Source: Planctomycetia bacterium (lineage in GTDB: Bacteria; Planctomycetota; UBA8108; SXIK01). From it: a DNA stretch of 42,860 nt. Positions 1 through 42,860 of the stretch are shown here, in pieces. The notes beneath the pieces were generated by a model. It was not told the DNA's origin, did no database searches, and saw only the letters and a program-made list of their open reading frames with translations. The first letter of the stretch is position 1, and every line of letters starts with the position of its first letter. The DNA is taken from the NCBI GenBank assembly GCA_005772855.1, contig SXIK01000176.1:1-42860 (forward strand), given 5' to 3'. The translations under genes were made by a program, and so were the position numbers.

Positions 1-615
1 CAGCGGCCGTCGGTCGACGTGATCACGGGCCTCATCAAGGCCAACATGCCCTCACGAGTGTCTTTCCACGTCGCTTCGAAGGTCGACAGCCGCACGATTC
101 TTGACCGAAACGGCGCGGAGAAGCTCCTCGGCAAGGGCGACATGCTCTACTTACCCCCCGGGACTTCAGCCCTGGAGCGTGTGCAGGGAACATTTATCTC
201 TGACAAGGAAATTCGGGACGTGGTAAGATTTGCGGTCGAACAGGCCGAGCCGGAGTTCAGCCCCGAGCTTACCCGCTTCGGCGTGGAAAACGCCGCAGCG
301 GGCGGCGAGGAAGACGAGCTCTATGAGCAGGCAGTCCGAATCGTGCTGGGCTCTCAGCGAGGATCGGTAACCCTTCTCCAACGCCAGCTTCAGATCGGTT
401 ACACCCGTGCTTCGCGCCTGATGGAGATCTTGCATGAGCAGGGACTCGTTGGCCCATTCAAGGGCTCGAAGTCTCGCGAGGTCTATTACACACTCGAAGA
501 ATGGGAAGCGGCGAATGCAAGTCGACAGTCGAAAGAAACCAGCACGTCAGAAGCCGGAGGAAACGCCGATCCGGGTGAACCTGATCAGCCTGGGATGCCC
601 GAAGAACTTGGTTGA
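1..615 (+). CDS. ftsK: DNA translocase FtsK, C-terminal part (5' end outside window)
   Basis: This is the 3' end of the septal DNA translocase that pumps chromosome ends through the closing septum and activates XerCD at dif. The frame is open from base 1, so the gene starts upstream of the window. The first residues (QRPSVDVITGLIKANMPSR) are the end of the RecA-like motor domain, continuing through 'SRTILD--GAEKLLGKGDML'. After an acidic linker comes the winged-helix gamma domain that reads KOPS sites (VLGSQRGSVTLLQRQL ... YTRASRLMEILHEQGLVG). About 35 residues follow the gamma domain, rich in Glu, Pro and Gly. This tail is encoded where the next gene, rimO, already begins in another frame, so its sequence may be constrained by rimO rather than by FtsK function. 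The family assignment is very secure. Confidence 0.95.
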   Translation, partial: QRPSVDVITGLIKANMPSRVSFHVASKVDSRTILDRNGAEKLLGKGDMLYLPPGTSALERVQGTFISDKEIRDVVRFAVEQAEPEFSPELTRFGVENAAAGGEEDELYEQAVRIVLGSQRGSVTLLQRQLQIGYTRASRLMEILHEQGLVGPFKGSKSREVYYTLEEWEAANASRQSKETSTSEAGGNADPGEPDQPGMPEELG

Positions 616-1987
616 CTCCGAGATCATCCTGGGCAAGGTGGGAGCCGAGGGCCTCGAGGTCACGGCCTCGGCCGAAGACGCCGACGTGATCGTCATCAAC
701 ACCTGCTCCTTCATCGAAAGCGCCAAGGAGGAGTCGATCCAGACGATCCTCGAGGCGTGCGAGCTGAAGAATCGGTCGGGATCACCCAGGAAGGTAGTCG
801 TTACGGGCTGCCTCGCCCAGCGCTACGGCACAGAGCTTCGCAAGGAAGTCCCGGAAGTGGATGCCATCATCGGCCTTGGCGAGTATGACGACATCGGCAC
901 GGCGCTGCGGGCTCTCACGGCAACAGGGCAAAAAAAGAAGGTCTTCCGCCTCGGCGACCCCGACAAGGCGTGCAATGCCGAGGTCGGCCGCTTCCGCCTT
1001 ACGCCCCGACATTACGCTTACGTCAAGATCTCGGAAGGCTGCGACAACCCCTGCACTTTCTGCTCAATCCCCTCGTTTCGCGGTGGCTTTCGCTCGAAGC
1101 CGATCCCCATGATCCAGGAGGAAGTCCGGGAGCTTGCGGCGAATGGAACGAAGGAGATCGTGATCATCTCGCAGGACACAACTTCCTACGGCATCGATCT
1201 CACCGGGAAGCTAGAGCTGCCAAGGCTCCTCGAAAAGATCGCCGAGGTCGACGGCATCCGCTGGATCCGCGTCCTGTACGTCTACCCGTCCTTCGTGACG
1301 GACGAGATGATCGACTCCATCGCGTCGATCGACAAGGTCGTCAAGTACATCGATATCCCCCTCCAGCATATCTCGGACAAGATGCTGCGGCGCATGGGCC
1401 GGCGCTCGAACGAAACGAAGACGCGGGCGCTCTTGAATCGAATGCGAGAACGGATCTCTGGCCTCTATCTTCGCACGACCTTCATCGTTGGTTTTCCGGG
1501 CGAGGATGCTGAGGACTTCACGAGGCTTCGGAATTTCGTCGAGGAATTCAAGTTCGAGCGCCTCGGGGTCTTCACCTACTCACAGGAAGAGGGTACGCCC
1601 GCCGCCACGTTCTCCGACCAGCTCCCCGAGAAGGCCAGGAAGGCCCGGCTGGAAGAGATCATGCTCCTCCAGCAGGAGAACGCGTTTCGCCACAACCGCT
1701 CACGCAAAGGCGAGATCGCGGAGGCACTGGTTGACGCCGTGGAAACCAAGGCTGGCAAGCCCCCGGTGGTTCGGGCCCGCACGCTCGGCGAGGCTCCCGA
1801 GATCGACCCGACCGTATTTGTCCAGAGCCGAGAGGAGACTTCCACCTTGGCCCCTGACATGCCCCCAAGCTTTCGGGAGCTGCCCTTGAAGGGTTGGCGG
1901 AAAGAGGCCTTGAAACCTGGCGATTTCACCAAAGTCCGAATAACTTCGAGCCTGGACTATGACCTTTTAGCGGAGCGCATGGCATAG
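515..1987 (+). CDS. rimO: Ribosomal protein S12 methylthiotransferase RimO
   Basis: Radical-SAM enzyme that adds a methylthio group to the conserved aspartate of ribosomal protein S12. Counting from the ATG at 515 (490 aa), the UPF0004 domain carries its three cluster cysteines at C28 (LGCPKNLVDSE), C64 (NTCSFI) and C99 (GCLAQR). The radical-SAM CxxxCxxC motif is C176-C180-C183 (EGCDNPCTFCSIP). The C-terminus is a TRAM-like RNA-binding domain. ATG 515 was chosen because GGGAAG lies 6 bases upstream. The frame stays open to 434, but those extra 27 residues are low-complexity Ser/Arg. A later GTG at about 574 just before the conserved 'NLISLGCPKN' is the other candidate. The gene overlaps ftsK by 101 bases. 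The protein is somewhat longer than typical RimO (about 440 aa). Confidence 0.93.
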   Translation: MQVDSRKKPARQKPEETPIRVNLISLGCPKNLVDSEIILGKVGAEGLEVTASAEDADVIVINTCSFIESAKEESIQTILEACELKNRSGSPRKVVVTGCLAQRYGTELRKEVPEVDAIIGLGEYDDIGTALRALTATGQKKKVFRLGDPDKACNAEVGRFRLTPRHYAYVKISEGCDNPCTFCSIPSFRGGFRSKPIPMIQEEVRELAANGTKEIVIISQDTTSYGIDLTGKLELPRLLEKIAEVDGIRWIRVLYVYPSFVTDEMIDSIASIDKVVKYIDIPLQHISDKMLRRMGRRSNETKTRALLNRMRERISGLYLRTTFIVGFPGEDAEDFTRLRNFVEEFKFERLGVFTYSQEEGTPAATFSDQLPEKARKARLEEIMLLQQENAFRHNRSRKGEIAEALVDAVETKAGKPPVVRARTLGEAPEIDPTVFVQSREETSTLAPDMPPSFRELPLKGWRKEALKPGDFTKVRITSSLDYDLLAERMA

Positions 1988-2010
1988 AATTGCCACCAAA
2001 GAGCCGATCC

Positions 2011-2715
2011 ATGGACGGAACCGCAGACCCAGGAGGCACAACGAAAGCCCCAAGCCCAACCCGTGGAATCCGCCTGCGCGAAGCCGCCAGGGAGAGTCTC
2101 TGGAACCTCCCAAACCAGCTAACCATCGCTCGCCTGATTCTGTCGGTGGTCTTTTTCGTCCTTCTGGCGCTCGAAACCCACGGAACCGTGTTCCTCTGGG
2201 GCACAAGGCCGGTCTTGAACGCCTCCTGCCTGGTGTTCGTCTTCGCCGTCGTGACGGACTTTCTGGACGGCTACCTTGCCCGAAAGTGGGAGTTGACTTC
2301 AACCTTCGGCCGCATTGCAGACCCCTTTGCCGACAAAATCGTGGTCTGTGGTGGATTCGTCATGCTAACTGGGGTGGCCCCCCAGCTCATCGAGCCCTGG
2401 TTCGCGGTCGTGATCATGTTCCGTGAGTTCCTGGTTTCTGGACTCAGGAGCTTTCTCGAGTCCAGGGGTGTTCCGTTTGGCTCTGCCTTCAGTGGCAAGG
2501 TCAAAATGTTGGTCCAGAGCATCACGATTCCCCTCGTGATCCTCTACGAAGCCAACTTTGCGCCATTGCGTACAGCCAGTAGCCATGGATTGGCTGACGG
2601 CGTCTACTGGATCACAGTCGCGTTCATTGTCCTGACGCTGCTTACAACCGTCTACTCCTCCGTTGGCTACGTTCAGCGGGCAGTAGAGCTCCTGCGCGGG
2701 AGTGGATCAGGGTGA
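2011..2715 (+). CDS. pgsA: CDP-diacylglycerol-glycerol-3-phosphate 3-phosphatidyltransferase
   Basis: Integral membrane enzyme that makes phosphatidylglycerol phosphate, the first committed step to phosphatidylglycerol and cardiolipin. From ATG 2011 (234 aa) the CDP-alcohol phosphotransferase signature is complete: D83-FL-D86-G87-YL-A90-R91, then G100, D104 and D108, which bind metal and substrate. Around it are several hydrophobic segments (about 40-56, 70-82, 120-140, 205-225). 'NLPNQLTIARL' just before the first span is typical of PgsA. A TTG at 1990, three bases after the rimO stop, is an alternative start. Neither has a strong ribosome binding site, suggesting coupling to rimO. It lies in a co-directional run ftsK-rimO-pgsA and overlaps or abuts the next gene. 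Confidence 0.9.
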   Translation: MDGTADPGGTTKAPSPTRGIRLREAARESLWNLPNQLTIARLILSVVFFVLLALETHGTVFLWGTRPVLNASCLVFVFAVVTDFLDGYLARKWELTSTFGRIADPFADKIVVCGGFVMLTGVAPQLIEPWFAVVIMFREFLVSGLRSFLESRGVPFGSAFSGKVKMLVQSITIPLVILYEANFAPLRTASSHGLADGVYWITVAFIVLTLLTTVYSSVGYVQRAVELLRGSGSG

Positions 2716-2719
2716 TAAC

Positions 2720-4237
2720 GTGGCAAGGCCAAGGCACCGCGCAACCCATGCGTCGCCAGCATTCCGCGTTCCGATAGCGCTCAAGTTTGCGGTCTTTATT
2801 GCGTTCCTCGTGGTCGGGTTCATGGCCTGGCAGACGCACACGGCCACGAATGAGGCGCAGCGGAGACTCGATTCCGAAATCAACAAGAGTGGCGTCGAGG
2901 TGACCTCGGCCATCGCGCTTGTCCTTGCCGAGAGTTGGACGGAGAATCGCCCGGAAGTCGAGAAGAGACTGAAGCAGATCCGGGAGACGCCCGGCCTCGG
3001 CCAGGTGCTCGACATCATCGCCTATGGGTCCTCCAACCAACTGCTCGGCACCGCAACTGGCAAGGACGGATTTGGCCGCACGCGGGGCACGCCTGTCGCC
3101 AACTCCCTGGCGAGAGATGCTGCAACCGAGATCAACGAGTTCGCCTACGATGGCGAGCCGGTGCGAGCATTCTCGAAGCTCGTCGGCGCCGGGCGTGTCG
3201 AGGTCTACCTGTCAGCAGCCAATATCGAGCGATCACGGTCCGAGTTGCGCGCGGCCATGACCCAAGTTTCACTCACGGCCTCTCTCGTGGCCGCGATCGC
3301 CGCCTACTTCCTCGCACGAGTCTTGACGAGCCCGATCCGAACGCTGATGCGGGACATGCGCCAGATAGGCCTCGGAAACCTTGATCACCAGTCCAGGGTC
3401 CGAACAAAGGACGAGCTGGGTGACCTCGCTCATGCGTTCAACATGATGTCCACCGGACTCAGATCGGCCCAGGAGCTAAGGCTCGAGCAGAAAGCGCGGG
3501 AACAGGAGCTCTCGCTGGCAACCCGCATCCAGGCAAGTCTCCTGCCATCCGATATTCCCGACATCTTGGGCTTTGACGTGGCGCACCACTACGCACCAGC
3601 CAGGGAGATCGGCGGCGATTACTTCGACTTCCTCCGAATCGACGAGGAGCGGGTGGGAGTGGCCATCGCCGATGTTTCGGGCAAGGGGGTTCCAGCCGCA
3701 TTGATCATGACCATGACAAGGAGCCTCCTTCGCATGGCCGCCAGGGCAGAAGTCTCACCCGCCCGCACCCTCGAGAAAGTCCATCGGTTTCTCACGCCCG
3801 ACATGAGCCCGGGAATGTTCGTGACGATGGTCTATCTCGTCATCGACGAAGCTACCCGCGAAGCACGCCTCGTCCGCGCAGGACATAATGCTCCTCTCTA
3901 CTTCACAAAGGGCCTGTCGAAGGTGCTGGAACTAAATCCCAGAGGCCTGGGCTTGGGAATCCATCGAGAAGGCGCGCGATTCACTTCCGCGCTCTCAGTA
4001 CAAAAAATTTCCTTTCACCCCGGGGACGTTCTGCTGACGTACACGGATGGCATCGTTGAGGGAAAGGACAAGCATGGGCGCGACTACACCGAGACGCGGC
4101 TCAAGGAAGTGCTCGCGGCGAAGGCTTGTCTGAGCGCTGAGGGTATAGCGCAGGCAATCCTACAAGACCTCCAACGGCACTCCCGAGGAGCCGAACCCTC
4201 CGATGACATCACGTTAATTGTCATCAAGGCCCGGTAA
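2720..4237 (+). CDS. Membrane-bound PP2C-family phosphatase with HAMP domain (RsbU/SpoIIE type)
   Basis: Predicted Ser/Thr phosphatase that would remove phosphate from the STAS antagonist encoded at 4758 and so release a sigma factor from its anti-sigma kinase. From GTG 2720 (505 aa): a transmembrane helix at about 22-37, an extracytoplasmic sensor region of about 145 residues, a second helix at about 183-199, a HAMP domain at 201-252 and a PP2C/SpoIIE domain at 266-504. Metal-binding motifs are visible: GGDYFDF (298-304), IADVSGKGVPAAL (316-328) and SDDITLIV near the C-terminus. GTG 2720 has AGGG at suitable distance; GTG 2702, inside pgsA, is the alternative. The two-helix-HAMP layout indicates that an external or envelope signal controls the phosphatase; the ligand cannot be read from sequence. 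A small hairpin follows at 4243-4263. Confidence 0.88.
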   Translation: MARPRHRATHASPAFRVPIALKFAVFIAFLVVGFMAWQTHTATNEAQRRLDSEINKSGVEVTSAIALVLAESWTENRPEVEKRLKQIRETPGLGQVLDIIAYGSSNQLLGTATGKDGFGRTRGTPVANSLARDAATEINEFAYDGEPVRAFSKLVGAGRVEVYLSAANIERSRSELRAAMTQVSLTASLVAAIAAYFLARVLTSPIRTLMRDMRQIGLGNLDHQSRVRTKDELGDLAHAFNMMSTGLRSAQELRLEQKAREQELSLATRIQASLLPSDIPDILGFDVAHHYAPAREIGGDYFDFLRIDEERVGVAIADVSGKGVPAALIMTMTRSLLRMAARAEVSPARTLEKVHRFLTPDMSPGMFVTMVYLVIDEATREARLVRAGHNAPLYFTKGLSKVLELNPRGLGLGIHREGARFTSALSVQKISFHPGDVLLTYTDGIVEGKDKHGRDYTETRLKEVLAAKACLSAEGIAQAILQDLQRHSRGAEPSDDITLIVIKAR

Positions 4238-4242
4238 AGAAT

Positions 4243-4263
4243 CCGAGGCCCCCAATCCCTCGG
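4243..4263 (+). terminator. Hairpin after the PP2C phosphatase gene
   Basis: CCGAGG (4243-4248) pairs with CCTCGG (4258-4263) around a 9-base loop, six bases after the phosphatase stop codon. There is no T-run, so termination is only partly supported. It lies just upstream of the -10 box that precedes the anti-sigma kinase gene. Confidence 0.4.
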
Positions 4264-4280
4264 CGGAGTGTTGCCCCTTG

Positions 4281-4310
4281 TTCGCCGCCTCCCATGAACC
4301 ATGCTATTCT
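4281..4310 (+). promoter_or_regulatory. Candidate promoter of the anti-sigma kinase gene, with possible leaderless start
   Basis: TATTCT (4305-4310) is a good -10 box and ends 8 bases before ATG 4319, so transcription would begin at or within a base or two of the start codon. The -35 match (TTCGCC, 4281-4286, spacer 18) is poor. No Shine-Dalgarno sequence precedes ATG 4319 or the in-frame ATG at 4301. The same geometry is seen before three other genes in this window. Confidence 0.45.
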
Positions 4311-4318
4311 TCCGTGCG

Positions 4319-4741
4319 ATGCACAAGACGGCTACCCTTCGTGAGGACTTCAAGATTCATGCGGAGGCCTCGAAGCTTTTTGAGTTCCGAGAGCGGCTGT
4401 ATCGGATTTGCACCGATGAGGGAATCCCGCCGCAGCCCGCAAGGCTCATGGTCCTCGCGGTCGACGAGGCGATCTCGAACATCATCGAACATGCGAAGCT
4501 TCCCGAAAACGACAACAAGATCGGTGTTTCAGTGGAGATCGATGAGCATCAGTTGGTTGTCCGAATCAGTGATCGAGGCAAACCGTTCGACCCAAGGCCG
4601 ATCCGGAGGGAGCCCGATGGATGCGCCTACCCACGTCGGGGCTTTGGTCTTTACCTCATCCAGAAGATCGTGAACCAGATCGATTACGAGCGCACGAGCG
4701 ACGGCAGCAACATGCTGAAGCTAACAAAGAGCATCGATTGA
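4319..4741 (+). CDS. Anti-sigma factor / serine kinase of RsbW type (GHKL ATPase)
   Basis: Small cytoplasmic GHKL-fold ATPase (140 aa from ATG 4319) of the family that binds a sigma factor and phosphorylates a STAS antagonist. The N-box is DEAISNIIEHA with E50 and N54, the G1 box is ISDRGKPFDP (D85, G87) and the G2 region is RRGFGLYLIQKIV (G108, G110). This is the full ATP-binding set with no extra domains. An upstream in-frame ATG at 4301 would add six residues, but the -10-like TATTCT overlaps it. The phosphatase precedes it and the STAS gene starts 16 bases after its stop, completing a partner-switching set. No sigma-70-family gene is adjacent; the next sigma factor, RpoN at 5687, belongs to an unrelated family, so the kinase's target must be elsewhere or be a non-sigma protein. 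Confidence 0.88.
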   Translation: MHKTATLREDFKIHAEASKLFEFRERLYRICTDEGIPPQPARLMVLAVDEAISNIIEHAKLPENDNKIGVSVEIDEHQLVVRISDRGKPFDPRPIRREPDGCAYPRRGFGLYLIQKIVNQIDYERTSDGSNMLKLTKSID

Positions 4742-4757
4742 AGGAGAGTGGCTGCAA

Positions 4758-5117
4758 ATGGCTGGCTTGAAAGTACATCATGAAGAGAACAGGGACGGTG
4801 TGGTCTACTTCGAGTTGGAAGGCCTTCTCGACCCTCACAATTTCGAGGTATTGGAAGCCCTCTTCGAGAAACACTTTGCTGCCGAGGTTTATCGATTCGT
4901 CATCGATTTGCGGCGCCTGCAGTATGTCTCCAGCTCGGGGGCCGGCGTCTTCATTGGCGCAGTCGGCACCTGCCAGGACAACGACGGCAACATCATCCTC
5001 GTTCAGCCTTCCCAGGAGGTCAAAGAGATCTTCGAGCTGCTTGGGGTTTACCAGATATTCCCCGTGCTTCAGACGAAGCTGCAGGCGGTCGACTACTTCG
5101 CAAAGAAGGTTCAATAG
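4758..5117 (+). CDS. Anti-sigma factor antagonist (STAS domain)
   Basis: Single STAS domain of 119 aa, the expected antagonist in the partner switch. When unphosphorylated it would bind the GHKL kinase and free its client; phosphorylation would cancel this. The switch motif is VSSSGAGVF, where S59 aligns with the phosphorylated serine of SpoIIAA-type proteins. The usual Asp before it is Ser here, as in many STAS antagonists. The start has the best ribosome binding site of this cluster: AAGGAG 11 bases before ATG 4758. It is probably cotranscribed with the kinase 16 bases upstream. Some STAS proteins of this type act on diguanylate cyclases or other effectors instead of sigma factors, which remains possible here. 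Confidence 0.9.
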   Translation: MAGLKVHHEENRDGVVYFELEGLLDPHNFEVLEALFEKHFAAEVYRFVIDLRRLQYVSSSGAGVFIGAVGTCQDNDGNIILVQPSQEVKEIFELLGVYQIFPVLQTKLQAVDYFAKKVQ

Positions 5118-5130
5118 TCTGCGGAAGCGG

Positions 5131-5158
5131 TTTCCAAAGCTGGCTTCTTGAGTAGACT
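5131..5158 (+). promoter_or_regulatory. Candidate sigma-70 promoter of the P-II gene, possible leaderless start
   Basis: TTTCCA (5131-5136), a 16-base spacer and TAGACT (5153-5158), followed six bases later by ATG 5165. Transcription would start at the A of the start codon. No Shine-Dalgarno sequence is present. The identical -10 hexamer TAGACT is used upstream of rpoN (5581-5586). Confidence 0.5.
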
Positions 5159-5164
5159 AATTGC

Positions 5165-5536
5165 ATGTCTGCTCCTCCGCCCCGGCCCAGCTCTCCCTTT
5201 GATTTCGGCATCGACGGCTTCGTCTACGCCACGATTATCATCAAGCCTTTCCGCCTCGATCCCGTACTCGAGGCATTGCGTCCCTTCCACTTGATCTCGC
5301 TGATGGCCGCGGAGGTCCGTGGCTATGGAAGGCAAAAGGGACACCTCGAGCTTTACCGGGGCTCCGAATACTCCATCTCCTTCATCCCCAAGATCAAGCT
5401 CGAGCTGGTGGCCGAAGCAAGTGAAATTGAGGAGATCCTGAGCGCTGTCCAACTCGCGGCTCGCACTGGACGAATCGGCGATGGGAAGGTCTTCTTGCAG
5501 CGCCTCGACAGCCTGCAGTCTGAAGATCCCGTATAA
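5165..5536 (+). CDS. glnB: P-II family nitrogen regulatory protein
   Basis: Trimeric signal protein that senses 2-oxoglutarate and ATP/ADP and adjusts nitrogen metabolism by touching targets with its T-loop. The core matches GlnB/GlnK closely: IIKPFRLDPV, the T-loop from GYGRQKGHLELYRGSEY to FIPK (about 53-76), and AARTGRIGDGKVF (98-110). Y69 corresponds to the tyrosine that is uridylylated in E. coli GlnB, so modification is possible. It has an extra N-terminal stretch of about 18 residues rich in Pro and Ser, so the protein is 123 aa rather than about 112. That extension depends on the ATG 5165 start, which sits directly behind a -10 box. GlnB and GlnK cannot be told apart by sequence here; no amtB is adjacent. 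The neighbour rpoN fits a nitrogen-control role. Confidence 0.9.
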   Translation: MSAPPPRPSSPFDFGIDGFVYATIIIKPFRLDPVLEALRPFHLISLMAAEVRGYGRQKGHLELYRGSEYSISFIPKIKLELVAEASEIEEILSAVQLAARTGRIGDGKVFLQRLDSLQSEDPV

Positions 5537-5557
5537 GAAGCGCCTCGCGGCGTCCAT

Positions 5558-5586
5558 TTGACGCAGTTTTCAGGCCATCATAGACT
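5558..5586 (+). promoter_or_regulatory. Predicted sigma-70 promoter of rpoN
   Basis: TTGACG (5558-5563), exactly 17 bases, then TAGACT (5581-5586). The predicted start is near 5593, giving a leader of about 94 bases before ATG 5687. This is one of the clearest promoters in the window. Confidence 0.6.
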
Positions 5587-5610
5587 TCGTTGCTTACAGG
5601 GGGGGACAAC

Positions 5611-5632
5611 GGCTCGAGGACATTGCCGAGCC
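5611..5632 (+). other. Hairpin in the rpoN leader
   Basis: GGCTCG (5611-5616) and CGAGCC (5627-5632) form a perfect 6-bp stem with a 10-base loop inside the predicted rpoN 5' leader. It is followed by AAATTATG, not a T-run, so it is more likely a leader structure than a terminator. Confidence 0.35.
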
Positions 5633-5686
5633 AAATTATGAATCGCTGGAACGTGGGCTTCACGACAACCTTTTTTGAGAGGGAAG

Positions 5687-7108
5687 ATGAAGCTCGAACT
5701 TACTCAGCGGCTACACCAGAGTCAGATCCTGGCCCCACAGATGATCCTTTCCATGGACATCCTGCTCCTGGGAGTGCAGGAATTGGAGCAGAGGATCGAA
5801 AAAGAGTTCGCGGAGAACCCGGCACTAGAAATTACAGAAGCCCTTGGCAAGGACAGGGATGCCAGGACAGCCGCCAAGGACTCCGAGACTCCCGCACCGG
5901 CCGAAGCTGAGCTCTTTTCGCAAATCGACAACTTCCAGAACTTCCTGGGACAAAGCTTCGGGGAGAATCGCTTCAAGTCGCGCGCAGAGTCGAGCAACGA
6001 CCGATCGGAAATGCTCCAGAATACGGAGGGCAAGCCCGGCGGACTCCGCGATCTGCTGATACAGCAGATTCACCTTCAGAGCCTCCGATCGAAGATCACG
6101 GAAATCGCGGAGGAGATCATCCAAAACCTCGACCACAAAGGCTACCTGTTGGCCCCTGCCGAGGAGATCTACGCTGACATGTCGGGCAGGGAACAGAAGG
6201 AGGACTTCGACCTTGCGCTCGCCGCCGTCCGTGGGCTGGATCCCGCCGGCGTCGGGGCGGAGAACCTGCAGCAATGCCTTCTGCTCCAACTTGCCCGTGA
6301 CAAACAGGACTACTCGCTCGAGTCGGAGATCATCATCAACCACCTCGAGGATCTCAGGCAGAACAAGATCCCCAAGATCGCTAAGGACCTTCACCGGACA
6401 GTGGAAGACATCAAGGACGCGATCGAGATCATCACCTCCCTCGATCCGCTCCCCGGCGCTCGGTATGAATCCTCACCGACAATCTATATCAAGCCAGACG
6501 TCATCGTCGAGAAGATAGAAGGGAAGCTCCAGGTCCGCATCGAGAATGGCTCAGTCCCCCAGCTCAATATCAGCGAGACTTGCCGCAAGCTCCTCAAGGA
6601 GTCTCGAGGCAACCCCGCAGTCGCGGGCTTCGTCCGAAAAAAGATCGAGTCCGCGCAGTGGCTCATCCAGGCAGTGCGACAACGCCAACGAACGCTATAC
6701 GACATTGCGGTCGCCATGGTCGAGTACCAGCGAGACTTCATGGAGAAAGGTCCGCAGGAGCTTCGAGCCATGCGGATGCAAACGATCGCGGACCTGGTCC
6801 ACGTTCACATCTCCACCATCAGCCGAGCGATCAAGGGCAAGTATGTCGAAACTCCATGGGGCGTTTACGAGCTGCGCTACTTCTATACGGGAGGCGTCGA
6901 AAAGGCCGGAGGCGAGCTCGAGTCTCGGCGTAACGTCTACCGCCAAATCGGAGAGCTCATCGCGGAGGAAAACAAGCGAAGCCCGCTCTCGGACTCCGAT
7001 ATATGCAAGAGGCTCCAGGAACAGGGCCTCGACATCGCACGCCGCACGGTGACGAAGTACCGCGAGCAGGAGAAGATTCCGGCGTCAAGGTTACGACGAT
7101 TGTTCTGA
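5687..7108 (+). CDS. rpoN: RNA polymerase sigma-54 factor RpoN
   Basis: Alternative sigma factor that directs RNA polymerase to -24/-12 promoters and needs AAA+ activators. From ATG 5687 (473 aa) it has the Gln/Leu-rich region I (MKLELTQRLHQSQILAPQM... EQRIEKEFAENPALEI), an acidic region II, the core-binding domain, the helix-turn-helix region (ADLVHVHISTISRAIKGKYVETPWG) and, near the C-terminus, the RpoN box ARRTVTKYRE (about 451-460). GAGAGG lies a few bases before ATG 5687; a TTG at 5675 is a weaker alternative. All regions are present and length is normal. It sits downstream of the P-II gene with its own promoter. No clear -24/-12 promoter was found anywhere in the window, so its regulon is not represented here. 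Confidence 0.96.
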   Translation: MKLELTQRLHQSQILAPQMILSMDILLLGVQELEQRIEKEFAENPALEITEALGKDRDARTAAKDSETPAPAEAELFSQIDNFQNFLGQSFGENRFKSRAESSNDRSEMLQNTEGKPGGLRDLLIQQIHLQSLRSKITEIAEEIIQNLDHKGYLLAPAEEIYADMSGREQKEDFDLALAAVRGLDPAGVGAENLQQCLLLQLARDKQDYSLESEIIINHLEDLRQNKIPKIAKDLHRTVEDIKDAIEIITSLDPLPGARYESSPTIYIKPDVIVEKIEGKLQVRIENGSVPQLNISETCRKLLKESRGNPAVAGFVRKKIESAQWLIQAVRQRQRTLYDIAVAMVEYQRDFMEKGPQELRAMRMQTIADLVHVHISTISRAIKGKYVETPWGVYELRYFYTGGVEKAGGELESRRNVYRQIGELIAEENKRSPLSDSDICKRLQEQGLDIARRTVTKYREQEKIPASRLRRLF

Positions 7109-7210
7109 CGGGCTGCCAAGCCAGAATTCCCCCCTGGCGCGGGTCAAGGGAGAGAATCTTGGCAGTGGAATTGTCAAGTCAGGGCGCCCCTCGACATCTC
7201 GGTGAGGGCT

Positions 7211-7642
7211 CTACCCATCGGTCCCATCGGCAGACTCGGAGTTCGCGTGCGAGCTGAATAGCCGCTCCTCATCCTCGAGGCTCGTCGGCTCTCCTCCGGG
7301 ACGGGAATCCCCGTACTGAGCTTGCACGTGAAAGGCTCGATGTGCCCGGACACGGACACGAGAACGGGTCTGATTTGTCTTCGCGTCGACCCACCTGTCC
7401 TGAACGAGGCGTCCTTCTAGAACCACGAGGGCTCCCTTGCGAGCCGTCTTGGCCAAGTTCTGGGCCCAACCATCCCAGATCTCGCAGTCAAAGAACTGCC
7501 CCTTCCCTGGCTTGCCGTCCTTCGAGCGACCGCCATTCACTCCGACGCTAAAGTTGGCGACCGCGTTGCCACTCGGAAGATGTCGGACCTCGAGATCGTC
7601 GGTCAAATGCCCCATGAGATGCACAGCGTTCAAGAATGGCAT
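7211..7642 (-). CDS. ssb: Single-stranded DNA-binding protein
   Basis: OB-fold protein that coats single-stranded DNA in replication and repair. From ATG 7642 (143 aa) it reads NAVHLMGHLTDDLEVRHLP, then NAVANFSVGVN, GQFFDCEIWDGWAQNLAK and KGALVVLEGRLVQDRW, the standard bacterial SSB core. AAAGGAG stands 6 bases before ATG 7642, which decides the start; the frame is open for 51 codons further upstream but that stretch looks non-coding. Unusually, the C-terminus ends in SADGTDG. The acidic tip with the final Pro-Phe, which recruits partner enzymes in most SSBs, is absent. This could be a second SSB paralogue with a specialised task. Confidence 0.9.
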   Translation of the reverse strand: MPFLNAVHLMGHLTDDLEVRHLPSGNAVANFSVGVNGGRSKDGKPGKGQFFDCEIWDGWAQNLAKTARKGALVVLEGRLVQDRWVDAKTNQTRSRVRVRAHRAFHVQAQYGDSRPGGEPTSLEDEERLFSSHANSESADGTDG

Positions 7643-7914
7643 GATGCGCTCCTTTGGCGTGAAAGAGATGCGTCCGCGAAAGAGACCCCGGGAAGCAGTG
7701 GGCGGGTCGAGAAAGCAGAGGAGGGGAGGGCTGATGGGGTGGGAGTGGAATGAGTTGAATGAGCAGGTTGAATGTGAGGCAATGCATGCGGACACGAGTG
7801 TGGGACTTCCCGGGGACAGCTTGAGTCGCTCCGAAATCTAAATGACTCCGAGCCATCAGGAAGCTCGGCGGTGTTCTGAGGTCACCTGGCTGCTGTAACA
7901 GCCCCTTCCGACTG
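7643..7914. other. Intergenic region with purine-rich tract
   Basis: The stretch between ssb and the upstream secreted-protein gene has no convincing gene. From about 7680 to 7755 the + strand is strongly purine-biased (runs of GGGGAGGG and GGGGTGGGAG), so the ssb leader RNA would be pyrimidine-rich. A 5-bp hairpin GGCTG/CAGCC lies just after the stop of the 7915 gene but has no T-run. Confidence 0.4.
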
Positions 7915-9264
7915 TCAACAGCTCAACTTGTCCGCAGTCGGATCTGATCCAAGCTCCGGAAATGGAGTCGGCGGCGGGAGTCCTCCCGAGAAAAGGTAGT
8001 TGAGCAGGTAGATCGAATCGGAGATGTCGATGACGCCACTGTCGTCCGAGTCGAGCGAGTCGATACACGAGGGGCTGGGTCGTCCAAGAAACAGGTACCC
8101 AAGCGTACTGACAGGGTCCGAAAGATCGAGCTTGGCATCGGCCGTCGAATCGCCCCGGAGGAAGCGGAAAACCGGCGGGTCATCACTCCTCGACAGGAGC
8201 AATAGTCCGCTCGGCGTGGCAAAGGTTGAGCCGTCGTCAACCAGCCAGCCGTAGGACTCACCCGTGTCGAGAACGTCATCGTCCTTGTTCAAGTCGACAA
8301 GAGCCACAACGGAGTCCTTCGTGTTGTCAAGTACAAGGACACCAAGGCCAGGGACGATCAACAAGTCGTTGATGGAGCCCACTGGAACCGTGGAACTGGA
8401 GTCAAGCCAGGACGTAACCTCTCTGTTGTCGGCCAAATCGCCATCACCGTTCCTGTCTTCCAGAAGGAGAATGCGGCCGGTGTCGTTGTCACAGGCCAGC
8501 ACAGTGCCAGCACTCACTGCGACGGCGTCAATGTCGGCGAGTAAGAGATCCCCCGATGTTTGGTGAAAGAGCTGGACCTCCCCCTCATCGAGCAAGTCTC
8601 CGTCGCCGTTCATGTCGAAGAGCCTGAAAATCGCCTTGAGCTTGGTGTCGCCGGCGAAAAGGGCGCCGTCCGCGGCGAGGGCGAGAGACTCGATGTCATC
8701 CAGAACGGGGAGGGAGAGCGCAGAGGCATCATAGATGACCTTCACCTCTCCCGGGTCGAGCGCGTCATTGTCGGAGTTTTCATCCTTCAGCCGCAGAATT
8801 CTGTGAGCGCCGCTGCCATCGTCGCTAACGTAGTAGGAGCCGTCGGGGGCTGCCACAAGAGTGTTTGCGGTCGAGAGCTTGGGGCCGCCAGCGGAGGCAT
8901 CGTAGAAAATCGACACCTCCCCCTCATCCTGCGCATCACCGTCACGGTTCTTGTCTTCCAGTCGCAGCACGGCATCTACCGTGCCCGCATCAAGGAGGAG
9001 AATCGAGCCGCGATCCCCGGCGGCCAGGTGTGACGGGTTGGAGAGGTCCGGCCCAGCGCTCGCGTCGTCGTAAAAAATTCCGATTTCGCCAGGCGACGCT
9101 TGTTCCACGAATCCGGACCCATCCAGATCCTCGAGCCTGACGACCCTGTCGCTACCGGAGTCGCAAACGTAAAGAACCCCGTCAACTCCCACAGCGGAAA
9201 CAAGAGGGGAGAGCGCAAAGACGACGAGACTGGCCAGCAGTTGGCCCCTACGAGACATGATCAT
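7915..9264 (-). CDS. Secreted protein with six calcium-loop repeats and a dockerin-like C-terminus
   Basis: Exported protein of 449 aa with signal peptide (MIMSRRGQLLASLVVFALSPLVSA). The body consists of about six modules of 55-65 residues, each holding an acidic loop such as DKNRDGDAQDEGE, DENSDNDALDPGE, DMNGDGDLLDEGE or DLNKDDDVLDTGE, spaced like calcium-binding loops. The modules alternate with hydrophobic strands (SILLLD, TVLACDN, GVLVLDN), suggesting a beta-propeller that binds calcium. The C-terminus has two dockerin-like EF-hand repeats (DSTADAKLDLSDPVSTLGYLF and DSDDSGVIDISDSIYLLNYLF) and a short tail, GSDPTADKLSC. GGAGG five bases before ATG 9264 fixes the start. The function is unknown; surface display or an extracellular complex is inferred. 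The tail matches that of the protein at 40289. Confidence 0.85.
   Translation of the reverse strand: MIMSRRGQLLASLVVFALSPLVSAVGVDGVLYVCDSGSDRVVRLEDLDGSGFVEQASPGEIGIFYDDASAGPDLSNPSHLAAGDRGSILLLDAGTVDAVLRLEDKNRDGDAQDEGEVSIFYDASAGGPKLSTANTLVAAPDGSYYVSDDGSGAHRILRLKDENSDNDALDPGEVKVIYDASALSLPVLDDIESLALAADGALFAGDTKLKAIFRLFDMNGDGDLLDEGEVQLFHQTSGDLLLADIDAVAVSAGTVLACDNDTGRILLLEDRNGDGDLADNREVTSWLDSSSTVPVGSINDLLIVPGLGVLVLDNTKDSVVALVDLNKDDDVLDTGESYGWLVDDGSTFATPSGLLLLSRSDDPPVFRFLRGDSTADAKLDLSDPVSTLGYLFLGRPSPSCIDSLDSDDSGVIDISDSIYLLNYLFSGGLPPPTPFPELGSDPTADKLSC
8230..9175 (-). repeat. Six tandem calcium-loop modules within the 7915 gene
   Basis: The coding sequence repeats a module of roughly 165-195 bases six times. 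Each contains an acidic loop with the pattern D-x-[ND]-x-D-x-D followed by D-x-GE; the first module is the most divergent. The loops differ at DNA level, so duplication is old rather than recent. Confidence 0.7.
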
Positions 9265-9653
9265 GACAACCTCCAGATCGTTGCAATTTCACTCCGGCGA
9301 AAAAAACCACTCTGGGCTGCCTCGCACAGCTCATGCCATGAAATGACTTATAACATGATTATGTATTGTGGTTATACTTAATGCTCTACAGATCACATTA
9401 CTTCATGGTAAACCCTCTGATCAGACACTCCGACAAGGGGCCACCCTGTCACTTCCAACCAGTTCGCCTGTGCGCTGACACACTTCGACTCAACCCGGGG
9501 GTGAACAGCCGCTCACCCAGGCATTGTTGCACGGGCTGACTGCGGTCCGCCCCATGCCCGCTCCTGAAAAGGGGGCCGCGAAGGGAAGGGTACTGGCTGG
9601 GGGAAGCCCTGGGGGGCCGACATTTGGTCACCGACTTGCCGCGTGGAGCCATC
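9265..9653. other. Intergenic region with an A+T-rich island
   Basis: No convincing gene is seen between the divergent dockerin-type gene and rluB. Bases about 9338-9415 are conspicuously A+T-rich against the G+C-rich surroundings and include TTATAA, ACAT-GATT-ATGT and several -10-like hexamers on the - strand. The promoter of the dockerin-type gene probably lies here, but no -35/-10 pair stands out. The remainder (9416-9650) is G+C-rich with no motif recognised. Confidence 0.4.
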
Positions 9654-9659
9654 TATAAT
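9654..9659 (+). promoter_or_regulatory. Consensus -10 box directly before rluB, possible leaderless start
   Basis: A perfect TATAAT ends 8 bases before ATG 9668. There is no Shine-Dalgarno sequence in between (TCCCCGCC). No good -35 box is found at 16-18 bases. Confidence 0.5.
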
Positions 9660-9667
9660 TCCCCGCC

Positions 9668-10378
9668 ATGCGACTTCACAAATATATCGCCAATTGCGGC
9701 TACACTTCACGACGCCGCGCAGAGCTTCTCATCCAGGCTGGCCGCGTCCAGGTAAATGGCAAGGTCCTGACGAGCCTTGGGAGCACGATCGACCCGGAGA
9801 AGGAGGTCGTCCTCGTCAATGGAGAACGGATTCAGCCTCCCACGCCCATGACGATCGTCTTCAACAAGCCTGCGGGCGTGATCACCTCAACTCACGACAC
9901 GCACGACCGGCTCACAGTGATGGACATCTTGCCAAAAAGCTTGCGAGACAGGGGCGTCCTTCCCGCTGGTCGCCTCGACCAGGACACCGAGGGCCTGCTT
10001 GTGCTTACCAACGACGGAGACCTCGCCCACGAGATCACTCACCCGCGATATGAGACCGAGAAGGAGTACCAGTCGATCGTGTCGGGATCCCCGTCCCCGG
10101 AGAACCTCGGTCGTCTCGAGAAGGGTGTAAGAATTGAAGGAGAGATGACGGCCCCCGCAAGAATCGAGAGCGTGGAGCCGGTCGGCTCGGCGACAAGAGT
10201 GCATATCGTGATCCATGAGGGCAAGAAGCGCCAAGTCCGCCGAATGTTTGAGACGATCGGACATCCGGTCCTTCAACTGAAGCGCGTCCGCGTGGGCGGC
10301 CTGCGGCTCGGGGACCTACCGACCGGCGAATGGTGCGAGTTGACGAAGGGTGAGATCAGCACCCTGCGTGGCACGTGA
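9668..10378 (+). CDS. rluB: 23S rRNA pseudouridine synthase, RsuA/RluB/E/F family
   Basis: Converts a specific uridine in 23S rRNA (position 2605 in RluB) to pseudouridine. The protein of 236 aa has an N-terminal S4 RNA-binding domain (MRLHKYIANCGYTSRRRAELLI... GRVQVNGKV, 1-55) and a catalytic domain with PAGRLDQDTEGLLVLTNDG, where D104 is the catalytic aspartate. Later KEY and GKKRQVRRMFETIGHPVLQLKR are the other family blocks. RluB is the closest match by length and order, but RsuA, RluE or RluF specificity cannot be excluded from sequence. The start is directly preceded by TATAAT and lacks a ribosome binding site. It is monocistronic and ends at a strong hairpin at 10405. Confidence 0.87.
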   Translation: MRLHKYIANCGYTSRRRAELLIQAGRVQVNGKVLTSLGSTIDPEKEVVLVNGERIQPPTPMTIVFNKPAGVITSTHDTHDRLTVMDILPKSLRDRGVLPAGRLDQDTEGLLVLTNDGDLAHEITHPRYETEKEYQSIVSGSPSPENLGRLEKGVRIEGEMTAPARIESVEPVGSATRVHIVIHEGKKRQVRRMFETIGHPVLQLKRVRVGGLRLGDLPTGEWCELTKGEISTLRGT

Positions 10379-10404
10379 CGGAGGGGCGCCGCCAGGCGGC
10401 CGGT

Positions 10405-10428
10405 GCGGGGGAGGTCTTGCTCCCCCGC
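10405..10428. terminator. Strong hairpin between convergent genes
   Basis: GCGGGGGAG (10405-10413) and CTCCCCCGC (10420-10428) form a perfect 9-bp stem with a 6-base loop. It lies between rluB and the - strand gene at 10501, so it can serve both. A second small stem, CCGCC/GGCGG, precedes it at about 10389-10399. T-runs are short, so efficiency is uncertain. Confidence 0.6.
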
Positions 10429-10500
10429 GAGGAGTCTATTTCCCGCCGCGGTTCAGAGGCAGGTAATCCTACGATCTGCTGAAACACGTCAGAGCGCTCA

Positions 10501-11271
10501 TCACTTTTCGTCAGCTTTGTTGCTCGCCTCGTCAGGCCTGGTTTCGATCTTTTCTTCGGTCGGTGGGTTGACGCTTCCCCCGGAGGCCGCGGCCTCCTTC
10601 ACAAGCTCCTCGAAATCCTTGATCGCATCGATAAGCTGCTGAGGCAGGTTGTAGCCGCTCTGCTCGAGCTTCGTCTTCTCCTCAAGTAGTTTTTTTAAAC
10701 CTGCGGCGGGGTTCTCCGTGTTCAAGGCCCGCTGATCACTCACGATGAGATGGACCTCGCCGATGCGCTCCTTGGGAGCGTCCACAGGGCCCCTGGGCTC
10801 CGGCTTGGCGGCAGCCCCAGTCGTGCCAGCGACCACGCCTGGCGCCGGGACAACGACCGCTTCGGTCCCGGCCTTCGGCTCCATCAGCTTCAGGATCATG
10901 AAGCCGAGGATTCCGAGGACCACGACGATCGACCCAATGCCCATCACGAGCGTCTGTTGGTCGACCTTTCCCCTGGCCTTGCCCGGCGCTGCCTGCTTTC
11001 GTGAGCCAACCCCGCGCGAACGGGCCTGTTGGGTCACTCGCTCGGCGCCCGCAGCTTGACCAGTCCGTTTCTGGATCGCCTGGTAGACTCGCTGCACGTC
11101 CTGCTTTTGAAGCAGATTGTACTTCTCGAAGACAGCGCCAATCATCGGCCGCCGACCCGTCTCCCGCTCTCGTTTTTCGCAGATAGACAAGATCTTCTGC
11201 GCATCGACCTCCTTCACGAGGCCGCTAGTAATCGCGATCTTGCAGAAGAGGATGTCTTCCCTTGCGGACAT
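10501..11271 (-). CDS. Single-span membrane protein of unknown function
   Basis: I do not recognise a named family. The 256-aa protein has a helical N-terminal domain (1-70; KIAITSGLVKEVDAQKILSICEKRE ... AVFEKYNLLQKQDVQRVYQAI) that resembles the short 'slow/late learner' type helical modules seen before kinase or type II secretion ATPase domains. A basic linker, a single transmembrane helix (about 108-130), a Pro/Ala/Gly-rich linker and a charged helical C-terminal part (150-256) follow. The N-terminus lacks a signal peptide, so the helical domain is probably cytoplasmic and the tail outside. The start codon has no good ribosome binding site but a strong promoter lies upstream. No enzyme motif is visible. 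Confidence 0.7.
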   Translation of the reverse strand: MSAREDILFCKIAITSGLVKEVDAQKILSICEKRERETGRRPMIGAVFEKYNLLQKQDVQRVYQAIQKRTGQAAGAERVTQQARSRGVGSRKQAAPGKARGKVDQQTLVMGIGSIVVVLGILGFMILKLMEPKAGTEAVVVPAPGVVAGTTGAAAKPEPRGPVDAPKERIGEVHLIVSDQRALNTENPAAGLKKLLEEKTKLEQSGYNLPQQLIDAIKDFEELVKEAAASGGSVNPPTEEKIETRPDEASNKADEK

Positions 11272-11334
11272 GGGCTCAGATTTCTTGCGGGGTGGAATGG
11301 ACAGACTTGGCTTCAGCGAGGGCCAGAGTGGCCA

Positions 11335-11362
11335 ATCCTAGTCTTCTCTCGAGAGGTGTCAA
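11335..11362 (-). promoter_or_regulatory. Predicted sigma-70 promoter of the 10501-11271 gene
   Basis: On the - strand a perfect TTGACA (11362-11357), 16 bases, then TAGGAT (11340-11335). Transcription would start near 11328, giving a leader of about 57 bases. It is the only perfect -35 box noted in the window. Confidence 0.6.
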
Positions 11363-11485
11363 GAGACAAGGGAGGCTCGGGCCTCGCCAGGTGACCCGAA
11401 AATGCGGGTAACGTTGCGCGACTTGAGCTGCGCATACGGTTATTGTGTTCGGCTCGAACAGCCTTCCTTGTTCTCATACCCCGCC

Positions 11486-13414
11486 ATGAAGAAGAGCCTA
11501 GAAACGATCTTCAACGTCGTCATCGGCACTGCCGGCCACATCGACCACGGCAAGTCCACCCTTGTGGAACGGCTCACCGGCATCCACCCCGACCGCCTAC
11601 CCGAGGAAAAAGCCCGCGGCCTCACGATCGATCTCGGCTTCGCCCCACTCACGCTCAAGAGCGGCCAGAGAATTGGGATCATTGACGTTCCCGGTCACGA
11701 GCGGCTTGTGAAGAACATGGTGGCCGGCGCGACGGGCATCGACCTCGTCTTGCTCGTGGTTGCGGCCGACGACGGAGTCATGCCGCAGACACGGGAGCAC
11801 GTTTCGATCATGCAACTCCTTGGCATCACGGAGGGCATCGTCGTCCTTTCGAAGATCGACTTGGTTGATTCCGAGCTTCGTGAGCTGGTGAAGGAGGACG
11901 TTCACGACACCCTCAAGGGAACCTTCCTCGAAGACGCTCCCGTCGTCGAGATTTCAAGTGTCACGGGCGAGGGGCTCGACACCCTTCAAGAGACGATTCA
12001 CTCCAGGATCCAGGCATTACGGCCGAAGGACACCACCGGAATCTTTCGCATGCCGATCCAGAGGGTCTTCTCGTCCAAGGGGTTCGGCACCGTGGTGACC
12101 GGCGTTCCGCTTCGCGGGAGCACGGTGATCGGCGACACACTCGAAGTGGTTCCGCTCGGGAAAAAAGGTCGCGTTCGTGGCATCCATGCCTATCGCGAGG
12201 CGACCGACATGGCCCGGGCCGGCCACTCCAGCGCGATCAACCTCACCGACATCGACTACCGCGAGGTCCACCGGGGAATGGTGTTGACTCAGCCGGGCTA
12301 TTTCCAGGGCTCCACGATGTTCGAGGCCAGGCTCCTGTACCTGCCTTCCAACACGCGCCCGCTGCAACATCAAGCCGCCATTCGCCTGCATGTGGGAACC
12401 GTCGAAGGCCTGGGTAAGGTTTACCTTCTGGAGAAGAAAACGGTGGATCCGGGTGAAGAAGCGTATGTACAGTTTCGGTTCGATGAGCCGATCGTGGCTG
12501 CGCCGGGGGATCGCTTCGTGTTGCGCTTGCACTCTCCTCTCGAGACGATCGGCGGTGGCGAAATTCTGGACCAGTCACGCTGGCGCCTCAAGACGGGTAA
12601 GGCCCATGTCCTGGATCTATTGCGTGAAAAGGATGAAGCCGTCGGGGATTCGAAGCGATTCGTGGCCAACGTGCTAAATTCGGCGGGGTACGAGGCAACG
12701 TCCGAGAAGGACCTGGCTGTGCGATGCGGCCTCCCCCCCGGGGACGCGAAGACTGTCGTGGACGAGCTCGTCGATTCGGGCGAGGTGCGTCGAGCGAGCC
12801 GGGCAGGGCTCTTGATCGCTACTCGGAGGCTGGAAGAGGCTCAGCGTGAATCACTCAGAGCCGCGGAGCAGTTCTTCCGCGAAAATCCACGCAAGCTTTT
12901 CCTCGACAAACAGCAGCTCCGCCAAACCCTGGGAGCACACGAAGTCTTCTTCCAGGACCTGGTAACAAAGCTTGAGACCGGGGGGCTCGTGACCGAATCG
13001 CCAGGAGGGCGCCTCAAGTTCCGCGATTTCGGCCCACGGCTCAACCCCGAGGAAGCGAAGGTCCGGGCCGAGGTCCTCGCGGATCTCAAGGAGAACCTTT
13101 TCGCTCCGCCCTCTCCAGCTGAAATCAGTGGACGGCACGGGCGAGATCCAAGGACCACGGTGCAAATCACGGAGCTGCTTTGCGAGGAGGGCGAAGCGGT
13201 AAAGCTGGCGGAGGATGTCTACCTCCATCGCGAAGCAGTCGACGAGGCAAAAAAGCGCCTCCGGGCGCACCTCGAGCAGCAAAAGAGCATCACGGCTTCG
13301 GACGCAAAGACCTTGATCGGCTCGACAAGAAAATACGTTATCCCGCTCCTTGAGTTCCTCGACCGCGAAGGCTTCACGGTGCGCAAGGGTGACGTCCGCG
13401 AGCTGAAAAAATAG
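11486..13414 (+). CDS. selB: Selenocysteine-specific elongation factor SelB
   Basis: GTPase that carries Sec-tRNA to UGA codons marked by a SECIS element. From ATG 11486 (642 aa) the GTPase motifs are [12 protein letters not shown] (G1, 14-25), DVPGHE (67-72) and SKID (122-125). [20 protein letters not shown] is the SelB-specific switch region and separates it from EF-Tu and IF2-type factors. Domains II and III follow, then C-terminal winged helices (about 380-640) that bind SECIS RNA. An ATG at 11402 would add 28 residues; the conserved start of the GTPase favours 11486, though neither has a clear ribosome binding site. No selA, selC or selD lies in the window. Its presence implies selenoproteins elsewhere in the genome. 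Confidence 0.93.
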
Positions 13415-13544
13415 AGACAGCGGAGCCAAGTGGTCGTGCTGGCGCAGCAGCGTCAGAGCGAGCTAACCGACGGCCTCCAATGCGTCTGGACTTGTTCCTC
13501 CCCGAGGAATTGTGAGATCATGGGAAGATCCAGGTTCCCTGGCA

Positions 13545-13581
13545 CCCCGGGAAATTTAGACCGGGGCTTCTCTTTGTTTCC
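13545..13581 (+). terminator. Likely terminator of selB, or attenuator before the hydrolase gene
   Basis: CCCCGG (13545-13550) and CCGGGG (13561-13566) pair around a 10-base A+T-rich loop and are followed by a T-rich tract (CTTCTCTTTGTTTCC). It lies 24 bases before the hydrolase start codon, so it could also act in that gene's leader. The rest of 13415-13544 shows no gene. Confidence 0.5.
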
Positions 13582-13605
13582 AAGTCACCCCAGGAGGATT
13601 ACGCC

Positions 13606-14394
13606 ATGCGCGCCTTGACCCTGTTCACCTTGATTTGCTTTCCGGCTGCGGCTCACGCTGCCCTGAAGACGAAGAGCGTGGAATACAGAGACGGGGACAC
13701 TGTGCTCGAAGGCCACTTGGCCTGGGACGATGCCAGGGTGAAGCCGGACACCTCGGCCCCCGCAGTTCTGATCGTGCATCAATGGCTTGGAATCACAGAC
13801 AACGAACGAAGCCGCGCCGCGAAGCTCGCCGAATCTGGCCTCGTCGCCTTCGCCTGCGACATCTACGGCAAGGGGACGCGTCCGAAGGACGCAAACGAGG
13901 CGCGGCAGTTCTCCGGCAAGTACAAGGGAGATCGCCAGCTCTTCCGGCGCCGAGTGAACCTGGGCCTCAGCGAACTCCTGAAGCAGACGGGCGTTGACTC
14001 GAAACGCGTGGCAGCGATCGGATATTGCTTCGGGGGCACCGGCGTGCTCGAGCTTGCGCGCAGCGGAGCCAACGTGGCCGGCGTCGTGAGCTTTCATGGC
14101 GGGCTCGACTTCCCCACCCCCACCAGCGGCGACTGGACCAGGACCAAGGTCCTCATCCTGCACGGCGCGGATGATCCCTTCGTGCCCGTGAAGGACATCG
14201 AAGCCTTCAAGAACGAGCTGAACGAAGCGAAGGTCGACTGGCAAATGGTTTACTACTCGGGTGCGGTACACTCCTTCACGCAAAAGGAGGCCGGCAACGA
14301 CAACTCGCGCGGCGTGGCCTACAACGAGAACGCCGACCGTCGCTCGTGGGCGGCGATGAAATCGTTCTTCGAAGAGACCCTGGGAGCGAAGTAG
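13606..14394 (+). CDS. Secreted dienelactone-hydrolase-family protein
   Basis: Alpha/beta hydrolase of 262 aa with a signal peptide cut after about residue 18 (MRALTLFTLICFPAAAHA), so it acts outside the cytoplasm, unlike classical dienelactone hydrolases. The catalytic triad is visible: nucleophile C141 (GYCFGG), acid D190 (HGADDPFVP) and H222 (GAVHSFT). A Cys nucleophile is typical of this family. AGGAGG nine bases before ATG 13606 sets the start. Substrate is unknown; exported paralogues are common in Planctomycetes. It is followed by 12 bases and then a decayed membrane-protein gene, probably once cotranscribed. Confidence 0.88.
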   Translation: MRALTLFTLICFPAAAHAALKTKSVEYRDGDTVLEGHLAWDDARVKPDTSAPAVLIVHQWLGITDNERSRAAKLAESGLVAFACDIYGKGTRPKDANEARQFSGKYKGDRQLFRRRVNLGLSELLKQTGVDSKRVAAIGYCFGGTGVLELARSGANVAGVVSFHGGLDFPTPTSGDWTRTKVLILHGADDPFVPVKDIEAFKNELNEAKVDWQMVYYSGAVHSFTQKEAGNDNSRGVAYNENADRRSWAAMKSFFEETLGAK

Positions 14395-14406
14395 GTGCAC
14401 TCAGCC

Positions 14407-14851
14407 ATGGAAATCACCATCACGAAAATCATACACTTGCTCGCGATGGGCATCCGGGTTGGGGCCGGACTCACGGCCCCACTCGACGTCCAACGCACGA
14501 TCCGCCTCGGCAAGCCGCACACGGACCCATTACTCGACCGCCTTCGGTTGACGGTTCGAATCTCATCTCCGCGGGAGTGGTCACCGTGGCAACAGGGCTC
14601 GCCCTCGTGTTCCTGACGGGCGGATTCAAGGCCGTGGCGCCAAGGATCCATGTCGGGATGCTCCTGTCGCTGATCGCCCTTGCAGTCGGCTGCGTGGGCG
14701 TCGTTCCAGCTCTCCGGGGACTGGGCCCTGCTCTCGCGTCTGGCGATGAAACCCGCGCGAGGCCCCTGGCCTACGGTTTGAGATCGCGACATGGAGCGAG
14801 GAGATGCTGCGACTCATTGTGCTCGCCCTGAAGGTAGGCGCCGGAAAATGA
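14407..14851 (+). pseudogene. Frameshifted small integral membrane protein
   Basis: Reading from ATG 14407 gives MEITITKIIHLLAMGIRVG-GAGLTAPLDV up to about 14568. The protein then continues in a second frame (AGVVTVATGLALVFLTGGFKAVAPRIHVGMLL) to about 14770, and in a third frame (RFEIATWSEEMLRLIVLALKVGAGK) to the TGA at 14849-14851. Pieced together it is about 147 aa with four hydrophobic segments, like small CopD/DUF4149-type membrane proteins. Each break equals one lost base. Either the gene is decayed or the assembly carries two single-base errors. A G-rich ribosome binding site (GTAGGTG) precedes the start, and the gene follows the hydrolase by 12 bases. Confidence 0.65.
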
Positions 14852-14857
14852 CATCCC

Positions 14858-14882
14858 TGGCCGCCACTTCTGTGGCAGGCCA
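14858..14882. terminator. Strong hairpin between convergent genes
   Basis: TGGCCGCCAC (14858-14867) pairs with GTGGCAGGCCA (14872-14882), a 10-bp stem with one bulged A and a TTCT loop. It separates the broken + strand gene from the end of the - strand DUF1080 gene and can serve both directions. Confidence 0.6.
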
Positions 14883-14914
14883 CGCAGGCTTCATCCTCCC
14901 TCTCCATTTACCCG

Positions 14915-16813
14915 TCAACGGGCTGTCAAGCTGGGAAGCACCCGGACGCGCATATTCTTGAACTGCACACGGCACGTCGGGTCGTGGAACTGGAACGCGA
15001 AGCGCCCGCGTTGATGGCTGTCTTTCACGATTTCGTTAACGGTCACCTTGCCATTGACCTTGATCACCACGTGATTGCCATACGCGATCACCTCCTGCGT
15101 GAACCAGGTGTCGGGCGGGACAAGATACTCGTAGACAGGCCTGAGGAAATAGAGGCTTCCTGTTCGGACAAGGTCGCGTTGAAATGTGCTATTGACTTGG
15201 GCCTCGAAACCCTCTGGCCACTTCTTGCCCTTCTTGGCCCGGAAGTACATTCCGCTGTTTCCGTCGTCGTTGATTTTCGCCTCAGCGGAGAAGTGGAAGT
15301 TCTCGTACTCCCTCGGGCTGAAGAGGTGGCCATGCTTGCTGCCAGGTTTTCCCTGAAGAACGCCGTCGACCATCTCCCACTCGGCCTCGTCAGGCTGGCC
15401 GTCATCCCGCTGGTTCTTGGTCCAGTGGCTCAGGGTCACACCGTCGAAGAGAGGCAAGAACTCGCTTGCCGGCTTCTTGAGGCCTACAGTGGCATCGCCC
15501 TCGTAGCCTGGCACATTCATCGCCCAGAGCAATCCGCCAAGGACGTGCATCGTGTAGACCGAGTTCGTCCAGACATCCTCGCGATGCCCAAGCGCACTGT
15601 AAAAGACCTTCCCCTTGCCGAAGTCTCGGCACCAGGCGACCGCATAGTCGCCATCCGCACGCTTGGCGCTCTCCTGCCTCTCGTGGGACGAACGATTCAC
15701 GCTCAGGATCACGTGCACACGGTCGCGGGAATAGTTCTTCATCTGATAGATCTCGTCCTGGATCAGCCACTTGTGCGGCACGGAAATAGCCGCCGGGTGG
15801 GAGGGATCCTCGACATCGATATGGATGGGCGGGTCACCGGCATTCCACGGGTGACCGTCGAAGGTGCCACCCAGCATGTCCCAGTAAGGCTCCCAGTCCG
15901 CGAGCGTGTCGGTCGCGCTGTGGACACCGGCGAACGCATGACCATCCTTCACCCATTGAATGAGCGCCTGCAAGCCATCCTTGGTGAAACCCTTGGCCAG
16001 GAGTTGTTCCATGGTTCCCGTCGTATAGAAGAGAACCACATCAAAGCCCTTGAGACCTTCAGCGGTCACCAGCTCGCCAGTGTCGGTGGTCGTTGCGACG
16101 AAGCGACCGGAGTCCCGGCCAAGCTTGGCCACGACCTCCCTCGAGAGTGGGCGCGAGGAATGCGCATACCCGCCAGAGGTAGTGACGTAGAGAAGCTTCC
16201 TCTGTGGGATCTCCTCGACCTTGATGTCCCTGTACAGGACCTCCACCGGTCCACCGGCATGGAGCTCAAGCGCGATCAAGCCGCTTCGCGGGATCTTGTC
16301 GTCCTTCTCGGTGTATTCCGCAGTAATCAAACCGTTCAGCCTGAGCGTCAGCCGGCTTCCGATCGCATGGACCTCGTAGCGATTCCACTCCCCGGGCTTC
16401 TTGAGGAAGCGCGCGACCCAGTCCTGGCGCGCCTCCTGGAGCGTCCCGCGGCGCCGCACATCGTGGAGGCTACCAAAGTGACCAACGCCCATGTCGGCCT
16501 GGTAGCCGGCAAGGATGAAATCCTCCGGCTTCTCGGCCCGCGCACTACGAAATTGGACCCCGCTGTTTCCAGTCAAGATCTGGAAGTCGAGAGTCAAGAT
16601 GAAATTCTCAAACGGCATTTCGTGGACGAGGAACGTATCTGAACCGGTCTCCTTGTCCGTCTTGCCAACAATGGCGCCGTCCTTCACGGACCAATGGTCG
16701 GTCTTGCCCTGCCAGCCAGCAAGGGTCTTTCCGTCGAAGATGGGCCCAGCCCAAAGAGCGCTCGCCAAGCTGCCAACCCAAAAGGCAAGAATGCACACAA
16801 GATTTCGGCGCAT
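14915..16813 (-). CDS. Secreted DUF1080-ThuA-DUF1080 protein (sugar-acting)
   Basis: A 632-aa exported protein with signal peptide (MRRNLVCILAFWVGSLASALWA). Domain order: DUF1080 / 3-keto-disaccharide hydrolase-like jelly roll (about 24-198, with GPIFDGKTLAGW and NSGVQFRS), a ThuA-like class I amidotransferase-fold domain (about 206-430, with KLLYVTTSGGYAHSS, DVVLFYTTG and FAGVHSATDT), then a second DUF1080 domain (about 455-627, LFDGVTLSHW and NSGMYFRAKK). Proteins with DUF1080 are abundant in Planctomycetes and act on glycosides after oxidation; ThuA is tied to trehalose use. Both on one chain, with ThuA in the middle, suggests a multi-step sugar degradation enzyme. GAGAGGAA before ATG 16813 supports the start. 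It follows ileS by 129 bases on the same strand. Confidence 0.88.
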   Translation of the reverse strand: MRRNLVCILAFWVGSLASALWAGPIFDGKTLAGWQGKTDHWSVKDGAIVGKTDKETGSDTFLVHEMPFENFILTLDFQILTGNSGVQFRSARAEKPEDFILAGYQADMGVGHFGSLHDVRRRGTLQEARQDWVARFLKKPGEWNRYEVHAIGSRLTLRLNGLITAEYTEKDDKIPRSGLIALELHAGGPVEVLYRDIKVEEIPQRKLLYVTTSGGYAHSSRPLSREVVAKLGRDSGRFVATTTDTGELVTAEGLKGFDVVLFYTTGTMEQLLAKGFTKDGLQALIQWVKDGHAFAGVHSATDTLADWEPYWDMLGGTFDGHPWNAGDPPIHIDVEDPSHPAAISVPHKWLIQDEIYQMKNYSRDRVHVILSVNRSSHERQESAKRADGDYAVAWCRDFGKGKVFYSALGHREDVWTNSVYTMHVLGGLLWAMNVPGYEGDATVGLKKPASEFLPLFDGVTLSHWTKNQRDDGQPDEAEWEMVDGVLQGKPGSKHGHLFSPREYENFHFSAEAKINDDGNSGMYFRAKKGKKWPEGFEAQVNSTFQRDLVRTGSLYFLRPVYEYLVPPDTWFTQEVIAYGNHVVIKVNGKVTVNEIVKDSHQRGRFAFQFHDPTCRVQFKNMRVRVLPSLTAR

Positions 16814-16942
16814 GGATTTCCTCTCAACAAGTGATGAATGTGACAGCGAACCCGCACAGCATATTGGGGAGAATCCGCTTTTGCACTTCCAAAGGTTGCT
16901 TGCCGCCTAAGGGGATCGCCAGGCAGCAGTGAGAGACAAAGA

Positions 16943-19900
16943 TCAGGCCTCCGAGAGATCCACCCGATACGCCTCCTCGCCCGCCTTGCCCTCGAGGGCG
17001 CCGCCCGATGATTCCAGGGCGTGGAATGCCACACCCGTCGCGAGCGTCTCGCCTTTGAGGTAATCAAGGTTGCGCTCGAGGGCACTTCGCAGCTTCTCGC
17101 CGCACCAGATGTGGAGCCGAATACGAGCCTCATAATTGAGCGCTCGATCGCTCCTGAGGCCGTTGACGGCGGCGACGAGCTCGCGGGCCCACCACTCCTC
17201 GATGAGCTCGGGGGTCAGCTTCGTCTCGATCACGAGCACGACGCCGCGTCCGGCGCGCGCGGCGTAGCCCTCCCGAGGCGCCAGGCCCACCTCGATCTCC
17301 TCGGGTGAGAGACGCACCGTCTGGCTATCCACAACGATCTCGCAGCAACCTTTCTCATCGAGCGATCGACGGAGCCCGGCGGCATCAGCCGATGCAAGAG
17401 CGGCTTTCATCTTCTGAACCAGCGGCCCGAGGCGGGGCCCAATCAGCTTGAAGTTGGGCTTCAACTGGTACGTGACGTACTTGTCAGCCTCCGAAGTGAA
17501 CCGAACGTCCTTGACGTTCAACTCGTCCTTGACGAGTGGCAAGAGCTCTGAAAGCTGCGCCTCCACTGATCTTTCGGCCAGGACGACAACCGCTTCCTGA
17601 AGCGGCTGGCGTACGCGCAACTGCGCCTCGACCCGAGCCGCACGGCCAAGCGCGACGATCTCGAGCACAAGTCCCATGCGCCTTGCGAGTCCCTCGTCGA
17701 TGAGTGCCTCGTTGCATTCCGGATAGGAGCAGAGGTGCACGCTCTCCGGGGCCCTGTTCGCGAGCGGACCGGCCACCAGGTTCTGGTAGAGAGCTTCCGC
17801 GAAGAAAGGAACGAATGGAGCAATGAGGCGGGAAAGGGTCGCGAGACACTCGTGAAGCGTGGCGTAGGCGCACAGCTTGTCCGGGCCAAGACCGCTGGCC
17901 CAAAAGCGGGCTCGGCTGGCCCGCACATACCAGTTGGATAGCCGGTCGACAAAGTCGAAGAGCGCTCGAGCGCCCGAGAGGATGTCGTAACCATCCAGCG
18001 CCCTGGTCACAGCCAGGACCGTGAGCTGGAGCTCGGAGAGGATCCACCGGTCCATGAGCGACCTTCCGCCGGCCGGCGGCGCACTGGCGCCCATCTGGAT
18101 CCCGAACTCGTCGATGTTGGCGTAGATGACAAAAAAGCCCCAGACGTTCTGGAGGCGGATGAGGAAATCCCGCTTTGCGTCAGATACTCGCTCCACGCTG
18201 AAGCGGATGTTGGTCCAGGGGTTCACCTGACTCAACAGGGACCAGCGCAGCGCATCGGCGCCGTGGAGGTCAAGCACTTGCGTCGGGTCGAGGTAGTTCT
18301 TCTTCGACTTCGACATCTTGAACCCCTTCTCGTCGCACACATGCCCCGTGACGAGGCAAGTCTTGTAGGGGTGCGGGAAAGGAGTGGAGTCATGGACGAG
18401 CGTGCTTTCCGCCAGGAGCGTATAGAACCAACCTCGAGTCTGGTCGATAGCCTCCGAGATAAAGTCGGCGGGAAACGCCGCGCGGAATGCGTCCTTCGAA
18501 CCAGCCGCGTGAGGGTAGCCCCATTGCGCAAACGGCATGGCGCCCGAGTCAAACCAGCAGTCGATGACCTCGCTCACACGCCGCATCCGGGCCCCGGGAT
18601 CCTTCGGCGAACGGTAGGTTAACGAATCGATGTACGGCCGGTGGACCCGCAAGTGGTCAGAAAGGCCCGGCGTGCACTCTCGAGCCTTGTCGAAGGCCTC
18701 CGTCCCATCAATTCCAGGCTTCGCAAGCAACTCCGAGTAAGAGCCGACCGCCTCCATGTGACCCGTCGTCTCGCACCGCCAGATGGGGAGTGGCGTACCC
18801 CAGTAACGCTCGCGAGAGAGGGCCCAGTCGACATTCGACTCGAGGAACTTGCCAAATCGCCCCTCGCCAATGTTGGCAGGCACCCAGTTCACGGCGGCCG
18901 AGTTTGCGAGCATCTTGTCCCGAAATCGGCTCGTCGAAATGAACCAGCCTGGCCGTGCGTACTGGATCAATGGATCGCCGTCCGCGCGCCAACAAAAGGG
19001 GTACTCGTGCTTGTAGGTTTCCTCCCGAAAGAGAGCCCCCCGGGAGCGGAGCTCACGAATGAGGCCCCGGTCCGCATCCTTGCAGAAAGTCCCGGCAAAG
19101 CCGGTCACTTCCGCAGTCATGAGCCCCTTCGTGTCAACAAGCTGCAGGAAGCCGAGGCCTTCGGACTTCGAAAGTTTGTAGTCGTCTTCCCCGAAGGCCG
19201 GGGCCATGTGCACCAGGCCCGTACCAAAGCCCTCGGCCTGCGAAGCGTCGACCGTCACAAAGGGCGCCGCCACGATGACAAAGCTCTTCCCCCCCTCAGG
19301 CTTCGCATACGGCAAGACCTGCTGGTAGCGTTTGCCGACGAGCGAAGCGCCCTTGAAGGGCGCAGAAACCCTGACGGGGGCGACGTTCTTGCCCAGCACC
19401 TTCGGGACGAGCGCCGCGGCCATCACCAGCGTCTCCGAGGTGCCAGCCGTCTCGGACGCGCCGAGAGGCACCTCGACCCTCACGTAGTCGGCATCCGCGT
19501 TCACGGCAAGGCCGACGTTCGAGGGAATCGTCCATGGCGTCGTGGTCCAGGCAAGATAACTCACGCCTGGATCGTCCTCGGAGCGGAACCGGACGTAGAC
19601 GCTTGGGTCGGCGACCTCGCGGTAACCGAGGCCCACCTCGGCGGCGCTCAGGGCCGTGCCGCCCTGCGCCCACCACCAGACGATCTTGCGGTCCTGGTAG
19701 AGGAGCCCGCGGTCGAAGAGTTGCTTCAAGGCCCACCAGACGCTCTCGACGTAAGGTCGATGGAAAGTCGCGTACGCGTCGGACATGTCGAGCCAGAATC
19801 CGATGCGCTCGGTCAGCTCCTCCCACTCCTTCGTGTACCGGAAAACGCTCTCGAGGCAGCGATGCGTGAACTTCTCGATTCCGTACTTTTCGATACCCTC

Positions 19901-20233
19901 CTTGCCAGAAATCTTGAGCTCTTTCTCCACCTCGATCTCAACGGGAAGCCCATGAGTGTCCCAGCCAGCCTTTCTGGGCACGCAAAACCCACGCATCGTT
20001 TTGTAGCGAGGGAACAGATCCTTGATCACGCGCCCGAGGACGTGCCCGGGGTGCGGCTTGCCATTCGCTGTGGGTGGGCCTTCGAAAAAGACGAAACGGG
20101 GCCGATCGCTACGAGCATCGAGGCTCTTGTGAAAGATCTTGCGGTCCTTCCAGAATTGCCGCGTGCGAGCCTCCTCGCCGACGAAGTCGTAACGTTCAGG
20201 GAGTGGCGCGAATGACTTGGGGGCGGAGGGCAT
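16943..20233 (-). CDS. ileS: Isoleucyl-tRNA synthetase
   Basis: Class I aminoacyl-tRNA synthetase charging tRNA-Ile. At 1096 aa it has the HIGH-type motif as HPGH (H61-H64, within FEGPPTANGKPHPGHVLGR) and KMSKS at 639-643 (GFKMSKSKKNYLDP). The editing domain lies between them (YLAWTTTPWTIPSNVGLAVN), and WFDSGAMPFAQWGYP and ERYWGTPLPIW are standard IleS blocks. The long C-terminal region without the zinc-binding cysteines of the E. coli enzyme resembles type 2 (eukaryote-like) IleS, the group that tends to resist mupirocin. The type 2 call is inference. It lies 26 bases after sppA on the same strand and lacks a ribosome binding site. Confidence 0.96.
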   Translation of the reverse strand: MPSAPKSFAPLPERYDFVGEEARTRQFWKDRKIFHKSLDARSDRPRFVFFEGPPTANGKPHPGHVLGRVIKDLFPRYKTMRGFCVPRKAGWDTHGLPVEIEVEKELKISGKEGIEKYGIEKFTHRCLESVFRYTKEWEELTERIGFWLDMSDAYATFHRPYVESVWWALKQLFDRGLLYQDRKIVWWWAQGGTALSAAEVGLGYREVADPSVYVRFRSEDDPGVSYLAWTTTPWTIPSNVGLAVNADADYVRVEVPLGASETAGTSETLVMAAALVPKVLGKNVAPVRVSAPFKGASLVGKRYQQVLPYAKPEGGKSFVIVAAPFVTVDASQAEGFGTGLVHMAPAFGEDDYKLSKSEGLGFLQLVDTKGLMTAEVTGFAGTFCKDADRGLIRELRSRGALFREETYKHEYPFCWRADGDPLIQYARPGWFISTSRFRDKMLANSAAVNWVPANIGEGRFGKFLESNVDWALSRERYWGTPLPIWRCETTGHMEAVGSYSELLAKPGIDGTEAFDKARECTPGLSDHLRVHRPYIDSLTYRSPKDPGARMRRVSEVIDCWFDSGAMPFAQWGYPHAAGSKDAFRAAFPADFISEAIDQTRGWFYTLLAESTLVHDSTPFPHPYKTCLVTGHVCDEKGFKMSKSKKNYLDPTQVLDLHGADALRWSLLSQVNPWTNIRFSVERVSDAKRDFLIRLQNVWGFFVIYANIDEFGIQMGASAPPAGGRSLMDRWILSELQLTVLAVTRALDGYDILSGARALFDFVDRLSNWYVRASRARFWASGLGPDKLCAYATLHECLATLSRLIAPFVPFFAEALYQNLVAGPLANRAPESVHLCSYPECNEALIDEGLARRMGLVLEIVALGRAARVEAQLRVRQPLQEAVVVLAERSVEAQLSELLPLVKDELNVKDVRFTSEADKYVTYQLKPNFKLIGPRLGPLVQKMKAALASADAAGLRRSLDEKGCCEIVVDSQTVRLSPEEIEVGLAPREGYAARAGRGVVLVIETKLTPELIEEWWARELVAAVNGLRSDRALNYEARIRLHIWCGEKLRSALERNLDYLKGETLATGVAFHALESSGGALEGKAGEEAYRVDLSEA

Positions 20234-20259
20234 GGCGTTCGTTCAGGCGTTGAGCAGCT

Positions 20260-21240
20260 CTAGAGATCAGGCTGCCAGAGATAAAGAAGCTTGGGGCCCG
20301 AGCCCACCCATGGGACCTTCAGGCCAAGTTGAAACTCCGTGGCGCCAGGGTTTGGCGTCTCTGACTCCGAGTAGATGTTGGCTCCTCTCTTCAGGATCCG
20401 CGTGTAGCGAACGATCGTGGGACTCTCAATTCCCGCCCGACGAACGGCCTCGTCAATCGCGTCCGCGAGATAGCCCGTCTGATCAACCAGCTTGAGCTTC
20501 ACCGCCTCGACTCCCGAGACGACGCGGCCGTCGGCGAGCTTCAGAATCTCGTCACGTGTAAGCCCCGGCCGGCCCTCCACAATCACGTCCAAGAAGCGGT
20601 TGTACATGTCATCCACCAGCCTCTGGAGCACGGCGCGCTCATCGTTCGTCATGGGCCGAAAGGGCGAGTTAAGATCCTTCTTGTCGGCGGACTTGATCGG
20701 CGAGAACGACACGCCAACTTTCCCCAGGAGACCGGAAACGTCCAGGTGCTGTAGCAAGACGCCGATCGAGCCCACAATGCCAGTGGGACTTGCAAGGATG
20801 ACGTCGGCCGCCATGGCAATGTAATACCCGCCGGAGGCGCCCTGATCTCCGATTGAAGCAACGACCGGAATTCCCGTCTGCTTCTTGAAGCGCTGAAGCT
20901 CGTGGTGTATCACGTCGCACGCAGTCACCTCACCCCCCGGGCTCGAGATACGCAGCACGACAGCCTTCACCTCGGGGTCACGCCGCAAGAGGCTCAACTT
21001 GGCCTTGATCTCGGCGACACTGTTCTCCCGCGGCAGGAGTAGACTGGAGCTCTCTTCGCCCGAGATCACGCCGTCGACATCAACAATCGCGATCTTCTCC
21101 TGGCTGAAAAAGCCAGCACCCTCAACGAGCACCTGCTCGGTGAGCTCGGGCCCCCGAAGCAAGTCCCCGATGGGGATCACGATGCAACCGCTCGAAAGCA
21201 CAACGAACGCAAGAAACAAGGGAGCAAGTGGATAACGCAT
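20260..21240 (-). CDS. sppA: Signal peptide peptidase SppA, lipoprotein form
   Basis: Serine protease of the 36K SppA type that degrades leftover signal peptides. The 326-aa protein has catalytic S136 (GDQGASGGYYIA) and general base K188 (IKSADKKDLNSPFRPM), the Ser-Lys dyad of the family. PGGEV and GIVGSIGV are other SppA blocks. The N-terminus has a lipobox, VVLSSGC with C19, so it is probably a lipid-anchored envelope protein instead of carrying the usual membrane helix. The C-terminal 40 residues (GATEFQLGLKVPWV...) extend past the standard domain. The ATG at 21240 has no ribosome binding site. ileS follows closely on the same strand. Confidence 0.9.
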   Translation of the reverse strand: MRYPLAPLFLAFVVLSSGCIVIPIGDLLRGPELTEQVLVEGAGFFSQEKIAIVDVDGVISGEESSSLLLPRENSVAEIKAKLSLLRRDPEVKAVVLRISSPGGEVTACDVIHHELQRFKKQTGIPVVASIGDQGASGGYYIAMAADVILASPTGIVGSIGVLLQHLDVSGLLGKVGVSFSPIKSADKKDLNSPFRPMTNDERAVLQRLVDDMYNRFLDVIVEGRPGLTRDEILKLADGRVVSGVEAVKLKLVDQTGYLADAIDEAVRRAGIESPTIVRYTRILKRGANIYSESETPNPGATEFQLGLKVPWVGSGPKLLYLWQPDL

Positions 21241-21430
21241 GAAAAAAGCGTGTCCGGGGGTTTAGTTGACCGTCGCCAGGGTCCTGGGTGAAGCACCAAG
21301 TGCAACCGTGGGCGGAGAATATATCCAGGAGAGCCGACAATGCCAAGGCGAAGCCGCCCGAGACCGGAGCCCCTTCGCCAGCACAACGGCCAAGGCTCCC
21401 TGGCGCGACACCGGCAATACCTCTCCGGAC

Positions 21431-24400
21431 TCACGGGACGGGTACAATTCGAACCGCATCGGCGCAGGTGGTGGCGTCGCCAACGGCCTTGATGGTGATG
21501 ACGGCCTCGCCTGTGAATCCAAATGAACCAACCGGAATCCACTTCCCGCCGTCGGCCTGCTGGTTCGAGGTGACGCTGGCCAACCCACCGGCATGAATGA
21601 TGGAAATGGGGACTCTTGTCGAACGGCTCGGCCATTCTGTCCACCAGAGGTAGACAGTGTTTTCACCCATCGCGGGCACCCTGAAGGTATAGGTGGATCC
21701 ACCGCTTGCATAGAGAGACTGAGACCCGTATGGATTGCGACCTCCGGACCTCCTCCAGTTCCCGGTCGAGGAGGTCCCCGGGGCGCCATCATCCGCAATG
21801 ACCTCGCTCCGCGGTGGCGGCTCACGCGCACCTTCAGGCAGCAGGCAGATCGCATCCGCGCAGGTAGTGGCCGTTCCCTGGGCCACGATCCTGACGGCGG
21901 CCGACGTACTGAACGAGAAGTTTCCCAGGAGGTTCCACTTGCCTCCGCCCTCTTGCTGGTTCACCGATACCTGACTCGTTCCGCCCGCGTGCTGGATCTC
22001 GAACGGCACGCTTGTCGACCGGCCAGGCCATCCGGTCCACCACGCATAAACACCATGGCGTCCCGGATCCACTGACCCAAATCTGTAGGAGTACGTGGCT
22101 CCGTTCCTCGCAAACAACGACGTGGATCCATACGGATTGGCGCCCGAGGACCTGGACCACTTTCCTGTGAAGGACGTTCCCGATTGGCCATCATCAAGCA
22201 CAAGAGCGTGAGCCGTCACGGCGGCGTTGACCGAGAGAAGTCGCTGCGTTTCGCTCGACCAGATATGACCGTCCTCCTGGACACTGAAGTGGATCTGATG
22301 GATCCCTCGCGTCAGACGCGTGGTCGTGAAGGTCGCCTTGTCGGAGAGAACACCATCCAGGCTCGAGCGCCAACTATGGGCCGTAATGAGCCCATTTCTG
22401 GGAACGCCTTTTCCCTTGAAAGTGACGATTTCTCCAACCCGTGCGGGGCTGGGCGTGATCGCGATAACCTGCGCGATCGGCGTCGATCCGCTCGACCGGG
22501 TGACCAAGTTGCCGTGCTTGCTGAGACGGTACTCCTGTCCGCCGATCTCGAGCCCGTACCAATCGGGCTCATCGATCCAGTTGTAGCTCGGAGGCGAGTC
22601 TCCAACCCCCATGGGCATGACCAGCGTGACGAACTCATCGAACTTTGCCTGGGTCCGGGGAGAGACCTCCACCCTGTACTTGCCGAGGTCGGACAGGTTC
22701 CTGTCGTTGGTGGAAACATCTGGCGCCCAGCTCTCACCTCCATACCTGAAATCGTTGACTCCGTAGCCGTTCTCATCGAGCGGGCCGCCACCGATCGTGG
22801 TGAAGGAGTAACGTTCAGGATGCAAGACATCGATGACGCACTTTCCCTTGCCCTTGTAGCCATGGGCGGCAATGCGCCCGGAGCTCACGGTGGGCAGCCC
22901 GGAGAAGTGCCACGGGATCGCTTTCCTCCACGCCGCGTTGGCGCTCTCGATCCTGTGGTAAGAGAGAATGATCGGATACCGCGAGGAGCTCTTCAAAATG
23001 AGCCATTGACACTCCAGCAGCTTGACACGGGGGGGTTCGTCGTACTCCTTCAGGTACGCAGGGGCAATGTCCGCGTGCAGGTAGACATAGTCGGACTCCT
23101 CTTCCATCCCCGTGAAGCCCCCCTTCTTCCAGGCACGACCACCACCCTCTTGCAGCAGGTCCTGCACGTTGTAGGGAACGGACTTTCGCACTGCACCGTC
23201 CTGATACTTTTTCCAGTGCTGCCCGCCGTCATTCCCAATCCTGTCCGCCGGATCATTGCTGGTCTTGCTGTAGCGCTCGTAGACTTCGGAGGGGTTGAAA
23301 ATGAGCGGAACACCGCTGTGGGCGATGCTTCGCTGGTACCAGTTCCTGTGATGTTCCCCGCCAACCACGGTGTTCCCGGAGGCGTAGATACCCCTCCCCA
23401 GAAGGACCATGTCGTCCTTCCAGGAGATCTGAATGTATCCACTGTCGAGGTGTTGATGCCAAAACGTGAAGTGGCTCTCCGCGTTGATATGTACGATCGT
23501 GGATGCAGGATAATCCCAGGAGTCACGGAAGAAGAACGATCCGGGAGGACTGAAGAGCCTCGCCTTCTGGTAACCGGGCCGCGCGTCCCCAGGAGCGAGA
23601 CCCGAGACTTTCGCCTTGTCCAGGAACACGACATCGTAGGGTTGGTTGGGCGCGTAGCGCGCATCCCCGTTCTGGACCCCGCGGGCATCGAGATAGTCGT
23701 ACATCCAGCGCATCTGGGGATCCCTCAGCCGGTCCGCCAGGATTGCCACCACCGATCGAGAAGAGTTGTGAAAAAAAGGATGTGTCGAGCGGGCCGTGTC
23801 AGCGAAGTTGAACATGTCACCGTCGCCACGGATCTCGGTGTTGAGGTACCACTCGGGGATCTTGCGAATCCAGGGCTCGTCCGCGAATGGACGGATGTTC
23901 AGCGTGGAGTTCGTAAGCACGCTGAAGAGCCAAAGATCGTGGTAGGCAACGAGAAACCCGTACCAGGACCCCTGCAGGTGCCCGCCATCCGAACAGTAAT
24001 GGCGAAGGGTTTCCATGAACCCGACGCCAGGGGCGTACCAGAAGTTCAAGGCCTCCTCCAGAGGCTTCTCCCACCCCGAAATCTCTCCCGCAATGGCGCA
24101 CATGCCAATCAACTGCACCGCCTGATCCCCGTGGGAGTGCCCACCCACGTGCTCCGTGTCGAAGTTCGAGAGCTTGTCGCAAAGCGCGATGATCTCTTTC
24201 CCGATGGTCGACAGCTTGGACGCGCCCATGTAGGGGTCCTCGTGAAGGATGTCGTAGACCAGCGAAAGGGCCATGACGCGCCATCGAGCCTTGGTCGAGT
24301 CGGTGATCGAGTCGAAGGACAGGGTGGTGATGTAAATGGCCGCGTCAATTGCCTTTCGCTTGTAGGCGGTGTTGTTCTCGAGCCAGCCCGCGAGGGCCAG

Positions 24401-24709
24401 GGTGAAGACCTTGTCGGCGCTGGCGTCACCCTGGCTCGGAAGCAAGGCCTCGTTCGAGAAGGTGTGGTTCTTCTGGCACCACGGAAGGATGACGGTGCCC
24501 CACAGAGGCTTCCAGTTCTCGGCGTCTCTGACCCTCTTGAGGAGATCCGTCCTTCCCACGTGCTCGGCGTCCCCCGTCTCGCGAAAAAAGAGCCGAGGAT
24601 GCGCCGGGTAAGGCTGAAAGGCGATCGGCGCCGCCACCACAAGCCTCACCGTGCAGAGGCAGATGAAACCGGCACGCCAAAGGGATATGGCACTGGTCTT
24701 GATCTCCAT
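21431..24709 (-). CDS. Secreted heparinase II/III-like polysaccharide lyase with PKD-like and two golvesin-like domains
   Basis: Large exported protein (1092 aa) with a signal peptide ending near residue 27 (LCTVRLVVAAP). Order: an alpha/alpha toroid region (about 30-330), a heparinase II/III-type beta-sheet domain (about 370-640, with SFFFRDSWDYPAS, HFTFWHQHLDSGYIQISW and the GGEHHRNWYQRS loop), a PKD/Ig-like domain (about 735-815), and two golvesin / xanthan-lyase C-terminal-like beta-sandwiches at 836-969 and 970-1092. The last two are about half identical (DDG--GTS-TG-W-RS-G-NPYGS-SL). The His/Tyr-rich stretch is consistent with a lyase of uronic-acid polysaccharides. GGAG nine bases before ATG 24709 sets the start; a TTG at 24742 is less likely. 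Substrate is unknown. Confidence 0.82.
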   Translation of the reverse strand: MEIKTSAISLWRAGFICLCTVRLVVAAPIAFQPYPAHPRLFFRETGDAEHVGRTDLLKRVRDAENWKPLWGTVILPWCQKNHTFSNEALLPSQGDASADKVFTLALAGWLENNTAYKRKAIDAAIYITTLSFDSITDSTKARWRVMALSLVYDILHEDPYMGASKLSTIGKEIIALCDKLSNFDTEHVGGHSHGDQAVQLIGMCAIAGEISGWEKPLEEALNFWYAPGVGFMETLRHYCSDGGHLQGSWYGFLVAYHDLWLFSVLTNSTLNIRPFADEPWIRKIPEWYLNTEIRGDGDMFNFADTARSTHPFFHNSSRSVVAILADRLRDPQMRWMYDYLDARGVQNGDARYAPNQPYDVVFLDKAKVSGLAPGDARPGYQKARLFSPPGSFFFRDSWDYPASTIVHINAESHFTFWHQHLDSGYIQISWKDDMVLLGRGIYASGNTVVGGEHHRNWYQRSIAHSGVPLIFNPSEVYERYSKTSNDPADRIGNDGGQHWKKYQDGAVRKSVPYNVQDLLQEGGGRAWKKGGFTGMEEESDYVYLHADIAPAYLKEYDEPPRVKLLECQWLILKSSSRYPIILSYHRIESANAAWRKAIPWHFSGLPTVSSGRIAAHGYKGKGKCVIDVLHPERYSFTTIGGGPLDENGYGVNDFRYGGESWAPDVSTNDRNLSDLGKYRVEVSPRTQAKFDEFVTLVMPMGVGDSPPSYNWIDEPDWYGLEIGGQEYRLSKHGNLVTRSSGSTPIAQVIAITPSPARVGEIVTFKGKGVPRNGLITAHSWRSSLDGVLSDKATFTTTRLTRGIHQIHFSVQEDGHIWSSETQRLLSVNAAVTAHALVLDDGQSGTSFTGKWSRSSGANPYGSTSLFARNGATYSYRFGSVDPGRHGVYAWWTGWPGRSTSVPFEIQHAGGTSQVSVNQQEGGGKWNLLGNFSFSTSAAVRIVAQGTATTCADAICLLPEGAREPPPRSEVIADDGAPGTSSTGNWRRSGGRNPYGSQSLYASGGSTYTFRVPAMGENTVYLWWTEWPSRSTRVPISIIHAGGLASVTSNQQADGGKWIPVGSFGFTGEAVITIKAVGDATTCADAVRIVPVP

Positions 24710-24858
24710 CCGTGCAACTCCAGTGAAGTGTGATTGCGACAAGAAAGGCTACCCCTCCACGTAGATTACACGGGCAGAAAGCGGGAAGACAATGGCCGGA
24801 TGGAAGAAATGAAGAGCTCGAAACGCGGCCACAAGCTCTCTCGCAAGAGATTCCTCGA

Positions 24859-25545
24859 TCACTTCAAGGGCCCCGAGGGCCAGGTCCTCTGCCAATTTTC
24901 CAGCTCCTGGGGCGTATTCAGGCTGCGAAAGAGCTCCTCCGGATTGCCGGGGAGGGGCCCAGCGTAACTCGACAGCGCCCCCAATTCCGAGAGATCCAGG
25001 GTGCGCACCCCGGAAATCGACGCCAGCGCCTGCAAACTGCGCGTCCCCGATTGAAGGAGCCCTCTGGCCGCGGGGAGCAGGGCCTTCGAGTAGACCGCAA
25101 AGGCGGGCTCGAGGCCTCGCGACCAGCACGGCACTGCGCCAAGCGCGTCGGGCTCGAGCGCAAGTAGCCAGAGAGCTCGAGCCAGTTCCAGGCTCACATT
25201 CGGCATGTCCACGGCGACAAAAAAGGCCTGACGGCTCCTGAGTGAATCCAGCACCGTCGACACCCCTGCGAGCGGACCCTGCCCTTCCACGAAGTCACAG
25301 ACCACCTCGATTGGCTTCTCCGTCGTGGCTTCGCATCGCCGCAAGGCCTCTCGCAAGCCTTCCGACGGGCCCCGAGCGGCAACGGAGATGATCAGACGAT
25401 CACAGTGCGAAAAAAGCCTCAGCGCGAGGCGCTCGATCAGGGTCGTTCCACCCACCCCGAGGAGCGCCTTCTCAGAACCCATGCGCTGACTCAGACCGCC
25501 CGAGAGGATCACCGCAGCCTCGATCGTGGGGTCCCCGCGTGACAT
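24859..25545 (-). CDS. mobA: Molybdenum cofactor guanylyltransferase
   Basis: Attaches GMP to molybdopterin to form the guanine dinucleotide cofactor used by DMSO-reductase-family enzymes. The 228-aa protein has the nucleotide-binding signature LSGGLSQRMGSEKALLGVGG (15-34), QGPLAGVSTVL and the metal-binding VAVDMPNV. The usual 'D' in RMG-DK is S/E here, a minor variation. Its ATG shares one base with the moeA stop (TGATG at 25543-25547), so translation is coupled. It is last in cutA-moeA-mobA. The 149 bases downstream to the lyase gene hold no recognised gene. Confidence 0.9.
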   Translation of the reverse strand: MSRGDPTIEAAVILSGGLSQRMGSEKALLGVGGTTLIERLALRLFSHCDRLIISVAARGPSEGLREALRRCEATTEKPIEVVCDFVEGQGPLAGVSTVLDSLRSRQAFFVAVDMPNVSLELARALWLLALEPDALGAVPCWSRGLEPAFAVYSKALLPAARGLLQSGTRSLQALASISGVRTLDLSELGALSSYAGPLPGNPEELFRSLNTPQELENWQRTWPSGPLK

Positions 25546-26792
25546 CAGAGTCCTGCGAACCAGAAAGCCGGATGGATCTCCCCCGCCCGGACAACGTCGC
25601 GGTCAGACGGGAGTGTGACGATGGCATTCGCCTCGGCGAGCGACGAGAGAAAGCTCGAGTCCTGCTCACCCGGGCGCACGACGCGATATCCCCCGGGCTC
25701 ATCCGGCTCCACCCGGGCTCTGAGAAGAAGCACCCGGCCGGGTTTGTAAGGATAGTCAAAGGGGAAACGCACGCCGAAAAGCTCGGGAAGCACGACTCCC
25801 TCGCCCCGCAAGCGCCGCAAGGCAGGCCGCACAAACACCTCGAACGAGATCATGGAGGCCGCGGGATTGCCCGGCAGACCGAAGAGTGGACGGCCGTCGA
25901 AGAGCCCAAAGACCTGAGGCTTCCCTGGCCTCATGGCAACCTTGAAGACGTGCCCGGGCTCCGCATGCTCCCGCACGACGACCTGAACCCAGTCGTATTC
26001 CCCGGCACTGACCCCGCCCGTCGACACGATTGCATCCAGGCCGGCGTCGACCGCTCGTCGAATCACACGCAGCACCTCCTCCTTGGTGTCTCGGACGATT
26101 CCAAGGTTCACGGGCTCCACGCCAGCGCTCAAGAGGAGGCCAGTCAAGGAGTACGCGTTCGAGTTTCGAATCTGTCCAGGGCCGCAAGGAGACCCAACCT
26201 CGACGAGCTCATTGCCCGACGAGACCACCGCGACTCGCAACTTACGGGTGACACGAACCGGGTCCCTGCCGAGGGCCGCGAGGATCGCAAGCTGCGGCCC
26301 GCGGAGCACGCAGCCAGGCTTGAGCACCAGGTCCCCGGGACGCAGATCGCCGCCGGCGCACCGAATGTTCTGCCCCAGCCTGGCCGGCCGGGTGAACGTG
26401 ACGTTCCGATCATTGAAACGTGTCACTTCATGTGGGATTACAGCCTCGGCACCCGAAGGCAGCGGTGCGCCGGTCATGATCCGCTGCGCCGAGCCTGGTT
26501 CGAGCACAAGGCCGCCGGGTTCGCCAGCGGCAATCTGCCCAGAAACTCGCAGCGTGACAGGGCTCGCCTCGGACGCGCTGGCCACATCTGTCACTCGCAC
26601 CGCAAAGCCGTCCATTGCGGAATTGTCGAAGGGCGGAATGAGCTCGGTCACCACAGCTTCCTCGCGCAAGACGGCTCCGTAACACTCGGCGAGGGGCCGG
26701 GCCTCGGCGCCAAGAGGCTCGAGCAGGCCCAAAATGACCTGTCGGACTTGCTCCAGCGGCCTCAAATCGTGACCCAGCTCGCGCGGCGCCAT
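25545..26792 (-). CDS. moeA: Molybdopterin molybdenumtransferase
   Basis: Inserts molybdate into adenylylated molybdopterin, the last step of Mo-cofactor formation. The 415-aa protein has PPFDNSAMDGFAV (53-65), MTGAPLPSGAEAVIPHE, SSGNELVEVG and STGGVSAGEYDWVQ, in the MoeA order, with the C-terminal beta-barrel RVLLLRARVEPDEPGGYRV. The start ATG (26792) shares a base with the cutA stop (TGATG), so GTG 26795 is rejected. MoeA and MobA are adjacent and coupled, which fits their consecutive steps in one pathway. The earlier genes (moaA, moaC, moeB and others) are not in the window. Confidence 0.93.
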   Translation of the reverse strand: MAPRELGHDLRPLEQVRQVILGLLEPLGAEARPLAECYGAVLREEAVVTELIPPFDNSAMDGFAVRVTDVASASEASPVTLRVSGQIAAGEPGGLVLEPGSAQRIMTGAPLPSGAEAVIPHEVTRFNDRNVTFTRPARLGQNIRCAGGDLRPGDLVLKPGCVLRGPQLAILAALGRDPVRVTRKLRVAVVSSGNELVEVGSPCGPGQIRNSNAYSLTGLLLSAGVEPVNLGIVRDTKEEVLRVIRRAVDAGLDAIVSTGGVSAGEYDWVQVVVREHAEPGHVFKVAMRPGKPQVFGLFDGRPLFGLPGNPAASMISFEVFVRPALRRLRGEGVVLPELFGVRFPFDYPYKPGRVLLLRARVEPDEPGGYRVVRPGEQDSSFLSSLAEANAIVTLPSDRDVVRAGEIHPAFWFAGL

Positions 26793-27136
26793 CACTCGCC
26801 TTTCACGCAGGCAAGCACCCAGTCAAGGTAGGCGGGATTGCCCCCCTTGACCTTGAGCACAATCACCTCCGGCACGTCATAAGGGTGCTCCTTCACAAGC
26901 GCCTCGGAGGCTGCCTGGGCGACGTCCCTGGGGCATTGGATCACGAGTAGGCTCTCCGAGTCGAGTTGCACCTGACCCTCCCAGCGGTAAACACTTGTCA
27001 CCTGCGGCAGAATATTCACGCAGGCGGCGTGCCTGTTCTCGACGAGGAAACTCGCGAGCCTCTCGGCGTCATTCTGCGGACACGTGGAGAGGAGGACGCA
27101 GATCTTTTTCTCGGGGTCGTCACCGTCCTGGCTCAT
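26792..27136 (-). CDS. cutA: Divalent-cation tolerance protein CutA
   Basis: Small trimeric protein of the CutA1 family, 114 aa, with ferredoxin-like fold. It reads CVLLSTCPQNDAERLASFLVE, ACVNILPQVTSVYRWEGQV, ESLLVIQ and EHPYDVPEVIVLKVKGGNPAYLDWV, all conserved CutA blocks. Its role is a copper-related or general one and is poorly defined in most bacteria. ATG 27136 was chosen because it begins the family core; the frame is open to 27322 but the extra 62 codons are unlike CutA. No ribosome binding site precedes it. It is first in the cutA-moeA-mobA operon, an arrangement that may reflect metal handling for the Mo cofactor. Confidence 0.9.
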   Translation of the reverse strand: MSQDGDDPEKKICVLLSTCPQNDAERLASFLVENRHAACVNILPQVTSVYRWEGQVQLDSESLLVIQCPRDVAQAASEALVKEHPYDVPEVIVLKVKGGNPAYLDWVLACVKGE

Positions 27137-27273
27137 GCAAGTTGATGTAGCGACGAAATCGCCAGAAGGCAAGGCGCAGAAGACAACGGGCGGCAATCCG
27201 CAACCCGAGGCTGGTGACAATCGGCCAGATTGCTTTTGAAATCCTACCACCTGTGCCTGTTGACTATTGCGAG

Positions 27274-28548
27274 ATGCGAAAGCGATTGAGAACACTGGCC
27301 GGGGCCATCTTCTGGACCGCAATGGCGGTGTGGGGCGGTCGCCTCCTCACGGAGGGCCCGAGAGACGACGCCGGGACGCTCGGGAAGCTCCTGGGCTTCC
27401 TCGCCGAGCGCGAGAGCCAGTTTCTGATCGAGCTTCCCACTGCCATGCTCCTGCGCGTGGGCGATACGGTCGAGGCCAGCGGCAAGACCGTGGGCGACGT
27501 GGAAGCCTTGCTCGATGAGGACGGACGGGCCACCCCTGAAATTTACGGCTGGACGCAGATGGTCCGAATTCGAATCCACGACCGTGACCGCACGACCTTA
27601 CGCTCCGGAGCGCGGGCGCGACTTCTGCGGGTGCCGGAAGCGGCCGCATGGGTCGTAAAGACACTACTGACCGAGGAAACGATTCCAAGGATTGCGTTCG
27701 AGTGGAACCAAGCAATGTTGCAGCACCGCGAAGTGATCTTCACGCTCCTCACCCCGATCATCAGGGATCTGATCCTCGACCTCGAGGCGCACATCGAGGC
27801 GGAGCTGCCGGCATTTCTGAGGCGCCATGAGGCCGAGGTCAAGTCCCTCGGCGAGGAGTTAAGACGAGGTCAGCCAGCCGAGCGGCTCACCCAGCTCTTC
27901 GAGGAGGAAGTCTGGCCAATCGCGCAGTCGAAGTTGGATCCAATCATCGCGAAGATTTCGGACGAATTCTGGGAGAGACTGCCCTTGTGGAGCCTCACCT
28001 GGAGACTTGCGTACCAGGCGCTCCCGGGCACCGACAACGACCACCTGCAAAAGGGGTGGCTCAACTTTCTGAACCGCGAGGCCATGCCTATTCTCCGCTC
28101 GCACACCGACGAGATCATCGCCTTGTCCAGGGATATCGCTGCGGAAGCGCTGTCGCGCCAGGAGGTGCATGGAGCCTTGCGCGACCTCTTCGCCCTCTTG
28201 ATTGCGCAACCGAAGTTCCACGTGCTGACTCAAGATTTCTTGCGCGAGGTAATGCTCGACAATCCGGGCTTTCAAGCAAGACTCCTCGAGAGGGCCCGTT
28301 CTCCAGACGTTGGCAGGGCGCTGGAGGCCGCGGCACAGCACATCGAGCCGATGGCAAGGCGCATGAGCGACGTCCTGTTTGGCACCCGGGAAGCAGGCAT
28401 AACAGTGGAGTTCGCGAAAGTCCTGCGCTCGCAAATTCTGCTCAAGGATTCTCAGCGATTCGTGCTCAACCTCGGCCAGGATGGATCCCCCCCACTCCCC
28501 GACGGCACCCTCATTCGTGCGACCGTCGAGGTGGAGCACGCCCGATGA
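27274..28548 (+). CDS. Membrane-anchored, Mla-operon partner protein of unknown function (MCE-like)
   Basis: 424 aa with a single N-terminal membrane helix (about 8-25, GAIFWTAMAVWGGRLL) and the rest presumably outside the cytoplasmic membrane. Residues about 45-130 look like an MCE/MlaD-type beta domain (FLIELPTAMLLRVGDTVEASGKTVGDVEALLDEDG, then VRIRIHDRDRTTLRSGARARLL). The remainder is mostly helical and ends in a short beta segment. The stop overlaps the start of the MlaF-MlaE fusion by four bases (ATGA), so the two act together. By position this would be the substrate-binding or bridging partner of the transporter. The MCE link is weak by eye and rests partly on the neighbour. The start could be GTG 27214; ATG 27274 is preferred as it directly begins the membrane anchor. 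Confidence 0.65.
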   Translation: MRKRLRTLAGAIFWTAMAVWGGRLLTEGPRDDAGTLGKLLGFLAERESQFLIELPTAMLLRVGDTVEASGKTVGDVEALLDEDGRATPEIYGWTQMVRIRIHDRDRTTLRSGARARLLRVPEAAAWVVKTLLTEETIPRIAFEWNQAMLQHREVIFTLLTPIIRDLILDLEAHIEAELPAFLRRHEAEVKSLGEELRRGQPAERLTQLFEEEVWPIAQSKLDPIIAKISDEFWERLPLWSLTWRLAYQALPGTDNDHLQKGWLNFLNREAMPILRSHTDEIIALSRDIAAEALSRQEVHGALRDLFALLIAQPKFHVLTQDFLREVMLDNPGFQARLLERARSPDVGRALEAAAQHIEPMARRMSDVLFGTREAGITVEFAKVLRSQILLKDSQRFVLNLGQDGSPPLPDGTLIRATVEVEHAR

Positions 28549-30152
28549 GCACCCCCCCCGAGATTTTGTCATCCAGCGGAATCAGTATCCGTGGTCTCAC
28601 CCTACGCGTGGGATCGAGGACTCTGCTGGAGGACGCCTCCGCCGATTTCCCTGCCGGGCAAGTCACGCTGGTCGTTGGGGCGAGCGGCGCGGGAAAGAGC
28701 GTACTCCTGCGGGTGCTCGCAGGGCTGTTGGGGCCTGGCAGCGGCACTGAAAGCGGTATTTTCCACGTCTCGGGCTCGATCCGGATTGGCAACACGGAAG
28801 TCTTGCGCGCCTCGTGCACTCGGCCGCCCACGGGGATCGTGTTTCAAAGCTTCGCGCTATTCGATGAGATGTCGGTCATCGAAAATGTCCAGTTCGCAGC
28901 CGACCACCGGGCGAAGCAGGAAGGCGGAAAGACCCAAGGCAAGATCGACGCGCGAACGCTCCTCGACGACTTCCAGGTCCCAACTTCCGCTCCTGTGAGC
29001 GCCCTGAGCGTAGGCCAAAAGCAGCGCCTCGCGATCGCCCGCACACTTGCCTACGACCCGCCCGTGATCATTTATGACGAGCCGACGAGCGGTCTAGACC
29101 CCGCCAATGCCGTCCACGTCGCACAGCGGATCCGCGAGACCGGCGCGCGGTACCACAAGACGAGCATTGTGGTCACCCACGACTACTCCAACCTGGCCTC
29201 CATCGCACAGCGTGTATATCTCCTCGACCCGCGAACGAGGAGCCTCACGCAGGTGCCCGTGAGCGCGCTGGACCAGATTTCCACCCACCTCGCTGGTGCC
29301 GCGCGGACGCCAGAGCCACCGCCCTCGACGATGCCAGGTGCGCCGGCACGGCTCGGCCGTGCCGTTGTACGCTCCCTCGAAATTACAGGCGCCGCGATGG
29401 AGGTCGCAGCACTGTCGCTCGGCGCCCTCGTGCCGATCTGGAGGAGTCCACGGTGGGGCTTGCGCTACCTGCGCCACTACCTCGGGCTCATCGCCTCGCC
29501 GTCATCATGGCTCTACTTCGGCTCGGCGGGCGTCATCGCGGGATTCGTGTCGACTCACTTTGTTTTCAAGTTTCTACCGCACAAACAACACACCTTGCCC
29601 CTGATCGCCGACGATCTTCTGACAGGCCTCGGCTTCGCGCTCTATCGAATCATCGTGCCAGTTCTGGTCACGATACTCATCGCCGCTCGCTGCGGTGCTG
29701 CGGTGGCATCGGACGTGGGCAACCGAGGCTACTACCACCAGATCGACGCGTTGCGCTCGCTCGGGGTCAAACCGGAGCGGTACCTCCTGACCAACATACT
29801 CCTGGCGTTTCTCCTGGCGACGCCGTTCCTCGTCGGCGCTGGTTTCCTCGCCGCCGAGTGGACAAGTCTCGTGGTCTACGCCCACAACTTCCCGGCGAAC
29901 AATCTGGACTACTGGAGTTCCCACTTTCACCGGGACCTCAAAATCCCGGGCCATTTCCTTTATCGAGGCACCGGCTGGCTTGTCCTGAAAGTCCTTGCAT
30001 CGGGTCTCGGAATCGGTCTCGTTGCATACCACGTGGGCCTCAGACCCAAGATGTCTGGAGTGGACGTGAGCCGGGCGATCACCACAACGATCATCTGGGC
30101 AACGCTTCTCATACTGCTTGTCCACTTCGCCTTCGCCTTTGTGGAGTTCTAA
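28545..30152 (+). CDS. Fused ABC lipid transporter: MlaF-type ATPase plus MlaE-type permease
   Basis: A 535-aa protein joining two usually separate subunits of the Mla/MCE phospholipid transporter. Residues 1-250 are an ABC ATPase: Walker A GASGAGKS (45-52), signature LSVGQKQRLAIARTL (from 154), Walker B IIYDEPTSGLDP (D178, E179) and switch VVTHDY. The signature has V in place of the usual G second position. From about 270 there is a MlaE-like permease with five or so hydrophobic segments, including ILIAARCGAAVASDVGNRGYYHQIDALRSLGVKPERYLL, the conserved cytoplasmic coupling helix region. The previous gene overlaps by four bases. Known Mla systems encode MlaE and MlaF separately; the fusion keeps a 1:1 ratio. 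Direction of transport cannot be read. Confidence 0.88.
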   Translation: MSTPPEILSSSGISIRGLTLRVGSRTLLEDASADFPAGQVTLVVGASGAGKSVLLRVLAGLLGPGSGTESGIFHVSGSIRIGNTEVLRASCTRPPTGIVFQSFALFDEMSVIENVQFAADHRAKQEGGKTQGKIDARTLLDDFQVPTSAPVSALSVGQKQRLAIARTLAYDPPVIIYDEPTSGLDPANAVHVAQRIRETGARYHKTSIVVTHDYSNLASIAQRVYLLDPRTRSLTQVPVSALDQISTHLAGAARTPEPPPSTMPGAPARLGRAVVRSLEITGAAMEVAALSLGALVPIWRSPRWGLRYLRHYLGLIASPSSWLYFGSAGVIAGFVSTHFVFKFLPHKQHTLPLIADDLLTGLGFALYRIIVPVLVTILIAARCGAAVASDVGNRGYYHQIDALRSLGVKPERYLLTNILLAFLLATPFLVGAGFLAAEWTSLVVYAHNFPANNLDYWSSHFHRDLKIPGHFLYRGTGWLVLKVLASGLGIGLVAYHVGLRPKMSGVDVSRAITTTIIWATLLILLVHFAFAFVEF

Positions 30153-30223
30153 AACACGCTCCTTCTCCTCAACCGGGGCAGGTACAAGTCGGTCTTCCAA
30201 GAAAAACAACCAAATTTTTTCGA

Positions 30224-30251
30224 TTGAGGGAACCAGAAATCAGTGTAACTT
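30224..30251 (+). promoter_or_regulatory. Candidate sigma-70 promoter of hppA
   Basis: TTGAGG (30224-30229), 16 bases, TAACTT (30246-30251). Start of transcription would be near 30258, about 37 bases before ATG 30295. The upstream stretch includes AAATTTTTT, an A+T-rich element. Confidence 0.45.
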
Positions 30252-30294
30252 CTGGCGTCTACTACCCAACCCATTTAGTGGAATTCTAGATCCC

Positions 30295-32667
30295 ATGCAC
30301 TTGAAAACAAGAAAACACCGGGCCCTCTGCACTTTCTTTGTTGGCCCACTGACCGCCATATTGAACCTTCCGCTGCCCGCCTGGGCGGCGGAATCCGACG
30401 TGGTTCTTCCGCCATTTACACCCAGAGAGGACACGATTCTCTACGTCGTTCTTGCCTCTGCAATCACTGCCCTCGCCTACGGGATCTACCTCGCGAGAAA
30501 AATTTTGCAGACGCCCCAGGGTACCGACCGCATGATTGCGGTGGCGAAGGCCATCCAGGAGGGGGCCAAGGCTTACCTGACCCGCCAGATGCGCGTCCTT
30601 TCGCTCTTCATCGTCTGCCTGGCGGTGATTCTCTTTTTCATCTACAAGGGGATCTACTTCGACAAGGCAACTCAGACGGTGAAGTGGGCCCAAGTGATCG
30701 GAATCTCCGCGGCATTCCTTGTTGGGTCGATACTGTCGGCCGCAACCGGCATCGTTGGAATGTCTGTGGCAGTGCGGGGTAACGTACGCACCGCCAACGC
30801 AGCTCGCACGAGCTTCAAGAAGGCTCTCGAGGTCGCGTTTCAGTCGGGTACGGTCACCGGCATGTTCACGGTGGGCACGGGACTCCTGGGCGCAGCAGCC
30901 GTCCTGTTAATCTACCGCGAGTCGGCCATGCAAGTTCTGGTGGGCTTCAGCTTCGGCGGAAGCCTCGTGGCGCTTTTCATGCGAGTCGGCGGCGGAATTT
31001 ACACCAAGGCAGCCGACGTCGGGGCAGATCTTGTCGGCAAGGTCGAGATGGGCATTCCAGAGGACGACCCACGCAACCCTGCCACGATCGCTGACAACGT
31101 CGGAGACAATGTCGGCGACTGCGCTTGCATGGCCGCGGACATCTTCGAGTCTTACGAAGTGACCCTTGTGGCAGCGATCATCCTCGGGGCTGCCTACTAT
31201 CAGGAGAACCCGACACCCGAAAGCGCCGATCTCACGCTCAAGCTGGTCATGTTCCCCCTGCTCGTGCGAGCTGTGGGCGTCTTTGCCTCGATTTTCGGCA
31301 CGATGGCTGTGAAAGGCAAGGACGAGAAAGACTTCAACCCGATGCGGCCGATTCAGTTCGGCTTTCTCGTCTCGGCTGGCCTCGCCACGCTAGGATTTGG
31401 CCTGGTGAACTACTTCTTCTTTCAGGACGCTGCGACCGGGGCCGTGGATTGGCGGTACTTCTTCGCCACCTTTCTCGGGATCATTCTCGCCATTGTTATT
31501 AGCTTCCTGACCGAATACTACACGGCTCTCGAGTACAAGCCTGTCAAGGAGACGGCCAAGGCAACGCAAACGGGCCCAGCCACCACAATCCTTGCCGGCT
31601 TCTCGGAAGGTCTTGAATCGTCGGCTGCCACAGTCGTGGTGCTGGCGCTCGCGATCTTTGGGTCCTACTTGATCTTCGGGGGCGACTTGGCACTGGCAGC
31701 TTATGGAATCGCCTTGACCGGCATGGGAATGCTCACCACGACGGGAATTATTGTGAGCATGGACAGTTTTGGGCCCATTTCGGACAACGCAAACGGCATC
31801 TTCGAGATGTCGGGCGTACTGGAGGAGGACAAGAACCCCGAGGCGCAGCACATCGTGCACAAGCTCGACGCTGTGGGCAACACGACCAAGGCTGTGACGA
31901 AGGGCTTTGCGATCGCCTCTGCCGTGGTTGCAGCCGTGAGCCTCTTTCGTTCGTTCGTGTCCGACGTGCAAATGCTCGACGTGAAAAACACGCTCGACAT
32001 CCTCGTAAGGGGGATCCAGGTCAACATCCCCGAAGTCTTCGTGGGCCTCCTGGTCGGTGGCGCCATGCCATTCCTCTTTAGTTCCATAGCAATCCGGGCC
32101 GTAAGCCGGGCCGCGTTTGAAGTTGTCGAAGAGGTGCGGCGACAATTTCGCACCATGCCCGGAATCATGGATGGGTCACAGATGCCGGATTACGGTCGCT
32201 GTGTGGATATCTCGACAGCCGCAGCGCAGCGCGAGCTGATTGCACCCGGACTCATCGCCATCTTGAGTCCCGTGATCGTGGGATGCTTCTTTGGCGTCCT
32301 GGGCTTGGGCGGCTTTCTGGCCGGGATCATCCTGAGCGGGCAGTTGCTCGCAGTGCTGCTTTCGAATGCTGGCGGCACCTGGGACAACGCGAAAAAGGCT
32401 GTGGAGTCGGGCCTCTTCGGGGGCAAGGGTTCAGACGCCCACAAGGCAGCTGTGATTGGGGATACCGTCGGCGACCCGTTCAAGGACACAGCGGGGCCGT
32501 CCATGAATCCGCTCATCAAAGTCATGAACCTCGTGGCGCTCTTGATGCTTCCAATCCTGGTGGGTGAACACAAGCTCCAAGTGAACAGCGCCCTTACCGT
32601 GGGAGCGGTCTGCACCGTGGTCCTGCTCGGGTTCTTGATCCTCTCGAAGCGCCAGACGAAGTACTAG
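30295..32667 (+). CDS. hppA: K+-independent proton-pumping membrane pyrophosphatase
   Basis: Membrane pump that uses pyrophosphate hydrolysis to move protons. The 790-aa protein has the catalytic block GGGIYTKAADVGADLVGKVE followed by DDPRNPATIADNVGDNVGDCA, both signature motifs, and about 16 hydrophobic helices. At GNTTKAVTKGFA, K532 and T535 sit where the K+-dependent enzymes have Ala and Gly/Ala; Lys plus Thr is the known mark of K+-independent H+-pumps. The N-terminal 60 residues before the first core helix resemble a signal sequence (LNLPLPAWAAES). ATG 30295 was chosen because it starts the family N-terminus and follows a promoter; the open frame to 30118 is upstream of that. It follows the Mla operon by 142 bases. 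Confidence 0.95.
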   Translation: MHLKTRKHRALCTFFVGPLTAILNLPLPAWAAESDVVLPPFTPREDTILYVVLASAITALAYGIYLARKILQTPQGTDRMIAVAKAIQEGAKAYLTRQMRVLSLFIVCLAVILFFIYKGIYFDKATQTVKWAQVIGISAAFLVGSILSAATGIVGMSVAVRGNVRTANAARTSFKKALEVAFQSGTVTGMFTVGTGLLGAAAVLLIYRESAMQVLVGFSFGGSLVALFMRVGGGIYTKAADVGADLVGKVEMGIPEDDPRNPATIADNVGDNVGDCACMAADIFESYEVTLVAAIILGAAYYQENPTPESADLTLKLVMFPLLVRAVGVFASIFGTMAVKGKDEKDFNPMRPIQFGFLVSAGLATLGFGLVNYFFFQDAATGAVDWRYFFATFLGIILAIVISFLTEYYTALEYKPVKETAKATQTGPATTILAGFSEGLESSAATVVVLALAIFGSYLIFGGDLALAAYGIALTGMGMLTTTGIIVSMDSFGPISDNANGIFEMSGVLEEDKNPEAQHIVHKLDAVGNTTKAVTKGFAIASAVVAAVSLFRSFVSDVQMLDVKNTLDILVRGIQVNIPEVFVGLLVGGAMPFLFSSIAIRAVSRAAFEVVEEVRRQFRTMPGIMDGSQMPDYGRCVDISTAAAQRELIAPGLIAILSPVIVGCFFGVLGLGGFLAGIILSGQLLAVLLSNAGGTWDNAKKAVESGLFGGKGSDAHKAAVIGDTVGDPFKDTAGPSMNPLIKVMNLVALLMLPILVGEHKLQVNSALTVGAVCTVVLLGFLILSKRQTKY

Positions 32668-32901
32668 GCCCAGGGGGTGCACCGGGCATCAGAAGATTTC
32701 GCTTGCCAGGGCGTCTCACTCGAGATTAACCTCCCGCTCAGTTGCGTTTTGGAAATTGGGCCGTCGAAAGTCAAGAACTGCCGGCCAGGGCTCTTCAGTT
32801 TGCAGCGCCCCGGGTCTTCGGCAGGTGACTGGGGCCGAACGTATCTGATGACGCACGCCAGACGGCGCGTACTGGCATGTGCGTAAAACGAAGGGGGAAT
32901 C

Positions 32902-33597
32902 ATGAAACGTACGCTGGTTGCGATCGCTCTTGTCACGTTTCTCGGACTCGGGGTCTACCTGAACACTCATCTGGCCTCGGCAGGAGTGTCTTCCGACAGG
33001 TACATCTGCAGATCCGGTGAGGATCTGGCGGCTCTTCGCGCTCTCCTCGCAGATCCAGCCGCGGCTGAGGGCCTCAGGAGCCTGGGCCATTTGATGGAGC
33101 TGAGGACGATTTATCTGCAGCCCGTGGATACTGCGCAGGAGGCCCGGTGCGATCACGCCCCCCCCGGGAGCAGCACCACTGTCTTCACTTTCACTTTCGG
33201 CGACCGACGGGGACGCAACTCTCGTGTCTTCGTGGTGGACTACTCCGTCTGCAAGAATGCCGAAAACGTCCTGGCAGTACAACTCCAGCGACAGAAGTTT
33301 GACAGCGTCTACGCCAGACCCTCGACCCCGGCAGCACCCGATGAGATCGGCCTCCGGGCATGCTTCGCGGCTTTTGAAGAGGAGGCATTTTTCCAGGCGC
33401 TCCTGATGGCTCTTCCCCACGGGGCCATCGCGGATGTACGTGTGATGAACATGGACGGGGGCGCCGCCCTTGGGCAAACGCGGTTTCGGGTAGAAGCGAG
33501 GGCGTGGAAATCCGAGAACAGGCTCGTGGAGCCAGAGTCCTGCGCCAGCGCTCTGGTCTCGTATGACCCGCTTGCAGACACTCTCATGGTGGATTGA
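32902..33597 (+). CDS. Secreted protein of unknown function
   Basis: I do not recognise the family. The 231-aa protein has a signal peptide (MKRTLVAIALVTFLGLGVYLNTHLASA) and five or six cysteines (C36, C83, C117 and others), compatible with disulphides outside the cytoplasm. No repeat or catalytic motif stands out. GGGGGA six bases before ATG 32902 supports this strand. A longer antisense frame (32716-33783) exists but lacks both a signal peptide and a ribosome binding site. The 234-base gap to hppA shows no recognised element except small GC-rich stems. The next gene follows by 82 bases on the same strand. Confidence 0.65.
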   Translation: MKRTLVAIALVTFLGLGVYLNTHLASAGVSSDRYICRSGEDLAALRALLADPAAAEGLRSLGHLMELRTIYLQPVDTAQEARCDHAPPGSSTTVFTFTFGDRRGRNSRVFVVDYSVCKNAENVLAVQLQRQKFDSVYARPSTPAAPDEIGLRACFAAFEEEAFFQALLMALPHGAIADVRVMNMDGGAALGQTRFRVEARAWKSENRLVEPESCASALVSYDPLADTLMVD

Positions 33598-33679
33598 GGA
33601 TCGATAGCCGCGCTTACCTGGACACCGGATACCGGGTGAGCTCTTTCGGGTAACGAATTGCGCCCCGTGGAGGCCTACT

Positions 33680-35239
33680 GTGACGCAGCCAACGAAATGG
33701 GAGAGGGTTCGGGACAGAGTCGCTCCCTTCCTCGAATTGCCCAGCAAGAAGCGGTTCTTGCGAGAGCTTGGCGCTGTGCTCAAGTCCGAGTTGACCGATG
33801 ATCCAGAGGAAGATCTGGAATCTCACAGCCGCGCGGCAATTCTTGTCTCCGCTCTTGGGCATCCCACTCTCGCCCTGAGCTGGCTTGACAGCTTTGGCGC
33901 ATCCTGTCGCGACGACGCACGTCTTGCCCCCCAGGTGAACGAATCGATCCGGGTCGTCCGCGTTGTTATCTTGATGAACGCACGGCGTCGCGAAGAGTCG
34001 GACGCTCTCTACGAGTCCATCGATTGGTCCAAGAGCTTCGAGAACGGCTGGATCCGGAACCTCCGCCTCGCAAAGGCGGTTACTGACAATCGAAGGGACT
34101 TCGTAATCGAAGCGTTGCGCTCCCGGAAGAGTTCCACGCTTCGCCTGTCAAGGAAAGATCGAGCAGCCACGCTCTTGCTCCTGGCAGAGCACTTTCTTTG
34201 CAACCAAAGTGACCACTGTCGCGCGGAAGGCATCCTCGGGAAGGCGCGAGAGATCTTTGCCGCCGAGGATCACTTCGACTGGCACTGGGGGCTTGCGAGA
34301 GTGGATGAAATGTTGGGCCTGATTGCTCTGCACCAGGACCGACCCGAGGAGTCCAGGCGCTCTTGCAGGGACGCTGCTTGGCGATATGCCTCCCTGGGCC
34401 TCCAGGCGGCTGCCAATCGATCCACCTCCGTGGAGGCCGAAGCCCAAATCTGCCTGGCTGAATACGCCAAAGCGCGGGAGTTGTTGTGCAAAGTCCTGGC
34501 CAGCCCGCCGGGGGCACGGGATGCACGACGACAGGAGGCTCCCGGGGCGATGATGGCCCGGGCACGGCTTGCGGTGGTACTCAGCTTCGAAAACAAGACT
34601 GCCGAGGCACTCCAATGGCTCCAGAAAGCGACTCGTTGGCTCAAGCGGTGTGACACGCCCAAGTACCGCGCGATTTACCTGGAGCTAAAAGCCCGTGTTC
34701 TGGGCTATTCCGGAAAACCCGCCCTCCTCTCGAGAGCCTTCCTGGCTCTCGATCAAGCCGAGAGTCTCTACTCGCAGATCGGCGACGGATACGAGTTGGG
34801 TCTGACGAGGGTACGCTGCCTGCGTGCAGAGCTTTACATTCGCAAGAATCAGGCACGAGCTGCTCTGGACGAGGTCGCTCTGTGCGCCCGGACCCGAGCC
34901 TATCAAATGCACCGGCAGCTTCAAGACGATGTCCTTCTCGTCAAGAGTCGAGCCCTGCTCCTGAAGGACGTGCCACGGCCGGACCGGCTCTATGAGGATG
35001 TGCTCAGCAATCTTGGCCTGGCGCGCAACCCTGTCACGCTCTTCCGGGTCTGCGCCAACCTCTACCTTTACAGCTGGGATCTCAAGGACGACCTCGAGCT
35101 CATGGACTACCACCTCCGTCAGGTGAACCGCATGGCGGAGCACCTCCCGGGGCCCACATTCGCGCGCCTCTATACCGAGCACGTCACCCTGCCAATTCTC
35201 GAAAGGGCCATGGTCAAGACGCTCAGGATAAGCTCTTGA
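33680..35239 (+). CDS. TPR-like helical repeat protein, function unknown
   Basis: 519 aa, no signal peptide or membrane helix, so probably cytoplasmic. Nearly all helical, with pairs of helices resembling tetratricopeptide repeats, e.g. around LGKAREIFAAEDHFDWHWGLARVDEMLGLIA and AEALQWLQKATRWLKRC, and EAEAQICLAEYAKARELL. Such scaffolds bind other proteins; similar ones occur as C-terminal parts of transcription or kinase regulators, but no other domain is present here. GGAGG six bases before GTG 33680 sets the start. It ends 49 bases before the convergent pseudouridine synthase. No family name can be given. Confidence 0.7.
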   Translation: MTQPTKWERVRDRVAPFLELPSKKRFLRELGAVLKSELTDDPEEDLESHSRAAILVSALGHPTLALSWLDSFGASCRDDARLAPQVNESIRVVRVVILMNARRREESDALYESIDWSKSFENGWIRNLRLAKAVTDNRRDFVIEALRSRKSSTLRLSRKDRAATLLLLAEHFLCNQSDHCRAEGILGKAREIFAAEDHFDWHWGLARVDEMLGLIALHQDRPEESRRSCRDAAWRYASLGLQAAANRSTSVEAEAQICLAEYAKARELLCKVLASPPGARDARRQEAPGAMMARARLAVVLSFENKTAEALQWLQKATRWLKRCDTPKYRAIYLELKARVLGYSGKPALLSRAFLALDQAESLYSQIGDGYELGLTRVRCLRAELYIRKNQARAALDEVALCARTRAYQMHRQLQDDVLLVKSRALLLKDVPRPDRLYEDVLSNLGLARNPVTLFRVCANLYLYSWDLKDDLELMDYHLRQVNRMAEHLPGPTFARLYTEHVTLPILERAMVKTLRISS

Positions 35240-35288
35240 CAACCCATTGAACAGGTCCGCACGAGTTGGGGATGGCTCGGAAAAACAG

Positions 35289-36068
35289 CTACGGAATTTT
35301 TTCGCCGCGCAATTTCTCGAGAGGCCCCGCGAGTCGGCTTGAAAACGGCGCCTCAAGCTTGAGAAAGTGACCCGACCTCGGGTGGCGCAACTCGACGCGA
35401 TACGCGTGGAGAAACATGTGCTTGAGTCCAATCTGATCCGCCAGACGACGGTTGGCGGCAAGATCTCCATAACGAGCGTCGCAGGCAATGGGAAATCCCC
35501 GCGATGACGTCTGCACCCTGAGCTGATGGGTGCGGCCCGTCTCTGGCCAGAGCGCCAGGAGCGAGAGCCCCCAGGGCTCGAAGGCCTCCACCACCGAGTA
35601 CCTGGTCACCGCGTTGGGTCGACCCCGCGCCACCTGCACCACAGCCTGGCCGCCCTTCGACACCTTCTGCAAACAGTCCGCCCACTCGCCCTGCCGCTTC
35701 GAGGGCACACCCACGACCAGCGCCCGATACTCCTTCGTCACCTCTCGGTGGAAGAAGGCCTCCTTGAGGGTCGCTGAGCTGGTCGAGTCGAAGGTGAGGA
35801 GAATGATTCCGCTCGTCTCCTGGTCCAGGCGGTGGACGAGGTAAACCTGCCGCTGACGGCCCTCGGCCGGATCCACGCGGTAGAGCTCTCGCTCAAAATC
35901 GTAAGTGCCCCGCACCAGAGCGTTGCAAACCCTCGCCGTCGGCGGGTTCGGGTGGGACAGAATCCCTGCGGGTTTGTCGAGCGCCCAGATGGTCGCATCA
36001 CGATAAACCTCGCGCACGCCAGGGTGAAGGAATCCAGAGAGGTCATCGGTCGGGTTGTCAGAGGGCAT
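35289..36068 (-). CDS. RluA-family pseudouridine synthase
   Basis: Predicted RNA pseudouridine synthase of 259 aa. The catalytic block is YLVHRLDQETSGIILL (D in HRLD), followed by KEYRALVVG and the ARPETGRTHQLRVQ-type motif, here LWPETGRTHQLRVQTSSRGFPIACDARYG. A leading stretch matches DKPAGILSHPNPP. There is no S4 domain, so it belongs to the short RluA/RluC-like or YqcB/TruC-like members, and the target RNA cannot be told. It is divergent from hisH; the 35-base gap holds overlapping -10-like sequences. No good ribosome binding site precedes ATG 36068. Confidence 0.88.
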   Translation of the reverse strand: MPSDNPTDDLSGFLHPGVREVYRDATIWALDKPAGILSHPNPPTARVCNALVRGTYDFERELYRVDPAEGRQRQVYLVHRLDQETSGIILLTFDSTSSATLKEAFFHREVTKEYRALVVGVPSKRQGEWADCLQKVSKGGQAVVQVARGRPNAVTRYSVVEAFEPWGLSLLALWPETGRTHQLRVQTSSRGFPIACDARYGDLAANRRLADQIGLKHMFLHAYRVELRHPRSGHFLKLEAPFSSRLAGPLEKLRGEKIP

Positions 36069-36090
36069 TCTGTAACTGTGAAAAGGGGGT

Positions 36091-36096
36091 TATCTT
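36091..36096 (+). promoter_or_regulatory. -10 box before hisH, possible leaderless start, overlapping a divergent -10
   Basis: TATCTT (36091-36096) ends 7 bases before ATG 36104 of hisH. On the opposite strand the same bases give TAAGAT and TATAAG, suitable for the divergent pseudouridine synthase gene about 26 bases away. No good -35 was found for hisH; AAAGGGGG (36083-36090) is 14 bases from the ATG, too far for a usual ribosome binding site. Confidence 0.4.
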
Positions 36097-36103
36097 ATAG
36101 GGT

Positions 36104-36742
36104 ATGCCTTCCCCGATCGCCATCCTGGATTACGGCGCCGGCAACCTGACGAGCGTCGCTTGCGCCGTGCGCCACCTCGGCCGCGAGCCGTTCATTACTC
36201 GCGACCCGGACCAGATCCGCAAGGCAGAGCGGGTGATTTTCCCTGGCGTCGGGGCGGCGGGAGCATCCATGGAGCACTTGAACCGCCTTGGACTGGCAGA
36301 GGCCTTCGTCGATGTCTACCGCGCTGGCCGACCCGTCCTCGGCATCTGCATCGGCTGTCAGATCACACTTGCTTTTAGCGAAGAGGACGGCGGGACCCGC
36401 TGCCTCGGCCTCTTCCCGGGCTCGGTGCGACGCTTCCAGTTCCCACCCGGCGTGAGGCGGAAGGTCCCCCACATGGGGTGGAACGAGGTTCTGTTCCAAG
36501 GGCGCCACCCCGTCTTCCGTGGCCTGCCCCGAGGCAGTCAGTTCTATTTCGTACACAGCTACTATCCCTCGCCCGACGATCCCTCCGTCGTCGAAGGCAC
36601 CGCCAGTTATGGCGGGATCCGCTTCGCGGCGGCCCTCGCCCGGGAAAACCTCGCCGCTGTGCAGTTCCATACGGAGAAGAGCGGCCCACCAGGCCTCAAG
36701 ATCCTCGAGAACTTTCTCTCCTGGAACGGAAACGGCGTCTGA
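36104..36742 (+). CDS. hisH: Imidazole glycerol phosphate synthase, glutaminase subunit HisH
   Basis: Class I glutamine amidotransferase that supplies ammonia to HisF in histidine biosynthesis. The 212-aa protein has the oxyanion block ILDYGAGNLTSV, nucleophile C82 (LGICIGCQ) and H189/E191 (VQFHTEKSG). GICIGCQ differs from the usual GICLGMQ only at flanking positions. HisF follows by 12 bases, as expected for partner subunits. The start is preceded by a -10 box rather than a ribosome binding site. Confidence 0.94.
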   Translation: MPSPIAILDYGAGNLTSVACAVRHLGREPFITRDPDQIRKAERVIFPGVGAAGASMEHLNRLGLAEAFVDVYRAGRPVLGICIGCQITLAFSEEDGGTRCLGLFPGSVRRFQFPPGVRRKVPHMGWNEVLFQGRHPVFRGLPRGSQFYFVHSYYPSPDDPSVVEGTASYGGIRFAAALARENLAAVQFHTEKSGPPGLKILENFLSWNGNGV

Positions 36743-36754
36743 AGAAACCACAGC

Positions 36755-37537
36755 ATGCTATCAAAACGCGTCATTGTCTGCCTCGACGTCCGCAACCGAA
36801 AGACGACGAAAGGAATCAAGTTCCAGGGCAACGTTGACATAGGCGATCCCGTCGAGATGGGCAAGCAGTACTACCGCGAGGGAGTCGACGAGCTCGTCTT
36901 CTACGACATCACCGCTTCGGCCGAGAATCGCCCCATGGATATCGAGATGGTGCGGGAGGTGGCTCAACGGATTTTCATCCCGTTTTCCGTGGGTGGCGGA
37001 ATTCGCTCGCTCGATGACATGCGGGCGGTGCTCCTCGCCGGAGCGGAGAAAGTGAGTGTCAATTCGCTCGCCGTAAAGAATCCCGCGATCATCGCCGAGG
37101 GCGCGAAGGCTTTCGGGAGTCAATGCATTGTGCTAGGAATGGACGCCCTGCGGGTCGATCCGGGTGTGAAGATCCCCTCCGGCTACGAAGTGGTTGTGAA
37201 GGGCGGCAGGGAGCGAACCGGCATCGACGCAATCCGCTGGGCGAAGGAGGCCGAGAAGCTCGGCGCGGGCGAGATCTGCGTCAATTCAATCGATGCTGAC
37301 GGGACGAAGGCGGGCTACGAGCTCAACCTGACATCGCAAATCGCTGAAGCTGTGGGAATTCCAGTGATTGCGTCGGGCGGCGCCGGCAAGCCGGAGCACT
37401 TGCTGGAGGTGCTCACGAAGGGACAGGCGGATGCCGCGCTGATCGCAAGCATGGTGCACTACGGCGAGTACACCATTCCCCAAATCAAAGACTATCTGGC
37501 TTCGCGCGGTGTTCGGGTGAGGATTCCGTTGATTTGA
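36755..37537 (+). CDS. hisF: Imidazole glycerol phosphate synthase, cyclase subunit HisF
   Basis: (Beta/alpha)8 barrel enzyme that uses HisH-derived ammonia to make imidazole glycerol phosphate and AICAR. The 260-aa protein has the two catalytic aspartates, D11 (VCLDVRN) and D130 (LGMDALRV), with phosphate-binding SVGGGIRS and [13 protein letters not shown]. The N-terminal [27 protein letters not shown] variant resembles HisF from delta-proteobacteria-type lineages more than the CLDVKDGRVVKG form. An alternative HisF-like role in surface sugar amidation was considered, but HisH next to it and intact catalytic residues support histidine synthesis. No other his genes are in the window, so they are scattered. 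Confidence 0.94.
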
Positions 37538-37579
37538 GACCCGACCACTATCCGTGCGCCGACTGCCATTTTTTGGCCA

Positions 37580-37607
37580 CTTTACGCTCGAGTCTGACCC
37601 GTATAAT
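37580..37607 (+). promoter_or_regulatory. Predicted promoter of the 37722 gene
   Basis: A perfect TATAAT (37602-37607) with a weak -35 CTTTAC (37580-37585) at 16 bases. Transcription would start near 37614, leaving a leader of about 108 bases before ATG 37722. A short GCCA/TGGC stem around a T-run (about 37566-37577) just upstream may end the his transcript. Confidence 0.5.
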
Positions 37608-37721
37608 CGACGCGTTCCTCCCCCCATTCTGAGTCGGATTTGACTCGCAGTTTCGGCGCGCGCAGCTCGTCTGCAGCCACCGCCACAGGTGCAAGGGTAT
37701 GTTCCCAAGGAGAGCGTATCG

Positions 37722-38993
37722 ATGAAATCACAACGGATCGTGTTGATTCTTCCCGGCGCAGCCTTGATCGCATGGGCAGCGTTCCAGCCGTCCTGCGCCT
37801 GGGCCGACACTGTCCACCTCAAAAACGGCAGGAAGCTTGACGGCAAGATCACCGACAACCGGGGATCCTCCGGCCTGGTGATTGTCGAGGTGGGCGAAGT
37901 CGGTCGAGTCACTTTGAAGGCCGCCCAGATCGAGAGAATCGAAGCCTCCATGCCCCCTGGTGACGTCAAGAAGGAGCGCGTGTCCATCACTCTTGGCCGC
38001 AGCAGCGAGTATTACGGAGCAAAGTCCATCGAGGGGCACGTCTCCCCGGAAAGCGATGAGTCGAAGCTCGTGCTCGCCGTGCCCGGCGGGAAGATCGAGA
38101 TCCCGACGAGTGGCATCGCGAAAACGACGAAGCTCGAGGATAAGCTGCCGCCGATTGTGAACGCCTCGGATCCTGCCCTCCCGGCCCGTACGATCAAGAC
38201 AACACACCTGATCACGCTCACGAACGGCCGCAAGCTCCAGGGCAACCTGGTGAAGACGGCTGACTGGGAGCCAGTGAAGCTGCAGGTTGGGCCGATGGGC
38301 ACGATCTCCATACCAAGGAAAAATATTGCGGCCGACGGAATCAAGGAGTCGGAGGGCATGATAGCCCTGCCCGAGGAGAGCAAGGCCCCCGTGACTCCAC
38401 AAAAGGCGCCGCCGACCCCGGAGGAGACGAAGGCCCAACTGAAAGCCGAGCTTCGAGACGAGCTGATCCGGGAGGTGCTCGAGAAGTTGCTGGAGGAGAA
38501 GCTCGAGCAGGCGGTGGACCTGCAGAAGGCCCCTACAGTCGGCTTTGAAAACCAGAACGTTCTCTCGAACGACCAGATCCTGGAAATCCAGGATGCGGTG
38601 CGCGAGCTGAGCCGGCAGCGCGCCCAGAACCGGGTACGGGCCGAGCGCCGCCTGGGAGACATGGGGAGCGCTGTTCTCCCCTACCTCGAGCCGGTGGCAC
38701 ATCACCCGTTCGATCTAACACGGCGAGCGGTGCAACGGATTGTGCGCGACCTTGGTGACTGGCGAGGAGCCCGAATCGCGATCGAAGCCTTGAACGATTC
38801 CGACGGGTGGGTCAGGGACCTGGCACACGAGGCCCTGAAGAGCCTCCTGCCCGCCTCGATACCTTATTCCGCGAACTTCAACGAGGGCGCCCGGCTCAAA
38901 TCGCAGGAAGAGTATCGTGCACTGTGGGATGCGACAGTTCGCGCGGCGGCGCGGGACTCAGTTCTGAGCAAGATTGCCATGACATCCCGTTGA
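37722..38993 (+). CDS. Secreted planctomycete-type 'NGRKL' protein with HEAT-like C-terminus
   Basis: 423 aa with a signal peptide (MKSQRIVLILPGAALIAWA... CAWA). The N-terminal half has repeats of a small beta motif, DTVHLKNGRKLDGKI, later KLVLAVPGGKIEIP and HLITLTNGRKLQGNL, a style common in Planctomycete secreted proteins. A Pro-rich linker and a charged coiled coil (EETKAQLKAELRDELIREVLEKLLEEKLEQAV) follow, and the last 110 residues look like HEAT repeats (ERRLGDMGSAVLPYLEPV ... IEALNDSDGWVRDLAHEALKSL). AAGGAGAG nine bases before ATG 37722 sets the start. A binding role is likely; no enzyme motif seen. Confidence 0.72.
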   Translation: MKSQRIVLILPGAALIAWAAFQPSCAWADTVHLKNGRKLDGKITDNRGSSGLVIVEVGEVGRVTLKAAQIERIEASMPPGDVKKERVSITLGRSSEYYGAKSIEGHVSPESDESKLVLAVPGGKIEIPTSGIAKTTKLEDKLPPIVNASDPALPARTIKTTHLITLTNGRKLQGNLVKTADWEPVKLQVGPMGTISIPRKNIAADGIKESEGMIALPEESKAPVTPQKAPPTPEETKAQLKAELRDELIREVLEKLLEEKLEQAVDLQKAPTVGFENQNVLSNDQILEIQDAVRELSRQRAQNRVRAERRLGDMGSAVLPYLEPVAHHPFDLTRRAVQRIVRDLGDWRGARIAIEALNDSDGWVRDLAHEALKSLLPASIPYSANFNEGARLKSQEEYRALWDATVRAAARDSVLSKIAMTSR

Positions 38994-39280
38994 GCAAGTC
39001 CACGCGGCAACCTCGCGAGCCCCGGCCCGCACCGATCTGACCACAACCTGGTTGAATCGTACAATGGCAGGCTTGAGAGTCCCTGCCTTCCCCTGTTAGT
39101 TGGAATTTTCGTGACGGCAGCGCCAGGACGCAAGGGCCTCCTCCAAAGGTCTGGGAGTAAGTCCGCAGTGACGCGAAGGGCCTTCAGCTGCGTCGCCCAG
39201 GTATACCTCGCGCGCCCACACGTGAGACATTCCGAATGGGCAGAGGAGGACCATCTCAAGTCTTCTGCTCTTTTCTGCTG
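38994..39280. other. Non-coding stretch with a promoter, leading into the hairpin array
   Basis: I see no convincing gene here. It holds a predicted promoter (39037-39065), then a small GGCAGG/CCTGCC stem (39066-39087) at the expected transcript start. The reading frames crossing it on both strands show no family resemblance. Confidence 0.5.
39037..39065 (+). promoter_or_regulatory. Predicted sigma-70 promoter with no protein gene directly downstream
   Basis: CTGACC (39037-39042), exactly 17 bases, TACAAT (39060-39065). Transcription would start near 39072 and run into the hairpin array and the decayed DUF4338 gene, so the product may be a non-coding RNA or a relic. Confidence 0.45.
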
Positions 39281-39544
39281 GTGGGGGAGGCGGACCCTCC
39301 CCCACGACGGCTCGCCGTCCGAGCGGAGGGAGGGCGGAGGCAACAACGCCACGCGGCCCATCCGGTCGCACGCTGCGCGTGCGCCTCCGGGCCAGGCTCT
39401 CGGGAGCCGCCAGCTCTCGCTGGCGCCGGCTCCCTCCGAGCCGTTTGCGGCTCCGCCAGCGCGCCGCCAACCCCCGCCTCCGCGCCGGATGGGCGCCGGG
39501 CGCCTCTGGCGCGAGCAGCCGCCACCTTTCGCAGGCTGCAAAAG
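39281..39544. repeat. Array of seven GC-rich hairpins
   Basis: Successive inverted repeats within 264 bases: GTGGGGGAGG/CCTCCCCCAC (39281-39305, perfect 10 bp, loop 5); GACGG/CCGTC (39306-39319); GCACGC/GCGTGC (39368-39382) nested in CCGG/CCGG (39363-39390); GGGAGCCG-CCAGC/GCTGG-CGGCTCCC (39402-39434, 13 bp with a 3-base bulge, loop TCTC); GAGCCG/CGGCTC (39438-39453); GCGCC/GGCGC (39500-39512); CTTTCGCAG/CTGCAAAAG (39526-39544, one mismatch). Reading frames across it give only low-complexity Arg/Pro/Ala. It ends about 20 bases before recognisable DUF4338 coding sequence. It may be a structured RNA, a mobile-element end or a repeat family; which one is not known. Confidence 0.6.
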
Positions 39545-39566
39545 GTCTCTTCACTGCCCGCGTGCG

Positions 39567-40057
39567 GTATATATTGGCTACAAGCCGTTGTCGGGAGACC
39601 CAATTCGGTACCTGGTTTTCGGCGACGGGAACCTCCTGGCCGCTCTGGGCTTCGGATCTGCTGCCGGAAGATCGCGCCACGGGATCGCTTCATCGGCTGA
39701 TTCCTAGAGCAGCGCAGGAGAAACATCCACCTCGTTGTGAACAATGCTCGCTTCCTGATCTTCCCCTGGGTGACATCGCGGAATCTGGCTTCGCGAATCC
39801 TCGCCCGTGTGCTCCAGGAGCTGCCGCTCGCCTGGCAAGAGCGCCATGGGTACCGGCCGGTTCTACTGGAGACCTTCATCGATCGGGACCGCTTCCGGGG
39901 AACCTGCTATTGGGCAGCCAATTGGATCTTGGTAGGCCAGGCACAGGGTTGCGGGAAGCTGGATCGAAAACACGAGCGCTCACTGCCAGTGAAGGACATC
40001 CTTCTTTACCCACTCCACAAGCGCTTCCGTCAGAAACTGCTCGATTCCCCGCAGTAA
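39567..40057 (+). pseudogene. Decayed DUF4338 (DruA-like) gene fragment
   Basis: The encoded fragment reads YIGYKPLSGDPIRYLV and GDGNLLAALGFGSAA in one frame to 39665. A single-base loss there (GCC-GG for GCC-TGG) moves it to the frame that continues KIAPRDRFIG. An in-frame TGA follows at 39698-39700 where the family has Trp. The same frame then runs on, LEQRRRNIHLVVNNARFLIFPWV, to a normal-looking C-terminus (KDILLYPLHKRFRQKLL). DUF4338 is the domain of DruA in Druantia anti-phage systems and also occurs as stand-alone, often multi-copy genes. The N-terminal half is missing and the hairpin array sits in its place. ATG/GTG starts at 39737 would allow only a 106-aa remnant. Two independent lesions make decay more likely than sequencing error. 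Confidence 0.75.
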
Positions 40058-40288
40058 GCTGACGGACGGGAACGGGTTTACTGAATGTTTACGGCCTGTG
40101 GGGCAAGTCCGAAGCGCTAAGGCTATTTGCGGTTCCTGAAGTCGTGGCGCGCAGGTAGGATGGCGAAGTTCCGCGCAGAAAAGTGCAAGATGTCGTGACA
40201 GATAGCTGAGCTGCGTCTCATCGCTCAATATCGGACATCCAGCGCCCCCACTTGATCCGGCGAGCTCTGAGAATTGCACATACCGGCC
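40058..40288. other. Intergenic region without recognised gene
   Basis: Between the decayed gene and the end of the convergent surface-protein gene. A short direct repeat GTTTAC-(5)-GTTTAC-like (about 40076-40093) is the only feature noticed. Confidence 0.3.
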
Positions 40289-42859
40289 CTACCGCCCACA
40301 CCTCGACGCACACTCGCCCAGCCCGTCCGCGGTCGGATCCCCTCCGCAGCCGAACGGACCCGGCGTCGGCGGCGCGTCCCCGCCTAGGAACAGGAACGCC
40401 AGCGTGTGCACGCCGTCGGAGATGTCGACCTTGCCGTCGTCGTTGGAATCGCTGGAATCGCGGCAAGCCGGAACTGCACCGCCGAGGAAGAGAAAGCCGA
40501 GCGTGGCAACAGGATCGGAGATGTCGACCTTGCCGTCGTCGTTGGTGTCGCCCCGGCGGAAACCTCGCGCCAGCGGCGGTGTGATGGTGACCGTGCAGCG
40601 CGGGCGCACCGAACGCGAAACGCCCACCGCGCCGCGCACCTCGTAGGCATATTCGCCCGGCACGACATCGAGGTCGACAAAGCGCTCGGCCGCTCCCGAG
40701 AGTGTCGTGACCAGGACCTCGTTGCGGTAGACGTAGAGCTCCTCGTAGAGAACGGGGTTGTCCCATTCCAGCACGGCCGCCGCGCTCTGATCTTCGTCGT
40801 CGAGGTGGACAGCCCGGCAAGCGAGGTTGACGGGACACGGGGCGCCGAAGTCGCAGGCGCGCGAGTCGTTGGTGGGATCGAGGTCCTTGAAGTTGTCCTC
40901 CAGGCGCACGACCAGCGTCACCGGCTCGTGCGGCGCCTCGACCTTGAGCTCGACGACGGTGCTCGAGCCTGGTGCAAGAAGGGACAGGCGGCTGGAGTTG
41001 GCTACCTGACGCTCGCTGCCATCTTCGGAGCGGTAGAGGACGCGTACCCTCGGCTGCGGACCACGCCGATCGTGGACGGCGGAGCTAGTGAGCCCGAGGT
41101 TCTCTACCTGCACCGTCACTGTGACCATCGCTCCGGGAGCAGCGAAAGGGTGGCTCAGCTTGCAGCTCTCGATGGCGAGGTCGGGGCCGATCGAGAAGTC
41201 GGCCGTTTGGTAGCCCGATGGCGCCACGCCGCCTCCGGCGCCCGCGCCGACTTGGAGGCCTCGCCGCACGCGCTGGGACGAGGCGCCCTGGTCGAGGTAC
41301 ACCGTGTGGACCGAGCCCTGCGGCGTCAAGACTGCTTTCGGATTGGTGATGGTGCGGCTGCCGTCGGTCATCCGCATCGGCGCCGTCCATTCGCTCGCGC
41401 CGCCGCCCAAGGCGGTCATCATTAAATCACCGGTGCTGGCGCGCGTGCCCGGCAGGCCGCGCTGGCTGAAGAGAATGACCGCGTCGGGACCCTGGAGAAG
41501 GATCGAGTCCGCTGGATCGACCAGCTCGGGAAGCTCCCAGAAGACCTCGTGGTCCCAGGCGTAAACGGGCGCATCACAGCGGCCGCGGATGCGCACCGGA
41601 TCGTCGAACGTGATGCCCTGCGTGCCCTCCTCGCGAAAGCGGGTCGTGTAGAGGTAGCGCAGTCCTCCCATGCCCGTGTCGTTGGGCTCCGAGCCTTCCG
41701 GCACCGCCGTCCAGGCGATGAGGCCTTCCAGGAGCTCGTCGTCATTGTAGCCCATGGCGATTCTCGGCTCGAGGATGCCAGGGAAGCGGTCGAGGATCTC
41801 CGGCGGCACGGCGGGGACGGGAGTGCTCCAGGTAGCTTGCGCGTTGCGGCGCCAGCGCGAGAAGAGGAGGTTGCGGCCGCGGTTGTCGTCGACGAGATTT
41901 TGATGGAGCCCATCGTGCACCCAGACGCAGGCGGCGTCTTGGCCGTCACGCGTCATCGCCACGTCTGGCTCGATGTTGATGCCGCTCGTCGACAGTACAA
42001 GCGGAGCCGCCGGGCTTAGGGTCGTAACGCCGCCCGCCGCCGAGACGCCAAGGCGGCGGGCGACGATCTGGGTCGAGGTCAAATTCGGCTGCAGATCGCG
42101 CACCACCTCGGTCTGGTAGCGTTCGCGCGGGTCGCAAGAGCGACAGGTGGTGACGATGGTGCGCATCCCACGGTCGACGAGGAAGTCGCCGCCGTACCGC
42201 ACCCAGGCGACCCAGGCTTCGCCGCTCTCGGCGGAGGCGGCGAGGCTCGGGCTGCCATCGGCGCGCCAGTCGGCGATATTGGTTGACGGCTCGGAGATGT
42301 CGACGCCGGAATTGCGGAACGCCGCGAAATTGTTGGTCGTGGGGCCGATCGCATGAACGCGGATGTTGGCTCGGGCGGCGTTGCGGTTGGAGGGTCCAAG
42401 GTAGGACGCAGGATTGGCGGGATCGAGCGGCGGAATGGGCAACTCGAGGGACGATCCGTTGGTCTCGGTGAAGGCCATGAAGGCGACGTCGTCCGCGATG
42501 TACGCGCCCGATGGATCGAGGAAGTAGGGGTTGGCGCCCGTGACAGCGAATTGAAAGTCGCGGTCGTGAGCCCCGCGCTGGCGAATATTGAGGATGCCTC
42601 CTGGCGCCGACGGCTCGCCGGCCGGGTCGGCGCTCATCCACACGTCGATGAGCGTGTCGCCGGAGGGCGAAACGACGGTCTCGGGGATCGAGATGAGCTC
42701 GTGGACGTTGATGAGCTCGAACACCGCGCCGGCCCCACCGCCATCGGTCCCACCCGCACCGCCGTCCTCGCCCGGGCATTCTCGCGACGTCGACTCGCCG
42801 CACTTCTCGATGCAGCTTGGGCAGACGCAATCGAACGGTGGATTCGGGCACTCGAAGAT
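40289..42859 (-). CDS. Large secreted surface protein with CARDB, fibronectin-like and dockerin domains (5' end outside window)
   Basis: The - strand frame is open to the right edge, so the start lies beyond it and about 857 residues are visible. The visible N-terminus is Cys-rich (FECPNPPFDCVCPSCIEKCGE) followed by a Gly-rich linker. Next is a long region, about residues 45-560, of beta-rich repeats with WVAWVRYGGDF, AACVWVHDG and LIAWTAVPEGSEPND, resembling propeller or sialidase-like repeats. A CARDB-type domain follows (DLAIESCKLSHPFAAPGAMV... VENLGLTSSAV), then a fibronectin-like domain, and two dockerin repeats (FRRGDTNDDGKVDISDPVATLGFLFLGG and SNDDGKVDISDGVHTLAFLFLGG). The tail is PPTPGPFGCGGDPTADGLGE. 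It appears more G+C-rich than its neighbours by eye. Confidence 0.82.
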   Translation of the reverse strand: MFECPNPPFDCVCPSCIEKCGESTSRECPGEDGGAGGTDGGGAGAVFELINVHELISIPETVVSPSGDTLIDVWMSADPAGEPSAPGGILNIRQRGAHDRDFQFAVTGANPYFLDPSGAYIADDVAFMAFTETNGSSLELPIPPLDPANPASYLGPSNRNAARANIRVHAIGPTTNNFAAFRNSGVDISEPSTNIADWRADGSPSLAASAESGEAWVAWVRYGGDFLVDRGMRTIVTTCRSCDPRERYQTEVVRDLQPNLTSTQIVARRLGVSAAGGVTTLSPAAPLVLSTSGINIEPDVAMTRDGQDAACVWVHDGLHQNLVDDNRGRNLLFSRWRRNAQATWSTPVPAVPPEILDRFPGILEPRIAMGYNDDELLEGLIAWTAVPEGSEPNDTGMGGLRYLYTTRFREEGTQGITFDDPVRIRGRCDAPVYAWDHEVFWELPELVDPADSILLQGPDAVILFSQRGLPGTRASTGDLMMTALGGGASEWTAPMRMTDGSRTITNPKAVLTPQGSVHTVYLDQGASSQRVRRGLQVGAGAGGGVAPSGYQTADFSIGPDLAIESCKLSHPFAAPGAMVTVTVQVENLGLTSSAVHDRRGPQPRVRVLYRSEDGSERQVANSSRLSLLAPGSSTVVELKVEAPHEPVTLVVRLEDNFKDLDPTNDSRACDFGAPCPVNLACRAVHLDDEDQSAAAVLEWDNPVLYEELYVYRNEVLVTTLSGAAERFVDLDVVPGEYAYEVRGAVGVSRSVRPRCTVTITPPLARGFRRGDTNDDGKVDISDPVATLGFLFLGGAVPACRDSSDSNDDGKVDISDGVHTLAFLFLGGDAPPTPGPFGCGGDPTADGLGECASRCGR
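40416..40545 (-). repeat. Two identical 31-base segments encoding the dockerin loops
   Basis: Bases 40416-40446 and 40515-40545 are identical over 31 positions, 99 bases (33 codons) apart, and encode the calcium loop NDDGKVDISD of each dockerin repeat. Identity at silent positions suggests recent duplication or gene conversion. Confidence 0.75.
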
Positions 42860-42860
42860 C

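What the first reader, a model, noticed from the sequence alone, without database searches (positions are those of the whole stretch)
39281..39544. Tandem GC-rich hairpins with no protein product
At least seven stems lie within 264 bases, two of them long (10 bp perfect; 13 bp with one bulge), in a place where no reading frame looks like a protein. A sigma-70-like promoter (39037-39065) points into it. Density and order go beyond a normal terminator. It could be a structured non-coding RNA, the end of a mobile element, or a genomic repeat family.
Basis: seen in the sequence. Interest (0 to 1): 0.6.

Follow-up and report, generated by a model that had tools for sequence, protein, structure and literature searches.

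The report
High-copy mobile element carrying conserved hairpins
The cluster of hairpins is the inside of a 370-base non-coding jumping element that is scattered roughly 90-140 times through this planctomycete genome, and its hairpin core recurs, with matching changes on both sides of the stems, in other planctomycetes and one putative myxobacterium inside repeats with different ends.

Summary
The hairpins are real: the stretch folds at z = -4.85, with a perfect 10-bp stem and a bulged 13-bp stem. The stated coordinates are only the interior of a larger unit at 39202-39571. That unit has sharp ends and imperfect terminal inverted repeats (TATACC...GGTATA, 21 of 30 matches). It occurs about 90-140 times in its own 5-Mb genome, in short (~178-275 bp) and long (~305-411 bp) forms. 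It has no protein family or Rfam match, and no autonomous partner was found. It is best read as a MITE-like non-autonomous transposon, probably inserting at TA.

The hairpin core is more unusual. A three-hairpin cassette recurs in other Planctomycetota, including two genomes outside this order, and in a MAG labelled Myxococcales, each time between different ends. Its stems covary (30 both-side changes against 9.6 expected; 0 of 500 shuffles). A second block, hp1-hp2, keeps one fold while its stem sequences turn over completely. Individual copies in this genome decay without clear regard to the stems, so the structure seems preserved in the spreading lineage rather than at each site. RNA versus DNA function is untested.

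The parts
39202..39571 (+). Whole MITE-like element, long form (370 bp), family A
   Evidence: Sharp common ends across copies
39202..39231 (+). Left terminal inverted repeat TATACCTCGCGCGCCCACACGTGAGACATT
   Evidence: 21 of 30 positions match the right end; 0 of 20000 shuffles as good; 89 left ends in own genome with <=3 mismatches, control 0
39542..39571 (-). Right terminal inverted repeat (TATACCGCACGCGGGCAGTGAWGAGACC read from the end)
   Evidence: 91 right ends in own genome, control 0
39238..39270 (+). Sub-terminal hairpin GGGCAGAGGA/TCTTCTGCTC
   Evidence: Fold of window copy and consensus
39281..39305 (+). Hairpin GTGGGGGAGG-N5-CCTCCCCCAC, first hairpin of the cross-genome cassette (model R2)
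39320..39340 (+). 11-bp minisatellite site (unit GAGCGAGGGYG); the window copy is a low-repeat form, others have up to about five units (coordinates approximate)
   Evidence: Alignment of full-length copies
39355..39393 (+). hp1: GGCCC / bulged T / 7-bp stem CGCACGC-TGC-GCGTGCG / GGGCC
39395..39442 (+). hp2: outer stem GGCTC/GAGCC, 2x3 internal loop, 7-bp basal stem, 3-nt 3' bulge GCC, 6-bp apical stem
   Evidence: Same architecture in nearly all of 36 distinct copies from three genomes
39443..39471 (+). hp3: GTTTGCGGC...GCCGCCAAC (consensus GTTTGCGGC/GCCGCAAAC), decayed in this copy
39483..39513 (+). GCGCC...GATG...GGCGCC and GCGCC-TCT-GGCGC hairpins, decayed in this copy; counterpart of the third cassette hairpin
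39515..39539 (+). Hairpin GCAGCC...GGCTGC
39572..40086 (+). Right-hand neighbour, not part of the element: remnant of an IS66-DruA element (DruA/DUF4338 pseudogene and IS end GGGAACGGGTTTACTGAAT)
   Evidence: 95% identical to G000:C63 (L071) from exactly 39572

Best explanation
39202-39571 is one copy of a MITE-like, non-autonomous DNA transposon. It has imperfect terminal inverted repeats, carries no gene, and occurs about 90-140 times in this genome. It was most likely cut and pasted in trans, probably at TA dinucleotides, by a DDE transposase (IS630/Tc1-like by analogy) whose gene was not found in the assembly. Its interior is a modular array of GC-rich hairpins. The cassette (GNGGGGGAGG-hairpin, GGCCGCG-ACA-CGCGGCC hairpin, TGATG-loop hairpin) and the hp1-hp2-hp3 block that turns the short form into the long form both occur in other planctomycetes between different ends. 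Stem sequences there have changed on both sides while the fold stayed. Shown: repeat family, ends, inverted repeats, copy number, shared structured interior, covariation. Inferred: transposition mechanism, TA target, and that the fold helps the element spread (as single-stranded DNA or as transcript) rather than serving each host locus.
For: 42 scored matches, with ends at positions 3 and about 372 of the query in the complete copies. Sharp ends and unrelated flanks. 89 left and 91 right ends with no control hits; 41 correctly oriented pairs of 178-411 bp. Inverted repeats 21/30, 0 of 20000 shuffles. Junctions with a second repeat family share one TA: GGTA-TA-TACTCC, GGAGTA-TA-TACC; the intact IS66-DruA copy reads CACTA|TATTGG at the insertion point. 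No Rfam match; no protein family over the array. Cassette covariation: 97.2% of cells paired, 30 both-side changes vs 9.6 +/- 2.2 shuffled (0/500), 0 in slid controls. hp2: native -27.0 vs -20.2 kcal/mol for arm-swapped hairpins. Patchy but multi-copy distribution: 5 of 392 Planctomycetota genomes, 11-37 copies in five of seven genomes re-searched.
Against: No transposase bearing these inverted repeats was found. The single IS630-type gene has unrelated ends. No left-right pair of ends spans a gene, though the assembly has 244 contigs and many break inside copies. No target duplication is detectable statistically beyond the possible TA. One copy nested in another copy (L114) sits where the consensus has no TA. 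In the window the left flank is not IS66 sequence, so the junction is not a clean insertion into the IS66-DruA remnant.
Confidence: 0.82

Rival explanations
1. It is a structured non-coding RNA gene or 3'-end (terminator-like) RNA element that the host uses, multiplied across the genome.
For: Covarying stems across genomes. In G332 the array's right end abuts the stop codon of a gene on the opposite strand at a near-constant 69-71 nt in 8 of 12 copies, and in 17 of 20 G332/G393 loci the next gene is convergent.
Against: In the window's own genome copies show no consistent gene orientation. Changes break stems freely and G-T equals A-C (58 vs 52). No Rfam match. The only promoter-like match is outside the repeat. 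Transposon-like terminal repeats and copy number favour mobility.
Confidence: 0.2
2. REP/BIME-type palindromes moved by a Y1 (RAYT) or other HUH transposase that reads the hairpins in single-stranded DNA.
For: Small bulged hairpins in many copies; hp1 has a conserved bulged T and hp2 a 3-nt bulge. The hp1-hp2-hp3 block alone interrupts a kinase gene in G005 (L158).
Against: No Y1 or Y2 transposase in the window's genome; Y1 also absent from G001, G005 and G007. The unit has long terminal inverted repeats, unlike REPs, and no GTAG tag was seen.
Confidence: 0.12
3. The compensatory stems arise without selection, by template switching that re-perfects palindromes during replication or by exchange of whole hairpins between arrays.
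For: Stem sequences differ wholesale between copies whose surroundings are similar. Individual copies decay near-neutrally.
Against: The outer stem, the 2x3 internal loop and the bulge keep position and size across genomes while both paired arms change. A palindrome-perfecting process would be expected to remove bulges.
Confidence: 0.3
4. A chance cluster of GC-rich stems in a high-GC genome.
For: 77% G+C locally.
Against: z = -4.85 with 0 of 200 shuffles as stable, and about 90-140 homologous copies.
Confidence: 0.01

Closest known systems
Bacterial MITEs with 5'-TA termini: Correia/NEMIS, ERIC, RUP (review PMC2229807)
   Same: Small, non-coding, multi-copy, terminal inverted repeats, TA at the ends, transcript predicted to be highly base-paired; RUP is attributed to an IS630-type transposase
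   Different: 370 bp, very GC-rich, with a modular hairpin array whose core is shared with repeats that have other ends; no matching transposase seen; sequence not compared with those families here
REP/BIME palindromes (PMC3733652), including those reported from Planctomycetes
   Same: Many small palindromes in compound arrays; stems vary with complementary changes; intergenic, sometimes inside genes
   Different: REPs are 20-40 bp with GTAG or CGTC tags, the GTAG class often linked to RAYT; here there are long inverted-repeat ends, a fixed multi-hairpin order and no Y1 gene in the genome
Rickettsia palindromic elements (RPE)
   Same: Palindromic mobile-looking units that can lie inside protein genes (compare L158)
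   Different: No sequence relation tested; here copies in the window's own genome are intergenic (0 of 42 spanned by a predicted gene)
IS630 / Tc1-mariner elements
   Same: TA target, inferred
   Different: The one IS630-type copy in the genome has inverted repeats AGTGCCGTCTTTCATAAG..., unlike TATACC...

Membership tests
MITE | Short (50-500 bp) and without coding capacity | tested here: met
   178-411 bp; no Pfam match over the array
MITE | Terminal inverted repeats | tested here: met
   21/30, 0 of 20000 shuffles
MITE | Dispersed multi-copy with sharp ends | tested here: met
MITE | Target site duplication | tested here: inconclusive
   Nothing beyond a possible TA; one nested copy does not fit a TA in the consensus
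MITE | Autonomous relative with the same inverted repeats | tested here: not met
   No end pair spans a gene; the only IS630-type gene has other ends. Assembly fragmented; not strictly required for type II MITEs
REP/RAYT system | Y1 (RAYT) transposase in the genome | tested here: not met
   PF01797: 0 matches in G000
IS630 derivative | Inverted repeats match an IS630-family element | tested here: not met
Known structured RNA family (Rfam 15) | Score at or above a family's gathering threshold | tested here: not met
   0 matches in the window; nothing credible at relaxed threshold
Structured RNA (generic) | Compensatory base changes supporting the helices | tested here: met
   does not distinguish RNA from single-stranded DNA
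Structured RNA (generic) | Transcribed | not testable with these tools
   No expression data
Intrinsic terminator | GC-rich stem followed by a run of T | tested here: not met
   Single weak hit at 39245-39266, at chance level (1 found, 0.7 +/- 0.9 expected)
DruA-driven element | DruA gene lies inside the same inverted repeats | tested here: not met
   DruA sits in an IS66 element with different ends (ATTCAGTAAACCCGTTCCC)

The most novel reading that the evidence does not exclude
A conserved structured nucleic-acid module (three-hairpin cassette plus hp1-hp2 block) spreads between genomes and is carried by transposon-like ends of unrelated type. Its fold, not its sequence, is selected because it does something for the element, as single-stranded DNA or RNA; in some planctomycetes it has been placed systematically at the stop codons of genes.
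Probability: 0.3. Interest if true: 0.78.

Novelty: new variant of a known kind. Interest (0 to 1): 0.52.

Why it matters
MITEs and palindromic repeats are common, but their interiors are usually thought of as decayed leftovers. Here the interior is the conserved part: the same folded module recurs in distant planctomycetes, and in one MAG labelled Myxococcales, between different ends. Stem covariation in the module, alongside near-neutral decay of individual copies in this genome, suggests selection acting on the mobile lineage. That makes a general question testable: do hairpins inside non-autonomous elements help them transpose or survive? In practice it also matters because copies of this repeat sit at many contig ends of this assembly, and neighbouring fragments such as DruA could be wrongly assigned to it.

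Tried and rejected
(1) Protein: all frames over the array have no family match; the DruA match belongs to the neighbour. (2) DruA as driver: DruA lies in an IS66 element with different ends. (3) IS630 driver: one gene, unrelated ends. (4) Y1/Y2 HUH driver: none in this genome. (5) Long autonomous copy: no end pair of 0.6-30 kb without other ends between them. (6) Target duplications longer than TA: no statistical signal. (7) Rfam: no match at the gathering threshold; relaxed matches are not credible. (8) An exact hairpin-1 pattern in genome contigs found nothing; a second 25-mer found four places and none in viral contigs. (9) Plasmid and phage records: no match. (10) Strand preference from wobble pairs: none within family A. 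(13) Literature: no paper describing these elements was found in the held library.

Full report
Observation. Window 39281-39544 folds far better than its shuffles (-166 against -140.5 +/- 5.25 kcal/mol, z = -4.85). It is the only strongly structured stretch of 38.6-40.4 kb. No frame over the array matches a protein family; the only signal, DruA, begins at the right edge. Rfam has no match. The promoter-like site 39037-39065 exists but is outside the unit described next.

The real unit. A search of the window's own genome (5.03 Mb, 244 contigs) with 39200-39600 gives 42 scored matches; the complete copies begin at query base 3 and end at about base 372. Flanks on either side are unrelated. The element therefore spans 39202-39571. 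Its ends are inverted repeats, TATACCTCGCGCGCCCACACGTGAGACATT against TATACCGCACGCGGGCAGTGATGAGACCTT: 21 of 30 positions match, reached in 0 of 20000 shuffles. Pattern searches find 89 left ends and 91 right ends, with zero control hits. They form 41 proper pairs 178-411 bp apart. Because many contigs end inside a copy, the true number lies between about 90 and 140. Full-length copies differ by an 11-bp minisatellite (GAGCGAGGGYG) and by presence of the hp1-hp2-hp3 block: the common 224-bp form lacks it.

Insertion. Ordinary target duplications are absent. TA is the likely target: junctions with a second ~105-bp repeat family (B, ends TATACTCC/GGAGTATA) share a single TA, for example GGTA-TA-TACTCC and GGAGTA-TA-TACC. 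In the window the right end abuts an IS66-DruA remnant exactly where the intact copy (L071) reads CACTA|TATTGG. One nested copy (L114) does not show a TA in the consensus target, so this stays inferred. The window's left flank is not IS66 sequence, so a deletion or recombination has followed. DruA is not the driver: it lies in an IS66-type element with ends ATTCAGTAAACCCGTTCCC. The only IS630-type gene has different ends. There are no Y1 or Y2 transposases in this genome, and no pair of ends encloses a gene.

Relatives. A covariance model of hp1-hp2 finds at least 68 copies in this genome, 36 in G005 (another family of the order) and 5 in G001, and none in 26 other genomes of the class. In G005 the block sits between ends of another type (AGAGCCTRTCCCARWAR...), and in L158 it interrupts a Ser/Thr-kinase gene on its own. 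In nearly all of 36 distinct hp2 sequences the fold is the same: outer stem, 2x3 internal loop, 6-7-bp basal stem, 3-nt 3' bulge, apical stem. The basal stem occurs in more than a dozen paired versions. Joining arms from different copies costs 6.7 kcal/mol on average (-27.0 to -20.2).

A second model (R2) covers the three-hairpin cassette GNGGGGGAGG-N5-CCTCCCCCNC / GGCCGCG-ACA-CGCGGCC / GCCGCY-TGATG-RGCGGC. It matches 5 of 392 Planctomycetota genomes, two of them outside the order (G146, G332). Re-searched together, G000, G007, G146 and G332 have 37, 17, 22 and 25 matches; the two genomes reached through an exact 25-mer have 11 (G393, Planctomycetota) and 3 (G392, labelled Myxococcales). On 25 distinct sequences 97.2% of pair cells are paired and 30 have changed on both sides, against 9.6 +/- 2.2 in shuffles (0 of 500) and none in slid structures. 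The alignment was fitted to the model's structure, which leans the counts towards it, but 30 double changes is well beyond the controls. The ends differ from genome to genome. In G332 the right end meets the stop codon of a convergent gene at 69-71 nt in 8 of 12 copies, and 17 of 20 G332/G393 loci have a convergent gene on that side.

Selection at the copies. Across 107 pieces of family A, changes occur at 2.4% of paired and 3.4% of unpaired positions. 177 of 246 single changes break a pair. G-T outcomes (58) equal A-C outcomes (52). Inserted copies therefore show at most weak constraint and no favoured RNA strand. The between-genome covariation must then come from the lineage that keeps spreading, or from a palindrome-repairing process; the conserved bulges and internal loop argue for the former but do not prove it.

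How it most likely works. Shown: a dispersed, non-coding element with inverted-repeat ends and a folded interior shared with other repeats. Inferred: movement in trans by a DDE transposase at TA, with the hairpin interior helping the element at the single-stranded DNA or transcript stage. In G332-like genomes the array may in addition act at gene ends, as a terminator or stabiliser; this was not tested.

Known kinds. By size, ends and lack of genes it meets the MITE description and resembles the TA-terminated Correia, ERIC and RUP elements (PMC2229807). It is not a REP/RAYT system: the Y1 transposase is absent and the ends are long inverted repeats (PMC3733652 for the definition). The new part is that the interior, not the ends, is what is conserved. 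No description of these repeats was found in the held literature.

Limits. Several genomes are fragmented MAGs; the Myxococcales assignment rests on the record's title; gene contexts come from a simple codon-based predictor; no expression data were available.

Noticed in passing
window 39572-40086: Remnant of an IS66-type element carrying a DruA (DUF4338) gene, 95% identical to the longer copy at G000:C63 (L071), where DruA is followed by an IS66-like transposase and small ORFs.
   Followed up: partly
L024, L093, L094, L016, L038, L075, L080, L087, L025: Second small repeat family B (~105 bp, TATACTCCKCGYGG...CCCCCGCGAGGAGTATA) often abutting family A; longer B-type units with a hairpin array also exist (L168-L171, L173, L174).
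   Followed up: partly
L192, L205, L217, L229-L240 (G332): Hairpin arrays in a distant planctomycete abut the TGA stop codon of a convergent gene at a near-constant distance (69-71 nt in 8 of 12 sampled copies); flanking CTCAG/CTGAG may be a 5-bp target duplication.
   Followed up: partly
L158 (G005:C121), around 617-760: hp1-hp2-hp3 block without terminal repeats interrupts a Ser/Thr-kinase gene between the codons for GGMG and VVYEAEQ.
   Followed up: partly
L179 (G000:C110): Hybrid element: left part resembles the G001/L187-type end (GAGCCNGAGCAA...GCTCAGGCTCTG), right part is family A, suggesting exchange of modules.
   Followed up: no
L186 (JAHFDS010000095.1) 1440-1620: Cassette in a MAG labelled Myxococcales, starting at the stop codon of one gene and followed by a convergent gene; could be real spread between phyla or mis-binning.
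   Followed up: partly
window 40289-42724 (-): Large predicted secreted protein ending in two DxNxDGxxDISD (dockerin-like) repeats; the homologous motif appears in G005 L064.
   Followed up: no
G000 contigs: Many contig ends coincide with copies of this repeat, so it is a likely cause of the fragmented assembly.
   Followed up: partly
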